Shown piece by piece: positions 1-64,000 of a DNA stretch of 64,000 nt. The position numbers and the translations under genes are program-made. The DNA lies in NCBI RefSeq assembly GCF_013387455.1, contig NZ_VWNC01000006.1:124001-188000 (forward strand), in the 5' to 3' direction. This DNA comes from Mariprofundus sp. NF. GTDB lineage: Bacteria > Pseudomonadota > Zetaproteobacteria > Mariprofundales > Mariprofundaceae. Position 1 is the stretch's first letter, and each line of letters begins with the position of its first letter. The notes under the pieces are model-generated. The model had not been told where the DNA came from. It made no database searches and saw only the letters and a program-made list of their open reading frames with translations.

Positions 1-827
1 ATGCCCTGCCATGTCTCGACCATACCAATATCAACTACAGGCCAGCACTCCAACCCGCCCAGATCCTCAATGCCAAGAGTGCAATCGGGCTGATTGGCTG
101 CATAGGCGATAAGCGCCGGAAGTTTCTGTCTTACCTCGACCGGAATCATATCATCGCAGGAGCTAATCTCATCGACAATCAGCCTGCCTAAAAGTGCTTC
201 CATATCACTTTGGGCACTGGCCATATCTGCAGCATGGCGGCCAATCAACGGTAGCCACTGCTCACGTTTGGAGAGCATATCGGCCACCAGTGCAATCAAG
301 GCCGGAGCCTGATGATCATGGTGCAGCAGCAGAATTTCGGCCGTCTCCAGATCACTTCGCAGCAATTGATTCAGTGCCGTTTCAGCCGCCTCACGATAGG
401 CCGCAAAGAGATATTCACCGGGGCGAGGCATCTCGCCCAGCCCTGAGAGCAGTGGCAACTGCTTTGCCAGAGCAAAGGTGAGACTATCAAGTGTCATCAG
501 ACGCAGTCGTGCAGGGTAGTCACAGAGATTCCAGCCCCGCTCTTCAGAGCGCTTTAGCGCCTGCTGCGCCAGCAGCCATGTCTCCAGTTTATGCGACTGA
601 TCGGCAGCAGGTTTGTCCATCGACAACGCCCCTATCACCCGGCCACGCATCTCAGCAGCAGCCTTGCGGGTAAAGGTGAGTGCCAGAATCTCTTCAGGCT
701 CTTCAACAATGGCTAAAAGTGCCAGAATTCGCTGGGTTAGCAGTTCTGTTTTGCCTGAACCTGCCGGTGCCTGCACCAGCACTGACACCTGCGGATCACG
801 GGCAATCAGACGTACTTCGCTACTCAA
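1..827 (-). CDS. AddA/UvrD-type DNA helicase (N-terminal part, runs off the window)
   Basis: This is the N-terminal 275 residues of a superfamily 1 helicase. It begins with a TTG at 827-825 that overlaps the stop of the upstream nuclease gene. The first residues read M-S-S-E-V-R-L-I and lead into a Walker A motif APAGSGKTELLTQRIL, followed by motif Ia LTFTRKAAAEMRGR, both typical of the UvrD/RecB/AddA family. The partner encoded just upstream is an AddB-like nuclease, so the two probably form a helicase-nuclease that processes double-strand breaks for RecA. The C-terminal half, where AddA proteins carry their own nuclease domain, lies outside the window, so the choice between AddA and another UvrD-like protein is inferred from context. 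No ATG or GTG start fits as well. Confidence 0.85.
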   Translation of the reverse strand, partial: MSSEVRLIARDPQVSVLVQAPAGSGKTELLTQRILALLAIVEEPEEILALTFTRKAAAEMRGRVIGALSMDKPAADQSHKLETWLLAQQALKRSEERGWNLCDYPARLRLMTLDSLTFALAKQLPLLSGLGEMPRPGEYLFAAYREAAETALNQLLRSDLETAEILLLHHDHQAPALIALVADMLSKREQWLPLIGRHAADMASAQSDMEALLGRLIVDEISSCDDMIPVEVRQKLPALIAYAANQPDCTLGIEDLGGLECWPVVDIGMVETWQG

Positions 828-3529
828 CTCTCTTCCCCGCTATCGCTAACAAATCCTCGCTCTTCAATTCTGCAGATCGATTCCAGCCCACAGTAGTTAC
901 ACGCCTTCTCATCGCGCGGGGCCACTTCACTACGGCCAGCTACAAACTCAGCGGCCAATGCATTAACCTGCTCACGCCACAGCTGCAGTACCGCATCCCA
1001 ATCATCGGGAGCACCACGCTTACCATCACAGGCAGTCACCCCTTTGATACCACTGCCCTCACCTGAGAGCCCTTCAAAGCCCATCTGACCTGTACGCACA
1101 CGCCCGTATGTCACGACATCCAGCTCTGACAAACCGGCTGCCACGGCATAGAGCGGTAGTTGAGGCTCCTCAATACGCTCCCCCAGCCACTTGCGAAAAC
1201 TCTGCGGCGCTCCGGTTTTATAATCGATGAGGATAGTGCGCCCCTCTTCATCCTCATCAATACGATCCGCCTTGACTCTGATGGTCACCTGCTGTGAACC
1301 ACTTTGCGGCAGTTGCAACGTAAAATCGGCTTCGGTCGCCTTCACCCTGAAACCGGGGCGCAGCAGCTCTGTCTCAAGCCACTCCTCCAGAACCGTTGCC
1401 ATGCGCTTGACTTCAATCGCCTTGATTGCAGAGGTAAGCGACACCCCCTGCTGCTGCCATGCATGCCTGATACTGGCAGCGATCAATAGAGATCTACCCT
1501 CTGCATCCAGCGCTGAGAGTGCAGATCTCGATCTCAGCTGCTGCCAGATATATTCCAGCGCCAGATGAATCAATGAACCTTTGGTTGTCGCCTCAATGCC
1601 GGGTTCGGTCTCATCCAGTTCGGAGATACCCAGCCGCCAGGTGGCGAAACTTCTGAAAGGGCAAGCCGACTGATCGCGAATCAGGGCTGTACCACCACGG
1701 ACACTCTCATCCGCCAGCAGTGGCAGATCGGGTGCATCGGCATACACATCCTGCTCAAGCTGCTGAATCTTTTCAGGCGACACATCAGCCCTCTGTGGTG
1801 GAAGATTCCTGGCAAAAGGTGAAACATGCATCTCCTGTTCATTGCGCAGGGCTGCATAGGAGAGTTCAACAATCGGGGCTGTGTTTAAGAGCTGCTGCCA
1901 GAGCCATGTCGAGTGCTCAAAAGCCAGCTCAGCACGACTGTTGGCGATATTAAATTTCTGCTGCAACACCGGAGGCAACAGCGGCTGTGATCGCACCGGC
2001 ATTGGAAACACCTCTTCATCCAGGCCGATAACATAGAGTTTATCAAAGCTCATGCCGGCCATCTGGCTGATGGGCAACACCGTGATATTGGCATATCGGC
2101 CAGGCTGGCCGAACTGTGTCTCTGAGCAGGCGGAGCGCAGCAGTGAAAGAAAAGAGCTCCAGTTCAAACGTCCGGCCACTGCATCAATCGATACCAGTGA
2201 ACTCAGCGTATCGCGAAAGGCGTTCATCTGGCGAATATCACTACTGCTGCGCGGCTCGCCATCGCTGGAAATCTGCACAAAACCACTCTGTTGCAGCAGG
2301 CCATGCACCCGGCTTACCCACTCCAGCACCGAACAGGCCTTCTCATCCCAGCTTGAGAGCGTTGCAAACAGTGGCTTAAGCTCCGGTAATGCAGCCATCA
2401 TCGGGCTATCGACTATCGTTTGCAGGGATAGCTGATGGCGATTGAGTCGCCGCAGTTGTCGATCAAATTCGCTGCGTGCCATCCGCTCATCTGCATAACC
2501 CTTCAACCATGGCGAGAAGAGAAGCCGTGAAAAATCATTGAATGAAACAGTGCTCTGCGCGGCCATAGCCAACATATGCAGGAGCTGGCTGATCATCGGC
2601 AGATTAGAGAGAGAGGCGGCAGGCATATTCACCGCCTGCAGTTCAGTCTCTGATCCTGCCACCGGCATAAGTGCCGCATTCAAAGCCCTGCATAGCGGTT
2701 TCGTATCTTTGATAGCATCACTCAGAGCCACACCAATACGTATCTGAGGCTCTTCATCAAGGCTGCTTCTGATCCTTTTCGCCAGCAGTTGAAACTCCTC
2801 AGTCTGATCACTGCATGCCGTAAGCACCGGTGTCGCAATCTGCTCACGCTGAATAGATAAAACTGTTGTCCCCGCACCCTGAAGCGCAGAGAGCAGAGCC
2901 TCCTGCATCGGGGTAAAGCGATCGAAACCATCGAGTATCAGCGCTGTCTGGCTTACCCGCCGGGTAATATCGGCCAGCAGATGCTCTGCTTGCATTGCGC
3001 TAAGCGTACGCCCTGCCAATGCCCCACGGCCCAGCTGCTCAGCCATGGCACTGATCCAGCCAGCCAGTGCCTCAGCCTCTTCACCTCCAAAGGCAAGTTC
3101 TCTGGTTTCAATACGATAATCTTTCATCAATGCAAAGGCATCGCGTGCGTGGCGTGCAAGTCCACGCAGGGATGAGGATGAGTGGGAGGCAGAGGAGGAG
3201 CCATCATCGCGAATCACCTGCTCCCAGAGCCTTGTCTCCTGCATGCGGTTCAGTGGCACAGAGAGGTTTGAGTCCTGTGTAGCAAGAGCATTGATCCAGT
3301 CCTGCCAACTTATCACAGCAGGCGTGATGCAGACGCTCTGATCCGAAGCCACTACGCAGGCACGTTTCCATGCCAGTGCCAGCCCGGCGCTGGCGGTGAG
3401 CAGCAATCCCCCTTCACTCAGGGCTGCTGGCAGATCAGCCTCAGCGATAGCCTCTATCTTTAGAGCTACATCGGTCTGTAGAGAAGGTTCGTCAAAAAGA
3501 GAGGGCTGCATCTCCTTCAAATCAGTCAA
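824..3529 (-). CDS. AddB-like exonuclease subunit with PD-(D/E)XK domain
   Basis: A 901-residue protein resembling the AddB half of AddAB or the 'probable DNA repair protein' family paired with UvrD-like helicases. The C-terminal third is a RecB-type nuclease: GSLIH near residues 651-655, an acidic residue in KADRID, the DYK triad in ILIDYKTG near 769, and QLPLY near 790. Cysteines frame the domain, one near 623 (SACPFRS) and three in CNYCGLESIC at 877-886. This is the spacing of the AddB 4Fe-4S cluster. The N-terminal region looks like a helicase-like fold without a clear Walker A motif. The gene starts inside the stop of the upstream membrane-protein gene (ATGA overlap) and is coupled to the helicase downstream, so the set is one transcription unit. 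Confidence 0.85.
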   Translation of the reverse strand: MTDLKEMQPSLFDEPSLQTDVALKIEAIAEADLPAALSEGGLLLTASAGLALAWKRACVVASDQSVCITPAVISWQDWINALATQDSNLSVPLNRMQETRLWEQVIRDDGSSSASHSSSSLRGLARHARDAFALMKDYRIETRELAFGGEEAEALAGWISAMAEQLGRGALAGRTLSAMQAEHLLADITRRVSQTALILDGFDRFTPMQEALLSALQGAGTTVLSIQREQIATPVLTACSDQTEEFQLLAKRIRSSLDEEPQIRIGVALSDAIKDTKPLCRALNAALMPVAGSETELQAVNMPAASLSNLPMISQLLHMLAMAAQSTVSFNDFSRLLFSPWLKGYADERMARSEFDRQLRRLNRHQLSLQTIVDSPMMAALPELKPLFATLSSWDEKACSVLEWVSRVHGLLQQSGFVQISSDGEPRSSSDIRQMNAFRDTLSSLVSIDAVAGRLNWSSFLSLLRSACSETQFGQPGRYANITVLPISQMAGMSFDKLYVIGLDEEVFPMPVRSQPLLPPVLQQKFNIANSRAELAFEHSTWLWQQLLNTAPIVELSYAALRNEQEMHVSPFARNLPPQRADVSPEKIQQLEQDVYADAPDLPLLADESVRGGTALIRDQSACPFRSFATWRLGISELDETEPGIEATTKGSLIHLALEYIWQQLRSRSALSALDAEGRSLLIAASIRHAWQQQGVSLTSAIKAIEVKRMATVLEEWLETELLRPGFRVKATEADFTLQLPQSGSQQVTIRVKADRIDEDEEGRTILIDYKTGAPQSFRKWLGERIEEPQLPLYAVAAGLSELDVVTYGRVRTGQMGFEGLSGEGSGIKGVTACDGKRGAPDDWDAVLQLWREQVNALAAEFVAGRSEVAPRDEKACNYCGLESICRIEERGFVSDSGEES

Positions 3530-3870
3530 TCAGAGGCTGGCGCTTTCGGCTGCCAATGACCCGGAATGATCTTGCCGGAATCATCGGTATAGGCAGGTAC
3601 ATACTCCTGCGGCACAACATCATCTTTATTTTGCAGCTCCAGAAACACCGTAACGGCACAGGTCATACTGATCATGACAACAATAATCACAAACCAGTTC
3701 GGATGCCTGTGGTTATGGATCGGCGTGATATCGATGATCTTCTGCTCAAGCTCTTTTTCATGGCGGCTCTTCAACCATACCATGCCGATCAATACCAGAT
3801 TACGCGCAATAAACATCAGCAGTGCAGGGCCAATAAAAAATACGATTGAGACAAGTAAATTCCTGAACAT
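3526..3870 (-). CDS. small membrane protein of unknown function
   Basis: A 114-residue protein with two predicted membrane segments, at about residues 5-33 and 60-80, separated by a charged stretch rich in Lys, Glu and His. A short Pro-rich tail follows. I do not recognise the family. The gene sits between the DUF1841 gene and the AddB-like gene, sharing one base (TAATG) with the former and four (ATGA) with the latter. It is therefore translationally coupled to the repair genes, but nothing in the sequence indicates a role in repair. Confidence 0.75.
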   Translation of the reverse strand: MFRNLLVSIVFFIGPALLMFIARNLVLIGMVWLKSRHEKELEQKIIDITPIHNHRHPNWFVIIVVMISMTCAVTVFLELQNKDDVVPQEYVPAYTDDSGKIIPGHWQPKAPASD

Positions 3871-4316
3871 TAGATCACCAACTCCTTCATACGCCGGGCA
3901 TAGGCTTCCACATCCGGTTCTTGCCCTGCACGCTGCGCGTAGTAAACCGTTTCCGCCAGAATCTCCAGCAGCTTGTGTAGTGCATCATGACGATCCATCT
4001 TTTTCACTGTCAGCAGATGAACCATCGCATTGGCTGCTTGCGGGGGCTGCTTGGTCGCCAGCTGCTCCTCCAGAGCCAGATGCAGAGAGAGGTGCAGATA
4101 GGGATTCATACCATCATTCACCTCAAAATCACGCTCGAGAAAATCTTCCATATCATCAAAGAAGTGGTGATATTCAGGATGCATCTCAATCACCCGTGCG
4201 ATACGCACCTCAAGGGCATTGATCGGAAGATCGGCCTGCGCCTTGTGCCATGCATCCCAGAAAATCTGTCTGTGTGCCCTGAGCATCTCTCTGCTCGGCC
4301 CTTCCTGTTCAGTCAT
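3870..4316 (-). CDS. DUF1841 family protein
   Basis: A 148-residue soluble, mainly helical protein. The segments IFWDAWHKA, HPEYHHFF, NPYLHLSLHLALEEQL and ETVYYAQRAG match the DUF1841 family found in beta- and gammaproteobacteria, whose function is unknown. The conserved histidines and acidic residues (HLSLHLALEEQ) could bind a metal, but that is inference. A strong ribosome site (GGAGG, four bases before the ATG) supports the start. It is the first gene of a four-gene overlapping unit that ends with the AddAB-like genes. Confidence 0.85.
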   Translation of the reverse strand: MTEQEGPSREMLRAHRQIFWDAWHKAQADLPINALEVRIARVIEMHPEYHHFFDDMEDFLERDFEVNDGMNPYLHLSLHLALEEQLATKQPPQAANAMVHLLTVKKMDRHDALHKLLEILAETVYYAQRAGQEPDVEAYARRMKELVI

Positions 4317-4325
4317 TCATCCTCC

Positions 4326-4357
4326 AAACTATCATGCTGCCAAACTATCATGCTGCC
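4326..4357. repeat. 16-bp direct tandem duplication
   Basis: The unit AAACTATCATGCTGCC occurs twice in direct succession, and the first five bases of a third unit follow. It lies just upstream of the DUF1841 gene, in the divergent region shared with the lipase. It is probably a slippage product, though it could duplicate an upstream control site. Confidence 0.8.
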
Positions 4358-4424
4358 AAACTGTAACACGATCCGGGCAATGATAAACGTGAACGATTCG
4401 CTTCACGAAGCAAAAAAAATCAGT

Positions 4425-4453
4425 TTGGCACTTTCTCAAATGCTAACTATGAT
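4425..4453 (+). promoter_or_regulatory. sigma-70-type promoter of the lipase gene
   Basis: TTGGCA at 4425-4430 and TATGAT at 4448-4453 are separated by exactly 17 bases and lie about 35 bases before the lipase start. This is the best promoter match seen by eye in the window. A short dyad (GCTTC-AC-GAAGC) lies just upstream at about 4400-4411. Confidence 0.6.
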
Positions 4454-4486
4454 AATAGGAAATGTACTTGCATGGGAGAGAAAGCG

Positions 4487-5413
4487 ATGAACGCTCTTGT
4501 ACCAAAACCACTTCCAACAGACCGCTCCTTTGACGGACTGTTTGCAGCCAACACAACCTATGACTATTTCAGGGACTGCGATAGCCACCCCTTCCGCTAT
4601 ACCTCAAACAGTTATCAATCGGTCAATGGCTGGTGGCTGGCCGAAGCATCTCTGCTGGTTTATGTGCGTGACCGGAGTTTCGTAGCAGAAAAACTGAAAA
4701 GTGCCGGGCTTCCTCATTGTCACTTCTTTGAAAACAGGGGTACCCAGAGTTTTGTAGCGCATAATGAGAACTTTGCCATCATCTGCTTTCGCGGCACGGA
4801 AGTGAGTGAAATTGAGGATATTGTTACCGATCTGGATCTCCCCTTATCAGCGCATGATGGCAGAGGCTTGGTACATCGTGGATTCAAAAAAGCACTGGAT
4901 CTGGTCTGGAATATGACTGATTGCGATAGCCATAATATGCTCAACCATCTCAACACAATATGTTCCGAAAACTCCGGATTAACGCTCTGGTTCACCGGCC
5001 ATAGCCTGGGCGCAGCCCTGGCCACACTGGCTGCAGAACGATCTCCCAAGGCAGATGGTCTCTATACCTTCGGCTCACCTCGGGTAGGAGACCATGATTT
5101 TGCCGATAACTACACAACGGCCACCTATCGCTTTGTGAACAACAACGATATTGTAACCATGGTACCGCCCGCCATTAGCTACCGGCATATTGGCCAGTTA
5201 AAATATATCGATGATGCAGGCCTTATTCACGATAATCCGAACTGCTGGTTACAGATGAAAAACCGCATTACCGGCCATGTCGGTCACCTCGGCGACCTCT
5301 TCAACAGCTGGAGCCATGGTGACCTGGATGCCATCCCCAGCGACTACCTTAATGATCACGCGCCGATCTATTATGTGGTGCGCATCTGGAACAGCTACAT
5401 CAAAGATCGATGA
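4487..5413 (+). CDS. class 3 lipase family protein
   Basis: An alpha/beta hydrolase of the fungal-type class 3 lipase family, predicted to hydrolyse acylglycerols or other esters. The nucleophile elbow TGHSLGAALA places the catalytic serine at residue 173. Upstream, IICFRGTE is the conserved strand and oxyanion region; FVNNNDIVTMVPP holds the likely catalytic aspartate, and a histidine near the C-terminus completes the triad. I chose the ATG at 4487 because GGAGAG precedes it by six bases; an in-frame ATG at 4472 would add five residues. No signal peptide is visible, so the enzyme is probably cytoplasmic or leaves by a non-Sec route. It has its own promoter. Confidence 0.85.
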   Translation: MNALVPKPLPTDRSFDGLFAANTTYDYFRDCDSHPFRYTSNSYQSVNGWWLAEASLLVYVRDRSFVAEKLKSAGLPHCHFFENRGTQSFVAHNENFAIICFRGTEVSEIEDIVTDLDLPLSAHDGRGLVHRGFKKALDLVWNMTDCDSHNMLNHLNTICSENSGLTLWFTGHSLGAALATLAAERSPKADGLYTFGSPRVGDHDFADNYTTATYRFVNNNDIVTMVPPAISYRHIGQLKYIDDAGLIHDNPNCWLQMKNRITGHVGHLGDLFNSWSHGDLDAIPSDYLNDHAPIYYVVRIWNSYIKDR

Positions 5414-5445
5414 TCTCCTGCTACAGGTTTTATCGCATTTAGTTC

Positions 5446-5919
5446 ATGATCGGGGCCATGCAAAGGCTTCACCTTAAAATTCCGCCACCGATTGTGGCAC
5501 TGCTGTGCGGATTGATGATCTGGGGTTTAAGCATTGTATTGCCCCTGCACCACGTTGATGCAGAGATCAGAAACAGTATCGCCTACATACTGCTTGGCAT
5601 GGCTGGAGTCATCGATGTTTGGGCGTTGATCAGCTTCAGACTGGCTAAAACCACGATTGACCCCCGTTATCCGCATAAAACATCAACCATCGTCTCAACG
5701 GGCATCTACAGATATACAAGGAACCCGATGTATCTCGGTTTAGCCTTTATTCTCTCAGCACTGAGTATCTGGCTTGGTGCCAGATTAGGGCTGTTTGTAG
5801 TTGCAGCATTTATCCTCTACATCAATAAATTTCAGATCGAACAGGAAGAGAAGGCGCTGGAGAAGCAGTTCGGCGACAGTTATCTGACCTATAAGGCTCG
5901 CGTCCGCCGCTGGATATAA
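5446..5919 (+). CDS. isoprenylcysteine carboxyl methyltransferase/PEMT-like membrane protein
   Basis: A 157-residue integral membrane protein with four or five hydrophobic segments. The signature GIYRYTRNPMYLG, followed by a hydrophobic hairpin and then QEEKALEKQFGDSYLTYKARVRRW, is typical of the ICMT/phospholipid methyltransferase group, which uses SAM at the membrane. The natural substrate of these small bacterial members is unknown. The start is uncertain: the ATG at 5446 and one at 5458 both lack a strong ribosome site. The gene follows the lipase by 32 bases and is probably co-transcribed. A second family member lies at 41618. Confidence 0.8.
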   Translation: MIGAMQRLHLKIPPPIVALLCGLMIWGLSIVLPLHHVDAEIRNSIAYILLGMAGVIDVWALISFRLAKTTIDPRYPHKTSTIVSTGIYRYTRNPMYLGLAFILSALSIWLGARLGLFVVAAFILYINKFQIEQEEKALEKQFGDSYLTYKARVRRWI

Positions 5920-5926
5920 CCCCTTT

Positions 5927-6685
5927 TCAATTTGCAGGAGCTCTCTCCGCCATGGCCAACCTGCTGCTGCTTGCAACCAGAAGCAGCGACCAGAAACTCT
6001 CTACCCCATCAAGACCAGGTCCTTTGTAGGCCACGAGGTTACTCTCAAGTGATTGCTGTCCGGAAATAAGGAGGCGGACGGGTGAAATAATTGCTGACAT
6101 CCATGAATCAAGGCTCACTGTGTATTCCACACAATCTATCGACCCTTCCCCTGCCACAACTGAACGCAACTCGCCTCTTCTGGCCTTCAGCTCGTATACC
6201 TTGCCATCGTTATAGTTAATAGCTGAAAATTTGATGTTTGGATCACCCCCTGTAGTGAGTCTGGAGGCCAGCAACTGAGGCAGTGCGCCCAGATCATAGA
6301 GGTTGGTGTGCCAAATATTGAGCTCTACTGTTTTTCCTCCCTCAAACCGGCGATAGAGCGTCGGGGTATCAATCAGTGTGCTGTATCTAATTTCAATACG
6401 TTGACCATTGCGGTGATTTTCTCGCGAGGTATAGAGAGGCCTCAGATCAGAACGGCGAATCAGATGGTCAGCGTTCATGCCCTGCCCCTGCCAACTGACG
6501 CGCCAGGCAGGAACGCCCTGAAAAGTATCCTGCTCCACACGATAACTGAACGCTGTTTTGCTTAGCCCCTGCTTCTGGTAGATAAATTCTCCGGTCACCA
6601 CTGATGCATGGGCTTCCAACATCAAACCTGAAATCAACTGCACTGCAGCGGATATCGCAATAAGGGTCAGAAAGAGAGATCGCAT
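5927..6685 (-). CDS. exported protein, DUF3108-like
   Basis: A 252-residue protein with a clear signal peptide (charged start, hydrophobic core, predicted cut after AHA near residue 27). The rest is beta-rich and resembles exported DUF3108-type proteins: a strand with YRVEQD, then W-x-V-x-W, then LRPLYTSRENHRNGQ, then a C-terminal block with DCVEYTVSLD. Function is unknown; similar proteins are thought to act in the periplasm. AAGGAG seven bases before the ATG supports the start. The gene is convergent with the methyltransferase at 5446, eight bases away. Confidence 0.65.
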   Translation of the reverse strand: MRSLFLTLIAISAAVQLISGLMLEAHASVVTGEFIYQKQGLSKTAFSYRVEQDTFQGVPAWRVSWQGQGMNADHLIRRSDLRPLYTSRENHRNGQRIEIRYSTLIDTPTLYRRFEGGKTVELNIWHTNLYDLGALPQLLASRLTTGGDPNIKFSAINYNDGKVYELKARRGELRSVVAGEGSIDCVEYTVSLDSWMSAIISPVRLLISGQQSLESNLVAYKGPGLDGVESFWSLLLVASSSRLAMAERAPAN

Positions 6686-6953
6686 AGGCTTGCTCCTTAG
6701 CTAGCGTAGCTACTTAACAGATCAGGAGCATAGATCTCGCCAAACAACACCTGCTCTATTTAGAGTCTCACAGAACAGCCATAACTAACTGACAATATTA
6801 CATATTCAAATATCACACAGCCAATTGAGACGAACATCAGCGAGGGAAACTCTTTCCCCTTCCGGCAACATCTACCCTGTAATATAATGCAACAATATTT
6901 ACACTCTTTTTTTCTGCCAACAGCCGTGCAGATCATCATGGACGCCATGGTGA

Positions 6954-9900
6954 TTATGAATTCAGTTTATCCCTGAGCGCCTGACTTAATTCCGAAATGG
7001 CCAGTGGTTTAGCAAGCACTTTTTCAGCTTGAAATTCATCGCTTTCACCCATCGCACTGACCTTGTTGTAACCTGTAGCAAATATCGCTTTCACATCCGG
7101 ATTAATCCGACGCATCTCTTTCAGCGCCTCCATGCCGCCCATTCTTGGCATCACCACATCGAGCAGTAAGAGATCAATATGATCCTGATGCTCGCTGTAA
7201 ACCGAGATAGCCTCCAGACCATCTGTAGCAGTCAGCACATGGTAATTGAGCCCCTCCAGAAGCTCTTTTCCCACCTCCAGCACGATCTGGTTATCATCGA
7301 CAAGCAGAATCGTTTCACCCTTACCATCAACCACTTCATCCGAATCCACGCATATATCCAGATCAGCTTTGAGATCGACAAGCGGCAGGTAAACCTTCAA
7401 TACCGTTCCAATGCCGTCCTCTCCCGGCAGTGCAAATATCCAGCCGCCATGTGTCTTCACCGCACCATAGGACATTGAAAGCCCGAGCCCTGTGCCTTTA
7501 CCCGCCTCTTTGGTGGTATAAAATGGCTCGAAAATATGCTCGCGATGCTCATCGCTAATACCGCAACCGTTATCCATCACCGTGATACATGCATACTCGC
7601 CATTTTTCACCTGACCGGGTTTTGCTTTGCTTTTGTTACGAACAAGTTCATGGCTCAAAATCAGACTGATCTGCGGATTTTCAACGCCCTCAAGCGCATC
7701 ACGGGCATTGTTCATCAAATTCATCAACATCTGCTGCAGTTGATTAATATCACCCCTGATTTTCAATCCGCTCTCTTCAACCAGCTGTTTAATTTCAATA
7801 TTTTCAGGAATAGCGACACGATGCAGTTTGATGATCTCTTTCAGGAAGGGTGCAATCGAAAGTGTACCCATATTCACCACCCCTTTTCGGGAGAAAGCGA
7901 GCAGCTGCTGGATGGTTCCTGCAGCAGAAAAAGCGAGTTTCTCGGCACTTTTAACATTGCCTATCACATCAAGCTCGGAGGATTTCTTTCTAGCCAGATA
8001 GAGATTACTGGTGATGCCAGCCAGGGCATTATTGAAGTCATGGGCAATGCCACCCACCAGCGTGCCAATCGCCTCCATCTTCTGGGCCTGCTGAAACTGG
8101 ACCTCCAGATCTTCGTACTCTTTAAGGTTCTGCTGTACACCTACATAGTGAGTCACATTATCTTCTTCATCTCTAATCGGCGAAATAGTCAGCAGCGCTG
8201 GATAAAGAGTCTCATCCTTTCTCTGATCGATGATCCTGCCCTGCCATACCTCGCCTTTAGTAAGTGTGCCCCACATTGACTCATAAAACTCATCACTCTG
8301 TTTACCGCTATTTAACACACGTGGGTTTTTGCCGAGGATATCCGCTTCATCGTAACCTGTAATACGGCTGTAGGCTGAGTTGATGTACTCGATGGTGCCA
8401 TTGGCATCGGTGATCACCACCCCTTCACCTGCCTGTTCAATGGCCTGCGATAGTTTATTCAGCTTCTCTACCGCCAGCCTGCTCTCGGTAATATCTTCAC
8501 CCGATGATAACAGGCCGGTGATATTGCCATGCCGGTCAGTGAGCAGGGCATTATGAAATGCAAGAATTCGCTGCTCTCCTGATTTGGTGATCACAGAGTT
8601 CTCGTAGTATTTCATCAGTTCATGGCCACCAGAGATAATCTGATCAAACACACTCCTGACCTCTTCAACAGACTCTTTCGGCAGGCAGACCTCAAACCAG
8701 CTCTGATGCAGCAGTTCACTCTCTTCATAACCGAGAATATCCAAACCTTCGCGATTAATCAGCGTAACGCGCCCCTGAGGATCAAGTACAACCATCATTA
8801 CACCGGCAACATCGAGATATTTCTGCGCCAGATTCCGCTCCTTCAGGATAAGTTCTTCAGCCTCGCGCCGCTCGGTAATATCTCGTGCGACAGCGTAAAC
8901 CGTTCCATCCAATCCGGGCGCAGAGACCCACTCCAGCCAACGATAACCACCATTCTTACAACGATATCGGTTGGAAAATTGAAAAACCTTCTTACCTTGA
9001 ACGAGAGTAGCTGCGACCTCGTGCGTATTTTTCTGGTCTTCAGGGTGTACAAACTCGAAATACGGCCTGGAGAGCAGCTCATCATCCGAGTACCCCAGAA
9101 CATTGCTCCATGTATTATTAATTTTTTTGAAATAACCATCCGGCGTTGCCACACAGACCATATCGGGTACCAGATCAAAAAATGTCTCCAACTCATCCTT
9201 GGACTGCCTGACCTGTGCATCAAGGCTTTTACGTTCTGAAATATCCTCAACTGCAGAGATAAAGTAGTCCGGCTCTCCATTGGCTTTGGATAATAGTGAC
9301 ACCGTCAGATTCACCCAAATGATGGTGCCATCTTTGCGAAAGTAGCGTTTCTCCATGCTGTATTGATTGATCTCACCAGCAAGCATCTGCTCAACAAAAT
9401 GCATATCAGTATTGAGATCATCTGGGTGGGTGATATCCTGAAAAGTCAGCTTTAAAAGCTCCTCTTCACTGTAACCTACGATGTCACAAAGTGCCTGATT
9501 CACCCGCAGCCATGAACCATCAGGAGCCACATGCGCCAGCCCCATCGCAGCCTCGGCAAAGGTGGCGGCAAAGCGGGTTTCACTCTCAAGCAGCTCTTTG
9601 GTTTTGATTGCAACCTTGCGACGTAACATCAGGTTCCAGATAAATCCGATCAGAACAATCAGCACAAGAATGATAACAGCAGTTAAAATCAGTTTGATAA
9701 GCTCTGCATTTTTATCTTCACGTGGATCGACATGGCCAAACCACTTGTCATAGATTTGATCATATTCACCACTGGCTTTGACCAGTACCAGACCACGATC
9801 AAGATGTTCTAAAAGTTCTCTGTCACCTTCATGCACAGCAAAGGAGTAACCTTTACCATATGCCTCAAGCGGCTCTCCAAAAGGTTCAATGTTATCTATG

Positions 9901-10517
9901 CCCAGCTCATTAAGCAGTAGAAGTCCTGAGAGTTTGGGGGCAATAACAAAATCGTGTTTGCCTGATGCGAGCAGCTGAAATGACTCACCTACGGTTTTGG
10001 TTAGTATGATTTTATCGGTGATCGCGCTGAATTTGACATACTCATGCGTTGAATCTGCACGCATAACAATTACTTCTTTGCCGCGCAAATCCTCCAGTGA
10101 GTGAAACCTCTTCTCACCCTTGCGAATAAATACAACCGCATGACTAACAATATGGGGTGTGGAAAAATCAAAATATTTTTCACGTTCAGTGGAGTAAGCG
10201 ACCAGTGGCAGCGCATCGATCTCACCACGCTCGAGTTTGGCTTTCATTTCGGCCCATGGACCGACTTCGAACTTCAGTTTAATACCGACCTGTTTGGCTG
10301 CAGCCTTGATCAGATCAACAGAGAAACCGTCAGCATTGCCCTCTTCATCAACATCGGCATAGGGTGGATAATCCAGCTCACTGCCAACAAGAACCTCCTG
10401 TTGATCTTCATGAGCCTGGGCAGCAAACGGATTGAAAGACACTAGAAAACTTAGTGCGATAAGGACTGTCGAAAACAGCCTGAAAAATGCAAATCCTTTG
10501 CATCGAGAAGAGATCAT
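6954..10517 (-). CDS. hybrid sensor histidine kinase with periplasmic SBP domain, four PAS domains and C-terminal receiver
   Basis: A very large membrane sensor. From the N-terminus: signal sequence ending FAAQA, a bacterial extracellular solute-binding (SBP_bac_3) domain of about 240 residues, and one membrane helix (LILTAVIILVLIVLIGFIW). Four PAS domains follow (each with a GY-S/E-E or GYDEAD-type motif), then a HisKA-type dimerisation helix with the phosphoacceptor in GGIAHDFNNAL. The ATPase domain has NLMNNARDA and GTGLGLSMSYG, and a receiver ends the protein with the phospho-aspartate in LLLLDVVMP. It probably detects a small amino-acid-like ligand in the periplasm. I chose the ATG at 10517, which starts the signal peptide; the longer frame begins at a GTG at 10592 inside the purA terminator hairpin. 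No DNA-binding partner is adjacent. Confidence 0.9.
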   Translation of the reverse strand: MISSRCKGFAFFRLFSTVLIALSFLVSFNPFAAQAHEDQQEVLVGSELDYPPYADVDEEGNADGFSVDLIKAAAKQVGIKLKFEVGPWAEMKAKLERGEIDALPLVAYSTEREKYFDFSTPHIVSHAVVFIRKGEKRFHSLEDLRGKEVIVMRADSTHEYVKFSAITDKIILTKTVGESFQLLASGKHDFVIAPKLSGLLLLNELGIDNIEPFGEPLEAYGKGYSFAVHEGDRELLEHLDRGLVLVKASGEYDQIYDKWFGHVDPREDKNAELIKLILTAVIILVLIVLIGFIWNLMLRRKVAIKTKELLESETRFAATFAEAAMGLAHVAPDGSWLRVNQALCDIVGYSEEELLKLTFQDITHPDDLNTDMHFVEQMLAGEINQYSMEKRYFRKDGTIIWVNLTVSLLSKANGEPDYFISAVEDISERKSLDAQVRQSKDELETFFDLVPDMVCVATPDGYFKKINNTWSNVLGYSDDELLSRPYFEFVHPEDQKNTHEVAATLVQGKKVFQFSNRYRCKNGGYRWLEWVSAPGLDGTVYAVARDITERREAEELILKERNLAQKYLDVAGVMMVVLDPQGRVTLINREGLDILGYEESELLHQSWFEVCLPKESVEEVRSVFDQIISGGHELMKYYENSVITKSGEQRILAFHNALLTDRHGNITGLLSSGEDITESRLAVEKLNKLSQAIEQAGEGVVITDANGTIEYINSAYSRITGYDEADILGKNPRVLNSGKQSDEFYESMWGTLTKGEVWQGRIIDQRKDETLYPALLTISPIRDEEDNVTHYVGVQQNLKEYEDLEVQFQQAQKMEAIGTLVGGIAHDFNNALAGITSNLYLARKKSSELDVIGNVKSAEKLAFSAAGTIQQLLAFSRKGVVNMGTLSIAPFLKEIIKLHRVAIPENIEIKQLVEESGLKIRGDINQLQQMLMNLMNNARDALEGVENPQISLILSHELVRNKSKAKPGQVKNGEYACITVMDNGCGISDEHREHIFEPFYTTKEAGKGTGLGLSMSYGAVKTHGGWIFALPGEDGIGTVLKVYLPLVDLKADLDICVDSDEVVDGKGETILLVDDNQIVLEVGKELLEGLNYHVLTATDGLEAISVYSEHQDHIDLLLLDVVMPRMGGMEALKEMRRINPDVKAIFATGYNKVSAMGESDEFQAEKVLAKPLAISELSQALRDKLNS

Positions 10518-10566
10518 TTCAATAACAGACTCCGCACCTGTGAACAGGATAAAAAGATGAAGCAAT

Positions 10567-10596
10567 AATTGTGCCGCTTTCGACAGCGGCACAATA
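10567..10596 (-). terminator. hairpin terminator after purA
   Basis: A perfect 11-bp stem (ATTGTGCCGCT with AGCGGCACAAT, loop of six bases) lies 30 bases past the purA stop. On the minus strand it is followed by a T-rich stretch that includes TTTTT. It separates purA from the sensor kinase. Confidence 0.75.
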
Positions 10597-10625
10597 TTTA
10601 ACGGGTTATAGGGGGATTCTTATAT

Positions 10626-11921
10626 TCAGAGATGAATAATGTGATTGCGATCAGGGCCGGTGGAGAGCATTGTCACCGGGCAATCACATACCGCTTCAAT
10701 GCGCTTGAGCAGTGCCACGGCATTGGCTGGCAGCTGATCCATTGAGGTGGCACCAAAGGTGTTGTCAGACCAACCCGGCAGTGTCTCATAAACGGGGATT
10801 ACTGCATCCAACTGAGAGCAGCAGGCCGGAATAGATTCCAGCACTTCACCATCCAGCTCATAACCGGTGCACAGTTTCACCTCGTCTAGTCCATCGAGCA
10901 CATCCAGCTTGGTAATAGCCAGACCTGTGACGCCATTGATGCGCACAGCATGTTGTACCACAGGGCCATCAAACCAGCCGGTACGGCGTGGGCGACCAGT
11001 GGTGGCACCAAACTCATGGCCTTTTTCAGCCATATGTTTGCCTGCATTCTTCGCATCACACATGCCTTCGGCATTATACAGCTCAGTCGGAAACGGACCT
11101 GCGCCAACGCGGGTGGTATATGCTTTGCAGATACCCAGCACCGCATCCACCTGGCCCGGACCAACACCGAGCCCTGCAAGTGCAGCACCGGCAACAGTAT
11201 TGGATGAGGTGACAAACGGATAAGTACCGTGGTCGACATCAAGCATCGACCCCTGCGCACCCTCATAAAGAACCTGATCTCCGGCTTTAATACGTTTCTG
11301 TAGAATCAGCGGCACATCAGCAGCAAGTGGCAGCAGACGTGCTTTGGCCAGCGCAATCGCTTCATCAACATCGGCACGATTGATCGGCTCAGCCTTCAGA
11401 TATTGGGTGAGCATGAAATTCACATACTCAATATTGGCATCAATACGTGCATCCAGGTCGGCTGAGGTCAGATCAACCAAGCGAATGCCGCGACGAGCTG
11501 TTTTATCTTCATAACAAGGGCCGATACCTTTGCCTGTTGTACCGATTTTACCTTTTCCTTTGGCAGCTTCGCGTGCCGCATCCAGATCACGATGGTATGG
11601 CAGAATCAATTGGCAGCGATCAGATATTTTCAATCGATCTGCAACAGGAATACCGGCATCAAGCAACATATCCATCTCTTCCACCAGTCGGAACGGATCA
11701 ACCACGGTGCCGTTGCCGATCAAGCAGAGCGTATCATCATGCAGGATGCCGGACGGGATATGATTCAATACAGTCTTCTTATCACCAAGTACCAGCGTGT
11801 GACCGGCATTCGGTCCACCCTGAAAACGGGCTACGACATCCATCTTCGGGGCCATCAGATCTACGATCTTGCCCTTTCCTTCATCGCCCCACTGGATTCC
11901 AATTGCAACTGTATTTGTCAT
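10626..11921 (-). CDS. purA: adenylosuccinate synthetase
   Basis: Full-length PurA of 431 residues. It joins IMP and aspartate using GTP to make adenylosuccinate, the first committed step to AMP. The N-terminal GTP-binding loop reads QWGDEGKGK at residues 10-18. GGPNAGHTLV carries the conserved catalytic histidine, and TTGKGIGPCYEDK, the GAQGSMLDVDHGTYPFVTSSN signature and the C-terminal STGPDR are all intact. AGAGGG lies about six bases before the ATG. It is the last gene of the serA-hisZ-purA group, 63 bases after hisZ, and ends at a hairpin terminator. Confidence 0.98.
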   Translation of the reverse strand: MTNTVAIGIQWGDEGKGKIVDLMAPKMDVVARFQGGPNAGHTLVLGDKKTVLNHIPSGILHDDTLCLIGNGTVVDPFRLVEEMDMLLDAGIPVADRLKISDRCQLILPYHRDLDAAREAAKGKGKIGTTGKGIGPCYEDKTARRGIRLVDLTSADLDARIDANIEYVNFMLTQYLKAEPINRADVDEAIALAKARLLPLAADVPLILQKRIKAGDQVLYEGAQGSMLDVDHGTYPFVTSSNTVAGAALAGLGVGPGQVDAVLGICKAYTTRVGAGPFPTELYNAEGMCDAKNAGKHMAEKGHEFGATTGRPRRTGWFDGPVVQHAVRINGVTGLAITKLDVLDGLDEVKLCTGYELDGEVLESIPACCSQLDAVIPVYETLPGWSDNTFGATSMDQLPANAVALLKRIEAVCDCPVTMLSTGPDRNHIIHL

Positions 11922-11984
11922 GTTATCCCTCTTATCTCAAACGCCATCTTACGATGCTTCCCACCCACACAGGCAGGTTTACAA

Positions 11985-12941
11985 TTAAACTGTATCGAGC
12001 AGTGCCCACAGGTCGCAAGAGAAACCAGTAGCTGGCATATCACGACCATGTGCTTTCATCATCGCATCATAACGGCCGCCGTAGAGCAGCGCCTGCGATA
12101 CCCCTTCGGCAAATCCGGCAAACAGGATGCCACTGTGGTAGAGGAAACGAGGCATCACTGCCGCATCGGCATAGACACTCACATCACCTTCAACCCGATC
12201 ACCCACTTCATGCACCAGATCAAGCAGTTCATTGGCAGCGATATCAAAATCAGCGCCAAACTTGCCAACACTATCGGCAATCCACTGCTCATCGCCTTTG
12301 CCTTTGGCCAGCGCCAGCAGTGCATCAGCTCTATCTTCAGAGATCGATTCAACAGCAATAACTTCACGCAGATCATCAGGTGAACGGCGAGCCAGCAGTG
12401 CTGTCCAGGTCTCCAGCGGAGCATCACAACCGGCCACAAGCGCTTTCAGCAAGCCGATATGGCCTACCTGCAGCACAGATTTAACAAATCCGGCAGCCAT
12501 CATGCAGCGGGCAGCCAAATGCATCACTTCGATATCACCTGCTGCACCGGCTATTCCCAGACACTCAACACCGGTCTGCCACTGCTGACGGGAACCACCA
12601 CGCACATCCGGGCGAGCCAGCATAACGGTACCTGAGTAGCTCAGTTTCAACACCGCTTCAGCCTGCAGTCGCGTTGCAGCAATACGGGCGATCTGTGGTG
12701 TCATATCAGAGCGAATGGCCAGTGTGCCTGCTCCAGCCGGATCGGAGAAAACAACAGTCTGATCAGCCAGAAAACGACCTGCACCCGATTTCAGGGCATC
12801 CGGCCGCTCAAGCATAGGAGGAATCACCTCTTCATAACCGGCATCTTCGAATAGATCGAGCATCTTGCCCTGCATGCTGCGCAGCGCTTTTGCACGTGAG
12901 CCGAATGCATCATCCAGTCCTATGATGGGTTTATGTTTCAC
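11985..12941 (-). CDS. hisZ: ATP phosphoribosyltransferase regulatory subunit
   Basis: A 318-residue paralogue of histidyl-tRNA synthetase that lacks the anticodon-binding domain. HisZ forms a complex with short-form HisG and carries the histidine feedback site of the first step in histidine synthesis. It has the HisRS-like motif 2 region (RSDMTPQIARIAATR) and a C-terminal GGRYDAMMKAHG. The gene begins at a GTG that overlaps the serA stop (ATGTGA) behind a GGGGGCG ribosome site, so it is translationally coupled to serA. hisG is not in the window. hisZ next to purA is also seen in betaproteobacteria. Confidence 0.93.
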   Translation of the reverse strand: MKHKPIIGLDDAFGSRAKALRSMQGKMLDLFEDAGYEEVIPPMLERPDALKSGAGRFLADQTVVFSDPAGAGTLAIRSDMTPQIARIAATRLQAEAVLKLSYSGTVMLARPDVRGGSRQQWQTGVECLGIAGAAGDIEVMHLAARCMMAAGFVKSVLQVGHIGLLKALVAGCDAPLETWTALLARRSPDDLREVIAVESISEDRADALLALAKGKGDEQWIADSVGKFGADFDIAANELLDLVHEVGDRVEGDVSVYADAAVMPRFLYHSGILFAGFAEGVSQALLYGGRYDAMMKAHGRDMPATGFSCDLWALLDTV

Positions 12942-14527
12942 ATCGCCCCCAATTCAGCATAACGAACGGCCTGTACATGGTTCAACTCAGCCATCTTATC
13001 AAGGATCTCCTGTCCCGGTGTCGAATCCACCTGAATCAGTGCAACGGCACCACCTGTATCTTCGCGACGGCCAAGGCGGAAATCACCGATATTGATACCG
13101 GCATCGGCCAGCACTGCGCCGATTGCGGCAATTACACCCGGCTTATCCTCATTCTGGAAGAAGATCATGTTACCTTCAGGGGCAATCTCAACTTCACAGG
13201 TGTCGACACTTACCAGACGTGGGCGAGATTCATCAAAGAGTGTTCCTGAGACCGAACGCACACCTTCATCGCCCTCCACCTCAAGTTTGATCAGGGTGGC
13301 GAAGTGATCGGATGAATCACAAGCTGACTCCATCAGCTCGATACCACGATCTTTGGCCAGCATGCCGGCATTCACCGCATTGACCTCTTCCATAGATCCG
13401 GAGAGCAGTCCCTGCAGCATCACGTTGATCAACGGCTTACGATTGATCGTGGAGGCTTTGCCTTCAAAACAGACATTCACTTTTGTATAACCCGGTTTCA
13501 TGGTCTGACCGATAAAGCTTCCCATACGCTCGGCAAGCAGAAGATAGGGTGAGAGCAGACGCTGCTCCTCCTGCGTCAGTGAAGGTACATTGACCGCATT
13601 AGAGACCACGCCGGAGAGCAGGTAGTCAGCCATCTGCTCGGCCACCTGCACAGCCACATTCTCCTGCGCCTCATTGGTAGAGGCACCGATATGCGGGGTA
13701 AAGCTGATATTATCCAACTCAAACAGGCGGTTTTCACGGGCCGGCTCACTGGCATAAACATCCAGAGCTGCAGCACGCAGATGGCCCGATTTGCAAGCAT
13801 CATAGAGTGCAGTCTCATCAACAATGCCGCCACGGGCACAGTTGACGATAATCGAACCCTTTTTCATACGAGCGATAATATCTGCATCAATCAGATTGCG
13901 CGTTGCCGGCAGCAGCGGCACATGAATGGTCAGGATGTCGACGATTTCAGCCAGCTCAGCCACCGTCTCAACCTTGGTCACACCCATCGCAGAGGCGCGT
14001 TCATCCGAGATAAACGGATCGTAAACATACACAGCCATGTGCAGCCCTTTCAGGCGGTCACATACGATAGCACCAATATTACCGGCACCGATCACACCAG
14101 CTTTTTTACCGGTCAGTTCCATGCCCATAAAACGGGATTTTTCCCACTTTCCGCTTCTTGTCGATTCAGAGGCCTGCGGAATCATGCGCGCGGCTGCCAC
14201 AATATGGGCAACGGCCAGCTCGGCAGTGGTAATGGTGTTACCAAAAGGTGTATTCATCACCACGATGCCACGCCGTGAACAGCCCTCAACATCAACATTA
14301 TCGACACCGATTCCGGCACGACCGATCACTTTTACCCGTTTGGCTGCATCAAGAAGTTCGCCTTTGAGTGTGGTCGATGAACGCACGGCGATAGCATCAT
14401 AATCGCCTGCAATGGCCAGCTTATCGTCATCAGAGAGACCCGGCTTGTAGTCAACTTCGATACCGCGCGCCTTAAATACTTCAATCGCACGGGCAGACAT
14501 TTTGTCAGCAATCCAGACCTTGGGCAC
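12938..14527 (-). CDS. serA: D-3-phosphoglycerate dehydrogenase, long (ACT-domain) form
   Basis: Catalyses the first step of serine synthesis, oxidising 3-phosphoglycerate with NAD. The 529 residues match the long form: split substrate domain, NAD-binding Rossmann domain with GVIGAGNIGAIV, catalytic Arg in NCARGGIVDE, and catalytic His in FTPHIGAST. An ASB (intervening) domain and a C-terminal ACT domain (from about residue 455, NEDKPGVIAAIGAVLADAGINI) follow. The ACT domain suggests feedback control by serine. It starts with GTG preceded by TAGGAG at eight bases. It is the first gene of the serA-hisZ-purA unit. Confidence 0.97.
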   Translation of the reverse strand: MPKVWIADKMSARAIEVFKARGIEVDYKPGLSDDDKLAIAGDYDAIAVRSSTTLKGELLDAAKRVKVIGRAGIGVDNVDVEGCSRRGIVVMNTPFGNTITTAELAVAHIVAAARMIPQASESTRSGKWEKSRFMGMELTGKKAGVIGAGNIGAIVCDRLKGLHMAVYVYDPFISDERASAMGVTKVETVAELAEIVDILTIHVPLLPATRNLIDADIIARMKKGSIIVNCARGGIVDETALYDACKSGHLRAAALDVYASEPARENRLFELDNISFTPHIGASTNEAQENVAVQVAEQMADYLLSGVVSNAVNVPSLTQEEQRLLSPYLLLAERMGSFIGQTMKPGYTKVNVCFEGKASTINRKPLINVMLQGLLSGSMEEVNAVNAGMLAKDRGIELMESACDSSDHFATLIKLEVEGDEGVRSVSGTLFDESRPRLVSVDTCEVEIAPEGNMIFFQNEDKPGVIAAIGAVLADAGINIGDFRLGRREDTGGAVALIQVDSTPGQEILDKMAELNHVQAVRYAELGAM

Positions 14528-14785
14528 TGTTAAACTCCTATGCAGAAAAGCAACATGCTGTTTCCTGCCTCATCTTTTGCACGTCTGGGGGTCGAATGGG
14601 TGGGAGGCCCGTTTCAGGGCTATCAAGTCGAATGTGAACCGGAGTGCGTGGGCACTCTATAGCGGAAGGCAAAAGGGTCAACTTTCAAAGAGGAAGTCCC
14701 TATTTAAGGAAGGTAATCGCCCTGAACTTATTTCTGACCTCTCCTTGAGACTGTTCTTATATAAAATCGAGGCTAGGCTAACGCC

Positions 14786-15988
14786 ATGTCCGAATCCAAA
14801 TTTCAATTCATCAACACACCATCCCAACTTGAACAGGCCTGCATAGAGATCAGCCAATGCAAAGTGCTCTGCGTCGATACCGAATTCCATCGTGAATCGA
14901 CCTACTATTCCGAGTTCGCGCTGCTGCAGATTTATGGTAACAGCCAGTGCTGGATCATTGATCCTATCGAACTGACCGACCTTACCCCTATCTGGGAGAT
15001 CATGGCCAATCCTGAAATTCTCAAGGTGTTCCATGCCGGACGACAGGATGTGGAGATTGTGGTGAAAGAGTCAGGCTCCATGCCACTTCCCCTTTTCGAC
15101 TCTCAGGTTGCCGCCGCCCTGCTCGGATACGGGCAGCAGGTAGGTTTCGGCAACCTTGTTCAGCGCATCACCAAACAGGAGCTGGCCAAGGGCGAGTCTT
15201 TCAGTGACTGGAAGGCGCGCCCACTAAGAGAGAAGCAGCTCGAATATGCTGCTGATGATGTAATCTGGCTGATGCCGATCTATCAGCATCTGAAAGAGCG
15301 TCTGGAAGCACTCGGCCGCCTCAGCTGGCTGGATGAGGAGCAGGCCACGCTCTGTGACCCCGCCACCTACGAGATGGATGAAGCCAATGTGTTCTGGCGC
15401 GTTAAAGGATCCAATCGCCTCAAAGGCAGGCAGCTGGCAGTCCTGAGAAGCCTCGCAGCATGGCGCGAGCAGCAGGCACAACGCAACAACATTCCACGCC
15501 GTCGTATGATTGGCGATGAGCAGCTGATTGAAATAGCGCGGCGAGATAAACTGACGCTGGAGGCGATGGGCAGAATGCGCGGGGTAAACCCCGGTTTTGT
15601 GAAGCGCCATGGTGATACCATTCTTGAGGTGTGGCAGGCTGGTGTTGATGCTCCCCAGGAGAGCTGGCCGAAACTTCCTGCCCGCCGCCACAACAGCCGG
15701 GGCACCGATCTGCGCCTTGAGATGCTCGACACACTGGTACGCCTGAAAGCTGAAGAGGGTGAGATCGCCTCAACTATTCTGGCCAGCAAATCCGACCTCT
15801 CTGAACTGGCATCGTGGGGTTATCGCTGTAAAGGTGAAGCACCGGAAGTGGCCTGTCTGCACGGCTGGCGTTATGAACTGGTCGGGCACGATCTGCTTCG
15901 CCTGTTGCGTGGTGAGATATGCCTGCATCTGAATCCTGATACCGGCATGCCGGTGATCACTGAATTCTCGGCTGATCAGACATCATGA
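14786..15988 (+). CDS. rnd: ribonuclease D
   Basis: A 3'-5' exoribonuclease that trims tRNA and other stable RNA precursors. The DEDDy active site is intact: D31 and E33 in VDTEFHRE, D88 in HAGRQDVEI, and the tyrosine and aspartate of YAADDVIWL near residues 154-158. An HRDC domain follows at about residues 210-290 (RLKGRQLAVLRSLAAWRE). The C-terminal 100 residues are as in other RNase D proteins. Its stop overlaps the start of the next gene (ATGA). Confidence 0.95.
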   Translation: MSESKFQFINTPSQLEQACIEISQCKVLCVDTEFHRESTYYSEFALLQIYGNSQCWIIDPIELTDLTPIWEIMANPEILKVFHAGRQDVEIVVKESGSMPLPLFDSQVAAALLGYGQQVGFGNLVQRITKQELAKGESFSDWKARPLREKQLEYAADDVIWLMPIYQHLKERLEALGRLSWLDEEQATLCDPATYEMDEANVFWRVKGSNRLKGRQLAVLRSLAAWREQQAQRNNIPRRRMIGDEQLIEIARRDKLTLEAMGRMRGVNPGFVKRHGDTILEVWQAGVDAPQESWPKLPARRHNSRGTDLRLEMLDTLVRLKAEEGEIASTILASKSDLSELASWGYRCKGEAPEVACLHGWRYELVGHDLLRLLRGEICLHLNPDTGMPVITEFSADQTS

Positions 15989-16614
15989 AACTCTGTTTCT
16001 CCATTGATGCCCTCTCCGCATCCGGTGCTCAGGCCTGGCGTCTGCAGAGTGATGAGAGCTGGCGCGAATGCATCTATAGCGAACCACTGAAAGATGGCGA
16101 CATGCGCATCACTGATAAAAAAACAGCCGAGCATTGGAGTGGCCGTCGTCTGGAGAAAGACAAGGATCTGGTTCTGGTCCCCAAGAAAAAAGCCGGCACC
16201 TTTGATTTCCTGATGCGCGGCACCTTTGCCCATGCCGTACTGCACCGAGACTCCTCCGCCCCGATTCCTGACAAGGCCCAGATGCTGGCGTGCATTGCCG
16301 CCCTTAATCCCGGCACACCATGGCTGCTCTACCTTACTGTCGCCGGTCACTTCACCGCGCTGGATTCGAGCAACACCCCGATGATCTCCAATCTCGATAT
16401 TGCCGTACGTGGCGAGATCGCCTCAAGTGGTGACTACATCGGCCCACGCGCCTGCAGAAACGAGAAGATGATGAGTGAGCTCTACCTCCAGTTTCTGGCT
16501 GGCTGGCTGGATCACCTCAACTCATCCAACATGAATGTGTTCGTTCCTGATGCTGAAAAACTGAAAAATGAAGAGGATTATGCAGATGCCATTCGTAACT
16601 GGAAGCCAACATAA
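15985..16614 (+). CDS. hypothetical protein coupled to rnd
   Basis: A 209-residue soluble protein that I do not recognise. It has no signal peptide, membrane segment or known motif. A Lys-rich stretch (LVLVPKKKAGTFDF) sits near residue 65, and the C-terminal half looks globular. It overlaps the rnd stop by four bases, so the two are translated together, which hints at an RNA-related or housekeeping role but proves nothing. Confidence 0.7.
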   Translation: MKLCFSIDALSASGAQAWRLQSDESWRECIYSEPLKDGDMRITDKKTAEHWSGRRLEKDKDLVLVPKKKAGTFDFLMRGTFAHAVLHRDSSAPIPDKAQMLACIAALNPGTPWLLYLTVAGHFTALDSSNTPMISNLDIAVRGEIASSGDYIGPRACRNEKMMSELYLQFLAGWLDHLNSSNMNVFVPDAEKLKNEEDYADAIRNWKPT

Positions 16615-16836
16615 CCAGCAGCCAATAGCATGGCATCTCCTCCGGCATATTTACACCTACTACCCTGAAGCTTCACCCATCAGCTTAATATTCCAGCTAA
16701 AAGCGAACTCCGCCAAAATAATTTACGCTGGTATTTTATCTCCGTTATTTGTAATCTTGATTCGTTCTGATGTCATGGGGAGCTATTTTTCAATGCTCCC
16801 TCCTCTTGCATGACTCATATTAAAGGAGTGGAAAAC

Positions 16837-16863
16837 ATGGAGGTATTCCGTGACTCAGCTTAG
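16837..16863 (+). CDS. possible 8-codon leader peptide (MEVFRDSA)
   Basis: An ATG nine bases after a strong AGGAG ribosome site opens an eight-codon frame. It ends 14 bases inside the diguanylate cyclase gene, in another frame. The GGAGG used by the cyclase GTG start lies within this mini-frame, so ribosomes on the leader would cover that site. It may be a translational control element or chance. Confidence 0.3.
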   Translation: MEVFRDSA

Positions 16864-18319
16864 AAGTGCAGATGAGGTTCAGAAGTTAGCTGAAAGGCTG
16901 GCAAGCGTGTCTCATAACGCAAAAAAAACCGATATTCTCATCTTCGGTGCCGGTATTGGCGGCATTGCCATGCTGGAGGTACTGCACTCCTATAAAGGCG
17001 TCAATATTACTGCCATTGTTGATGTCTCTGAAGAAGCTCCCGGCTTTGAACTGGCCAGAGAGCTTGGCATTAAAACCTCTACAGATACTGATGCCACACT
17101 GGACTCATTCAGAGAGGGCATCGTGATTGATGTTACCGGTGACCATAAACTGTACGAAAAGCTTGATGTCTTCAGCGAGCCTCTGGAGATCGAACTGATC
17201 TCAGCCAAATCTGCCAAGCTGCTCTTTGAACTGGCCAACCATCAGATTCATGATGAACATACCATCCAGATTCAGAATACCCGCCTCTCGCTGCTCGATA
17301 GCATGCTGGAGGTCACCCTGCTGCTGGAGAATGATCCACACCTTCACACCATCACAACCAAATCATTTGAAGGACTGCACGGGCACATTCAAGCCGCCAA
17401 AGGTGTGGCGGTGATGTTTGGCAATGAGGATGGCGCTCTGGAATTTATTGGTGCCATTGGCGATAAAAAACCGGCATGCGGCGATCCATCATGTGATTTT
17501 TCGGCATGCAACAATATCCGCAAAGCCTGCAGCACCTTAAACAAAGATGAACGTTACAAAAAAATTGATTCCCCTGTTCGGCTGAACTGCTCTGAACTGG
17601 ACGCCGAATACAATGTCATTATCCCGGTCTGGCAGGATGCAAAGCTGGCAGGTGCCCTGCTGTTTGATATTCAGGGTGAATTGAGCAAAGAGCAGAAAAC
17701 CTCATTGGAGATGGCTTCCACTCATCTTAATATGACCTTCAAAACACTCAATCACCTGCAGAAGCTTGAAGAGATGGCCATCTTTGATGCGCTGACCGGT
17801 GTATTCAACCGCCGTAAATTCGATATGCAGCTCAGTCATGAGGTCAATCGCACCAAGCGTACTCGTCACGGCACCCTCTCCTGTGGTTTTATCGATCTGG
17901 ATGATTTCAAACATATCAATGACACCTATGGCCACGGCGTTGGTGATGAGGTGCTCAAACATATCGCTCAGTGCATCGAGAGCAGCATCCGTGATTACGA
18001 TATCTGCGCCCGTTATGGCGGCGATGAGTTTGTGATTCTCGTGCCTACCGATGATGCCATTGAAGGTGAAGGGCTTGAAGTGATCGGCATGCGCATACTG
18101 GAGAAGGTCTCCAAATTACATCTGGTCAACCATCCTGAAGTCAAAGCCAGTGTATCGATTGGCATCTGCACACAATCGGGTGAAACGGTGGATGCAGAGA
18201 AGTTGATGAAACAGGCTGATGATGCCCTCTATCAGGCCAAGAAAGGTGGCAAAGGCTGCCTGCGCATTATGGCCGATGAGCAGTTTCACTATAAAAAACA
18301 GAAACGTGATAAAGATTAA
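16850..18319 (+). CDS. diguanylate cyclase with Rossmann-like N-terminal domain and middle sensor region
   Basis: Makes cyclic di-GMP from two GTP. The C-terminal GGDEF domain (from about residue 315) has the intact active site ARYGGDEF and an RxxD inhibitory I-site (RDYD) five residues before it, so product inhibition is expected. The N-terminal 130 residues resemble a nucleotide-binding fold: the first strand is TDILIFGAGIGGIAM, the second ends AIVDVSE, then IVIDVTGD. A middle region of about 180 residues (VTLLLENDPHLHTI..., with Cys-rich CGDPSCDFSACNNIRKAC) looks like a degenerate PAS/GAF sensor that may bind a metal. The start is a GTG six bases after GGAGG. This domain order is unusual for the family. 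Confidence 0.85.
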   Translation: MTQLRSADEVQKLAERLASVSHNAKKTDILIFGAGIGGIAMLEVLHSYKGVNITAIVDVSEEAPGFELARELGIKTSTDTDATLDSFREGIVIDVTGDHKLYEKLDVFSEPLEIELISAKSAKLLFELANHQIHDEHTIQIQNTRLSLLDSMLEVTLLLENDPHLHTITTKSFEGLHGHIQAAKGVAVMFGNEDGALEFIGAIGDKKPACGDPSCDFSACNNIRKACSTLNKDERYKKIDSPVRLNCSELDAEYNVIIPVWQDAKLAGALLFDIQGELSKEQKTSLEMASTHLNMTFKTLNHLQKLEEMAIFDALTGVFNRRKFDMQLSHEVNRTKRTRHGTLSCGFIDLDDFKHINDTYGHGVGDEVLKHIAQCIESSIRDYDICARYGGDEFVILVPTDDAIEGEGLEVIGMRILEKVSKLHLVNHPEVKASVSIGICTQSGETVDAEKLMKQADDALYQAKKGGKGCLRIMADEQFHYKKQKRDKD

Positions 18320-18335
18320 ACAGGATTATACCTTC

Positions 18336-19148
18336 TCAACCAACCTGAGCCACAATCTCCATTCTGCCACCCTTTCTCAATCTGGCTAAGGTAAGCTTTT
18401 CACCCCAGACACAGCCGGTATCAAGGCCCAGCACATGTGGCTGATTTTTTACCAATCCTTTCGCCGCCCAGTGGCCATAGACCACACTGCAATCGCCAGC
18501 CCAGGCCAGACCAGCATGACTATACCACGGCTTGTCTTTCTTATTACTGCTCTCTCCTGTTCGTACATCCCAGTTGAAATACCCGTCACGACTACAGTAA
18601 CGGGTACGGGTCAACACTGCGGCTGCAAACAGCAGCCGTGTCGGATCATGCTTGGCAGGCTCTTTGATCGGGAACTTCACATGGTGCAGCTGCCGACTGA
18701 ACTCACGCCAACCGGGACCCTGTAGTTCAAGCTCGATAGCTGCCGCACGTTTCTTCGCTTTTTTCAGTGTCCAGTCCGGATGCAGACCGGCATGTACCAT
18801 GCACCAACCGAGTTTTTTATTGTGATGCAAAAGAGGCTGACTGCGCAGCCAGTCGATCAATTCACCACAATCAGGGGCTTCAATAACCTGTTTTAGCGTA
18901 TCACGGCGATAGGGCTCACCACCGGCAGCAAGCTCAAGCAGATGCAGATCATGATTGCCCAATACACAGATAGCCGCATCACCAAGACTTTTCAGGTAAC
19001 GCAGTGTCTCAAGAGAATCAGGTCCTCGATTGACCATATCGCCCGCGCACCAGAGTCTGTCCTTAGCAGGATCAAAACCCACCATTTTCAGTAACTTCCT
19101 AAGCTGCTTATAACATCCCTGTATGTCGCCTACCGCGTACGTTGCCAT
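18336..19148 (-). CDS. apaH: symmetrical bis(5'-nucleosyl)-tetraphosphatase
   Basis: Hydrolyses Ap4A and related alarmones, and can remove NpN caps from RNA 5' ends. The calcineurin-like metal site is present in order: GDIQGC, GDMVNRGPDS, GNHD, and later histidines in MVHAGLHPDW and VYGHWAAKG. The length of 270 residues is normal. It lies ten bases after rdgC on the same strand and ends 16 bases from the convergent cyclase gene, with no clear terminator between. Confidence 0.95.
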   Translation of the reverse strand: MATYAVGDIQGCYKQLRKLLKMVGFDPAKDRLWCAGDMVNRGPDSLETLRYLKSLGDAAICVLGNHDLHLLELAAGGEPYRRDTLKQVIEAPDCGELIDWLRSQPLLHHNKKLGWCMVHAGLHPDWTLKKAKKRAAAIELELQGPGWREFSRQLHHVKFPIKEPAKHDPTRLLFAAAVLTRTRYCSRDGYFNWDVRTGESSNKKDKPWYSHAGLAWAGDCSVVYGHWAAKGLVKNQPHVLGLDTGCVWGEKLTLARLRKGGRMEIVAQVG

Positions 19149-19158
19149 TGCAAAAACT

Positions 19159-20058
19159 CTACTCTTTTGTGTTGAGTGCAGCCAACAAAACCGGAATAAA
19201 TTCGCTAAGTTCCGAAGTCATAATCGTGAAATCTGCATCAAAGCGACTGGCCTCATCATCGCCACCATCGGCATCATCAAGCACGGCTGAATCAAAACGC
19301 ATACGGCGTACAGAGAGATCCTCATAGAGCATAAAGCTCAAGCGCTCCTGCCAGTTCAGTGCCAGACGACGCACCCGATAGCCCGATGCGACATGGGCAC
19401 GCACCTCATCACGGGCAATATCCACCTTGTTGCAGCGGATCACACCGGCTGTCTCTGTTGCCGCCTGCATCTCACAGGCATCCTCCAGCGTAAATCCGTG
19501 CGGCAGACTCTCATCATTGAGCAGCCAGCGGGTCATCGCGCCCTCTGGTGATTCGCCGGTGGAGGGCAGCACAACATTAAGGGTACCCAGTGTTTTTCTC
19601 AGTGTCTCAATCAGCTCCTCACTCTTCTTGGCACTGGCTGCATTAACGATCAACCAACCCGATTCAGGCAGAATGCAGGCAAAGGTCTGAGATGAGCGCA
19701 CCATCGCTTTGGGCATCAGCTGCTGCAGTACAAGATCCTTAAGATCACGGCGCTCTTTACGGCCAACGGGGCGCCCGGCTTCTGCCTCAATCGCCAGTGC
19801 CTGCTCCTCCACCTGTTCACGTACCAGCGAAGCAGGTAACACCTTATCCTCACGACGCAGACAGAGCATCAGATTAGCTCCACTCTGAAACACCAGTGTC
19901 TCACTGCCCTGCCCCAGCGGCGAGGTCCAGCCCTGAGTGTCCATCTCCATATGACCACAGCGACGCGCCTTACGCGTCAACAGCGCCTCATGCAGCTGCT
20001 CTGCACTCATCTTGAATGGCGCTTCGAATTGGTAAAAGTGTATATTTTTAAACCACAT
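19159..20058 (-). CDS. rdgC: recombination-associated protein RdgC
   Basis: A 299-residue DNA-binding protein that forms a ring around duplex DNA and modulates RecA in beta- and gammaproteobacteria. The start at 20058 (MWFKNIHFYQFEAPF) matches the conserved RdgC N-terminus, whereas a longer frame begins 18 codons upstream. Conserved blocks include HMEMDTQGWTSPLG, LMLCLRREDKVLPASLV and GRKERRDLKD. Its neighbour apaH is ten bases downstream. Confidence 0.95.
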   Translation of the reverse strand: MWFKNIHFYQFEAPFKMSAEQLHEALLTRKARRCGHMEMDTQGWTSPLGQGSETLVFQSGANLMLCLRREDKVLPASLVREQVEEQALAIEAEAGRPVGRKERRDLKDLVLQQLMPKAMVRSSQTFACILPESGWLIVNAASAKKSEELIETLRKTLGTLNVVLPSTGESPEGAMTRWLLNDESLPHGFTLEDACEMQAATETAGVIRCNKVDIARDEVRAHVASGYRVRRLALNWQERLSFMLYEDLSVRRMRFDSAVLDDADGGDDEASRFDADFTIMTSELSEFIPVLLAALNTKE

Positions 20059-20380
20059 AAATGGATTATCCCTGATGGTCGGAGTGATGTTCAGAAACTC
20101 CGCTATTTGCAAACCAGCCGCAATGTACCAAAGGCCCCAAACATCACAACATATCTCTCAGGAGAGAGTGATTTATGGACTGCGTGAAAACGCTGAATGA
20201 ATCAAAGCCCACTTTAAACGCAACTATTCATGTTTAGCCACAGATATAAACAGACAGGAGTAATGGCCGTAACCTTAAGAATTTACACTATATCTGTGTC
20301 CACACGGTGAATTGCGGCAAGGTGAATGCCGTTTGCGTCAGAGAAGGCACCCTGCGAAAGAGATGAGCCCTAGAGCATCC

Positions 20381-20470
20381 GTGCTTATCTGTGTCTATCT
20401 GTGTCTATCTGTGTCTATCTGTGTCTATCTGTGTCTATCTGTGTTCATCTGTGTTCATCTGTGTCTAACT
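20381..20470. repeat. 10-bp tandem repeat array, nine units
   Basis: Nine consecutive decamers with consensus GTGTCTATCT: one variant unit, five exact units, two GTGTTCATCT units and one GTGTCTAACT. A decanucleotide period equals about one helical turn, so any bound protein would face one side. The units resemble a common intergenic 'ATCTGTGTTCATCTGTGTC' element seen in many bacteria. Copy number probably varies by slippage. Confidence 0.9.
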
Positions 20471-20532
20471 GTATTTTCAATGATTGCAGTGAACAATTAC
20501 CTTTAAACTTTCATCGCATGCCGTTTATGGAC

Positions 20533-20538
20533 TATACT
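20533..20538 (+). promoter_or_regulatory. -10 element immediately before the ligase start
   Basis: TATACT ends seven bases before the ATG at 20546, and no Shine-Dalgarno sequence lies between. If this is the -10 box, transcription would begin at about the start codon and the mRNA would be leaderless. The -35 region (TTCATC, 17 bases upstream) is weak. Confidence 0.4.
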
Positions 20539-20545
20539 AGCATTC

Positions 20546-21664
20546 ATGGGCAATCCCGCTTCAGAGATTCCGTTTAACAACTCCCGCTTCGGCACGCTGG
20601 GGGTGGAGATGGAGTGGATGTGCGTAGACGGTGACACCGGCCTGCAGATTCCGGCTGCACCACAGGTCTTCTCTGTTGTCGGTGATACCCCCCGCATCAA
20701 ACCCGAACTTTTCACCTCGATTGTTGAAACCAATACCGATATCCAGTTTAGCACTGCTGATGCCATGAGCCAACTGGCCGATCTCTATGCCGAGGTTGAG
20801 GCTATACTGGAGAATCATAACGCCGCCCTGCTCTCCTCCGGCACACACCCGATCTCCCACTGGCGGGAACAGGTGGTCAGCGATGATCCGCGTTATTATA
20901 AATTGCTCAAACGACTGCAGTGGGTAGCTCGCCGCTTTAATATCTGCGGCATTCATGTGCATGTCGGTATGCCCGATGGTGATGCCTGCATCAAAGCGAT
21001 GAATCATCTGCTACCGATTATGCCGGTGTTTCTCGCTATCTCGGCCAACTCCCCCTTCTGGCACGGTGAAGCAACCGGTTTGGCGGCCAGCCGCATCAAA
21101 ATTTTCGAGGGTTTGAGTCAGGGTGGTATGCCCTTCTATTTCAGTGACTGGAAAGACTTTGAACACTGTACAGAACGCCTGACTGCCACTGGCAGCATCA
21201 AATCGGTGCGTGATATCTGGTGGGAGATGCGCCCGCATCCCGACTTTGGCACCCTTGAGGTACGTATCGGGGATATGCCTGCCCGTTTTGCTGACTCAGC
21301 CGCCTATGTTGCCTATGTGCGTGCAGAAGCGATGGCTGCTGCTCAGGATTTTGTTAGACCCAAGGTTCACCCCTCACTGATTCGCGAAAACCGCTGGCGC
21401 GCCTGCCGTTACGGCATGCGTGCCACCATCATCGACCCATTTACTGAAGAGCTGGTACCGATGCTGGATTGGCTGGAGAGACGCCTTGATCAACTCGCTG
21501 ATCAGGGCATCGCGGCAAGTGAACTTGATCTGGTGAAGAGTCAGATCGGCCACTGGCGCAATAATGGCGGCGGTGCTGAATCACAGCGTGAACTGTTCAA
21601 TACAACGGATGATTTTTCCGCCATGATACGTGCCATGCGGGAGCTGGACGGCTGGAGTAGATGA
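20546..21664 (+). CDS. ybdK: YbdK family carboxylate-amine ligase (glutamate-cysteine ligase type 2)
   Basis: A 372-residue member of the GCS2 family, which makes gamma-glutamyl-cysteine or a related gamma-glutamyl amide with ATP. Recognisable parts are GTLGVEMEWMCVD at the N-terminus, FNICGIHVHVGMPDGD, ANSPFWHGEATGLAASR, and WWEMRPHPDFGTLEVRIGDMPA. YbdK proteins have weak glutamate-cysteine ligase activity in vitro, so the true substrate is uncertain. The stop overlaps the start of an M20 amidohydrolase, suggesting that the two act on related amide bonds. No glutathione synthetase gene is visible nearby. Confidence 0.9.
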   Translation: MGNPASEIPFNNSRFGTLGVEMEWMCVDGDTGLQIPAAPQVFSVVGDTPRIKPELFTSIVETNTDIQFSTADAMSQLADLYAEVEAILENHNAALLSSGTHPISHWREQVVSDDPRYYKLLKRLQWVARRFNICGIHVHVGMPDGDACIKAMNHLLPIMPVFLAISANSPFWHGEATGLAASRIKIFEGLSQGGMPFYFSDWKDFEHCTERLTATGSIKSVRDIWWEMRPHPDFGTLEVRIGDMPARFADSAAYVAYVRAEAMAAAQDFVRPKVHPSLIRENRWRACRYGMRATIIDPFTEELVPMLDWLERRLDQLADQGIAASELDLVKSQIGHWRNNGGGAESQRELFNTTDDFSAMIRAMRELDGWSR

Positions 21665-22845
21665 TGCATGTAGATAATCAACAACTGGCTGCTGAGGTGA
21701 GCAGTGTGATGGCTGAAGTGATACGCACCCGCCGCTATCTTCACGAACACCCTGAACTCTCGGGAAGTGAAGAGAAGACAGCCGCTCTGATTGCTGAAAA
21801 GTGCCGGAATATGGGACTGGAGGTATCTGAAAAGATTGGTGGTTTCGGGCTATTAGCCACACTGATCATTGATCCGCTTAAACCGTGGCTCGCCTTCCGT
21901 GCGGATATGGACGGCCTGCCCATTCAGGATAGAAAACAGCTGCCCTACGCCTCACGTATTGAGGGTGTCTCCCACACCTGCGGTCACGATGTTCACAGTG
22001 CCGTCCTGCTTGGTGCGGCACAGGTGATCAGTAATCTAAAAGCAGACCTGAACTATAATATCGCTTTTATCTTCCAGCCTGCCGAGGAGACCTGCGAAGG
22101 TGCAGCAGCGATGTTGCGAGAGCACCTGTTTGAGCATTTCACACCGGAACAGATCTATGCCATGCATGTATTCCCCTACCTACCAGCAGGATCCATCGGC
22201 CTGAGAGAGGGTCCTATGTGTGCGGCGGCGGATATGTTCGATGTCGAGATTGTCGGCCGTGGTGGCCATGCCGCACGCCCGCATGAGTGCATTGATGTCA
22301 TCCTGATTGCCAGCCATGTCATCCAGTCACTACACCATATTGTCAGTCGCAAAGTTAATCCGCTGCACCCGGCCGTGCTCACCATCGGTCAGATTAACAG
22401 TGGTTATGCAGGCAATGTGATCCCGGACAAGGTTCACTTCTCAGGCACTATTCGCAGTCTGCATCCGGAAGCACATGAAGAGATTCGCGCCATGATGGAT
22501 CGCATCATCCGCCAGACTTCAGAGGCCTGGGGAGCTACTGCCCAGTTTACGCTCAAACAGGCCACACCTGTATTGACCAATGACCTGAAGTTAATTGCTC
22601 AAGCCCGTGAAATTATTCGAAATTCTTCGCCGGAGATTGAGATTATCGAACTACCGGAAGCCTCTATGGGTGGCGAGGATTTTGCAGAGTTTATGCGTGA
22701 TATTCCCGGTTGCCTGTTCAGGCTAGGCACCGGCGGTGGGCCGGAAACCCGCTACCCGCTGCACCACCCCAACTTCGATATTGATGAATCCTCCATGGCT
22801 TCAGGCATCGCCACCTTCGCAGCGCTTGCTCTAAATCAGGGATAA
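21661..22845 (+). CDS. M20 family metallo-amidohydrolase (hippurate hydrolase-like)
   Basis: A 394-residue zinc amidohydrolase of the HipO/N-acyl-amino-acid hydrolase group. HEHPELSGSEEKTA is the typical N-terminus. Metal ligands are in TCGHDVHSAV, the catalytic Glu-Glu is in FQPAEET, and MHVFPYLPAG and the C-terminal MGGEDFAEF supply the remaining ligands. The dimerisation domain with GRGGHAARPHECIDVI lies in the middle. It is translationally coupled to the YbdK-type ligase (ATGATG overlap), so it may hydrolyse a gamma-glutamyl or acyl conjugate made by that enzyme. Its end is five bases from the convergent GNAT gene. Confidence 0.92.
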   Translation: MMHVDNQQLAAEVSSVMAEVIRTRRYLHEHPELSGSEEKTAALIAEKCRNMGLEVSEKIGGFGLLATLIIDPLKPWLAFRADMDGLPIQDRKQLPYASRIEGVSHTCGHDVHSAVLLGAAQVISNLKADLNYNIAFIFQPAEETCEGAAAMLREHLFEHFTPEQIYAMHVFPYLPAGSIGLREGPMCAAADMFDVEIVGRGGHAARPHECIDVILIASHVIQSLHHIVSRKVNPLHPAVLTIGQINSGYAGNVIPDKVHFSGTIRSLHPEAHEEIRAMMDRIIRQTSEAWGATAQFTLKQATPVLTNDLKLIAQAREIIRNSSPEIEIIELPEASMGGEDFAEFMRDIPGCLFRLGTGGGPETRYPLHHPNFDIDESSMASGIATFAALALNQG

Positions 22846-22850
22846 ACAAC

Positions 22851-23369
22851 TCAGCTCAGCTTCTTAACCATTAGAACCACGGGATTAGCAGTGATGCCGA
22901 TGAAATAGGGCTCACTGCTTAGTTGTTTGAATCCATCTCGCTCATACATACGGATGGCACCACTATTCTTCTCCCAGACACGCAACCATAAACCCGAGTA
23001 GCCCGAATTCACGGCATGCTGTTTTACCGCTTGTAATAGATGACTGCCAATACCCCTGCCGTAAAAACCGGGCCTGACATAGAGCCGAATCAGCTCAATC
23101 AGCTTCTCATCCGCAAATTGTGCAGGCCTCTGGGTCTCTGCCAGCTTGGCGTAACCGACAACACCCTCATCAGATTCAGCCACAAAATAGCTGGCAGCTT
23201 TAGAGCTGATCTCCTGCTTTAACCTCTCGGGGTCAAAGCATTCGGCCAGATAGCTCTCCATATCACTGACCAGCACGATTTCGCCATAGGCTTTGGCAAA
23301 GGTGATCGCCCCTAACTCAGCAATAGCCTCAACATCATCGGAAACTGCAAGTCGAACCGTATAAACCAT
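22851..23369 (-). CDS. GNAT family N-acetyltransferase
   Basis: A 172-residue acetyltransferase. The acetyl-CoA binding motif A is VRPGFYGRGIGSHLLQAV, preceded by the strand ELIRLYV and followed by GLWLRVWEKNSGAIRMYERDGF, the usual motif B. The substrate cannot be read from sequence. It follows trpB on the same strand by 21 bases and is probably the last gene of a deaminase-trpB-GNAT group. Confidence 0.88.
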   Translation of the reverse strand: MVYTVRLAVSDDVEAIAELGAITFAKAYGEIVLVSDMESYLAECFDPERLKQEISSKAASYFVAESDEGVVGYAKLAETQRPAQFADEKLIELIRLYVRPGFYGRGIGSHLLQAVKQHAVNSGYSGLWLRVWEKNSGAIRMYERDGFKQLSSEPYFIGITANPVVLMVKKLS

Positions 23370-23390
23370 ACCGCCTGATTCCTCATACCT

Positions 23391-24590
23391 TCAAAGTGAG
23401 AGATAGTTAGCCACAAAATCGGCATCTTTATCACCACGACCGGAGAGATTGACCAGAATGGTCTCATCAGCCGACATCTCTTTGGCTATCTTCATCGCAT
23501 ACGCCACCGCATGCGCACTCTCCAATGCCGGGATAATACCCTCCAGTCTGGAGAGCTGCATAAAGGCATCCAGACACTCCTTATCATCAATCGATTCATA
23601 ACTGACGCGTTTGATATCTTTGAGGTGACAGTGCTGCGGACCGACACCGGGGTAATCAAGGCCTGAAGCGATGGAGTAGACCGGTAGCGGATTACCCTCC
23701 TCATCCTGCAGATTATAACATTCAAAGCCGTGCAAGGCCCCTTTACTGCCCAATGTCAGTGTGGCGGCATGATCAGCAGTATCCAGTCCACGTCCAGCTG
23801 GCTCCACACCGATCATCTTCACAGATTCATCTTCCAGAAAGGCGGTAAACAGCCCCATGGCATTGGAGCCACCTCCCACACAGGCGATCAGTGTGCCCGG
23901 CAATTCCCCCTCTTTGGCGAGAAACTGCGCTCTGGCCTCTCTGCCGACAATACTCTGGAAATCGCGCACTATCTTGGGGAACGGATGCGGGCCAACAACG
24001 GAACCGATGGCATAAAAGAAGTTGACCGGATCCTTGATATACTCCTCAAAAGCACTATCCACTGCATCTTTGAGTGTACGTGTGCCACGACTTACCGGCA
24101 CCAGCTTGCAGCCGAGAATCTTCATCTTGGTGACATTGGGATGCTCTTTCTCAATATCGATCTCACCCATATGGATTTCACAGTCGATGCCCACCAGTGC
24201 ACAGGCGGTGGCCAGTGCCACGCCATGCTGCCCGGCCCCGGTCTCTGCCAGCACCTTGGTTTTACCCATATATTTGGCCAGCAGCGCTTCACCGATACAG
24301 TGGTTGATTTTATGCGCACCTGTGTGATTGAGATCTTCACGTTTAAGAAAGATGCGTGCCCCACCGACGCTGTCACTCAGCCGTTTGGCAAAATAGACCG
24401 GGCTGGGGCGACCAACATAATCGGCATTAAGCTGCTGCAGCTCCTGCTGAAACGATTCACTTTGGGATACCTCATCGTAGGCATCATTGATCTGATTCAT
24501 AATCTCAATCAGTGGCGGAGGAATAATCTGGCCGCCATACTCGCCAAAATATCCGCTGCTATCAGGCATCTGCATACTATCTAACTTCAT
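23391..24590 (-). CDS. trpB: tryptophan synthase beta chain
   Basis: Condenses indole with serine to form tryptophan, using PLP. The PLP lysine is K94 in [10 protein letters not shown], the phosphate-binding loop is GGGSNAMG, and the catalytic Glu is in [10 protein letters not shown]. The N-terminus ([20 protein letters not shown]) is that of the TrpB1 type, which works with TrpA. The ATG at 24590 is preferred because GGGGGATAG precedes it; a GTG one codon earlier is also possible. No trpA or other trp gene is adjacent, so it stands apart from the rest of the pathway. Confidence 0.96.
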
Positions 24591-24680
24591 CACTATCCCC
24601 CCACTGTTTCAGTTTTTATTTCATCACAACATTAGCAAGAGCAGCACATCTATTTTGGCAGCCGCTCTCCATCCAGCCTG

Positions 24681-25118
24681 TTACTCACCAATATCTTCGT
24701 TCCACAGCTCAGGCGAATTCTCGATAAACTGCTGCATCAGCTCAACACAACGCTGGTCATCTACGATGGTTAATTGCACGCCACGAGAGCGCAGATACTC
24801 CTCAGGGCCGGTAAATGTGCGGTTCTCACCCACTACGACCTTGTTAATTCCATAGAGAAGAACTGCACCACTGCACATATCACACGGTGAGAGTGTCGAG
24901 TAGAGCGTGGCACGCCGATAATCGGCTGCTTTGATGCGCCCGGCATTCTCCAGACAGTCGATCTCGGCATGCAGTGTGGCACTGCCCTGCTGTACGCGCC
25001 GGTTATGGCCACGCCCGACGATCTCCCCATCAATGACCAGCACCGAACCGATAGGGATACCACCCTCAGCCAGCCCCTTTTCTGCCTCTTCAATTGCCGC
25101 CTCTAAAAATCGGTCCAT
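24681..25118 (-). CDS. cytosine deaminase-like nucleoside/base deaminase
   Basis: A 145-residue zinc deaminase. The active site is HAE at residues 50-52 and PCDMC at 78-82. Around it the protein closely resembles yeast-type cytosine deaminase (Fcy1): GGIPIGSVLV, GHNRRVQQGSATLH, TLSPCDMCSGAVLLYGI and a C-terminus ending PELWNEDIGE. It probably converts cytosine to uracil or acts on a similar base. It is 90 bases upstream of trpB on the same strand and is divergent from the DEAD-box helicase gene. Confidence 0.88.
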   Translation of the reverse strand: MDRFLEAAIEEAEKGLAEGGIPIGSVLVIDGEIVGRGHNRRVQQGSATLHAEIDCLENAGRIKAADYRRATLYSTLSPCDMCSGAVLLYGINKVVVGENRTFTGPEEYLRSRGVQLTIVDDQRCVELMQQFIENSPELWNEDIGE

Positions 25119-25286
25119 AGCTTCTCCGTTAGCAGCAGAATAGCGGTTTTAAGCAGCTCTTCCTACCTGAAAAACGCAATTCTCTAAAGGTTCAAAGCAC
25201 AATCGTTCAGCAACCGTTGCTTTGATGCTATAAATCCCTGAACCTTCGGCCAATCTATTCGCATTCACTGCAGTAACCGAGGCAAC

Positions 25287-26528
25287 ATGAAGTTTGATCA
25301 ATATTACATCTCCCAGGATATCAAAAAGAACCTGAAGAAACTCGGCTTCATTCGCCCTACGGATATCCAGTATAAAGCTATCCCCTCGATTCAGAATGGT
25401 GAAGATGTGCTGGCCATTGCCCAGACAGGTACTGGCAAAACTGCCGCATTTGCGATTCCCGTAATTGATAAGATTCACCGTGCTAAAACCAGTAAACGCA
25501 CCCGTGGCATCAGCTGCGTGGTGATGGCGCCTACGCGCGAGCTGACCATGCAGATCGGTCAGGTTTTCGACAAGCTCTCCGCCCACACCAAGGTGAAAAC
25601 CTTTGCCCTGTTTGGCGGTGTTGAGCAGGAGCGCCAGATCGTCAAACTGCAGGATGGTATTGATATTCTGGTTACTACACCCGGTCGCATGTTCGATCTG
25701 ATCAATCAGAAGGTGATCAACCTGAATATCGTCAACACGCTAGTGCTGGATGAAGCCGATCACATGCTTGATCTCGGTTTCATTGAAGATATCAAATACG
25801 TCAAAAAAATGTTGCCCCGCCACCATCAGACCCTCTTCTTCTCAGCCACCATTAACGATGAGATCAGGAAACTCGCCTACTCACAGGTGAAGAGTGAAGC
25901 GATCCGTATTCAGGTCTCCCCGCAAGACAAGGTCTCCAAAAATATTTCGCACGCTGTGATGTTTGTTGATCAGGATGATAAACGCTTTTTCCTTGAGCGT
26001 TTTATCAATGAGAACCCTGAGAGTAAAATCATTGTCTTCGTGCGCACCAAAGTGCGCGCTGAGCGCGTTGTGAAGGCCATGGGCCGCGTTGGCATTGATG
26101 CGATAAACATCCATGGCGATAAAGATCAAAAAGAGCGTACAGAGGCAATGCGGCAGTTCCGTGATGGAGAGTGTCACATTCTCGTTGCTACCGATGTAAG
26201 CGCGCGCGGCATCGATATCGCCGATGTCACGCATGTGATCAACTACGATCTACCTGAAAAGGTGGAGAACTACGTGCATCGCGTGGGTCGTACAGGACGC
26301 GGCATGAACAAGGGTATCGCTATCTCCTACTGCAGCAATGAGGAGAAGGAGCTGCTTGAAGAGATTCAAACCTTCCTCAACAAATCGATCGAAACCCTCA
26401 ACGTGGGCAAAGAGGATTATGCTGCCACTCTTGCCCTCTCACCTGAGGCTGTTGACCTGAAATCACTGGTCAATGAACACGATGCATGGCTGAATAAAAA
26501 GAGGCCAAAAAGACGTAAAAAGAAGTAA
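25287..26528 (+). CDS. DEAD-box ATP-dependent RNA helicase
   Basis: A 413-residue RNA helicase of the RhlE/CsdA-like group. All motifs are intact: Q motif with GFIRPTDIQ, Walker A AQTGTGKT, PTRELTMQ, TPGRM, DEAD in VLDEADHMLD, SAT, ARGIDIADV and HRVGRTGR. The C-terminus is a short Lys/Arg tail (KKRPKRRKKK), which probably helps RNA binding. Such helicases assist ribosome assembly or mRNA turnover, often in the cold. It has its own upstream region shared with the divergent deaminase. Confidence 0.94.
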   Translation: MKFDQYYISQDIKKNLKKLGFIRPTDIQYKAIPSIQNGEDVLAIAQTGTGKTAAFAIPVIDKIHRAKTSKRTRGISCVVMAPTRELTMQIGQVFDKLSAHTKVKTFALFGGVEQERQIVKLQDGIDILVTTPGRMFDLINQKVINLNIVNTLVLDEADHMLDLGFIEDIKYVKKMLPRHHQTLFFSATINDEIRKLAYSQVKSEAIRIQVSPQDKVSKNISHAVMFVDQDDKRFFLERFINENPESKIIVFVRTKVRAERVVKAMGRVGIDAINIHGDKDQKERTEAMRQFRDGECHILVATDVSARGIDIADVTHVINYDLPEKVENYVHRVGRTGRGMNKGIAISYCSNEEKELLEEIQTFLNKSIETLNVGKEDYAATLALSPEAVDLKSLVNEHDAWLNKKRPKRRKKK

Positions 26529-26633
26529 CCCCCATAATCCTGAGCAACGCTAACCTCTGATCGCACTGGAAAAGGTTTAGACTTCAACTTCAGTTCACGT
26601 AAGCTGTCCTCATCACGAACAGATGGGATGCCG

Positions 26634-26999
26634 ATGGCAAAGATTTTACTTGTAGAAGATAATGAATTGAACCGCGATATACTTTCAAGGCATCTGCAAC
26701 GCCGTGGTTTTGAATTTGTGATTGCCGGAGATGGCGACCGGGCTGTGCAGCTTGCAGAGAGTGAACAACCCGATCTTATTTTGATGGACATGAACCTTCC
26801 TATTAAAGATGGGTGGAGTGCAGCCCGGGAGATTAAAGCTTCCACAGTAACCAGAGCTATCCCGCTTATTGCACTCACCGCCTACTCCTCGGAAAATGAC
26901 AGAGAAAAAGCGCTGGCGGCAGGCTGTGACGACTATCAGATGAAACCTTTTCGCGCCAAAGATCTGTTCGACAAAATCGAGAGGCTGTTACATGCCTGA
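26634..26999 (+). CDS. single-domain response regulator (DivK/CheY-like)
   Basis: A stand-alone receiver of 121 residues. The acidic pocket is ED at residues 8-9, the phospho-aspartate is D52 in LILMDMNLP, and the conserved Thr and Lys lie in ALTAYSS and MKPF. It resembles DivK-type regulators used in phosphorelays. The start may be the ATG at 26634 (MAKILLVED) or one two codons earlier. Its end overlaps the adenylate cyclase gene by eight bases, so the two are co-translated and probably act in one relay. Confidence 0.92.
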   Translation: MAKILLVEDNELNRDILSRHLQRRGFEFVIAGDGDRAVQLAESEQPDLILMDMNLPIKDGWSAAREIKASTVTRAIPLIALTAYSSENDREKALAAGCDDYQMKPFRAKDLFDKIERLLHA

Positions 27000-28617
27000 T
27001 CAGCAACCCGAACGCCTGAAACGGGCCAGCGATAGCGACCTGCTCGATGCCGGGCAGCAGCTACTTGTGCCTACGGTGACCATCAGCAAGCACATCAAAG
27101 GGTTGCGATTAAACCCGAACTACAGTCCGTTTGCAGAGGATCTGGATAAAATAGTGGTCGCTACCAAGCAGCTCGCCAATCTGATCAAACAGAGCCTCAG
27201 CAAAAGTGCCCCAGGCAGGTCAGCTGCAGAGATTCATAGCATCAATGCCATCATCAAACATGATCTCTCCACCCCGCTGATTGCCGTCACCGCCTATAGC
27301 GAAATGATTCAGGAAGATCTTGAAGCTGAAGGTGATACAGAAGCCTGTGAGCTGTTAGAGCATGTACTGGATCTGTCGCAGACCCTGTTAAAACGTATTA
27401 AAGAGCTCGATTATCTCGGCGAAATGTCCCTGACAACTCCCGTTGAACCGGTATCCAATAGCCTGAATCCGACAGCTATTGCAGCAGCTGATTCAGTAGA
27501 GCGCAACCTGATGAACCTGATGAGTGAAGTGATAGCCGGTATGCGCAACAGCAGTGAACAGCGGCAAGAGGCATCACTGCTGGTGGTTGATGATAAGGAG
27601 AGCAATCGCGATTTTCTCTCCAGGCGTCTGATCAAGCAGGGCTTCTCTGTTGATGTTGCTGAAAATGGACAGCAAGCCCTGAATCTGCTGCGCGATCACG
27701 ATTATGACCTGGTTCTGCTGGATATCATTATGCCCGAACTCGATGGTTATCAGGTGCTGGAGAGGCTGAAACAGGATGAGCGATTAAAGCATACCCCTGT
27801 GATGATGATCTCTGCGCTGGATGAGATCGACAGCGTTGTAAAATGTCTGGAGATGGGTGCTGAGGATTATCTGCAGAAGCCGTTCAATCAGATTATTTTA
27901 ACCACCAAGATCAACGCATCTCTGGAGCGCAGCTGGCTGCGCGCACGCGAGCAGGCCCATAACAGAACCCTGAAACTTGAGCAGGAAAAAACAGAGAAGT
28001 TACTGCTCAATATCCTGCCCAAATCTATTGCTGAGCGGTTGAAAAACGGTGAAAGCTCTATTGCCGACCGGTTCGATGATGTCACCGTTCTCTTCGCGGA
28101 TATCGTCAACTTCTCTGAACTCTCAGCCAATATCTCTCCGGAACAACTGGTGGAGAAGCTCAATGCCATCTTCCTCGCCTTCGATCTGTTAACCGAGTCA
28201 CACGGACTGGAAAAGATCAAAACCATCGGTGATGCCTATATGCTGGTCGGTGGCATGCCCACCCCCTGCCCTGACCATGTCAACGCGGTCGCCGACATGG
28301 CACTGGAGATGCAGCAGGTCATTCATCAGATGAATGCTGAAGATGGTGGCAATTTAAGTATCCGCATCGGCATCCACACCGGCCCCGTGGTTGCAGCGGT
28401 GATCGGCAAACACAAATTCAGTTATGATCTGTGGGGTGATGCCGTAATTGTTGCCAGCCGCATGGAGTCCAACAGCCTGCCCGGCCACATTCAGATCTCC
28501 GATGCCACCTACCAGCGCATCAAAGAGAACTTCATTTTCGATAAACGCGCCCCGATAGAGGTCAAAGGCCAGGGTTCAATGCAAACCTATTTCCTCAAAG
28601 CAAAAAAAGCGCCCTGA
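26992..28617 (+). CDS. response-regulator adenylate cyclase with HisKA-like N-terminus
   Basis: A 541-residue class III cyclase. The N-terminal 150 residues include IIKHDLSTPLIAVTAYSEM, which looks like a histidine kinase dimerisation helix, but no ATPase domain follows. A receiver comes next (about 195-310; phospho-Asp in LLDIIMPELDG). The cyclase domain spans about 360-525. Its metal aspartates are in LFADIVNF and KTIGDAYM. The Lys in EKIKTIGDA and the Asp in YDLWGDAV are the base-selecting residues of adenylate rather than guanylate cyclases. Phosphorylation of the receiver, or of the N-terminal histidine by a partner, probably sets cAMP output. The 3' end is duplicated at 30140-30236. Confidence 0.92.
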   Translation: MPDQQPERLKRASDSDLLDAGQQLLVPTVTISKHIKGLRLNPNYSPFAEDLDKIVVATKQLANLIKQSLSKSAPGRSAAEIHSINAIIKHDLSTPLIAVTAYSEMIQEDLEAEGDTEACELLEHVLDLSQTLLKRIKELDYLGEMSLTTPVEPVSNSLNPTAIAAADSVERNLMNLMSEVIAGMRNSSEQRQEASLLVVDDKESNRDFLSRRLIKQGFSVDVAENGQQALNLLRDHDYDLVLLDIIMPELDGYQVLERLKQDERLKHTPVMMISALDEIDSVVKCLEMGAEDYLQKPFNQIILTTKINASLERSWLRAREQAHNRTLKLEQEKTEKLLLNILPKSIAERLKNGESSIADRFDDVTVLFADIVNFSELSANISPEQLVEKLNAIFLAFDLLTESHGLEKIKTIGDAYMLVGGMPTPCPDHVNAVADMALEMQQVIHQMNAEDGGNLSIRIGIHTGPVVAAVIGKHKFSYDLWGDAVIVASRMESNSLPGHIQISDATYQRIKENFIFDKRAPIEVKGQGSMQTYFLKAKKAP

Positions 28618-28624
28618 TTTTCTA
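28528..28624 (+). repeat. parent copy of a 97-bp duplicated cyclase tail
   Basis: The last 30 codons of the adenylate cyclase plus seven bases after the stop recur at 30140-30236 with 11 mismatches and no gaps by my alignment. This is the intact copy. Confidence 0.85.
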
Positions 28625-28684
28625 CCCCTTAAAAGGGCAACAGCCACATATTTCACGTAACGTTTAACCTCTGCGACTCAGCGC

Positions 28685-28713
28685 CAAATGATACAATGGT
28701 AGACCTGCCCCCG
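28685..28713 (-). repeat. left inverted repeat of the 28.7-31.0 kb islet
   Basis: Read on the minus strand, this carries TCGGGGGCAGGTCTACCATT followed by GTATCATT. The same sequence with two differences occurs in the opposite orientation at 30981-31008. GGGGTCAGGTCT-type sequences are known as REP-like elements linked to IS200-like (RAYT) transposases, but no transposase gene is present here. Confidence 0.8.
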
Positions 28714-28731
28714 ATCTCTTTTCATTCGGCA

Positions 28732-28755
28732 CCCCTGCAGGGGATAGTCTATAAT
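28732..28755 (+). promoter_or_regulatory. palindrome and -10 box upstream of the thioredoxin-CcdA gene
   Basis: CCCCTGCAGGGG is a perfect 12-bp palindrome at 28732-28743. It ends six bases before a consensus TATAAT at 28750-28755. A regulator bound there would overlap the polymerase site. No convincing -35 box is visible, which suggests an activated promoter. Confidence 0.45.
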
Positions 28756-28841
28756 ACATTTAAGAGACGTCAGTTACATGTTTCAGATGCATTATTATAC
28801 CCGGTCGTATAGGGAGCATAGCTGCACAGAGGAGGTAATGC

Positions 28842-28883
28842 ATGGAGAATAAAACAGAAGCCATTACCAGCCGGAGCAGATGA
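28842..28883 (+). CDS. 13-codon upstream frame coupled to the thioredoxin-CcdA gene
   Basis: An ATG five bases after GAGGAGGT opens a 13-residue frame (MENKTEAITSRSR). Its TGA overlaps the ATG of the membrane gene in the ATGA form. The strong ribosome site and exact overlap suggest a translated leader that brings ribosomes to the downstream start, which has only GGAG nearby. Confidence 0.45.
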   Translation: MENKTEAITSRSR

Positions 28884-30091
28884 AAACAGTCTCATTGATG
28901 CGGAATCTCGCACGGACACCTGTAAACTGTCGTTTTAATATCAACAGGTGGCGATGGGCATATTATGCCCCCCCTCTGCAGTGGCTTGCGTTGGCTGCAC
29001 TGCTGTTGTTGCCCATGCCATTGGCTGCAGACATCGGAGCTACGCAACCGGTTTCCAATCAAGCCGTGCTGGAAGTTTTCGTGCGCGATGGTTGCCCGCA
29101 CTGTAGCGAAGCCAAGAAATTCCTCTCGGAATTTTCCAGAGAGCGGCCGGAACTGCGGATTGAATTTCGTCCAGTGGATCATGATGAAGCCGCCCGCGAC
29201 GATCTGATGCGACACTTTCAAAACGCTGGCCTCGGGCCACCCGGTGTGCCTACTTTCGTCTTCGACGGCAGGATGCTGGTTGGTTTCGCCAGCGCGGAGC
29301 GCACCGGCTCCGAATTGGCAGCCCTGATTGACGGTCATTTGAGACCCCCGCAAGCAGTTGAGACAGGCGCTTTTGGAACGCTCACTGTTTCGAACCTCGG
29401 CTTGCCGCTGTTCACCCTGACTCTGGGGTTACTGGACGGCTTTAACCCCTGCGCTATGTGGGTACTGCTGTTTCTGCTTTCGCTACTGGTGCACCTGCAT
29501 AATCGCAAACGAATGGCGCTGATTGCCGGAACCTTCGTGCTGATCAGCGGTGCTGTTTACTACGCATTCATGGCCGCCTGGCTCAATCTGTTTCTGCTGG
29601 TGGGTTTTTCAACAATTTTGCGCTGGATACTGGGTAGTGCGGCGCTAGCCATCGCTGCAGTCAACATCAGTGACTTTATAAGGCCAGGAAAAGGGTTTTC
29701 GCTCTCCATCTCGGATTCACTAAAACCTGATCTATACGCACGTATGCGTTTAATTCTGGGAGCCAACTCGCTGTTACCATCGCTGGCCGGAGTCGCTACG
29801 CTGGCAGTGTTGGTGAACTTCATTGAACTTCTCTGTACGGCAGGCATTCCGGCTGTTTATACCGCCGTTCTTACCCAGCAGGGGCTCAGCCCAGCCTCCT
29901 ATTATGCCTACCTGGGGCTGTATATTATCGGTTATGTGGCGGATGATTCACTGATGGTCACAGTTGCCGTTATCGCATTGAGCAGTCGAAAGCTAACGGA
30001 GAACACCGGGCGCTGGCTCAAACTCCTGAGCGGGATAGTCATGCTGCTGCTTGGAGCAGTCATGATTCTGCGCCCTGATTGGCTGATGTAG
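28880..30091 (+). CDS. periplasmic thioredoxin-fold domain fused to a CcdA/DsbD-like membrane domain
   Basis: A 403-residue membrane protein likely to move reducing power across the inner membrane. After a signal or anchor segment (about residues 25-50) comes a thioredoxin-fold domain with the CPHC active site in VRDGCPHCSEAKKFL and the cis-proline region PGVPTFVFDGR. About six membrane helices follow. Their cysteines, in GLLDGFNPCAMW and FIELLCTAGIPAVY, match the redox pair of CcdA/DsbD. Electrons would pass from cytoplasmic thioredoxin through the membrane cysteines to the fused domain; the final target is unknown. The gene lies inside a repeat-bounded islet and has its own promoter and leader frame. 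Confidence 0.85.
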   Translation: MKTVSLMRNLARTPVNCRFNINRWRWAYYAPPLQWLALAALLLLPMPLAADIGATQPVSNQAVLEVFVRDGCPHCSEAKKFLSEFSRERPELRIEFRPVDHDEAARDDLMRHFQNAGLGPPGVPTFVFDGRMLVGFASAERTGSELAALIDGHLRPPQAVETGAFGTLTVSNLGLPLFTLTLGLLDGFNPCAMWVLLFLLSLLVHLHNRKRMALIAGTFVLISGAVYYAFMAAWLNLFLLVGFSTILRWILGSAALAIAAVNISDFIRPGKGFSLSISDSLKPDLYARMRLILGANSLLPSLAGVATLAVLVNFIELLCTAGIPAVYTAVLTQQGLSPASYYAYLGLYIIGYVADDSLMVTVAVIALSSRKLTENTGRWLKLLSGIVMLLLGAVMILRPDWLM

Positions 30092-30139
30092 AGTATTGCC
30101 GCGCGGCCCGCTCGTAACACTTTCAAGGCTCACGATGAT

Positions 30140-30236
30140 AACTTCATTTTCGACAGTCGTGCCCCGATAGCGGTCAAAGGCCAGGGTTCAATGCAAACCT
30201 ATTTTCTCAAAGACAAAAAAGGATCCTGATTTTCTA
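30140..30236 (+). pseudogene. degenerate copy of the adenylate cyclase 3' end
   Basis: A 97-bp segment about 89% identical to 28528-28624. It still reads in frame: N-F-I-F-D-S-R-A-P-I-A-V-K-G, then QGSMQTYFLKDKKGS and a TGA. There is no start and no upstream cyclase sequence, so it is a remnant. It shows that a duplication or a recombination with a second cyclase gene preceded or accompanied arrival of the thioredoxin-CcdA segment. Confidence 0.85.
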
Positions 30237-30241
30237 ATTTC

Positions 30242-30256
30242 TGGTTTTTTAAACCA
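30242..30256. terminator. short hairpin after the cyclase remnant
   Basis: TGGTTT and AAACCA form a six-base stem around TTT, followed by CAATCAG. It is a weak terminator candidate with no clear T tract beyond the loop. Confidence 0.3.
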
Positions 30257-30296
30257 ATCAGTTCAGAGACAGCAATACTCAACAAGCAAAGGTAAC

Positions 30297-30341
30297 GCAT
30301 TTAGTTTAACGATTTGCGTTAAATGCAAGCCGTGCTATTAT
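30297..30341 (+). promoter_or_regulatory. higBA promoter with nested operator dyads
   Basis: A perfect inverted repeat, TTTAACG-ATTTG-CGTTAAA (30305-30323), lies inside a wider one, GCATTTA with TAAATGC (30297-30303 and 30320-30326). They overlap a -35 element TTGCGT at 30314-30319, which is 16 bases before TATTAT at 30336-30341. HigA antitoxins repress their own operon by binding such dyads. The -10 box ends six bases before the higB ATG, so the transcript may be nearly leaderless. Confidence 0.6.
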
Positions 30342-30347
30342 GCCGTT

Positions 30348-30626
30348 ATGATTCGCTCATTTGCCAGCAAGGAGACGCAATCTCTATTTGAAGGGAGATG
30401 CCCTCGCAGGTTCCTGGCGTTTCGAAATCAGGCTGAACGCAAACTGCAAATGCTTGATGCAGCAACTGATGTGATTGATCTTCGTTCCCCGCCGGGAAAC
30501 CGACTGGAGAAACTTAGCGGAGATCGAAGTCACCAATGGAGTATTCGCATCAATCAGAAGTGGCGACTCTGCTTCAGCTTTGAAGGCGGAGATGTATTTG
30601 AAGTTGAAATTGTGGATTACCACTAG
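30348..30626 (+). CDS. higB: HigB family toxin (RelE/ParE superfamily)
   Basis: A 92-residue mRNA-cleaving toxin of the HigB ('killer protein') type, toxin-first in the operon as usual for higBA. Typical blocks are MIRSFASKETQSLFEG, LDAATDVIDLRSPPGNRLEKL, HQWSIRINQKWRLCF and the C-terminal VEIVDYH. It cleaves ribosome-bound mRNA when free of antitoxin. The gene is inside the repeat-bounded islet and 11 bases before higA. Confidence 0.95.
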   Translation: MIRSFASKETQSLFEGRCPRRFLAFRNQAERKLQMLDAATDVIDLRSPPGNRLEKLSGDRSHQWSIRINQKWRLCFSFEGGDVFEVEIVDYH

Positions 30627-30637
30627 GAGGTACAACC

Positions 30638-30937
30638 ATGACAAGTAATGGAATGAGAGCTATTCATCCGGGTGAGATTCTACGTGAAGAGTATCTCGTA
30701 CCACTGAGCATGTCTGCCAATGCATTGGCTATTCGCCTGAGCATTCCGGCGCCACGCATCAACGATGTAGTACGTGAAAAGCGCGGCATCAGCACAGACA
30801 CAGCACTAAGGCTGGCTCGCTTCTTTGATACAACGCCAGAGTTCTGGATCAACCTGCAAACCGCCTACGACCTGAAAAAAGCCAAAGCCGCCCACGGCAA
30901 CGAAATCGAGCAGGACATTCGCCCCCTAGCCGCCTGA
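30638..30937 (+). CDS. higA: HigA family antitoxin
   Basis: A 99-residue helix-turn-helix protein (Xre type) that neutralises HigB and represses the operon. The family signature IHPGEILREEYLVPL is at the N-terminus. The DNA-binding helices run through SANALAIRLSIPAPRINDVV, and ISTDTALRLARFFDTTPEFW is typical. AGGAGGT precedes the ATG by seven bases. Confidence 0.95.
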   Translation: MTSNGMRAIHPGEILREEYLVPLSMSANALAIRLSIPAPRINDVVREKRGISTDTALRLARFFDTTPEFWINLQTAYDLKKAKAAHGNEIEQDIRPLAA

Positions 30938-30980
30938 TCGACCTGCAACAGTGAATGGAAAACACCCATCTGCGGAACTC

Positions 30981-31008
30981 TCGGGGTCAGGTCTACTATT
31001 GTATCATT
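30981..31008 (+). repeat. right inverted repeat of the islet
   Basis: The sequence TCGGGGTCAGGTCTACTATT followed by GTATCATT mirrors 28685-28713 with two substitutions. It lies 44 bases past higA and about 50 bases before the end of rsgA. Together the repeats enclose about 2.3 kb. Confidence 0.8.
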
Positions 31009-31058
31009 ACCATTGATAATCCGACCAGATCAGGTGTGCATATAATAAGGGGAAGGAG

Positions 31059-32117
31059 TTAATACCTTTTCTTATGTTTTGCTTTGGAGGGAGAAGGTCG
31101 TCTGGAGCCCCTGCCCTTTTTGAGTTTCTCGGCGTGAGCCTTCTCGTAGGCTTCTGACTCCTGTTTGATTTTCAGGTAGTTCTTGTAGTGATCCTGATCC
31201 AGCTCATTGCTGGCAATGGCCTCGTTGATGGCACAACCGGGTTCATTGCTATGGCCGCAATCATTGAAGCGACAGGTTTCACCAAGTGCCAGGATATCGG
31301 AGAAGCGCTCATCGATGCCCTCTCGCCCGCTCATCACGCCCAGCTCCCGCACACCCGGCATATCGATCAGCATCGCCCCGTTATCAAGCATCATCAGCCT
31401 GCGGCGAACGGTGGTGTGCCTGCCTGCTCCTGAAACACTCACCGATTTGGTTTTGAAACTGGTGCTGGCGATGTGATTCATCAGCGAGGTTTTGCCTGCG
31501 CCAGAGGAGCCAAGCAGGCAGCAAGTTTTTCTGGCAAGCAGGCGTTCACGCACCAGATCAATCCCCTCACCTGTGACATTACTCAGCTTGATAATGGTAT
31601 GATCAATGCCCGCCTTGCGAATTTTGGCAATCACCTGCTCCAGCTCATCAGGTGTGATCAGATCGGTTTTGGTCAGCAGCAGTACCGGTTCAATGTTATC
31701 CTGATTAACCATCACCAGATAACGTTCAAGACGACGGATATTAAAATCGAGATGGCAAGACTGGGCGATAAAGGCGGTATCAATATTGGACGCCAACATC
31801 TGGAACTCAATCTCGGTGCCAGCCATCTTGCGACGAAGCAGTGTCTTTCTTGGCAGGACAGTCGTGATGCTGGTGAAAGCATCACTCTCATGATGTTCAA
31901 GGCAGACCCAGTCCCCGACAACCGGAAAATCGGCAGGAGATTCGGTGGCCTGCACAAACTTGCGTGTAAGCACAGCAAACAGCTCAGACTCACCGTCATG
32001 CACATCAAAGCGCTCACGATCCACAGCAATCACCCGCGCCAGTTCACACGCTGAACCGCACAGCTCTTCAGCATGCGCCTCAAACCACGCATCTAATCCA
32101 AAGTCGGCTTTACTCAT
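31059..32117 (-). CDS. rsgA: ribosome small subunit-dependent GTPase A
   Basis: A circularly permuted GTPase that helps 30S subunit maturation. Order: OB-fold domain, GTPase domain with TKTD (G4) before the P-loop GSSGAGKTSLMNH (G1) and DMPGV (G3), then a zinc domain with CRFNDCGHSNEPGC. The start at 32117 (MSKADFGLDAWFEAH) resembles other RsgA N-termini; a TTG frame ten codons longer is less likely. The Lys/Arg-rich tail (KKGRGSRRPSPSKAKHKKRY) probably contacts rRNA. Confidence 0.95.
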   Translation of the reverse strand: MSKADFGLDAWFEAHAEELCGSACELARVIAVDRERFDVHDGESELFAVLTRKFVQATESPADFPVVGDWVCLEHHESDAFTSITTVLPRKTLLRRKMAGTEIEFQMLASNIDTAFIAQSCHLDFNIRRLERYLVMVNQDNIEPVLLLTKTDLITPDELEQVIAKIRKAGIDHTIIKLSNVTGEGIDLVRERLLARKTCCLLGSSGAGKTSLMNHIASTSFKTKSVSVSGAGRHTTVRRRLMMLDNGAMLIDMPGVRELGVMSGREGIDERFSDILALGETCRFNDCGHSNEPGCAINEAIASNELDQDHYKNYLKIKQESEAYEKAHAEKLKKGRGSRRPSPSKAKHKKRY

Positions 32118-32244
32118 GCAGAAGCACGTTTTCTGCAGTATTGGCAAAGATATAGTTGGTTGAGTGTCTGAATGTTTTCATCTCCTGATGTTCCACGCAT
32201 CGAAGCTATCGACTGTGGCTCAAAAAATGAAGGTGTGTCGACGA

Positions 32245-34605
32245 TCAATCAGGGGAGATCAACTTATTTCGGATCAGTTGGCTGAGCTCTTCAAACGAAA
32301 AGGGCTTGCCGATAATCTCGCTATTATCAATCTGATCCTCTGCAGTGAGCACATGCTCCCTGTCATAACCCGTGGCAAAAATGATGGGCACCTCGAGATC
32401 AAGTTGCCGAATCGACCTGGCCAGATCAACGCCGCCCATCTTAGGCATAACGATATCGGTGAGAATCAGGTCAATGGTTTCCTGATGGGTTTTAAATATC
32501 TCCAATGCTTGCTCGCCATCACCGGCCTCCAGCACCTGATAACCCAGACTGCTTAAAACCTCAGCCGTTGTACTGCGCAGATCCGCCTCATCATCCGCGA
32601 GAAGAATGGTCTCTTGCTGGCCTTCGATAACACTGTTTGTTTCCGGCTCCGGGCTCTCGCCTTTCTCCTTCAGTGGCAGATAAACATGAAAAGCAGTGCC
32701 CACACCTACTTCGCTCTCTATTTCAATGACGCCTTCATGCGATTGCATGGCACCATAAACCATCGCCAACCCCAGACCGGTACCTTCACCAACACCCTTG
32801 GTCGTAAAGAATGGTTCAAAAACTTTATCCAGATGATCCTTTGTAATACCACAGCCATTATCCTGGACAGTCAGCCGGGCAAAGTGCAGACCATGCAGAT
32901 CCGGATGAGCATCGATAAATGCATCAGTTGCCACATAATGAGCGAGGCTGCAGCTGATCTGAGGTTGAGCCGTACCGCTAACAGCATGAGATGCATTAAT
33001 TAACAGATTCATTAACACCTGTTGCAGCTGGGTGGTATCGCCGCTGACAACCAGATCTTCCTGACATGTGTTACAGATATGTTCAATGTTTTCGGGAATG
33101 GCATTTTTAGCCAGTTTGAACCCCTCTTTCATAAATGCATTGAGAGAAAACGGAGCCATCCTGATTCTATCTTTACGTGCAAAGGTAAGAAGTTGTTTGA
33201 CCATATCGGCTGCACGTGTGCTCAGCCGCTCGATAGTATCCAGCTTTTCGCGAACCTCCGGCTGATTCTCCAACGCCAGCTTGGAGAGATATATATTACC
33301 CTGAATAGCCGCCAGCATATTATTGAAATCATGCGCTATGCCACCTACAAGCGTACCGATGGCTTCCATCTTTTGCGCCTGAAGGAATTGATCCTCCAAT
33401 CGCTTATACTCAGTCATATCCTGCTGTGTTGAAACATAGTGTGTGATTTCACCTGCATCATTGCGCAGTGGCGCAACCGACATCATGCCCGGATAAAAAG
33501 TACCATCCTTACGCCGGTCAGTCAGTGTTCCGTGCCAGACCTCGCCAGCAGAAATCGTCTGCCAGAGCTCGGTGTAAAAGGCCGGGTCCTGAGCACTGCT
33601 TTTAAGAATCGCCGGTGTCTTGCCAATCACCTCTTCCGCTTGATAACCTGTAATTTCGCTGAAGGCCGGATTCACATATTCGATAACTGCATTCAGATCT
33701 GTGATCATTACAGCTTCACCGGCCTGTTCTACAGCCTGAAGTAGCGTATTGGCTTTGCTTTCATGTTTTTTTCGATCGGTTACATCACGTGTCACAACTG
33801 CGGCAAACTCTACCTCTCCATCCTCATCAAAGTAGGGATAAAAGCTTGCCTCATAATGCTGCAGACCAGCGGTGGGTGATTCAAAATTAAACTCATGTTT
33901 TGTCACCCGGCCGGAAAAGCATCGGTCTAATATCGGTTTGATCTCCGTGTTAAAGACCTCCTCTCCCCAGATATCTGTCACGCTCTTACCAATCACATTT
34001 TCCCGGCTCATAGCCTGTGCCTTCAGAAAAGCATCGTTTACAGTCAGGTAGACATAATCCCGATCAATCAGGTCCATAAAATCATGCGAGCTATTGACGA
34101 TAAAAGAGTAGCGTTTCCAGCACGTTTCCAAACGCTTGCGCTCGGTTACATCACGCAGCATGACTGCCAGCACCATCTGACCATCACCACTGAGCTTGAA
34201 AATAGTGGCCTCAGCAAAAAAAATGACGCCGTCTTTACGCCGGGCCTGAATCTCCCGGTAGCCATGCATAGGACGCATAGCATCTTTCTCATCTATAAAT
34301 TGATGAACATGCTGATGATGAACTTTGTGGAAACATTCAGGAATCAATAGATTCAAATGCTTGCCGAGCACCTCCTCAGCCCTGTAACCGAAAAGCCTCT
34401 CCGCCCCCTTGTTGAACATCTGGACAGATTGATCCTGTTGCACAGCAATAACCGCATCATGGGCATTATTCAGTATCAGGGGGAGAAAGACCTGCGAGTC
34501 ACGCAATGCCTGTTTGCTATTAGAAGTGGTCGATGCAGCAACCTCAGCACGCAGCTGTCTGAGTTCCTCGATGAGCTGATCCTTGCTCTTCATTTCATCC
34601 TGCAT
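32245..34605 (-). CDS. cytoplasmic PAS hybrid histidine kinase with receiver
   Basis: A 786-residue soluble sensor. It has a short coiled-coil start (KSKDQLIEELRQLRAEV), three PAS domains (GYRAEEVLG, then a divergent PAS of the PAS_4 type, then GYQAEEVIG), a HisKA helix with GGIAHDFNNML, an ATPase domain (NLLINASHA, GTGLGLAMVYG), and a C-terminal receiver with ILTDIVMP. The last PAS through the receiver is closely similar to the kinase at 6954-10517, so the two are paralogues. No membrane segment is seen. AGGA lies seven bases before the ATG. The output partner is not adjacent. Confidence 0.92.
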   Translation of the reverse strand: MQDEMKSKDQLIEELRQLRAEVAASTTSNSKQALRDSQVFLPLILNNAHDAVIAVQQDQSVQMFNKGAERLFGYRAEEVLGKHLNLLIPECFHKVHHQHVHQFIDEKDAMRPMHGYREIQARRKDGVIFFAEATIFKLSGDGQMVLAVMLRDVTERKRLETCWKRYSFIVNSSHDFMDLIDRDYVYLTVNDAFLKAQAMSRENVIGKSVTDIWGEEVFNTEIKPILDRCFSGRVTKHEFNFESPTAGLQHYEASFYPYFDEDGEVEFAAVVTRDVTDRKKHESKANTLLQAVEQAGEAVMITDLNAVIEYVNPAFSEITGYQAEEVIGKTPAILKSSAQDPAFYTELWQTISAGEVWHGTLTDRRKDGTFYPGMMSVAPLRNDAGEITHYVSTQQDMTEYKRLEDQFLQAQKMEAIGTLVGGIAHDFNNMLAAIQGNIYLSKLALENQPEVREKLDTIERLSTRAADMVKQLLTFARKDRIRMAPFSLNAFMKEGFKLAKNAIPENIEHICNTCQEDLVVSGDTTQLQQVLMNLLINASHAVSGTAQPQISCSLAHYVATDAFIDAHPDLHGLHFARLTVQDNGCGITKDHLDKVFEPFFTTKGVGEGTGLGLAMVYGAMQSHEGVIEIESEVGVGTAFHVYLPLKEKGESPEPETNSVIEGQQETILLADDEADLRSTTAEVLSSLGYQVLEAGDGEQALEIFKTHQETIDLILTDIVMPKMGGVDLARSIRQLDLEVPIIFATGYDREHVLTAEDQIDNSEIIGKPFSFEELSQLIRNKLISPD

Positions 34606-34934
34606 AGACGTCCTCGCATCGATCAGGGATACACCGATACAGCTTTAATACTCATCGGCATGCGTATAAATATCTGATATGCAAGGTTGAATTTGCACTT
34701 TTCAGTGTTTTATAGCAACCCTATTAAATAACGGCTTTTCTTCGTCAGTCTGAATGCAGATCGTCCACACCCCGGTCATCAGGCCCTTTCAGATCACAGA
34801 CTCTCTTCACTGCTTATAACATGCATGCCACTGAACAGAGAGTGCCCGTGCTTGTATATATCATGGGCGGCACTAAGCTGCGCCACCCTTTCAGCCAAGG
34901 TTTGAAAGGAATTCTTGCTTAATGGAACAGTGTT
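34606..34934. other. 329-bp divergent intergenic region
   Basis: Between the PAS kinase and the ABC-F gene. I see no gene. An imperfect hairpin (about GGGCGGCA...TGCGCCACCC, 34864-34888) lies about 45 bases before the ABC-F start and could be a leader structure. TTGTATATATCAT nearby is promoter-like but unconvincing. Confidence 0.4.
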
Positions 34935-36527
34935 TTGCTCTCTACATCCGGTATTACCATGCAGTTCGGGGATAAACCCCTGTTTGAAAACATCTCAACC
35001 AAATTCGGTGATGGCAATCGCTATGGCCTGATCGGCGCTAATGGTTGCGGCAAGTCCACACTGATGAAAATCCTCGGTGGTGATCTGGAACCGACCAGTG
35101 GCAATGTGATGCTCGACAAACATGAGCGGCTGGGAAAACTGCGTCAGGATCACTTCGCCTTTGAAGAGTTCAGCGTACTTGATACGGTGATGATGGGTTA
35201 TGAAGAGCTGTGGAGTGTGAAGCAGGAGCGCGACCAGATCTACGCACAGGATGAACTGAGTGAAGAGGATGGCATGCGTGCCGGTGATCTGGAGAGCCAT
35301 TTTGCCGATATGGATGGTTATAGTGCCGAAGCCAATGCCGGCGATCTGCTGATCAGCGTAGGCATCCCGGTAGAGGATCACTACAACCTGATGAAATCGA
35401 TTGCACCGGGTCTGAAACTGCGTGTACTGCTGGCCCAGGCGCTGTTTGGTGATCCTGAGATCATTCTTCTGGATGAGCCTACCAATAACCTGGATCTCAA
35501 TGCGATTCGCTGGCTGGAGGGTGTGATCAATGCCCAGAAAGGCACCATGATTATCATCTCGCATGATCGTCACTTCCTCAACAGTGTCTGCACCCATATG
35601 GCCGATCTCGACTATGGTGAGTTGCGCGTCTATCCGGGCAACTATGATGATTATATGGAGGCCGCTGCCCTTGTGCAGGAGCAATTGCTCACCTCAAACG
35701 CCAAGAAGAGTGAGGAGATTCAGGAGTTACAGGCTTTTGTACGCCGCTTCTCAGCCAACGCCTCCAAAGCCACACAGGCACAGTCGCGCGCCAAGAAACT
35801 GGATAAAATCAAGCTTGATGAGGTCAAACCCTCCAGCCGCATGAAACCGTTTATGCGTTTTGTGCAGGACAAAAAGCTGTTTCGTATCGTGCTCAACCTG
35901 AAAAAAATGAGTAAGGGTTATGATGAGAATCTACTCTTTGAAAATTTTGATCTAACCATCCCTGTCGGTGAACGCGTTGCGGTGATCGGTCCCAACGGTA
36001 TTGGTAAAACCACACTGCTGCGCTGTCTGGCCGGTGATCTGGAGCCAACCTCTGGTGAAATCAAATGGTCGGAGAATGTGAAGATCGGTTATTATGCTCA
36101 GGATCACTCGGCTGATTTCGCTGAAGATATCAGCGTTTTTGACTGGATGGCGCAGTGGAAACTCAAGGAGCATGGTGAGCAGGAGGTACGTGGTAACCTC
36201 GGACGTATGCTCTTCTCCCAGAATGAGATCAAAAAGTCTGTCAAAGCACTCTCCGGTGGTGAGAAGGGCCGCATGCTGTTTGGCAAGTTCATGTTTCTTA
36301 ACCCTAATGTAATGCTGCTGGATGAGCCGACCAACCACATGGATATGGAGTTCATCGAATCACTGAACACAGCACTTGAACACTATCCGGGCACACTGAT
36401 CTTTGTCAGCCATGATCGCGAACTGATCTCCTCGGTCGCCACACGCATCATTGAGCTTACCCCTGATGGCATTATCGATTATCACGGCACTTATGAAGAG
36501 TATCTCAAGAGTCAGGGCGTCGTTTAA
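34935..36527 (+). CDS. ybiT: ABC-F family ATPase, YbiT type
   Basis: A 530-residue cytoplasmic protein with two ATPase domains and no membrane part, matching YbiT of Escherichia coli in length and sequence. ABC-F proteins bind the ribosomal E site and adjust translation. Domain 1 has GANGCGKST and [10 protein letters not shown]. Its signature is SIAPGLKLR rather than LSGG, which is normal for YbiT. The linker [23 protein letters not shown] is the P-site interaction motif region. Domain 2 has [18 protein letters not shown] and [10 protein letters not shown]. The start is a TTG at 34935 ([12 protein letters not shown] aligns with MLVSSNVTMQFG). Confidence 0.93.
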
Positions 36528-36584
36528 TATCATACAACTGCCATACCCCTTGAACCGGACAGAGTTAACCCTTATACATTGCCT

Positions 36585-37034
36585 ATGTTAAGATTTCTCT
36601 TTGCTCTATTTATTCTGGTTCCGCTGCTTGAGCTCTGGCTGCTGATTGAGGTCGGCAGTGGCATTGGTGGACTCTCCACCATCGCCCTCTGCCTGCTTAC
36701 TGCCGCACTTGGCGGATTTTTGATTCGTTACCAGGGTGTATCCACGCTCATTGATGCACAAAAGCGCATGGCCCACGGCGAAGCACCTGTGGATCACGGT
36801 TTTCACGGTGTGATGATCGCGCTCGCCGGTGTGCTGCTGTTCACGCCCGGTTTTATTACCGACTCCATCGGTTTCCTGCTGCTGGTTCCGCAACTGCGCC
36901 AGCTGCTCATCAACAAGGCTCTGCCGGCTGTACAGATTCCGGGCAGCCCCAACGGACCGGGCCAATCAAGACCACACGATCCGCTGGTTATCGAAGCGGA
37001 GATCGTCTCTGAAGAAAAACACCACCGCCCTTGA
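36585..37034 (+). CDS. fxsA: FxsA family membrane protein
   Basis: A 149-residue inner-membrane protein. The N-terminus LRFLFALFILVPLLELWLLI, the segment ALGGFLIRYQGV, and FTPGFITDSIGFLLLVP are characteristic of FxsA, which in E. coli relieves F-plasmid exclusion of phage T7. Its cellular role is not known. I chose the ATG at 36585; a TTG two codons earlier is also open. The C-terminal tail is polar and cytoplasmic. Confidence 0.9.
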   Translation: MLRFLFALFILVPLLELWLLIEVGSGIGGLSTIALCLLTAALGGFLIRYQGVSTLIDAQKRMAHGEAPVDHGFHGVMIALAGVLLFTPGFITDSIGFLLLVPQLRQLLINKALPAVQIPGSPNGPGQSRPHDPLVIEAEIVSEEKHHRP

Positions 37035-37083
37035 CCCAGTTCGTTCAAACACTACATTACGTTTCACTATTCCGGAGGTATTC

Positions 37084-37743
37084 ATGAATACAACGACAAT
37101 GAGTTCAACCCAGCTGGCCGATGAACGTATCGGTTTCCTCGGCAAAACCTATGGCATGCTCGCCCTCTGCATCGCAGCAGGCAGCATCGGCGCTTACCTC
37201 TCCATCGGCATGGCATTCCCCTATGAACATCCATGGATGATGCTCTTTATCATGATTGGCGGCATCTTCGCAGTGCAGGCGGTTCGCCACGTTCCCGGCC
37301 TGAATTTCGTTGCTCTGATCGGTTTTGGTGTTATCACCGGTCTGGCTATCTCGCCACTGGTCGGCATGGTGGCTGCCAAATCAGGTTCACTGGTACTGCA
37401 GGCTTATATGACCACAGCTGTCGCGTTTGTTTCACTCACCGGTTACGCCTTTATCTCCAAGCGCGACTTCTCATTTCTGAAGGGTTTTGTCTGGACCGGC
37501 CTGATCGCCATGATCGTGCTCGGGCTCTCCAATTACTTCTTCTTCGAATCACCAATGATGGCACTGACCCTCTCCGGTATCGGTGTACTGCTCTTCTCAG
37601 CCTTCATCCTCTATGACACCTCAAACATCCTGCGCGACTACCCTAATGATGAGTATATCGCTGCAGCATTGACCCTCTATCTGGATGTATTCCTGCTCTT
37701 TCAACATCTGTTGGCGATGTTCGGCATGCTTAACGACGACTAA
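37084..37743 (+). CDS. Bax inhibitor-1/YccA family membrane protein
   Basis: A 219-residue protein with seven membrane segments. GFLGKTYGMLALCIAAG is the typical N-terminal block, and the C-terminal FILYDTSNILRDYPNDEYIAAALTLYLD motif holds the conserved aspartates of the TMBIM/BI-1 family. E. coli YccA protects membrane proteins by inhibiting FtsH; related proteins leak calcium or protons. GGAGGT is six bases before the ATG. A strong terminator follows. Confidence 0.93.
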   Translation: MNTTTMSSTQLADERIGFLGKTYGMLALCIAAGSIGAYLSIGMAFPYEHPWMMLFIMIGGIFAVQAVRHVPGLNFVALIGFGVITGLAISPLVGMVAAKSGSLVLQAYMTTAVAFVSLTGYAFISKRDFSFLKGFVWTGLIAMIVLGLSNYFFFESPMMALTLSGIGVLLFSAFILYDTSNILRDYPNDEYIAAALTLYLDVFLLFQHLLAMFGMLNDD

Positions 37744-37772
37744 CAATAGAGCAGCAGTGTAAATCGATTCAC

Positions 37773-37805
37773 AATGCGGCCTGTTTTCAGGCCGCATTTT
37801 CGTTA
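37773..37805 (+). terminator. rho-independent terminator after the YccA-type gene
   Basis: AATGCGGCCTG, loop TTTT, then CAGGCCGCATT with a TTTTCGTT tail. It is a perfect 11-bp GC-rich stem, 30 bases past the stop, and separates this gene from the LPS block. Confidence 0.93.
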
Positions 37806-37839
37806 TCATACCCCCTTTACTGTTTCGATGGAGTGAACA

Positions 37840-38010
37840 ATGTTGGATAAAGCACTGATGGAGATCCTCGCCTGCCCAAAATGTAAGGGTGAAATTCGCT
37901 ACAATGAGAGCAACAACGGACTGGTCTGCGATGCCTGCAAACTGGAATATCCGATCCGCGACGATATCCCGGTGATGTTGATTGACGAGGCAAAAGCGCT
38001 GACCGACTGA
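37840..38010 (+). CDS. Trm112 family protein (YcaR-like)
   Basis: A 56-residue zinc-ribbon protein: MLDKALMEILACPKCKGEI, then a second pair in LVCDACKLEYPIRDDIPVML. This matches the bacterial Trm112/YcaR family, which is often found in lipid A and Kdo gene clusters (between lpxK and kdsB in enterobacteria). In other organisms Trm112 activates methyltransferases. The gene is just before an LpxL-type acyltransferase, which fits that context, and several methyltransferases follow in the same run. Confidence 0.92.
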   Translation: MLDKALMEILACPKCKGEIRYNESNNGLVCDACKLEYPIRDDIPVMLIDEAKALTD

Positions 38011-38030
38011 TCAACGACTGGATCGTCAGA

Positions 38031-38912
38031 TTGACCTTTCTCGTTAAATCTCTTTTTTTTCTGGTACAACTGCTACCGGTGCGTCTGCTTGGTGCCATCG
38101 GCGCAGGCTTGGGCCGATTCGTTTATCTAATCGATAGCCGCCACCGCAATATTGCCCTGCGCAATCTTAACCGCATCTATCCTGATAGAGACGATGCCTG
38201 GAAAATCCGCACGGCTCACGAATCCTTTGCCGAGCTGGGACGCACCATGTTTGAGGTGCCGCATGTATTCATGCGTTCCAAAGCATACCTCAACGCCCAT
38301 ATAGAGGTTGAGGGTGAACCACTCTACAGAGATGCCGTAGCGCAGGGAAACGGTGTCATTTTAACCGCTATGCACCACAGCAACTGGGAGTTGGGTGCAC
38401 TGGCGATCTCCCTGCTTGGTCATGATTCTGACATGATCTACCGCTCACTGAGGCAGCCTGCCCTTGATCAGTTCATACTCAGTGCTCGCAGCCGCTTTGG
38501 TACTCATCTGCACTCCCGCAGTGAGGGACTGCGCTGGCTTCCCCGCGCCATGAAAAACGGGCACACTATCGCTATCATGATTGATCAACATCTTTCCAAC
38601 GGGACACCGCTCCCCTTCCTTGGACACATGGCAAACACAACCACCTTGCCCGCCACCGTAGCCAGTAAATATAACGCTCCGCTTATTGGTGTGACCCTGG
38701 ATCGCATCGGCAGATCATTCCGTTTTAAACTGCGTTTCCGGCCAATATTAATCCCCGGCTCAAATGGTGAAGTGGAAACCGATGAGAACAAAATCATGCA
38801 AATGGTATGTGACTCATTTGCACCACTAATTCACCAGCGCCCTGAACTGTGGCTGTGGATCCACCGCCGCTGGCTCTATCTGGATGAACGCGAGTCTGAG
38901 CAGGCCTCATGA
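38031..38912 (+). CDS. lpxL: lipid A late acyltransferase (LpxL/HtrB family)
   Basis: Adds a secondary acyl chain to the lipid A precursor at the inner membrane. The catalytic HX4E motif is HHSNWE near residue 120. An N-terminal membrane anchor (VKSLFFLVQLLPVRLLG), SRHRNIALRNLNRIYP, IMIDQHLSNG and the C-terminal RPELWLWIHRRW are all typical. Which of LpxL, LpxM or LpxP it equals cannot be decided. The start appears to be a TTG at 38031. The end overlaps the next gene by four bases. Confidence 0.9.
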   Translation: MTFLVKSLFFLVQLLPVRLLGAIGAGLGRFVYLIDSRHRNIALRNLNRIYPDRDDAWKIRTAHESFAELGRTMFEVPHVFMRSKAYLNAHIEVEGEPLYRDAVAQGNGVILTAMHHSNWELGALAISLLGHDSDMIYRSLRQPALDQFILSARSRFGTHLHSRSEGLRWLPRAMKNGHTIAIMIDQHLSNGTPLPFLGHMANTTTLPATVASKYNAPLIGVTLDRIGRSFRFKLRFRPILIPGSNGEVETDENKIMQMVCDSFAPLIHQRPELWLWIHRRWLYLDERESEQAS

Positions 38913-39607
38913 GTAAACATAAACCGATCTCCCGCACACGCTGGCAGGCCTCACAAGGTAAAACCCTGGCGCGATGGAAGAAGATGAGCCCCAATGTTGA
39001 TCGGGAGCTGCAGGAGCAGACTATTCTGCCGATCCTGCTGCGTTGTGCAGAACAATATGATAAAGAAGAGGGTTCACTGCTGGAGATCGGTTGCGGACCA
39101 ATCTGTATCAGTCAGCATCTGCCCCTGAAGCATAAGGTCTACCTTGATCCCCTGATCGATGATTTCCGGCGTCAGTTTCCCGGCATGCTGCCTGAGGGCG
39201 AGTTCCTGGCCACCACAGCTGAGCGTATTAAAAAACCGGCTGAAAGCTTTGATCTGATCATCTGCCTGAATACGATCTCATTTTCTCTCAATCCGGAATT
39301 GATCATGCATGAGATGGAGCGGCTGCTTAAAGATGACGGCACGCTTATCATTGATATGCGCACCCATAGCCCGCTGGAGGCCAGGCTGCACTACCTTGCC
39401 GAACAGCTCTTCCCCATCTTCTGCACTAAAACCCGCCCCTACTACTACTCGCTCAGAGGCATAAGAAGCACGCTCTCCCGCCACTTCAAAATACGCGAGG
39501 AGATCAATCAGAGTAAAGCCAGATTCTGGCTCCCCTTCTTTAAGCGTGAACAGCGACTGTTTATCTGCGGGCGCCATGAAAAAACTGATCTGACCAGCAC
39601 TGCATGA
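38909..39607 (+). CDS. class I SAM-dependent methyltransferase
   Basis: A 232-residue Rossmann methyltransferase. Motif I is LLEIGCGPICIS, with an acidic residue after motif II in KVYLDPLIDD. FDLIICLNTISF and LLKDDGTLIIDMRTH fill the post-motif positions. The substrate is unknown. It overlaps the acyltransferase and waaF genes by four bases each, which places it in LPS assembly and suggests a sugar or lipid target. Confidence 0.83.
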   Translation: MSKHKPISRTRWQASQGKTLARWKKMSPNVDRELQEQTILPILLRCAEQYDKEEGSLLEIGCGPICISQHLPLKHKVYLDPLIDDFRRQFPGMLPEGEFLATTAERIKKPAESFDLIICLNTISFSLNPELIMHEMERLLKDDGTLIIDMRTHSPLEARLHYLAEQLFPIFCTKTRPYYYSLRGIRSTLSRHFKIREEINQSKARFWLPFFKREQRLFICGRHEKTDLTSTA

Positions 39608-40584
39608 GTAACAGACACCATCTACTGTTGATGCCTCCAAACTGGATCGGCGATGTTATTATGGCCCAACCGGCCATGGTTGCGATCTCAAGCCACTACC
39701 GACAACAGTTTGAAAACTACCGCATCAGCGTCTGTGGTCGTGGCTGGCTCAAAGATCTGCTCCCCTACCTGAATATTGAAGGGGCAGAATTTAGCGACAC
39801 CATCATGGCAGCGGACACCGCATACCTCTTTCCCAACAGTTTCAGAAGCGCCTGGAACTGCAAAAAAGCCGGCGTAAAAAATATCATCGGTTATCGCGGC
39901 CAGTGGCGGTCTCTGCTGCTCTCCCAGGCCATATCCCCACGCATCGACACCCGCAGTGAACATCATCGTGGCTTTCATATGGATCTTGCCAGACAGACCG
40001 GCATCACTACCGGAGATGATGCGGTTGAACTAATTGTACCATCTGGAGATAAGCAGCGCGGCAGAGAGATGATGCAGAACCATGGGCTTGATGCTGATCG
40101 TACCATCTGTATTGCACCCGGTGCCCAATTCGGCACAGCCAAATGTTACCCTGCTGAAGGTTTTGCAGCAGTGGTTAAAACTCTGGCTGAGCAGGGCTGG
40201 CAGCCGATGATTCTGGGCATGCCCGAGGATCATGCTGTTGCAGAGAAAATTTTAGAGAATATCGACACCCCATTCTGGAATGCGACTGGAGCAACAACAC
40301 TGAGCCAGGCCCTGCAATTGATCGCGGCCTCACAACTGATGCTCTGCAATGACTCAGGACTGATGCATGTGGCCGCAGGCATCGGTATTCCAACTGTCAC
40401 CCCGTTCGGAGCTACCGATCCCGCCCGTACCTCTCCCTGCGGCCCGAAGCTTAGCATCCTCTATCAGCCTGCTGATTGCAGTCCATGCCTACAGCGCGAA
40501 TGCACAGTAAAAGGTCATCCCTGCATGGCCAATATCACTCCAGAGATGTTAACGAAAAGCTGCCTCGCCATGCTGGCTGGCTGA
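39604..40584 (+). CDS. waaF: ADP-heptose:LPS heptosyltransferase II
   Basis: Transfers the second heptose to the LPS inner core. A GT9 family GT-B enzyme of 326 residues: MPPNWIGDVIMAQPAM at the N-terminus, APGAQFGTAKCYPAEGFAAV for the ADP-heptose region, CNDSGLMHVAAGIGIPTVTPFGATDP as the C-terminal signature, and a late SPCLQRECTVKGHPCM cysteine cluster. ATGA overlap joins it to the methyltransferase gene before it, and waaC follows within ten bases. Confidence 0.95.
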   Translation: MSNRHHLLLMPPNWIGDVIMAQPAMVAISSHYRQQFENYRISVCGRGWLKDLLPYLNIEGAEFSDTIMAADTAYLFPNSFRSAWNCKKAGVKNIIGYRGQWRSLLLSQAISPRIDTRSEHHRGFHMDLARQTGITTGDDAVELIVPSGDKQRGREMMQNHGLDADRTICIAPGAQFGTAKCYPAEGFAAVVKTLAEQGWQPMILGMPEDHAVAEKILENIDTPFWNATGATTLSQALQLIAASQLMLCNDSGLMHVAAGIGIPTVTPFGATDPARTSPCGPKLSILYQPADCSPCLQRECTVKGHPCMANITPEMLTKSCLAMLAG

Positions 40585-40593
40585 TTGAGTACG

Positions 40594-41628
40594 ATGAAGA
40601 TTCTGATCGTACGACTCTCCGCTTTTGGTGACATCATCCACTGCCTGCCTGCACTGGATGATCTTCTGGCCCGCCCTGAGGTTGATGAAGTGCACTGGCT
40701 GGTTGATGAGCGCTACCGCTTTGTTACCGAAGTCCTTCCCAAACAGGTGCAGGTGCACAGCGTTGCTCTGAAAGGCAAACAACCGCTGCGCTCAGCATGG
40801 CAGGTTACACGCACTCTTCGCCACATTGGTTTTGATGCCGTGATCGATCTGCAGGGGCTGATGAAATCCGCCCTGCTCTCACGCCTCTGTGGCACTCCTG
40901 TATTTGGTTTTGATAAAAAGTTCCTGCGTGAAAAACCTGCCAGCCTGTTGATCAGCAATGTTGAGTTCCATCCACAGGAGCGCCATGTTGTACAGTATTA
41001 CCGCCGCATTGCAGCCGGCCCGTTCAGTGAACCAGCGCGTGATAAACCTATCCCCTATGCTGCACCCACGATTGATCTGGATAACAGCTCGATCAACGAA
41101 GATGAGAGCCTGCTTGCCCGCTTCAACCTGCAACAGAATGGTTATGTGATACTGCATAGCGCCGGTGGCTGGGAGACCAAACAACTTCCCGAAACAACCT
41201 GGCTGGCTATTGCAGAGAGCCTGACAAACCGTGATATCGTTCCACTTTTCAGCTGGGGAAATGATCAGGAGCGAGCTCAAGCGGAATATTTAGCAGGGCA
41301 GAGTAACGGCTTCGCCTTGCCCGAACGTTTGAATATGTCAGCATTGTGCACGTTGATCAGGCAAAGCCGTGCTGCTGTGGGTGCAGATACGGGGCTGCTT
41401 CATCTGACTGCGGCATTAGGCAGGCCGACAATTACATTCTGGGGCCCTTCGGCATCATGGCGATCCGCCCCACTGGAGTGCAGTGAGCATGACCAAAATC
41501 ATCAGTTACACTGGCATATCGAATCCAATCCGGAGTGTGGCCCCTGTTTCAGTCGCAAATGCGATAACTTTGTCTGCATGCAAACCATCCAGCCTGAATC
41601 GATCATAAGGATATTAAATGACCTCTGA
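40594..41628 (+). CDS. waaC: LPS heptosyltransferase I
   Basis: Adds the first heptose to Kdo. A GT9 enzyme of about 344 residues. MKILIVRLSAFGDIIHCLPAL is the typical N-terminus; VIDLQGLMKSALLSRLCG, LHSAGGWETKQLP and VGADTGLLHLTAALGRPTITFWGPS follow. The C-terminal CGPCFSRKCDNFVCM cluster is also usual in this family. The ATG at 40594 is preferred over an in-frame TTG at 40585. Its last 11 bases overlap the next gene. Confidence 0.94.
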   Translation: MKILIVRLSAFGDIIHCLPALDDLLARPEVDEVHWLVDERYRFVTEVLPKQVQVHSVALKGKQPLRSAWQVTRTLRHIGFDAVIDLQGLMKSALLSRLCGTPVFGFDKKFLREKPASLLISNVEFHPQERHVVQYYRRIAAGPFSEPARDKPIPYAAPTIDLDNSSINEDESLLARFNLQQNGYVILHSAGGWETKQLPETTWLAIAESLTNRDIVPLFSWGNDQERAQAEYLAGQSNGFALPERLNMSALCTLIRQSRAAVGADTGLLHLTAALGRPTITFWGPSASWRSAPLECSEHDQNHQLHWHIESNPECGPCFSRKCDNFVCMQTIQPESIIRILNDL

Positions 41629-42190
41629 AACCACATCCGCCCAGCGCCTCCATAAGCTGTTTCTGCGCGCCCGCATTCCCGCCAGCATCCTTATGGCGCT
41701 GGCTATTATTATCTTTGCCCATCCAAGTCGGGAGAGCTTTATGGCCGGCCTTGTTGTCATCGTCATCGGTGAACTGGTTCGTATCTGGGCCTCAGGCCAC
41801 ATCCATAAATCTGCCAAGGTGACAACGACCGGTCCCTACGCACTGGTCAGACATCCGCTCTATCTGGGCCACCTGCTGGTTGCCACCGGCTTCTGCATTG
41901 TCTCCGACAGCATACTGGCTTTTATCATTGTTACGATCTCATTTTTCATTGTCTATATGCCAACCTGGAAGAATGAGGAGAAAAACCTGATCAACCTGTT
42001 CGGTGATACCTATGTCCACTTTATGGAGAAGAGACCGGCCCTGATTCCTCTGCGCTGGAGTAGTGATGTATCAAAGGGCTCCTTTAGCTGGGCGCTGGTA
42101 AAACAGCACCGCGAATGGAACCATGTTGCAGCCCTTGCCGGTGGTGCCCTGATGATGATTCTACTGGCCTGGTATCACGGCAGCTGGTAA
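41618..42190 (+). CDS. isoprenylcysteine carboxyl methyltransferase-like membrane protein
   Basis: A 190-residue membrane protein with four or five segments and the ICMT/PEMT signature TGPYALVRHPLYLGHLL, then NEEKNLINLFGDTYVHFMEKRPAL. It probably uses SAM at the membrane; the acceptor could be a lipid or a sugar of the envelope. It overlaps waaC by 11 bases and is followed within nine bases by an exported DUF3108 protein. It is a distant relative of the protein at 5446. Confidence 0.85.
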   Translation: MTSETTSAQRLHKLFLRARIPASILMALAIIIFAHPSRESFMAGLVVIVIGELVRIWASGHIHKSAKVTTTGPYALVRHPLYLGHLLVATGFCIVSDSILAFIIVTISFFIVYMPTWKNEEKNLINLFGDTYVHFMEKRPALIPLRWSSDVSKGSFSWALVKQHREWNHVAALAGGALMMILLAWYHGSW

Positions 42191-42198
42191 CAACCACC

Positions 42199-42984
42199 AT
42201 GCGCTCACTTCTGATGATCCTGCTGGCAATCTGCATCTCTGCGCAGAGTGCTTCTGCGGAGGTCGTCGCTGCATCTGAAAACCCGGTAAGCTGCATGCCC
42301 TATAACGGTGAACACCTTAGCTTTGATGTCGGTTGGGAGTTTATCAATGCAGGCTCTGCAACCATGGATATCTCAGCCTCACAGAGTGGCTGGCAGGTCA
42401 AAACATTCGCCCGCACCAACAAGGCACTGGATATCTTCAGAAAGGTTCGTGATTACATCACTGCTGAAGGCATCTGTATCAACGGCCGCATGCAGAGCAC
42501 CCTCTTTGATGCCAATCTGCACGAGCGTAAATACAAAGCTGTAAAACGTACCGATTTTCTCTGGCAGGAGAACAAGGTCACCCACACCCAGAATCAGGTT
42601 ACTGAACATTTTGATGTGCCGGCAGGTCACCTGAGTGTCATCGATGCATTTCTGGCGGTGCGCAATCTGAAGCTGACGCCGGGTCAGTTGATCAAAATAC
42701 CGGTCTTTGATTCGCGTAAGCGTTATGAGATCGAGGTGACCATCGCCAAAGAGAAAAAAGTGCTTAAGGCACCCTGGGGTGAAAAGGTCTCCTGCCTGAT
42801 CGTCAAACCCAAACTGTTGTCAGAAGGCATCTTCACCAATAAAGGTGAGATGACCCTCTATATGAGCGATGATGAGCGTCATATCCCCATCAAACTGATT
42901 GCCAAAATCAAGTTCGGACGCATCATCGCCAATCTCACCGGTTACGCTAAAAGCGAAGCCAAGGTAGCATCGGCAACACAATAA
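42199..42984 (+). CDS. DUF3108 family exported protein
   Basis: A 261-residue protein with a signal peptide (LLMILLAICISAQSASA, cut after ASA). The mature part has the features of DUF3108: YNGEHLSFDVGWEFINAGSATM, then KALDIFRKVRDY, LHERKYKAVKR, and TLYMSDDERHIPIKLIAKIKFGRIIANL. It should be a periplasmic beta-rich protein of unknown function. I chose the ATG at 42199 because the longer frame from 42115 lies inside the methyltransferase gene and lacks a signal peptide at its start. Confidence 0.9.
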   Translation: MRSLLMILLAICISAQSASAEVVAASENPVSCMPYNGEHLSFDVGWEFINAGSATMDISASQSGWQVKTFARTNKALDIFRKVRDYITAEGICINGRMQSTLFDANLHERKYKAVKRTDFLWQENKVTHTQNQVTEHFDVPAGHLSVIDAFLAVRNLKLTPGQLIKIPVFDSRKRYEIEVTIAKEKKVLKAPWGEKVSCLIVKPKLLSEGIFTNKGEMTLYMSDDERHIPIKLIAKIKFGRIIANLTGYAKSEAKVASATQ

Positions 42985-43064
42985 ACAGACTGGCGTGACA
43001 AGCGCGAACCCTTGCCCTGCCCCAGTGCCGGAATCAGCAGCTTTCCGGAATAGGATCAACAGTT

Positions 43065-43931
43065 ATGAACAGAGACGTTACAGATGCCATCTTCAACCAC
43101 TGCCCGGTGGGTTGCAGCAGCACCTTAGAAACCACTTCTATTGTACTGCCGGAGGGCAATCTGAAACGCTGCCCTGCCTGTGGTCAGCTGCTCAGTGCCT
43201 GTGGCAAAGCCTGGTTTGATGAATCGATGCAGGAGTTTGATGTCCCCGAGGGCACCCTGCCGACCGGTAAAAACAAAATCCGTTACCACCAGCGCATGGG
43301 TAAAATGCTCAACGATGCCAAAGCAGTGGTCGCAGCGACTCAGATACCCAAACTGCTGGATGTTGGCTGCTCCAGTGGCGCACTGCTGCTGGTCGCCAAA
43401 GAGTGTGGATATGAGGCATTCGGTGCAGAGCCAGCCACACAGGCGGCAGCAACTGCCAAAAGCCTTGGTTTCGATGTCTTCCCCGGCTTTCTGCAGGATG
43501 CCCGTTACCCCGACAACCATTTCGATGTCGTCACCCTGTTTGAGGTGATCGAACATCTGCTGGAACCTTCTGATGTGATCCGTGAAATTCAGCGCATTCT
43601 CAAACCCGGTGGTCTGCTGTTGATCGGTACTGCCAATGCCGATTCCTGGACCGTCAGACAGCTGGGCGGCAGCTGGGAGTATTTCGATATCCGCAGTCAT
43701 GGCGGTCATATCAGCTTCTTTAATCCTAAAAGCATCTCACTGCTGGCTGAGAAGTGCGGTCTGGATGTACATGAGATCACGACCAAACGGGTCAATCTTG
43801 TCGAACGCAAGAATGCCTCCAAAGCTGTTTACGAAGTAGCCAAAGTGGCGCGTGAACTGCTGGCGATTCCAGCCCGCTGGAGTAAGAAAGGGCATGATAT
43901 GCTGGCTGTACTGAGAAAACCCAAGCAGTGA
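43065..43931 (+). CDS. methyltransferase with N-terminal zinc-ribbon-like domain
   Basis: A 288-residue SAM-dependent methyltransferase (methyltransf_11/23 type). Residues 10-50 hold HCPVGCSST and RCPACGQLLSACG, probably a zinc site. Motif I is LLDVGCSSGALLL near residue 96, motif II contains GAEP, and FDVVTLFEVIEHL and LKPGGLLLIGTAN follow. Such proteins often modify sugars of LPS or O-antigen. It overlaps the next glycosyltransferase by four bases (GTGA). Confidence 0.87.
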   Translation: MNRDVTDAIFNHCPVGCSSTLETTSIVLPEGNLKRCPACGQLLSACGKAWFDESMQEFDVPEGTLPTGKNKIRYHQRMGKMLNDAKAVVAATQIPKLLDVGCSSGALLLVAKECGYEAFGAEPATQAAATAKSLGFDVFPGFLQDARYPDNHFDVVTLFEVIEHLLEPSDVIREIQRILKPGGLLLIGTANADSWTVRQLGGSWEYFDIRSHGGHISFFNPKSISLLAEKCGLDVHEITTKRVNLVERKNASKAVYEVAKVARELLAIPARWSKKGHDMLAVLRKPKQ

Positions 43932-44746
43932 ACCCAGCCACGCTTGCTGTCGTCATCTCCACCTATAATGCACCGGACTTTTTACGTCTGGTACTGGAGG
44001 GGTATCGCCAGCAGCGTGATCTCAACTTTGTCATCTATATCTCCGATGATGGCTCCGGAGCTGAAACAAAGTCGCTGATTGATCAGATCAAAGCCGAATT
44101 CCCGGTACCGATCCACCATATCTGGCAGACGGATGATGGTTTTCGCAAAGCGCGTATCCACAATGAGACCATCAGAAGAATAAACGAGCCCTACACCCTT
44201 TTAACCGACGGTGACTGCATTCCGATGCCCGATATGGTGGCTTCCCACCGCAGGTTTGCAGACCGGAACCATTTTATCAGCGGCAGTAGAGTCCTGCTCT
44301 CAAAAAGATGGACAGAAACTTTATGCGTTCAGCCACAATTGAAGACCTCACGTTCGCTCTTCTGGTGGCTGAAGCAGAAACTCAAAGGCAATATTAATCG
44401 CCTTATTCCACTGCATCTGAAGCCTTATCTAACCAAACCAACTGAGCAGCTTGCTGGCATCCGTGGCTGTCACCTCTCCTGTCCGACTCAGGCACTGATA
44501 AAGATCAACGGTTTTGATGAGAGCTTTGAGGGTTGGGGACGTGAGGATTCCGATCTCACTGCCCGCCTGCTACATGCCGGATTCAGACGTCGCAATCTGC
44601 GCGGCACACCGGTTCTGCACCTCTGGCACCGGGAGTTCTCCCGTAACAGACTGGAAGAAAATGACGCCATGCTTCAGGCTTGCCTGAATGAGTCGCGCAT
44701 TGAAGCCGTACATGGCCTCAAACAGCTTGGGGAAGCAGATGAATAA
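43928..44746 (+). CDS. glycosyltransferase family 2 (galactosyltransferase-like)
   Basis: A 272-residue cytoplasmic GT-A enzyme. The N-terminal part has VVISTYNAPDFLRLVL, then YISDDGSGAETK and the metal-binding TDGDCIPMPDMV. The C-terminal part has FEGWGREDSDLTARLLHAGF, the galactosyltransferase C-terminal motif with an acidic catalytic residue. It begins with a GTG that overlaps the preceding stop. Together with the two following genes it probably extends the LPS core. Confidence 0.88.
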   Translation: MNPATLAVVISTYNAPDFLRLVLEGYRQQRDLNFVIYISDDGSGAETKSLIDQIKAEFPVPIHHIWQTDDGFRKARIHNETIRRINEPYTLLTDGDCIPMPDMVASHRRFADRNHFISGSRVLLSKRWTETLCVQPQLKTSRSLFWWLKQKLKGNINRLIPLHLKPYLTKPTEQLAGIRGCHLSCPTQALIKINGFDESFEGWGREDSDLTARLLHAGFRRRNLRGTPVLHLWHREFSRNRLEENDAMLQACLNESRIEAVHGLKQLGEADE

Positions 44747-45515
44747 AGTCTCGGTCTACATCATTGCGTATAACGAAGAGGATAAGATTGCTGCGGCAGT
44801 GAAAAGTGCTTTGTGGGCAGATGAGGTGATCGTTGCCGACTCGCACAGTTCAGACCGCACTGCCGAGCTTGCCGAATCACTCGGAGCGCGTGTCGTTCAG
44901 ATCGATTTCCAGGGTTTCGGAAAGCTTCGTAACGATGCGATTGCGGCCTGTAGTCATGAGTGGATTTTCAGCCTCGATTCAGATGAGCGCTGCACACCTG
45001 AGGCCGCTGAAGAGATTCGCACCATTATCAACAACTCTGACGCAGCCGACACATGGTATACGCCACGCAGAAACTGGTTTATGGGGCGTTGGATCAAACA
45101 TTGCGGCTGGTATCCCGACTACCGGCAGCCCCAGCTCTTCCGCAAAGGTGCACTGATATTTAATGAAGCTGATGAGGTACATGAGGGTTTTGAGATTCAC
45201 GGTAGTGTAGACCATATGAGCAACGCCATCTGGCAGTTCCCGTTTAAGGATCTCTCGCAGATTCAGGATAAAGGTAAGCGTTATTCAACACTTGGTGCAT
45301 TAAAACTTGAGCGCCGCGGTGTAGAGCCTGGCATGGGCAAAGCACTACTACGCGGCCTCTGGGCATTTATCCGCATCTATATTCTCAAACTCGGATTCCT
45401 CGATGGCTGGGCCGGATTTGTTATCGCCTTCGGCAACTTTGAAGGTACCTTTTACCGTTATGCCAAATTGTGTGAACGCAAGCAGGAGTGGCAGCAACCA
45501 CCGGACCGATCATGA
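44739..45515 (+). CDS. glycosyltransferase family 2 (WaaE/KdtX-like)
   Basis: A 258-residue GT2 enzyme resembling the LPS core beta-1,4-glucosyltransferases of the WaaE/KdtX group. MNKVSVYIIAYNEEDKIAAA is typical, with VIVADSHSSDRT, FSLDSDERCTPEA (DxD), YTPRRNWFMGRWIKHCGWYP and QLFRKGA. The start at 44739 follows GGGGAAG and overlaps the stop of the previous gene. It probably adds a hexose to heptose I. Confidence 0.88.
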   Translation: MNKVSVYIIAYNEEDKIAAAVKSALWADEVIVADSHSSDRTAELAESLGARVVQIDFQGFGKLRNDAIAACSHEWIFSLDSDERCTPEAAEEIRTIINNSDAADTWYTPRRNWFMGRWIKHCGWYPDYRQPQLFRKGALIFNEADEVHEGFEIHGSVDHMSNAIWQFPFKDLSQIQDKGKRYSTLGALKLERRGVEPGMGKALLRGLWAFIRIYILKLGFLDGWAGFVIAFGNFEGTFYRYAKLCERKQEWQQPPDRS

Positions 45516-46555
45516 TACCATTGAAACTGGTGCACATCGCACGTCACTATGGCCCCGTGGGTGGCATGGAACGTTATGTCTGGGAGCTGACCAGAGAGCT
45601 GGCTCTTATGGGTCATCAGGTCACTGTTCTCTGTGAAAAGCTCGCTGCAGATAGCCCCCCGCAAGGCGTCGAGGTTATTGAACTTGGGCTGGTACACTGG
45701 CGTCCCCGATGGCTGGCACATCTGCGTTTCTCCAGAAAGGTTTCGGCTTGGGTCGCCGCCAACCCTGATTCTGAACGCATTATTCACAGCCATGAACGCA
45801 CGGCAGTTCACCATGTCACCACCTTTCATGGCCCCCCCTTTGCCAAAGTAAAATCTAAACCTCTGTGGCAACGCTTCTCACCACGCATTGCTGTAAATCT
45901 CTGGCTGGAGAGGCGAGAGCTGTGTGGAGATCAGGTCAGAGCAGTGGTTCCTAACTCTTCACTCATCGCCAATGCGCTACTCAACTACTACCCCGAGATC
46001 AATGAAAGGCTGGTTGAGCCGGTCAGCCCCGGTGTCGATATTATCCCGGCCAGACCACAACGTCTGGTGGATGAAGAGGGTGGTGTAATCGGATTTGTCG
46101 GCAAGGAGTGGCGGCGAAAAGGTCTGGATATTGCCGTCGAAATCGTCAGTGAGCTGAAGAAGAGACGCCCTGCCCTGCAGTTTGTTGTGGCAGGCCCTGA
46201 TCCTGAAAAGGTGGCTCACCTGTTCAGTGACTGGTCAGATGGTTACCAGCTACTTGGGCCAACCGATGTTGCGCCATTGTATGCCAGCTTCGATCTGCTG
46301 CTGCATCCGGCCCGTCAGGAGCCTTACGGCATGGTCATTGCCGAAGCCCGTGCTGCCGGTCTGCCTGTGCTTGTCTCATCCGCCTGTGGCATCTGCAGTG
46401 AACTGGAGCCCGAAAATATCATGAACATCGGCTCAGGCACACTGGAGTGGTCACATGCCTGTGAAAAACTGATCGGCCAACCAGCTGAAGTGGTCATACA
46501 TAGCTGGAAAGCAGTGGCAGAAGAGCAACTGGCCTGCTACCAACGGATTATTTAA
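45512..46555 (+). CDS. glycosyltransferase family 4
   Basis: A 347-residue GT-B enzyme. LVHIARHYGPVGGMERYVWEL is the N-terminal glycine-rich block. IGFVGKEWRRKGLDIAVEIV, YQLLGPTDVAPLYASFDLLLHPARQEPYGMVIAEARAAG and the EX7E pair form the donor site. It resembles WaaG-type LPS core transferases. It starts at an ATGA overlap with the preceding gene and is the last gene of the LPS run; the gene after it is on the other strand. Confidence 0.88.
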   Translation: MIPLKLVHIARHYGPVGGMERYVWELTRELALMGHQVTVLCEKLAADSPPQGVEVIELGLVHWRPRWLAHLRFSRKVSAWVAANPDSERIIHSHERTAVHHVTTFHGPPFAKVKSKPLWQRFSPRIAVNLWLERRELCGDQVRAVVPNSSLIANALLNYYPEINERLVEPVSPGVDIIPARPQRLVDEEGGVIGFVGKEWRRKGLDIAVEIVSELKKRRPALQFVVAGPDPEKVAHLFSDWSDGYQLLGPTDVAPLYASFDLLLHPARQEPYGMVIAEARAAGLPVLVSSACGICSELEPENIMNIGSGTLEWSHACEKLIGQPAEVVIHSWKAVAEEQLACYQRII

Positions 46556-46579
46556 TACGATCTCTGCTTTTGGCATGAA

Positions 46580-46630
46580 TCAATGAATATCTTATGATTC
46601 GTGTAAATTCGCGTCTATTCGTGGTTCGAT
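46580..46630. repeat. interspersed repeat-like sequence between convergent genes
   Basis: ATTCGTGTAAATTCGCGTCT followed by ATTCGTGG is a variant of a short intergenic sequence common in bacterial genomes. The T-rich GATTTTTTTGAC that follows may terminate the GT4 transcript. Confidence 0.4.
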
Positions 46631-46652
46631 TTTTTTGACAACCCTGAAAGAA

Positions 46653-47810
46653 TCATCGCTGTTGGCTCCAGCGATGGGCCAGTCTGTGCATGATCCACTG
46701 ATGCACGAAATAAATCCATTCTCCCGCCACTGCAAAGAGCCGTGGCATGCGATCTGCTTCAGCCCGTCTCCAGAGGAACATGGCCAGCATAAGCATGGCA
46801 ATCTGCGCCGCCCACATCGTCCAGCCGGGGAATGCCCCCTGGCTCACCTGCCGATGAAGAAGCAGTTGCGCATTGTAGATCATCACCAGCAGGGCAATAC
46901 CGGAGATCAGTGAGCCTGCTTTACCGGAACGCTTCTGTGTTATGGATAACGGCAGTGCAAAGAAGAAGAGAATCAGCACGGTCGAAGGCAGCAGAATACG
47001 CCGGTTCAACTCAGCTGTAGCAGCATCCGGTTTAGCTGATTGTATGCTCTCCCAAAGCTCACCCATCGTCATCATGGTCACGTGATCTTTTGACTTTCTC
47101 TCACGCCAGTTGCCATCCGAAAGTGGTATACTCACCTGATAGTGATCAAAGCTGAGCATACGCTGGTCAGCCCCCGCCCCTTCAAGGCGAACACCATTGT
47201 CCATACGCAGTTCAAGATAACTGCCACCCATAATGAATCGGGCCGATTTTGCTGTGTAGATCACCGATATACCACTGCGATGATCCTCAAGAATCACGCC
47301 GTGATAGACCCCCTGCTCATCTTCGCCATCGACATACACCGTCACACCATCAAAACCCTGTGTAAATCGTTGCGGTGAAAAGGTAATCACCCCTTTCATG
47401 GCATAAACTTTTGCCAGTATATTGTTGAAACCAAGCTGGCCTTGTGGAAGCAGAACCATTGAAGTGAAGCTCAACCCAAACCAGAGCAAAAGAACCACCA
47501 CAAAAAAACTTCGAAGCATTCGAGTATAAGAGACGCCTGAAGCACGTAAGGCATCCATTTCACTATTCTGCTGTAGCGATACAATGGTGTTCTGCATTGA
47601 AAGAAAAAAGGCCATTGGTACAGTCAGAATAAGAAAGTACGGCATCGTCAGCACGAGCAATTCACCGATTAGAATCCACGCTTGCCCACTATCACTGACT
47701 GTTCCAAGCAGTTTAAGAGCACGCCCCAATAACAGCACACTCAACACCAGAACCAAACCACCCACAAATGACACGAGCCATTGTCGAAGTAAATATCGAT
47801 CGAGAATCAT
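46653..47810 (-). CDS. lptF: LPS export ABC transporter permease (LptF/YjgP family)
   Basis: A 385-residue inner-membrane protein of the LptFG family, which extracts LPS from the inner membrane with LptB. It starts with MILDRYLLRQWLVSFVGGL, has three N-terminal helices, a periplasmic beta-jellyroll of about 150 residues (FSPQRFTQGFDGVTVYVDG...), then three C-terminal helices (ELNRRILLPSTVLILFFFALPLSI). NSEMDALRASGVS is the coupling-helix region contacting LptB. Only one LptFG-type gene is in the window; its usual partner is not next to it. Confidence 0.9.
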   Translation of the reverse strand: MILDRYLLRQWLVSFVGGLVLVLSVLLLGRALKLLGTVSDSGQAWILIGELLVLTMPYFLILTVPMAFFLSMQNTIVSLQQNSEMDALRASGVSYTRMLRSFFVVVLLLWFGLSFTSMVLLPQGQLGFNNILAKVYAMKGVITFSPQRFTQGFDGVTVYVDGEDEQGVYHGVILEDHRSGISVIYTAKSARFIMGGSYLELRMDNGVRLEGAGADQRMLSFDHYQVSIPLSDGNWRERKSKDHVTMMTMGELWESIQSAKPDAATAELNRRILLPSTVLILFFFALPLSITQKRSGKAGSLISGIALLVMIYNAQLLLHRQVSQGAFPGWTMWAAQIAMLMLAMFLWRRAEADRMPRLFAVAGEWIYFVHQWIMHRLAHRWSQQR

Positions 47811-48138
47811 ATCACTCTGGTCCCTTCAGTTTTGCCATCATGCAATGATAAGGTTTGTCACCACGAATGAAAGTATTGGCTAGTCCTACATTGCTTCTCA
47901 AACCCGCAAGAATTTTTTCGCATGAAAATTTGTTACTGTAATATGAAAGTATTTTGATAGCTTATAGGCTAATTTTAGTGCTACAGCGGCTACAGGATTG
48001 GATATACTGAGGCACTACAATGAGTCAAGCCTATGAAATATAGGTTAAAACAAAATCTACTCTGATCACACATCGGAGTGAATTAATAGGCCGGAGTTAA
48101 CACTTGTCGCATCTATATTTGAGTGCAAAATAGCCACC
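47811..48138. other. 328-bp AT-rich divergent intergenic region
   Basis: This separates the LptF gene and the glycan modification cassette. The base composition is clearly richer in A and T than the flanks. A TATACT at about 48004 is a -10 candidate for the rightward genes without a good -35. I see no gene or RNA structure. Confidence 0.45.
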
Positions 48139-49119
48139 ATGAAACAAACAACTGATTCAACCAGACAGCTTTCTATTGTCGTTCCAGTCTATAACAGTGA
48201 ATCCATTTTACCTAAACTGGTCGAAAAGATATTTGTCGAAGCACAGAAAGAAGGTTTTAGCGAACAGTTCGAGTTAATTCTAGTTAACGACAGTAGTCCT
48301 GATAATAGCTGGGAAATCATCTGCGATTTGGCTGAAAAGTATCCGTTTATAAAAGGGATATCACTGCGCCGGAATTTCGGCCAGCACAATGCAACCATGG
48401 CAGGCCTGAATCATGTATCGGGTGACATCGTAATCATCATGGATGATGACTTGCAACATCCACCTGAAGCCATTGGTGAAATGATCGCTGAAATTTCAAG
48501 TGGTTATGATGTTTGTTACACCCACTACCTTAATAGAAAGCACCCACTCTGGAAAAAGCTGGGCAGCCGCTTTAATGACTGGGCATCGGCAAAATTCCTC
48601 GGCAAACCCGAAGGTTTATATCTCTCATCATTTAAAGCCATGAGCAGAGAGGTGGTAAATGAGGTTATTTTGTATGATGGCCCCTACGCCTATATTGATG
48701 GTCTGATTCTCGATGTCACCCGCTCAATTACCTCCATTGATGTAGAGCATCAGCCTCGCCTTCAAGGTGAAGGCAACTATCGGCTGTTTAATTCGATTTC
48801 TCTATGGATGAAGATGGCGACAAGCTTCTCTGTTTCACCGCTGCGTTTTGCCTCATTGATGGGTTTTGCCCTCTCGCTGCTCAGTCTGATTATGATTGGC
48901 ATCATCATTATTCAGAAATTGACCGACCCGGATATGGCTGCAGGCTGGGCATCACTGATCGCAACCATCCTGTTTATCGGCGGCGTGCAGACTCTCTGCA
49001 TCGGTATGATCGGTGAATATCTTGGCCGCACCTATCTCAAACTCAATGGTAAACCTCAGTTTACAGTTGCGGCTTTAACTTGGAAAAAGAAGGAGCAGCG
49101 TAAGCGTGCAAACCCGTAG
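48139..49119 (+). CDS. GtrB/ArnC-like polyprenyl-phosphate glycosyltransferase
   Basis: A 326-residue GT2 enzyme that moves a sugar from a nucleotide donor to undecaprenyl phosphate. LSIVVPVYNSESILPKLVEK, LVNDSSPDNSWE, LRRNFGQHNATMAGL and IIMDDDLQHPPEAI are the dolichol-phosphate-mannose-synthase type motifs. Two C-terminal membrane helices (LMGFALSLLSLIMIGIIII and ASLIATILFIGGVQTLCIGM), ending in IGEYLGRTYLKLNGKPQF, are as in GtrB. The sugar is unknown. It is the first gene of a cassette with two methyltransferases and an ArnT-like enzyme, and is somewhat AT-richer than the LPS genes. Confidence 0.88.
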   Translation: MKQTTDSTRQLSIVVPVYNSESILPKLVEKIFVEAQKEGFSEQFELILVNDSSPDNSWEIICDLAEKYPFIKGISLRRNFGQHNATMAGLNHVSGDIVIIMDDDLQHPPEAIGEMIAEISSGYDVCYTHYLNRKHPLWKKLGSRFNDWASAKFLGKPEGLYLSSFKAMSREVVNEVILYDGPYAYIDGLILDVTRSITSIDVEHQPRLQGEGNYRLFNSISLWMKMATSFSVSPLRFASLMGFALSLLSLIMIGIIIIQKLTDPDMAAGWASLIATILFIGGVQTLCIGMIGEYLGRTYLKLNGKPQFTVAALTWKKKEQRKRANP

Positions 49120-49182
49120 AGTTGCTGGTTCTGACATTGAAATGAATAACTCGCTCATGATAGCTTCGCACTCATCACACCT

Positions 49183-50067
49183 ATGAACTCCATCAACACA
49201 CTAAAACCCGCACTGCAAACATTTCTGGAGCAGATTCCATTTGAAGCCATTGCCTCAGATGTGGCATTTAAAACTGGTAAACCTGCCAGTGAAATTCTGG
49301 CACTACTCAACACATACGCTAATGAGAGTCAGGTCTCTCTTGAACTGGTTGCTGATCACCTTGCTAAAGCTGATTGTATCCTTGAAGTTGGCGCCGGTCT
49401 CTGCCTGCTGAGCCTGTTTCTCAAACAACAAGATTATCCCATCACTGCGCTGGAACCTGCTATCGGTGGTTACGGAATCTTTGAGCAAACTAGAGATGCG
49501 ATTCTGGATCACTTCTCCACACTACAACTTGATCTACTGACCATACCAGCACAGCAATTATCTGAGAATGAGCATGGCAACTTTGATCTGATCTTCAGTA
49601 ATAATGTCATGGAGCATATTCCCGAATGGTCTGTAGCCATCGCGGCCATGGCCAATGTGTTAACTTCTGATGGAAAAATGCGCCATGCCTGCCCCAACTA
49701 TACAGTTCCTTATGAACCCCACTATGGCACACCTGTGTTTCGTCACTTCCGAAATTTGAGTGAACGCCTGTTTCTCAACAGAGATGCAGACCTTGAGATC
49801 TGGCACTCACTAAACTTTATTACCTGTGGCCAGATAAGATGTTTTTGCCGCAATCAGGATTTGATCTGTGCTTTCGATAAAGGACTATTATATAAAGCCT
49901 TTCAGCGCATTCATGATGACCCAGTCTTCCAGAAACGCCATCAGGGATTGATATCATTCATTGCTAACCTGGTGGTCAAGTCGCCATTCAGGCAGTTGGT
50001 CAGCAGCATCCCGGCCTCACTATCGACACCGATGATCTTTGAGATTCATCGTGCAGGAATTAAGTAA
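49183..50067 (+). CDS. class I SAM-dependent methyltransferase
   Basis: A 294-residue methyltransferase. An N-terminal helical region of about 65 residues precedes motif I, CILEVGAGLCLLSLFL. FDLIFSNNVMEHIPEWSVAI and VLTSDGKMRHACPNY follow. The C-terminal 100 residues have no motif I can name. The target is probably a sugar or the polyprenyl-linked product of the neighbouring enzymes. Its stop shares one base with the next start (TAATG). Confidence 0.82.
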   Translation: MNSINTLKPALQTFLEQIPFEAIASDVAFKTGKPASEILALLNTYANESQVSLELVADHLAKADCILEVGAGLCLLSLFLKQQDYPITALEPAIGGYGIFEQTRDAILDHFSTLQLDLLTIPAQQLSENEHGNFDLIFSNNVMEHIPEWSVAIAAMANVLTSDGKMRHACPNYTVPYEPHYGTPVFRHFRNLSERLFLNRDADLEIWHSLNFITCGQIRCFCRNQDLICAFDKGLLYKAFQRIHDDPVFQKRHQGLISFIANLVVKSPFRQLVSSIPASLSTPMIFEIHRAGIK

Positions 50068-50693
50068 TGGCACAGATAACCAGCGGCATCCGCAGCATTC
50101 TATCGCATCCGGCCATCTACAATTTTACACAGAATTTCTTAGGTGTCAGAAAAGCCAGACGACTACTGGTTCGTGACTTTTTTCCAAAAGACAAAGGTTT
50201 AAGAATCCTCGATATCGGTTGCGGCACCGCTGAAATTCTTGAATTTTTGCCTGAAGACATTCACTACGTCGGCTTTGATGCCTCACCTGAATACATTGAG
50301 CAGGCCAGATCCCGTTTTGGCCACAGGGGTAAATTCTTTGCTGACCTGGTGAACAGCGCACATCTGGATCACCTGGGTAAATTTGATGTCGTGCTCGCCT
50401 TTGGCGTTTTGCATCATCTTGATGACCCTGAAGCTTCTACCCTGTTTGATATTGCAGCCCAGGCTCTGGATCAGGATGGCCAAGTCATTACGGTCGACCC
50501 CTGCTTTGCACCCGGTCAGTCATCGATCGCCCATTGGCTAATTGCCCATGACCGTGGTCAGGATGTTCGCGATGAAAAGGGATACACTGAACTGGCTTCT
50601 GCCCACTTCGGTGATATCTCATCGACACTGCGACATGACCTGCTGCGCGTCCCTTATACCTATCAGATCATGGTTTCGGCTAAACATGTATAA
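50067..50693 (+). CDS. class I SAM-dependent methyltransferase
   Basis: A 208-residue methyltransferase with motif I ILDIGCGTAEILEFL, VGFDASPEYIEQAR, FDVVLAFGVLHHLDD and ALDQDGQVITVDPCF. It shares one base with the gene before it and overlaps the ArnT-like gene after it by eight bases, so all four cassette genes are probably translated from one mRNA. The substrate is unknown. Confidence 0.85.
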   Translation: MAQITSGIRSILSHPAIYNFTQNFLGVRKARRLLVRDFFPKDKGLRILDIGCGTAEILEFLPEDIHYVGFDASPEYIEQARSRFGHRGKFFADLVNSAHLDHLGKFDVVLAFGVLHHLDDPEASTLFDIAAQALDQDGQVITVDPCFAPGQSSIAHWLIAHDRGQDVRDEKGYTELASAHFGDISSTLRHDLLRVPYTYQIMVSAKHV

Positions 50694-52053
50694 TCTAAAC
50701 TATCTCAAATATACCCTGCTGGCTGCAGCCATTGTCATGTTTCTGCCCCTACCGGTCATGCAATATGTGGCGGAAGAGAGCTATTACGCACTCGGTTCTT
50801 ACGAGATATTTGTCGATGAGCACTGGTGGCACCAATCTGTTTTTGGCTTTGCTTGGCCCAAGACACCTCTGTTTAACTGGCTAATTATCGCAGTTGCTCA
50901 AGTGATTAGCTGGCAACATCTGGAGATTGCCACCCGAATTGTCTCGGTATCAGCCACACTCGGATCTGCTACTGTGGTATTTTTCATGACTCGCCGCCTC
51001 TTTCCTGAACAGATGCATGCCCCATGGCTGGGAGCACTGATCTACCTGACCATGGGTGAGATCTCATTCTGGTATGGCTGGCTCGGTTATGCCGATGCCA
51101 CCTTCGGCTTCTTTATCTTTGCCGCCATATCCGCTCTCTGGGTTGCCGTTGAAGATGAAAGTGTGAAGTGGGTGCTGATCTCGCTACTGCTTATCTCGCT
51201 CGCCTTTCTGACTAAAAATATCAGCTGTTATGTCATGTATATCTCAGCAGGACTAATTCTTCTCTGGCGCTATCAACGCTGGCATTTACTGATAAAACCA
51301 CTGTATATCATTCCGGCTCTGGCTAGTTTCACGCTGCCATGGATATATCAGAACCTGATCCTTGATGGCGGCGGTAATACCAGCGTTGCTGTTGGTGATG
51401 CGCTGCGCAATTTCCTGGGTTACAGTCTGATGAGTTATGTCAGCCACTGGCTTAGCTATCCACTGCTCTTTCTTGGTCGCGCCTTTCCTCTCACCCTGCT
51501 ACTTATCTGGTTCTATCTGAAAGAGAAACAGCGCTACCATATTGACCGTGATGCCAAGACCCTGATCTATATCCTGCTGTTGTGCTTGCTACCCTTCTGG
51601 CTCTCTGCCACCGGCACGGCACGTTATCTTGTTCCATTCTATGGACTGCTGGCGCTGGTGCTTACTGGTCTGACACTGCAGCTAAACAGCAAGCGCACTG
51701 CGCTTATCTTTAAGGTGATGATTTTCATCATCATTATCAAAATTCCATTCAGCTTTGCTGCCCTTCCCTACATCAAGGATTGGCGACCCGAACGTGACAT
51801 TCGCGCAGTTGTTGAAGATATTATGCAGATTGCCGATGGCAAACCCATTCGCACTCAGAATGATGTCTCCACAGGTTTGAGTATTGGCTGTTATATAAAT
51901 GTGCGTACGCCGCATGATGAGTATATGCGCTGGTATGATAGTAAGGAGCGCGGCGTCTACATTATTAGTGAGGTAGAGGATCCGAAGCTCGGTGAATTGA
52001 AAAAGTATTGGCGGCTTCAGGGCAACCATACCTACCTCTACTGGCAACCTTAA
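50686..52053 (+). CDS. ArnT/PMT-family (GT83-like) membrane glycosyltransferase
   Basis: A 455-residue protein with about eleven membrane segments. The first periplasmic loop has EESYYALGSYEIFVDEHWWHQ with the acidic residues expected of GT-C enzymes, followed by WPKTPLFNWLI, as in ArnT (K-PP-L-W). It probably transfers the lipid-linked sugar made by the GtrB-like enzyme to lipid A, LPS or a protein on the periplasmic side. The ATG at 50686 lies inside the end of the upstream gene; the longer frame is a read-through of that gene. Confidence 0.87.
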   Translation: MYNLNYLKYTLLAAAIVMFLPLPVMQYVAEESYYALGSYEIFVDEHWWHQSVFGFAWPKTPLFNWLIIAVAQVISWQHLEIATRIVSVSATLGSATVVFFMTRRLFPEQMHAPWLGALIYLTMGEISFWYGWLGYADATFGFFIFAAISALWVAVEDESVKWVLISLLLISLAFLTKNISCYVMYISAGLILLWRYQRWHLLIKPLYIIPALASFTLPWIYQNLILDGGGNTSVAVGDALRNFLGYSLMSYVSHWLSYPLLFLGRAFPLTLLLIWFYLKEKQRYHIDRDAKTLIYILLLCLLPFWLSATGTARYLVPFYGLLALVLTGLTLQLNSKRTALIFKVMIFIIIIKIPFSFAALPYIKDWRPERDIRAVVEDIMQIADGKPIRTQNDVSTGLSIGCYINVRTPHDEYMRWYDSKERGVYIISEVEDPKLGELKKYWRLQGNHTYLYWQP

Positions 52054-52072
52054 TGACGGGGAGCGAAACCAT

Positions 52073-52990
52073 ATGATTCTGGTTATTGGCGATATCATTG
52101 TAGATGAATTTATCTGGGGCGATGTCACACGTATTTCGCCTGAAGCCCCTGTTCCGGTGGTATCGGTCAATGAGATTGATCGAAGACTTGGCGGTTCAGC
52201 CAATGTGGTGCGTAATCTGCATGCACTGGAAACCCGGTCTGCCATGTTCGGACTGGTTGGTAATGATGAAGCGGGCCAATGGGTACACACCAGACTCTCC
52301 GAACTCGATTCAGATAATAGTGGTGTCATCACCAAAGCCAATGACCGCCCTACTGCCATCAAAACCCGCATTATCGCCCGCCACCAGCAGGTGGTGCGTT
52401 ATGACCGCGAATGGACGCAGGCAGCACTGCCAGAGACTCAGGCACGCATCCTCACCCATGTTGAAGACATGCTGCCAAGTGCCACTGCCACCATTCTCTC
52501 TGATTACGGTAAAGGGGTACTTACCCCCGACTTCATTCGTCAGCTTATTGAAAAACTTCAGGGCGGCATTATCGGCGTTGATCCCAAACCGGAACACACC
52601 GACGCCTATCGCGGTGCCACCTTCATTACCCCTAACCTCACTGAAGCTGCAGCCATGGCAGGTATGGAGGCGATCAACAGTGATGCTCATGCCGAAGCGA
52701 TTGCCGAAAAACTGCATGACGATCTCGATCTTGAATATGTGCTGCTTACCCGCTCTGAGCGCGGCATGACACTCTATGACGGCAAACAGAGCCACCATAT
52801 TCCCACTGCTGCCCGTGATGTGTTTGATGTAACCGGAGCAGGTGACACAGTGATTGCTGTATTCACAGCCTGTCTGGCCAGAGGGGACAATGCACTGACT
52901 GCGGCCCAGATTGCCAACCGTGCTGCTGGCGTGGTAGTCGGTAAAGTCGGCACGGCAACCGCTGACTGGTCAGAAATCGAGGCGCACTAA
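52073..52990 (+). CDS. rfaE1: D-glycero-beta-D-manno-heptose-7-phosphate kinase
   Basis: Phosphorylates heptose 7-phosphate at O1 on the way to ADP-heptose. At 305 residues it is only the kinase half of HldE; the nucleotidyltransferase half must be encoded elsewhere. It is a PfkB-family fold: VIGDIIVDEFIWGDVTRISPEAP, GGSANVVRNLHAL, SDYGKGVLTP, DPKPEHTDAYRGATFITPN and the anion hole DVTGAGDTVIAVF with the catalytic aspartate. It supplies donor for waaC and waaF upstream. Confidence 0.94.
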   Translation: MILVIGDIIVDEFIWGDVTRISPEAPVPVVSVNEIDRRLGGSANVVRNLHALETRSAMFGLVGNDEAGQWVHTRLSELDSDNSGVITKANDRPTAIKTRIIARHQQVVRYDREWTQAALPETQARILTHVEDMLPSATATILSDYGKGVLTPDFIRQLIEKLQGGIIGVDPKPEHTDAYRGATFITPNLTEAAAMAGMEAINSDAHAEAIAEKLHDDLDLEYVLLTRSERGMTLYDGKQSHHIPTAARDVFDVTGAGDTVIAVFTACLARGDNALTAAQIANRAAGVVVGKVGTATADWSEIEAH

Positions 52991-53150
52991 TGGTTTTTAG
53001 ACACAGATATACGCAGATATTCACAGATGGTAATAACCTAGGTAAAGCTACTTCAACACACTTGGGTATAAATGTTTACTTGTTTAAATCAGTGTTCATC
53101 TGCATCGACAAGGTGAATTGCGCATGCGCAAGAGAGAGTGCCCTGGGGCA
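52991..53150. repeat. intergenic sequence related to the 20.2-20.4 kb region
   Basis: It contains ACACAGATATACGCAGATAT, then GTGTTCATCTGCATCG, AAGGTGAATTGCGCATGCGC and GGGGCATCAGTG. Similar pieces occur in the same order at about 20230-20385. The two look like diverged copies of one intergenic element, separating rfaE1 from kdsB. Confidence 0.5.
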
Positions 53151-53165
53151 TCAGTGTCAAATATC

Positions 53166-53885
53166 ATGAAAATCGCCATTGGTATTCCTGCCCGTATGGG
53201 CTCCACCCGTTTTCCCGGCAAACCACTGGCGCTGCTGGCCGGCAAACCGATGATTGTTCATGTCATCGAAAAAGCTGTGGCTGCAGAGCTTGGGCCTGTG
53301 TTTGTTGCCACCGATGATGATCGCATTGCAGCGATTGCTAAAAAATGTGGTGTGATCGCCTGCATGACCGATGCTGATCATCCCAATGGCAGTAACCGCC
53401 TTGCTCAGGCAGTGCGTGATATTGCCTGTGATGTGGTGGTCAATGTGCAGGGTGATGAACCGCTGATTGATCCGGTGGCTATCCGCGCTGTGGTGGAACC
53501 GTTCAAAGATGATGCCTACCTGCCGATGGCAACACTGGCGCATCCGGTCAGAGAGGATGCTGATCTGCATGATGCCAATGTGGTCAAGGTGGTCTGCAAT
53601 GCCAAGGGGCGCGCCCAATATTTCAGTCGCGCAGCGATCCCCTTCCCCCGCTCAGGCAGCTCCAATGCCCTGCAACATGTCGGCCTTTACGCCTATCGCA
53701 AAGAGTTTCTGCTGATCTACCCCTCACTGGCAGCGTGTGAAGCAGAAGAGACCGAGCAGCTGGAGCAGCTGCGCGTATTGCATCACGGCTACGATATCGC
53801 CGTTACTGTTGGTGATTTCCACTGTATCGGCGTTGATACCCCTGCTGATCTGGCCCGTGCCGAGAAGATTCTGACCGTAAAATAG
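53166..53885 (+). CDS. kdsB: 3-deoxy-manno-octulosonate cytidylyltransferase (CMP-Kdo synthetase)
   Basis: Activates Kdo with CTP for attachment to lipid A. A 239-residue enzyme with IGIPARMGSTRFPGKPLALLAGKPM, FVATDDDRIA, HPNGSNRLAQA, VVNVQGDEPLIDP, AIPFPR and HHGYDIAVTVGDFHCIGVDTPADL, all standard. The start at 53166 (MKIAIGIPARMGS) is the conserved one; a longer frame begins 16 codons upstream inside the repeat-like sequence. Confidence 0.97.
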   Translation: MKIAIGIPARMGSTRFPGKPLALLAGKPMIVHVIEKAVAAELGPVFVATDDDRIAAIAKKCGVIACMTDADHPNGSNRLAQAVRDIACDVVVNVQGDEPLIDPVAIRAVVEPFKDDAYLPMATLAHPVREDADLHDANVVKVVCNAKGRAQYFSRAAIPFPRSGSSNALQHVGLYAYRKEFLLIYPSLAACEAEETEQLEQLRVLHHGYDIAVTVGDFHCIGVDTPADLARAEKILTVK

Positions 53886-53998
53886 TGAAAACAAACCCTG
53901 ATTCGAGGGATCACTGCACTACCAGTGCAATATATCACACACATATATATATCACTTGATCTATACTCGCCTCAGTCACCCGCAGAGGAGAGCCCAAT

Positions 53999-54619
53999 AT
54001 GAAACTGAGAAACCGATTTTCACTGATCACTATCATGATAAGTACCCTGTTTATCTCCGGTTGCGCCACATTGATGCAACCCACCGACCTCTCCAAAGTG
54101 AAGTTCTCGCTTGATCATGTCTCCGCAGTACGCCTGGCAGGCATCGACCTGATGCAGATCGATTCACTTGAAGAGATCAATATGTTCCAGATGGCCCGAG
54201 CCAGCATGGCTCTCTCTCGTGAAGAGCTGCCACTAAACCTCACCCTGCATCTGAAATCGGAGAATCCACTGGCCAACCAAGTGGCTGCCAAGTTGACCCG
54301 CATGGATTGGACGCTGGTGCTCGATGGCCGCGATACCATCAGCGGCAGCATGGAGAAAAACATCAGACTGGCAGCCGGAGAGTCGCAGGATATCCCGCTT
54401 AATCTCAGCCTGAATATGTTTGAATTCTTCAATGAAAAATCGGTGATGGATATGCTTGAGCTGGCTCTCGCTTTTGCCGGTGAGGATGGCGCCATTCCTC
54501 AGGGGGTAGCCCTGAAGGTGCGCCCCACCATCGACACCATCTTCGGCCCGATCACCTACGGCAAAGACCTGTTGATCGAAGCCCATCCGAAAGATGATCT
54601 GCAACGGCAGGCGTTCTAA
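53999..54619 (+). CDS. LEA type 2 (WHy domain) lipoprotein
   Basis: A 206-residue lipoprotein. The signal ends in the lipobox FISGC (Cys near residue 22). The mature part is one LEA14/WHy-type beta domain: VRLAGIDLMQIDSLEEINMFQ, LNLTLHLKSENPLANQVAAKLTRMDWTLVLDGRDTISG and IPLNLSLNMFEF. Such proteins are tied to desiccation or stress tolerance, with little mechanism known. GAGGAG lies about nine bases before the ATG. TATACT at 53962 may be its -10 box. Confidence 0.88.
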   Translation: MKLRNRFSLITIMISTLFISGCATLMQPTDLSKVKFSLDHVSAVRLAGIDLMQIDSLEEINMFQMARASMALSREELPLNLTLHLKSENPLANQVAAKLTRMDWTLVLDGRDTISGSMEKNIRLAAGESQDIPLNLSLNMFEFFNEKSVMDMLELALAFAGEDGAIPQGVALKVRPTIDTIFGPITYGKDLLIEAHPKDDLQRQAF

Positions 54620-54741
54620 GGAGATACTGATTTGTTGGCTCCTGCCAAAAATCAGTTCACAAAAGAAAAAACGTCGTTTTTCTCTTGCTTACAAACCAGC
54701 CACTTACGCGGCCGGCTTGGAAGTCCGTCCATGGACTGCAC

Positions 54742-54768
54742 GGAATCGCTGAATAAATCAGCGATTCC
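54742..54768. terminator. perfect 11-bp hairpin after the lipoprotein gene
   Basis: GGAATCGCTGA and TCAGCGATTCC form a perfect stem with loop ATAAA, then TTAAGC. It lies between the convergent lipoprotein and response regulator genes and could serve both strands. A second hairpin (AGAAAAA...TTTTTCT) lies at about 54664-54683. Confidence 0.55.
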
Positions 54769-54799
54769 TTAAGCAACTTCATGTCATAGCTTGAGGGAT

Positions 54800-55276
54800 T
54801 TATTCACAATTAATTGCAAAACAGTCCTGCGCGCAGTGTTGAGCATCCGAAGAGAAGGCCCGTTTCAATTTTTGACATTTAACATCCGCACCTGAGGCAT
54901 GTGCCTCTTCGCATCTGGATATCGTACCTGCTAATTCGAAAAGAGTATCAGGGGAAACAGGTTTCGTTAAAAAATGACAAACCTCTCTATTGCGAGCCTC
55001 ATCCCCTCTATCATCACCGGAAACAACGATAACTCTCTGTTGAGGATACCTCTCCCGCACGCTGTCGATTAACTCATAACCACCCATCTTAGGCATTCGG
55101 ACATCTGTAATAATAGCTAGAGGCGGAAAATAATGGCTGCTATCTACAAACTTGAGATATTCAAGTGGATCTGAAAAATCTACTGCCTGATAGCCTGCCG
55201 ACTCCAACAGCTCCACCATTAACGTAGAGAGAGTCACTTCATCATCTATAATGTGAAACATTGTATTCACTGCCAT
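54800..55276 (-). CDS. response regulator, CheY-like receiver
   Basis: A receiver of about 120 residues with a 35-residue Cys-containing tail. The acidic pair is IIDDE, the phospho-Asp is in IITDVRMPKMGG, then VVSGDD (Ser for the usual Thr) and FLTKPVSPD. There is no output domain. I prefer the ATG at 55276 (MAVNTMFHIIDDE); an ATG three codons earlier is possible. A small helical protein is encoded about 100 bases upstream on the same strand. Confidence 0.85.
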   Translation of the reverse strand: MAVNTMFHIIDDEVTLSTLMVELLESAGYQAVDFSDPLEYLKFVDSSHYFPPLAIITDVRMPKMGGYELIDSVRERYPQQRVIVVSGDDRGDEARNREVCHFLTKPVSPDTLFELAGTISRCEEAHASGADVKCQKLKRAFSSDAQHCAQDCFAINCE

Positions 55277-55379
55277 ATCCTCCAAACATCTTCGAACTAA
55301 TAAGGAGTCGGAGGAGCAACCAGTTTATTACAAATTAAAATAATGGCGCTGTAGATATTTTCTGTTGAACAGGGTTTTA

Positions 55380-55562
55380 TTAGTTAGCCGCAGCCTGTGC
55401 AGCTTTAATGCGCTTTTTCAACGCCTTGAGAGTCACTAACTCTTCAAAGAGTTCTGAGTCCGTACCACCAAAGGTTGAGACCATAGATTTGATTGCCGAA
55501 ACTGCACTTTTAAGGGCTTTATAGTCTGCATCCGTTACTTCTACTGAAACTGTATCTGACAT
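55380..55562 (-). CDS. small helical hypothetical protein
   Basis: A 60-residue protein (MSDTVSVEVTDADYKALKSA...) predicted to be mostly helical, with a Lys/Ala-rich end (KKRIKAAQAAAN). GGGG lies six bases before the third of three consecutive ATGs, so I start there; the longer frame reaches 55586. I do not recognise the family. It may be co-transcribed with the receiver gene. Confidence 0.6.
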   Translation of the reverse strand: MSDTVSVEVTDADYKALKSAVSAIKSMVSTFGGTDSELFEELVTLKALKKRIKAAQAAAN

Positions 55563-55802
55563 CATCATCCCCTTTTTATTAGGCACCTAAGGCCCAAAAC
55601 AAGCTTCATAAAATCTACTGTAACGACTGGAATCCATCAAGGAGATCATGAAAGAAAACAGCTTCAAATTTTCCGATTAAACCATTAAAAAAACAAAACG
55701 ATTAAACACCCTCTTTCGCCCAAAAACAGGACCAGTAGAGCAAGTTCAATATCAATCGTGTCTGACCCAATCGATCACTATGTTCTGAAACTACTCTAAG
55801 AG

Positions 55803-56576
55803 TCAGCTCTTTTTCTCGGGCATATTCTCGGCAAAACCTTCGAAGAGGCTGGCCAGTACGCTTTCAATGGCTGGCGCTTCAGGATATCCCTGATTATCAA
55901 TCCCGATCATTGCATTTAAGAAGTCATCAACAAACTCATCCCGCCAGCGGTTCTGCTTATTGAAGGTGCGCGAGGAGTCATTGCTGTTGGTTTCAGATTT
56001 CACGACATAACCTGACCAGGCGACAACATGCTGTTGCAGATCAAAAATAGTAAGTCTCGCCCCGACCTGACGGGTGGTGGTCAAAGAGATATCCACCTGC
56101 ACATATTCATACTCACCCTTCTTTCGATCCTCTTCAGAATCGGCCACATCAGTTTCACGCTCGCTATGCTCCTGCGTAATACGATTCTCTTCGATGCGAC
56201 AGAGCATCAGATAACGGGCTTTGGGGAAACTGACTTTTACTGCACTGGCAAAGGGTTCACTGATCTCACCGGTTAACTGGAAAGCATCCAGCCATGCCCC
56301 ATACTGCTGTAGCGAGAAGGCTGAAATCAGTGCACCACTACGAATAAAGCTGAATCCGGGTCGTTCATCAGCAAACTCACGGACCATGATTTCGCTGTAG
56401 AGCATGCGCTGCTGATCATTCAGGCTATCAACCAGCGAGACAACGCCACCAGCAACAAAGCCAGCCTGCAGAGCATTGGCGTAGGTAAATGAGTGATCCT
56501 GCTGCAACCCCACAACCTGCGTTTTACAGGAGACAAGCAGCAGCATGGCGATCAGAACAATAGAGAACTTTTTCAT
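55803..56576 (-). CDS. hypothetical lipoprotein
   Basis: A 257-residue protein with a lipoprotein signal (LLLVSC, Cys at residue 17). The mature part has a Gly-rich hydrophobic segment (AGFVAGGVVSLVDSL), then AEP-like globular sequence with YLMLCRIEENRI and RQVGARLTIFDLQQHVVAWSGYV, a pattern seen in periplasmic or outer-membrane-attached beta domains. The family is not known to me. GGAGG lies before the ATG, and it follows the cinA-like gene by 43 bases. Confidence 0.75.
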   Translation of the reverse strand: MKKFSIVLIAMLLLVSCKTQVVGLQQDHSFTYANALQAGFVAGGVVSLVDSLNDQQRMLYSEIMVREFADERPGFSFIRSGALISAFSLQQYGAWLDAFQLTGEISEPFASAVKVSFPKARYLMLCRIEENRITQEHSERETDVADSEEDRKKGEYEYVQVDISLTTTRQVGARLTIFDLQQHVVAWSGYVVKSETNSNDSSRTFNKQNRWRDEFVDDFLNAMIGIDNQGYPEAPAIESVLASLFEGFAENMPEKKS

Positions 56577-56619
56577 GGCAAACCTCCCATGAAGCTAAGC
56601 ATAGCAGCCTAAATCAGAA

Positions 56620-57624
56620 TTACCGGTGAGATTTTTCCACCTCAGCGAGCAGAAGAGTCAGCGCTGCGTTAACTGTGCGCCACTGAATCTCGGAGCGGCT
56701 ACCACAAAGGTTTAACAGCTGACTCACTGCCTTTTCACCGGGCAGTGCGACAGCAATCCAAACTGAGCCGACCGGTTTATCATCAGAGCCGCCAGCAGGC
56801 CCTGCAATGCCGCTAACCCCGATGCAGGCAAAACTATCGGCACTGCCACCTTCTGCCATCGCAGAGACAACCTCAGCGCTTACAGCACCAAATTCTTCGA
56901 TAAGTTCAGGTGTTACGCCAAGCTCCTCTATTTTCGCCTCATTGCTGTAGGTCACCCACGAACGATCCAGTACATCCGATGCGCCGGGCAGTCGACCGAT
57001 GCGCGCTGCAATGGCGCCGGATGTACACGATTCGGCTGTGCGCAGACGAAGTTTATGCTGGCGCAGAAGATCAACCACCTGCTCTTCGATCAATCGCCCT
57101 TCGGTATTGATGGCAAACTCAGGCAGAGGCTGTTGCGGGATAAGTAAGCTCCCAGTCAGCCCCGGCTCCAATGCAAACTCACCGCCCTCATCGGCAAAGA
57201 CAGCAAGCTGAAGCAGCGGTTTATTGCCATTGATATGTTTCAGGTAAGCGGCTCGCTGATACGCTATATCTCCGGGCGATATAAAGAGAATGGATCTATT
57301 CCCCTGCCGATAACTCCAACAGATGCGTTGTGGATTCTCCAGCAGCAGCGGAGATGTGTCATACGCTTCATGGCTCTCTTCATGTTCGGCATCGAGCTTT
57401 AAACCGAGCAGTTGAGCCGAGTGAACCAGCTCCATCTCATCAGCAAAAAAGATACGCCACTGTGCCGCCTCACTTTGCCAGCCGGAAGATTCCAGAGGAT
57501 AGATCGAGACCGATTCAGCACCAGCAGAGCGAACCCATGCTTTTAACCAACCGGTTGTTACACCTGCACAACTGAGATTGTGCAGTGCACTTTCACTGAT
57601 AATCCATTGCGCATGTATCGTCAT
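56620..57624 (-). CDS. CinA C-terminal domain (NMN amidohydrolase-like) protein
   Basis: The C-terminal half (from about residue 180) is a CinA/PncC domain: LRTAESCTSGAIAARIGRLPGASDVLDRSWVTYSNEAK, VSAEVVSAMAEG and GVSGIAGPAGGSDDKPVGSVWIAV. PncC deamidates nicotinamide mononucleotide in pyridine nucleotide recycling. The N-terminal 170 residues do not look like the usual CinA molybdopterin-binding domain and I cannot name them. The start at 57624 makes an ATGA overlap with pgpA; a frame seven codons longer exists. Confidence 0.85.
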   Translation of the reverse strand: MTIHAQWIISESALHNLSCAGVTTGWLKAWVRSAGAESVSIYPLESSGWQSEAAQWRIFFADEMELVHSAQLLGLKLDAEHEESHEAYDTSPLLLENPQRICWSYRQGNRSILFISPGDIAYQRAAYLKHINGNKPLLQLAVFADEGGEFALEPGLTGSLLIPQQPLPEFAINTEGRLIEEQVVDLLRQHKLRLRTAESCTSGAIAARIGRLPGASDVLDRSWVTYSNEAKIEELGVTPELIEEFGAVSAEVVSAMAEGGSADSFACIGVSGIAGPAGGSDDKPVGSVWIAVALPGEKAVSQLLNLCGSRSEIQWRTVNAALTLLLAEVEKSHR

Positions 57625-58106
57625 AACAATCCCAGCATCAGGCAACCAGCGATCACCACGGCAGCTCCGATCAGACCGGCAGCAATATCATCGGCCATAA
57701 TCGACCACCACGGTGGTCCCATGGTTTCAATTCGGGAGATCGGCCACGGCTTTAAAATATCAAAACCCCTAAACGCGATAAATGCGAGGCATATCGCAGA
57801 CAGCAGCGAAATATTGAGCAGCAGTAGAATCAGCGCCAGCGCCAACCACTGCCCTGCCCACTCATCAATTACGATCCAGCCGGGATCTTTATCCTTGAGC
57901 GTTGGCAGCACAACATAACAGTTCCAGCATCCGATCAGCAGCAGCAGCAGCGAACCCGTCAGCAGGGTCAAAACCCCAAACTGTTCGATGATGAGCCAAG
58001 CAGGCAGCAGTGAAGCCAGAGAACCCCATGTACCGGGCGCTTTCGGCAACCAGCCACTCCCTAAACCGGCGGCCAGCCAGTGGTGTATGGATCGCGCCTC
58101 AGCCAA
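57621..58106 (-). CDS. pgpA: phosphatidylglycerophosphatase A
   Basis: Removes phosphate from phosphatidylglycerophosphate to make phosphatidylglycerol. A 161-residue membrane protein: GLGSGWLPKAPGTWGSLASL, DPGWIVIDEWAGQWLAL, FRGFDILKPWPISRIE and IMADDIAAGLIGA are the family blocks with the conserved acidic residues. It overlaps thiL by eight bases and cinA by four. The thiL-pgpA-cinA order is common in Proteobacteria. Confidence 0.95.
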   Translation of the reverse strand: MAEARSIHHWLAAGLGSGWLPKAPGTWGSLASLLPAWLIIEQFGVLTLLTGSLLLLLIGCWNCYVVLPTLKDKDPGWIVIDEWAGQWLALALILLLLNISLLSAICLAFIAFRGFDILKPWPISRIETMGPPWWSIMADDIAAGLIGAAVVIAGCLMLGLL

Positions 58107-59028
58107 AATGCAGAAACCCTCTCTTTTTCACACTGCAGCGTTCACCATCCCGGTAAAGGTGTACGCCCTCACCTTCGCGACAACTGCCGATGTTTACAGC
58201 CAGTTCATTATCAAAGGTCATATCGGCAGGTGCGGTAAAGAGCAGTGCATAATCCTCACCACCATGCAGTACCGAATCCATGAATCGTTCCGCTCCAACA
58301 GCCTCACACATCTGCTGCCACTGCGGCACCTGCGTTACCTCGATATTGATACCAACTCCGGAAGCAGCCGCCAGATGCCCGGCATCCTGCAGCAGGCCAT
58401 CACTGACATCGATGCAGCAGGCCACGCCCATCTGACGTAACTGCATACCTGCTGAGAGCAGCGGTCTGATCTCATCCATGCAGTGGACATATTCGCCATC
58501 GCACTGGCCATTTAGCCACTGTTGCAGGCCCAGCGCATGAAAACCAACCCTTCCAGCCAGCCAGAGGTTATCTGCAGGATTTGCAGCATCGCGCCGCATG
58601 GCAGAGCCCTCGGCAAGCTCACCGGCAACTGTGACTGCCAATGCGTTCACCTTTGAGCTGCAGGTATCACCACCCACCAGCTCGACGTTGTAGCGCTTCA
58701 GGGCACGGGTTACACCTTTGGCCATCTTCTTCACCGATCTCTTATCCCGAGCCATCACATTAACCCAGACAGCAACAGGAGTCGCCCCCATCGCGGCCAG
58801 ATCAGAAAGGGCCGAGCAGACAGCGCGATCCGCAGCTTTCACACGCGAGTAGTCATCCGGCCAGTGCACACCTTCCACTGAGGTGTCGGTGCTAATCACC
58901 AGCTCCATGCCGCTACTCGGACGATGAATAGATGCATCATCACCAATAGAAAAAGAGGTGAATGGATGTGCCTCCCCCCCTTTGCCCTTAAAATGGCTGT
59001 CGATCAGCGAGAATTCGTTGTCACTCAT
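58099..59028 (-). CDS. thiL: thiamine-monophosphate kinase
   Basis: Phosphorylates thiamine phosphate to thiamine diphosphate. A 309-residue AIR synthase-like fold: FSIGDDASIHRP, VISTDTSVEGVHWP, ALSDLAAMGATPVAV, LVGGDTCSSK and CIDVSDGLLQDAGHLAAASGVG carry the metal and ATP sites, with GGEDYALLFT near the end. It shares one base with rsmB (TAATG). No thiamine riboswitch is seen upstream. Confidence 0.95.
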   Translation of the reverse strand: MSDNEFSLIDSHFKGKGGEAHPFTSFSIGDDASIHRPSSGMELVISTDTSVEGVHWPDDYSRVKAADRAVCSALSDLAAMGATPVAVWVNVMARDKRSVKKMAKGVTRALKRYNVELVGGDTCSSKVNALAVTVAGELAEGSAMRRDAANPADNLWLAGRVGFHALGLQQWLNGQCDGEYVHCMDEIRPLLSAGMQLRQMGVACCIDVSDGLLQDAGHLAAASGVGINIEVTQVPQWQQMCEAVGAERFMDSVLHGGEDYALLFTAPADMTFDNELAVNIGSCREGEGVHLYRDGERCSVKKRGFLHFG

Positions 59029-60242
59029 TACGATTGACCACCACCGATACGGGCAAAAAAGAAGCCATCATGCTCTTCAGAGGGAAACAGTCGCCTTTGA
59101 TCCTTCACTCCGACAACCGATTCAATCACCTGCTCATTCTCTTGCGGGTGAATAGAGCAGACAGCATAGACCATCGCCCCATCGGCTCTGAGTACCCTTA
59201 AGGATTCACTCAACATCGTCTTCTGCAGGGCAGCCAGTTTTGTGACTTCCTGATCATCATGCAGAAATTTGGCATCGGGGTGACGGCGCAGAATACCCGA
59301 AGCAGAACACGGGGCATCAAGCACAATGGCATCCACACTGCCATCAGGCAGCGGCAGATTAAGACCATCAGATTGCACAATGGTGACATTCTCACACTGC
59401 AGTCGATTCAGATTTTCAGCCAGACGAGGAATGCGCCGTGCATTGAGCTCCACCGCAAGAATAGTAGCATCGGGAAAACGGTGGGATAAGAGCGCTGTCT
59501 TGCCACCGGGTGCAGCACAAACATCGAGAATCAGGCCATCGCCTTTTGACGGCTCAAGCGCCATCACAGCTGCCTGTGCTGCCTGATCCATCACAGTGAA
59601 GTGACCTTCCTCATAACCGGGCAGAGACGTGACATCAGTGCCTGAATCGAGCAGTACGGCGCAGGGTGACAACTCCCCTGCTGTAGCTTCAAAACCCATG
59701 GCTCTGGCTTGTTCAATCCAGCTGTCGCGATCAATAAACAGAGCCAGTGCAAGCTTGGGAGGGCTCTTCAGCGTCTGACTGAACTGGTGTACAACATCTG
59801 CACCAAATGCGTCGCGCCATGCGGCATAGACCCATTTCGGCAGCTCATCGCGCTGATGCGGTCTCAGTTTTTTCGGTGGCGCACGCTCTGCCACCTTGCG
59901 CAGAACCGCATTGACAAAACCTACGGCTTTCGGGCTCATCTTATAGACTGCCGTTACCGTTTCAGAGACTGCGGCGTGGCTTGGAACACGCATATGCCGT
60001 ATCTGATAGGTGGCGATCAGCAGTGCGGTATGGGCAACCGGATCGGGTTTTATTTTGCAGAAACGAGAGAAATCTGCCTCCAGCGAATAGAAACGACGCA
60101 ACACGCCATAGACCATCTCATGCAGCAGGCGTCGGTCACGATCAGTGAAAGAGGAGCCAAGTGATTCAAGCGCCTCACCCGCCTTTACCTTGTTGGTAAA
60201 AACTTTATTCAGGATTTCAATAGCAGCTTGGCGTACAGACAT
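59028..60242 (-). CDS. rsmB: 16S rRNA (cytosine-967-C5)-methyltransferase
   Basis: Methylates C967 of 16S rRNA. An N-terminal NusB-like RNA-binding domain (RQAAIEILNKVF, LLHEMVYGVLR, VNAVLRKVA) precedes the Rossmann domain with CAAPGGKTALL. The two active-site cysteines are in DAPCSASGILRRHPD and YAVCSIHPQENEQVI. I chose the start at 60242 (MSVRQAAIEIL); the longer frame runs to 60296 into the intergenic hairpin. It is the first gene of the rsmB-thiL-pgpA-cinA unit. Confidence 0.94.
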   Translation of the reverse strand: MSVRQAAIEILNKVFTNKVKAGEALESLGSSFTDRDRRLLHEMVYGVLRRFYSLEADFSRFCKIKPDPVAHTALLIATYQIRHMRVPSHAAVSETVTAVYKMSPKAVGFVNAVLRKVAERAPPKKLRPHQRDELPKWVYAAWRDAFGADVVHQFSQTLKSPPKLALALFIDRDSWIEQARAMGFEATAGELSPCAVLLDSGTDVTSLPGYEEGHFTVMDQAAQAAVMALEPSKGDGLILDVCAAPGGKTALLSHRFPDATILAVELNARRIPRLAENLNRLQCENVTIVQSDGLNLPLPDGSVDAIVLDAPCSASGILRRHPDAKFLHDDQEVTKLAALQKTMLSESLRVLRADGAMVYAVCSIHPQENEQVIESVVGVKDQRRLFPSEEHDGFFFARIGGGQS

Positions 60243-60286
60243 GATCGGCAAGCTACATCCAGCCGCCGGATTTACTAGCTGAGCAA

Positions 60287-60320
60287 ACCCATTCAATCAA
60301 TGGGTGTTGATTGAATGGGT
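60287..60320 (-). terminator. perfect 14-bp inverted repeat
   Basis: ACCCATTCAATCAA and TTGATTGAATGGGT flank a six-base loop. It lies between the SUMF1-like gene (upstream on this strand) and rsmB, and may end the redox cluster transcript. It lacks a long T tract (only TTTG follows), so a protein-binding or processing role is also possible. Confidence 0.55.
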
Positions 60321-60369
60321 GCGATAGTTATAGAGAAACAACGCCGAATGGGCTCATTTGGGGCTAGAG

Positions 60370-61251
60370 CTAGTCGAGAACCAGACGGAAGCCGCTATTA
60401 TTGTCTGATCTGTCGGTATCGTTCCAGAGACGTGCGGAAATCCGGATATAGTCCTCGGCATCGTACCATGAGCCACCTTTGAGCACTCTGGCCGTACATT
60501 TGCCACTGCTCATAGCAGAGCCATCAGCCGGTGTGTTGTTGCGATGCTCACTCCAGCAATCAGCGGTCCACTCCCAGACATTACCACTCATATCATAGAG
60601 ACCGAGTGCATTGGGTTTTTTGCCACCCACCGCATGTGTGCTGCTACTGTTTTTCATATACCAGGCCACATCGGCAGCTTTTCCGGCAGCGCCGTATTTC
60701 ACATCCTGACCACCGCTACTGGCGGCATATTGCCACTCCGACTCACTGGGCAGCCTGAACTGATTACCACTCTTCTCATTGAGCAGACGCACAAACTGAC
60801 GGGCATCGAGCCAGCTCACTCGCTCAACCGGGTAATCATCCCCTCTCTTGAACGCCGAGGGATTACTACCCATCACCTTCTCATACTGACCCTGTGTCAC
60901 TTCAAACTTGCCCATCCAGAAAGCCTTGTTATGACAGACCTGAGCGGTTTGATTGGTAATCACCTCTGTCTGCAGATCATCAGCAGCCAGCAGATCGCCC
61001 TCATCAATGGCTGAATTTTCATGCACAAACTCTGTACCAGGGCCGTTATGCATAATGAGCGATGGTTTAGAATGCGCCGTTTTAGCTGAACTGCTCTTAT
61101 CTGCTTTGGCATCAACCGAGATCGTGAAACAACCGGCAGACACCCGTACAAACGCCATGCCCGTTAGCGGATCAACCATCTCCGTTTCGCTCGCAGAGGC
61201 TGTGGAGAGGCCCAGCATGAAGACCCCAAATATGGCAATAACTCTGATCAT
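60370..61251 (-). CDS. exported FGE/SUMF1-like domain protein
   Basis: A 293-residue protein with a signal peptide (VIAIFGVFMLGLSTASA). The body is a formylglycine-generating-enzyme (SUMF1) fold: FWMGKFEVTQGQYEKVMGSNPSAF, PVERVSWLDARQFVRLLNEKSG, FRLPSESEWQYAA, GLYDMSGNVWEWTADCW, RVLKGGSWYD and FRLVLD. True FGE converts cysteine to formylglycine, but many bacterial members have other roles. The copper-binding cysteine pair of FGE is not evident. It is the last gene of a minus-strand group with two cytochromes, so it may have a structural or assembly role there. Confidence 0.88.
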   Translation of the reverse strand: MIRVIAIFGVFMLGLSTASASETEMVDPLTGMAFVRVSAGCFTISVDAKADKSSSAKTAHSKPSLIMHNGPGTEFVHENSAIDEGDLLAADDLQTEVITNQTAQVCHNKAFWMGKFEVTQGQYEKVMGSNPSAFKRGDDYPVERVSWLDARQFVRLLNEKSGNQFRLPSESEWQYAASSGGQDVKYGAAGKAADVAWYMKNSSSTHAVGGKKPNALGLYDMSGNVWEWTADCWSEHRNNTPADGSAMSSGKCTARVLKGGSWYDAEDYIRISARLWNDTDRSDNNSGFRLVLD

Positions 61252-61340
61252 AACTCTCCCCCACATCACGTTAGCCGATTATGGGCTGCAGCTTAACAAG
61301 AGCAAGTTTCAATTCGTGGCTGAAATAAGAGCGTAGAAGA

Positions 61341-62543
61341 TCATCTCTTCCCAATGGATATCGACTGTTCAAATAGCAGATAGTCGTTTTTATCCGCATG
61401 CGCTCTGGCACGTTTGATATGGACTTTTGCTGCCGGTTGCTGATCACCGGATAGCAGGCTCTCATATAGCCCCTTATAAAAATTGTCCGGAATAACAGTC
61501 ACAGAGAAGCGAACACTTTCCGAGCTGGCAGGCAGGTCATTAGTCATAAACTTACGGGTTTCGCCAGATGCCAGGCGCGTATCCCGTTTCTCCTGCCAGC
61601 CGTTGTCATACTCAACTTCACGCACGATCTCCCACTGCCAAGACTTCAGCAATTCACCACTGCTGCCTTTCGCCTCTGCAGAGACAATCACCAGAGGTGT
61701 TACATAGGTGGGAAACGCGTGGCCAATCCATGTTGATGTGATGGAGAAGATCGCAACCTCCCCCTGCTGTTTGAGATCAAAGGTAAGCCCCTTTCTGACC
61801 ATCTCCGGATCGTGAATGCCTCGAAACTGATGCTTTCTGTCCGGCATATGGCACTGTTGGCAGGTCACGCCCTGCTTAGAGAAAGCACTCTCTTTCCACT
61901 CGGTTACGGTATTCTCAAGCGGTTTACCATTAATCGCCATTGAATCTGGAAACTGATGGCAGGAGGCGCAGAACTGTGATGATTCAAAATCACGCGTAGC
62001 GGTAAAACCACCGTGCGCAGAACCCTGTTGAACGCCAACTGCGCCAGTCGCTTTAGGTGGAGGCCCGAAACGTTGCCAGCCACGCACATGACAGCTCGCA
62101 CAGCTTACGCCTGCATGGGTGAGCGGGACTTTTTTACCATCAAGGTTCGCATCGCTATCAAAACCCTGCTTCTGTTTGAGCAACAGCGCTACCGATCTAT
62201 GCATTGATTCATCATCGCTGAATTTCTGTTCAGCAAGCGGCGCATGGCAATTCAGGCATGCATTGGCAGCGCCATGCCCCATATCGGGAAACTGGCCAAC
62301 TGTGCCTGGCGAGTAGGCTGCGGCATGCAGACTGCTCTTCCAGTCATCAAACTGTTCACTATGACACTGCGCACAAGCTTCCGGCCGCATATCTTTCTCA
62401 AGCTTCGACCATGCATGTGGCGCTTTACCAGCTGTGGCTTTGGGGTTGTCCCAGTAGTTCGATGGCAAGCCGGGATCGAGTGCAGCAGCCGTCAGCATCA
62501 GACCGCAAACCATCAACCCCAATGCCATCAAAATCTGTTTCAT
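61341..62543 (-). CDS. periplasmic pentahaem c-type cytochrome
   Basis: A 400-residue exported protein with signal peptide (ILMALGLMVCGLMLTAAA). Five CXXCH haem motifs are present: CAQCH, CLNCH, CASCH, CASCH and CQQCH, all in the first 260 residues. Haem 1 is followed by EQFDDWKSSLHA, a layout like the cytochrome c554 family. The last 140 residues have no haem motif and look like a beta domain (LVIVSAEAKGSSGELLK). It probably carries electrons in the periplasm; donor and acceptor are unknown. It follows the NPC-repeat cytochrome by 63 bases. Confidence 0.9.
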   Translation of the reverse strand: MKQILMALGLMVCGLMLTAAALDPGLPSNYWDNPKATAGKAPHAWSKLEKDMRPEACAQCHSEQFDDWKSSLHAAAYSPGTVGQFPDMGHGAANACLNCHAPLAEQKFSDDESMHRSVALLLKQKQGFDSDANLDGKKVPLTHAGVSCASCHVRGWQRFGPPPKATGAVGVQQGSAHGGFTATRDFESSQFCASCHQFPDSMAINGKPLENTVTEWKESAFSKQGVTCQQCHMPDRKHQFRGIHDPEMVRKGLTFDLKQQGEVAIFSITSTWIGHAFPTYVTPLVIVSAEAKGSSGELLKSWQWEIVREVEYDNGWQEKRDTRLASGETRKFMTNDLPASSESVRFSVTVIPDNFYKGLYESLLSGDQQPAAKVHIKRARAHADKNDYLLFEQSISIGKR

Positions 62544-62606
62544 CTACGCCCCAGATAAGAGAGGCAGCCCGCAGACTGCCTCTTTATAATTCACTCTATT
62601 GAAAAG

Positions 62607-63242
62607 TTACTTACGATTCTCTTTCATATACTGCATGCGATAGGCACGGAAGTAGGCAGCCATGGCAGTCATCTCTTTAGAATTCTTCTCGAACTGTTTG
62701 CCTTTCATAGGATTGATCATGCAGTAGTTGATCATCTGATCAAGTGTCACCACATCACCCACCATCTCCACATAGTGAGGATAGTTCTGGTTTTTACCCA
62801 GGTTCAGCAGTTCATGGTCGGAGTGACAAGAGAGACAAGCCATACCGGATGTGCCGAGATTTTCATCGTTCCACATCTTTTTACCCACAGCGGCAGCTTC
62901 GTTAAAACTTTTAAAGGCTTTATCTCGAAGTGGTGCCTTCTGACTTGTTGAACATGGGTTCATGCTGCATGGATTGCCAGCACCACACGGGTTCATTGCA
63001 CATGGATTGGCACTTTTTGGCATGGAGCAGGGATTCATCGCACATGGATTAGCTTTTTTCGGCATAGCGCACGGATTCATACCGCATGGGTTAGCATGCT
63101 TCTTCATCGAACAAGGATTCATGCTACACGGGTTTTTCATTGCACACGGGTTACACGGATTATGGCTACCAGCAGATGCAGATGTTGCCACCATACCCAG
63201 ACTCATGATCAAAACAGCCATCATGGTAATTAATTTATTCAT
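62607..63242 (-). CDS. exported NPC-repeat protein with C-terminal cytochrome c domain
   Basis: A 211-residue protein. After a signal peptide cut near SASA come about 75 residues built of twelve Asn-Pro-Cys units, mostly in the doublet form NPCxMNPC separated by Lys-rich linkers. The C-terminal 100 residues form a monohaem cytochrome c: haem site MACLSCHSDHELLNLGK and a probable axial Met in INPMKGKQFE. The Cys/Met-rich repeat is likely to bind soft metal ions such as copper, but this is inferred from composition. I know no characterised protein of this type. Confidence 0.88.
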   Translation of the reverse strand: MNKLITMMAVLIMSLGMVATSASAGSHNPCNPCAMKNPCSMNPCSMKKHANPCGMNPCAMPKKANPCAMNPCSMPKSANPCAMNPCGAGNPCSMNPCSTSQKAPLRDKAFKSFNEAAAVGKKMWNDENLGTSGMACLSCHSDHELLNLGKNQNYPHYVEMVGDVVTLDQMINYCMINPMKGKQFEKNSKEMTAMAAYFRAYRMQYMKENRK

Positions 63243-63334
63243 CGTTCTCTCTCCTCCATTGTTTGGGCATCTGTTTCTGAAATGGCCCTAATGTTGTAGT
63301 GGTCGGATGAGCAGTTCGTTTCTTACATAAAACG

Positions 63335-63372
63335 AAAAAGAGCCACACTGCCTCAGGCAATGCGACTCTTTT
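63335..63372 (-). terminator. rho-independent terminator after the small NPC-repeat gene
   Basis: On the minus strand a long stem (AAAAGAGTCGCATTGCC with GGCAGTGTGGCTCTTTT, pairing throughout if G-U pairs are allowed) is followed by TTCGTTTT. It lies 21 bases past the stop of the 80-residue protein and separates it from the NPC-repeat cytochrome gene. Confidence 0.85.
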
Positions 63373-63393
63373 CATTCAAACACTCAAACTGGA

Positions 63394-63636
63394 TTAATGT
63401 TTACCGTGATCGTTCATAGCACATGGATTGCATGGGTTGTGGCTCTTCATGTCACACGGATTCTTCTTGCCCATATCACATGGGTTTTTCTTCATCTCAC
63501 ACGGATTATGCTTCATGGCACACGGATTCGCTGCGCATGGATTACAGGGGTTTTTGTGGTGTCCGGCAAATGCCGGTGCCGCTGAGAGGCCAATTGTCAG
63601 CAGCGTCGCTATAGCCAAAGTGGTCATCTGTTTCAT
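63394..63636 (-). CDS. small exported NPC-repeat protein
   Basis: An 80-residue protein: signal peptide ending APAFA, then eight Asn-Pro-Cys units in about 50 residues with Met, His and Lys between (for example NPCEMKKNPCDMGKKNPC). It has no haem motif. The mature part is over 15% cysteine, with His at both ends (GHHKNPC and NDHGKH), which fits a periplasmic metal-binding peptide. It is a shorter relative of the repeat part of the neighbouring cytochrome and is separated from it by a terminator. Confidence 0.85.
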   Translation of the reverse strand: MKQMTTLAIATLLTIGLSAAPAFAGHHKNPCNPCAANPCAMKHNPCEMKKNPCDMGKKNPCDMKSHNPCNPCAMNDHGKH

Positions 63637-63736
63637 GATTCTATCTCCTCTTCATGCCCCTTTGGGGAATTGATGAACGATAGGTCGAAACAGATCTCAG
63701 ATTATTACAACGGTTTCAAATAATTATAAACAAACC

Positions 63737-64000
63737 CTAACAGCACCCGGAATCACTACAGCAGCCACCCGGTTTCACCGCTTCAATATAGGCAGAGACC
63801 ACATACGCCTCCACGCCCCGTCCCGGTGCCCAGTCACGAATAAATTCACGCGACTCATCCTTAGGCTTAATGCTGATCTTCTCAAAACCGGCCGCAGCCA
63901 TCATGGCTTCCAGCTCATCGATCAGAGATGCACCTGCCATACAGCCGGCATGCAGCACCGGATCATTTTTCATCTCATCCGGCATCTCGGCTGTGGCGAC
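63737..64000 (-). CDS. ArsM-like arsenite methyltransferase, C-terminal part
   Basis: The last 87 residues of a protein that continues past the right edge. HAGCMAGASLIDELEAMMAAAGF, then RDWAPGRGVEAYVVSAYIEAVKP, resembles the C-terminal region of ArsM, whose conserved cysteine in a GCxxGA context binds As(III). The tail GGCCSDSGCC adds four cysteines and may bind arsenic or another metal. The N-terminal SAM domain is outside the window, so the call rests on this end alone. It lies 100 bases upstream of the small NPC-repeat gene on the same strand. Confidence 0.7.
   Translation of the reverse strand, partial: VATAEMPDEMKNDPVLHAGCMAGASLIDELEAMMAAAGFEKISIKPKDESREFIRDWAPGRGVEAYVVSAYIEAVKPGGCCSDSGCC

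Follow-up and report, generated by a model that had tools for sequence, protein, structure and literature searches.

Analysis of a 64,000-nucleotide window of the Mariprofundus sp. NF genome (2.53 Mb), covering positions 124001 to 188000 of contig 6, revealed two neighboring minus-strand genes for exported proteins built of Asn-Pro-Cys (NPC) units. The closest named relatives of this genome are Mariprofundus and other Zetaproteobacteria. The first reading frame (63394..63636) encodes a protein of 80 amino acids, P0002, with a signal peptide and eight NPC units. The second (62607..63242) encodes a protein of 211 amino acids, P0001, which combines a signal peptide and 12 NPC units with a single c-type haem domain and is referred to here as the NPC-cytochrome. 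Both genes lie where a preliminary description of this DNA had placed them, and its counts of 12 and 8 units were reproduced. Both proteins are presumably exported to the periplasm. In P0001, the repeat region (residues 28 to 97; 62952..63161, minus strand) is predicted to be disordered (AlphaFold pLDDT of about 40 to 48) and is followed by a SoxA/TsdA-type cytochrome c domain (PF21342; residues 120 to 198; 62649..62885, minus strand) with the haem motif CLSCH at residues 136 to 140 and an invariant cysteine, Cys174. A putative terminator-like hairpin with a T-run was read from the sequence between the two genes (63335..63371, minus strand).

The order of transcription on the minus strand is arsS (radical SAM), a peroxiredoxin-like gene, an arsM-like gene, the 80-residue NPC gene, the NPC-cytochrome gene, a pentahaem cytochrome gene and a gene for an FGE/SUMF1-like protein. 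The window ends in the arsM-like methyltransferase gene, whose 3' part occupies 63737..64000 (minus strand); the peroxiredoxin-like gene and arsS follow upstream of it, beyond the window (locus L003). The pentahaem cytochrome P0003 (61341..62543, minus strand) belongs to the ExtKL/c552 family and is a conserved partner. The exported FGE/SUMF1-like protein P0004 (60370..61269, minus strand) is an uncertain member of the cluster, its gene adjoining the NPC cluster in just a few relatives.

In 20,000 residue shuffles, the number of NPC units never exceeded two in either protein (observed, 12 and 8), and no other open segment of at least 60 amino acids within the window contained more than one unit. 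Every Cys of the 80-residue protein sits inside an NPC unit, as do all non-haem Cys residues of the 211-residue protein except Cys174. Comparison of the Asn, Pro and Cys codons between repeats revealed invariant first and second positions and third positions that differ in 43 to 70% of pairs. This near-random third position next to invariant first and second positions indicates a selected protein sequence rather than a recent DNA expansion, and the Asn, Pro and Cys of the repeat are under purifying selection.

The NPC pair is not limited to one genome and is part of a widespread family, in which the number of repeats ranges from 4 to 20. In Mariprofundales, the unit is usually NPCxM; relatives elsewhere have NPCAAK, NPCGAK or NPCAAP, which indicates that the conserved core is N-P-C and that Met is optional. 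The preliminary description had pointed to the spacing of Cys and Met; this NPCxM spacing is a habit of Mariprofundales. Profile searches with both proteins found no Pfam or NCBIfam model covering the repeat, and a literature search on NPC repeats found neither a paper nor a named family, in agreement with the earlier proposal of an undescribed design.

Several relatives depart from this architecture. In L115:6595-7491 and L116:6487-7200, acidic GEAEG repeats replace the NPC repeats on the same cytochrome domain. In L108:6318-6803 and L078:7839-8324 (Magnetococcales) and the related L111:1957-2691, the NPC repeat is absent or reduced to one unit and the haem motif is CLSGGCH (CX4CH); arsS is a divergent neighbor of this gene in L108 and L078. 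The replacement or loss of the repeat in some relatives indicates that the haem domain does not always need the repeat cysteines, which counts against the interpretation favored below. In another Mariprofundus genome (G019; L036 8430-8798), a frameshift or stop breaks the NPC-cytochrome gene, the reading frames of the NPC-only and pentahaem genes being uninterrupted.

The haem domain of the NPC-cytochrome was assigned to the SoxA/TsdA family by PF21342 (E = 2.7e-15; 56.6 bits; cut-off, 27). The nearest solved protein by sequence is SoxA (1h31; E = 1.3e-9), the match falling in the N-terminal, noncatalytic domain of this dihaem protein, and the SoxA equivalog model TIGR04484 gave 55.9 bits against a curated cut-off of 110. 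AlphaFold modeled the NPC-cytochrome with low confidence (pLDDT 57), and the top eleven Foldseek matches to this model were all SoxA or thiosulfate dehydrogenase chains with nonsignificant E-values. The protein shares with SoxA and TsdA the fold family, the CXXCH motif and a Cys in the axial-ligand column, Cys174 being invariant in 34 sequences and aligned with the axial Cys of SoxA. It differs in having a single haem domain placed after an NPC repeat, in the absence of SoxX and SoxYZ and in lacking the catalytic Arg and Ser. In TsdA, the Arg four residues before and the Ser four residues after the Cys bind thiosulfate (PMC4423706), and a TsdA-like protein in L045 keeps both. The NPC-cytochrome has Met170 (Cys-4) and Pro178 (Cys+4), both invariant, at these positions, and its identification as a thiosulfate dehydrogenase was therefore rejected. 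From these alignments, the haem is probably His/Cys ligated and probably does not perform thiosulfate chemistry.

A role as a sulfur carrier, in which the SoxA-type haem would load sulfane sulfur or thiosulfate onto the repeat cysteines as SoxAX does on SoxY, would suit the domain family and its Cys ligand column. It would also suit locus L119, where an NPC-only gene stands in an apparent operon with a sulfur transport pair, DUF6969 and a rhodanese, with TsdA-type genes alongside. However, the thiosulfate-binding residues are replaced as described, the cluster contains no sox genes, and neither thiosulfate nor sulfide supports growth of the described Mariprofundus species (PMC5513912). This role is improbable and, like two others considered below, a modified chelator and an electron conduit, less likely for the NPC locus.

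The gene following the NPC-cytochrome gene encodes a protein with five CXXCH motifs. The P0003 fold matched that of the pentahaem cytochrome c552 from T. tepidum (5ze8; Foldseek E = 5.5e-13; TM, 0.55 to 0.57), and sequence matches comprised 5ze8 and a chain deposited as multihaem cytochrome c selenoprotein MccSep, on which a literature search found no relevant paper. P0003 has in common with ExtKL, MccSep and c552 the five CXXCH motifs, a C-terminal beta domain and the 5ze8 fold match. It differs from them in scoring below the cut-off of the ExtKL pentahaem selenoprotein model NF040886 (69 bits; curated cut-off, 250), in the absence of selenocysteine and in having an NPC protein, not a porin, as its genetic partner. 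Among 78 Mariprofundales genomes, 44 contain both NPC and pentahaem genes, 3 NPC alone, 2 pentahaem alone and 29 neither (Fisher p = 9.7e-16, a value that overstates independence because the genomes are related). The two genes are adjacent in distant genomes as well (L035, L037 and L079). In G001 and G002, the pentahaem cytochrome is present and the NPC-like protein is divergent and located elsewhere in the genome. These results demonstrate that the pentahaem cytochrome is a near-obligate partner of the NPC proteins. A link to the cbb3 oxidase was rejected, as the presence of ccoN is independent of that of NPC (p = 0.25).

The family of this partner has been linked in Geobacter to the reduction of Fe(III) and selenite, which might suggest that metal-loaded NPC repeats and haems together form a periplasmic wire for iron oxidation. 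We consider an electron conduit of this kind very unlikely: the module is missing from 29 of the 78 Mariprofundales genomes, single-contig genomes included, it has no porin partner, and its promoter, described below, is of a stress type.

NPC-cytochromes, some in tandem with an NPC-only gene, were also found in several other families of Pseudomonadota (L106, L107, L109, L112, L113 and L114). There, the usual neighbor of the NPC-cytochrome gene is not the pentahaem cytochrome but DUF6969 (PF22308), a His-rich protein. Roughly half of the examined DUF6969 loci have a gene for an NPC or NPC-like repeat protein alongside (L106, L107, L113, L114, L119, L127, L134, L138 and L139). In L139, on a Skermanella plasmid, an NPC-only gene lies between DUF6969 and a DUF302/ECF/NrsF group. 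Plasmid matches consisted only of SoxA/TsdA-type cytochromes, DUF6969 and scattered NPC-only proteins; no full-length NPC-cytochrome was found on plasmids, and neither NPC protein has relatives on viral contigs. A cyanobacterial plasmid (Leptolyngbya; L044:5980-7435) encodes an NPC-repeat protein in a different context, with DoxX and cupin genes.

DUF6969, on which a literature search found no relevant paper, is a candidate partner or modifying enzyme of NPC proteins. Its frequent adjacency would suit an NPC protein that is a RiPP-like precursor, its cysteines being modified by a partner enzyme so that the product chelates metal, by analogy with bufferins and oxazolins. Oxazolins are exported Cys-repeat proteins (PMC12452194), and one DUF6969 neighborhood includes ECF and NrsF genes in a bufferin-like arrangement. 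NPC proteins resemble bufferins, which chelate copper, and oxazolins in being Sec-exported and Cys-rich, repeats being present in some members, and in their linkage to ECF regulators. They differ from these MNIO-modified proteins in the NPC motif and the fused cytochrome. Furthermore, the analyzed genome lacks DUF6969, and no MNIO (DUF692) gene is present among the annotated neighbors (arsM, peroxiredoxin-like, arsS, pentahaem cytochrome and FGE-like genes), which makes a RiPP-like precursor decidedly improbable.

Comparison of the regions upstream of NPC genes revealed a common element, TGTAAK-N16-CGAC. In the window, motif matches to this ECF-type promoter lie on the minus strand in front of the 80-residue gene (TGTAATAATCTGAGATCTGTTTCGAC; 63684..63709) and in front of the NPC-cytochrome gene (TGTAAGAAACGAACTGCTCATCCGAC; 63302..63327). 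The element precedes 39 of 68 distinct NPC genes, compared with 0.9% of random 450-bp pieces, and in most of these genes it stands at a near-constant distance of about 140 to 180 bases ahead of the first NPC codon. Several NPC loci outside Mariprofundales lack it. In twenty NPC loci, nearly all strict elements precede NPC, arsS, VTT-MerA-like, pentahaem or anti-sigma genes. Genome-wide counts (11, 10, 10 and 6) did not exceed those of a reversed-pattern control (6, 10, 10 and 9), and the promoter assignment is therefore based on position and conservation rather than on number. A third copy in the window (55307..55332, minus strand) precedes a response regulator gene (54800-55285) whose product has a Cys-containing tail; somewhat similar regulators occur near the NPC loci L025, L026 and L032, without the motif.

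The same element precedes arsS. In the analyzed genome it is located at contig position 190235-190260, and among 20 sampled Mariprofundales a strict element was found before arsS in 15 and an element with one mismatch in three more, compared with 2.2% of random 360-bp pieces. It is also found before arsS in four genomes that have no NPC match (G007, G011, G015 and G028) and in G030, where arsS and NPC lie on different contigs. In each of the four genomes scanned, the element stands before an operon or fusion encoding a VTT membrane protein and a MerA-like FAD oxidoreductase. The same promoter was observed for an unnamed exported protein of about 145 to 150 amino acids that has conserved Cys and a YSCPLNPTPDY motif (L171:1039-1491, L177:1547-1981 and L184:1029-1472), which leads the VTT and MerA-like genes in two genomes.

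ArsM methylates arsenite, and ArsS works in arsenosugar synthesis. The ArsS assignment in the analyzed genome is supported by TIGR04167 (469 bits; cut-off, 300), and the L023 orthologue scored 354.8 bits with the ArsM model (cut-off, 263). The arsM and arsS genes are neighbors of the NPC genes, and arsS has the same promoter element; unlike the NPC proteins, their products are enzymes without export signals, and they occur in the absence of NPC proteins. As a phyletic partner of NPC, arsS was rejected despite the common promoter, its presence being independent (p = 0.57). Arsenic chemistry is thus possible without NPC proteins, and the adjacency of the NPC genes and arsS could be inherited synteny.

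In L031, L035, L037, L113 to L116, L125, G089 and G091, which represent several families, a gene for an ECF sigma factor is found beside NPC-cytochrome or pentahaem genes or in their vicinity. Where looked at, it is followed by a small gene for a zf-HC2 anti-sigma factor, which was not confirmed in L035 and not seen in L116. The ECF gene is near-core (67 of 78 Mariprofundales genomes); in the analyzed genome it is located on contig 3, away from the NPC cluster. The ECF proteins of the analyzed genome and of L113 both exceed the cut-off of NCBIfam model TIGR02943, and the L113 gene has the element at its own promoter. The occurrence of a common ECF-type element together with an ECF/anti-sigma pair near its members points to an ECF regulon. 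From this adjacency and the L113 promoter, the TIGR02943-type sigma factor would be the one that reads TGTAAK-N16-CGAC. In G026, G031 and G036, which have no NPC module, arsS and the ECF gene are still neighbors, as though a module once located in the middle had disappeared. The 3' end of the ECF gene itself contains a copy of the element, before the anti-sigma gene (L141 1067-1092; equivalents in L031, L158, L159, L160 and L162); this copy is conserved but falls within coding sequence and may be there by chance. Another conserved box, CTTGAA-N15-GGCAGAGT, was found upstream of Mariprofundus ECF genes.

ECF/anti-sigma pairs, some with Cys-based sensing, respond to heavy metals or oxidants (PMC3511200, PMC8315932). 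The main rival to a metal-related function is a sacrificial redox buffer, in which the Cys and Met of the NPC proteins would be oxidized by hypochlorous acid, peroxide or similar agents and re-reduced by electrons from haem proteins, in a manner comparable to MrpX/BcrX with MsrPQ. Like the Met-rich repeat peptides MrpX and BcrX, the NPC proteins include a small exported sulfur-rich repeat protein, and BcrX is likewise under ECF/anti-sigma control (PMC8315932), as is MrpX. Both Cys and Met are enriched in the two window proteins, the haem partners could supply electrons, and peroxiredoxin-like, thioredoxin-like, CMD-family and RclR-like genes are neighbors or regulon members at some loci. In contrast to MrpX/BcrX, NPC proteins carry Cys in NPC rather than MXKDX, cytochromes take the place of MsrPQ, no MsrP or MsrQ gene having been seen beside the cluster, and the anti-sigma factor is of another type. 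The lack of Met conservation beyond Mariprofundales and the promoter shared with arsS (with arsM beside it) and the MerA-like genes also argue against a sacrificial buffer, which we judge rather unlikely.

We favor, tentatively and at somewhat less than an even chance, an interpretation in which an ECF stress regulon that also deals with arsenic has the NPC proteins and the pentahaem cytochrome as its exported arm, the NPC proteins supplying the thiols. The other arm would consist of arsS, with its peroxiredoxin-like and arsM neighbors, and of the VTT/MerA-like oxidoreductase operon elsewhere in the genome. Stress that targets thiols, from an oxidant or from a soft metal or metalloid such as Cu(I) or arsenite, would inactivate the zf-HC2 anti-sigma factor, and the freed ECF sigma factor would direct transcription from TGTAAK-N16-CGAC promoters. 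A disordered, thiol-dense polypeptide would then be exported, and its NPC cysteines would bind soft metal or metalloid ions, with help from Met in Mariprofundales. Together with the pentahaem cytochrome, the Cys-ligated haem of the SoxA-type domain would maintain a suitable redox state of the repeat thiols or of the metal that they bind. The same stress would turn on arsenosugar synthesis and the MerA-like reductase alongside this envelope thiol pool.

The NPC proteins likely bind metal. The preliminary description had suggested binding of copper or arsenic, and this suggestion gains independent support from the single promoter type of the NPC genes, arsS and the MerA-like operon. Its other suggestion, a metal-loaded repeat wired to electron transfer, may also apply, the haem domain being SoxA-like with a Cys ligand column and the pentahaem cytochrome being a near-obligate partner. 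At a rather low probability, the NPC proteins may be exported thiol buffers of a new type that carry their own haem redox centre. Such a buffer would bind periplasmic arsenite or Cu(I), the redox state of its thiols or metal would depend on the Cys-ligated haem and the pentahaem cytochrome, and the ECF regulon would turn on its production when needed, alongside arsenosugar synthesis. The family probably works in the manner of sulfur-rich exported buffers already described, from which it differs in motif, cytochrome fusion and partner.

These results give an uncharacterized, widespread family of exported Cys-repeat proteins a strict genetic partner, a testable promoter and a tie to arsenosugar genes. 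The iron oxides of iron-oxidizing bacteria are major arsenic sinks. If the favored interpretation is true, envelope-side handling of arsenic or soft metals would be coupled to haem redox chemistry in these bacteria.
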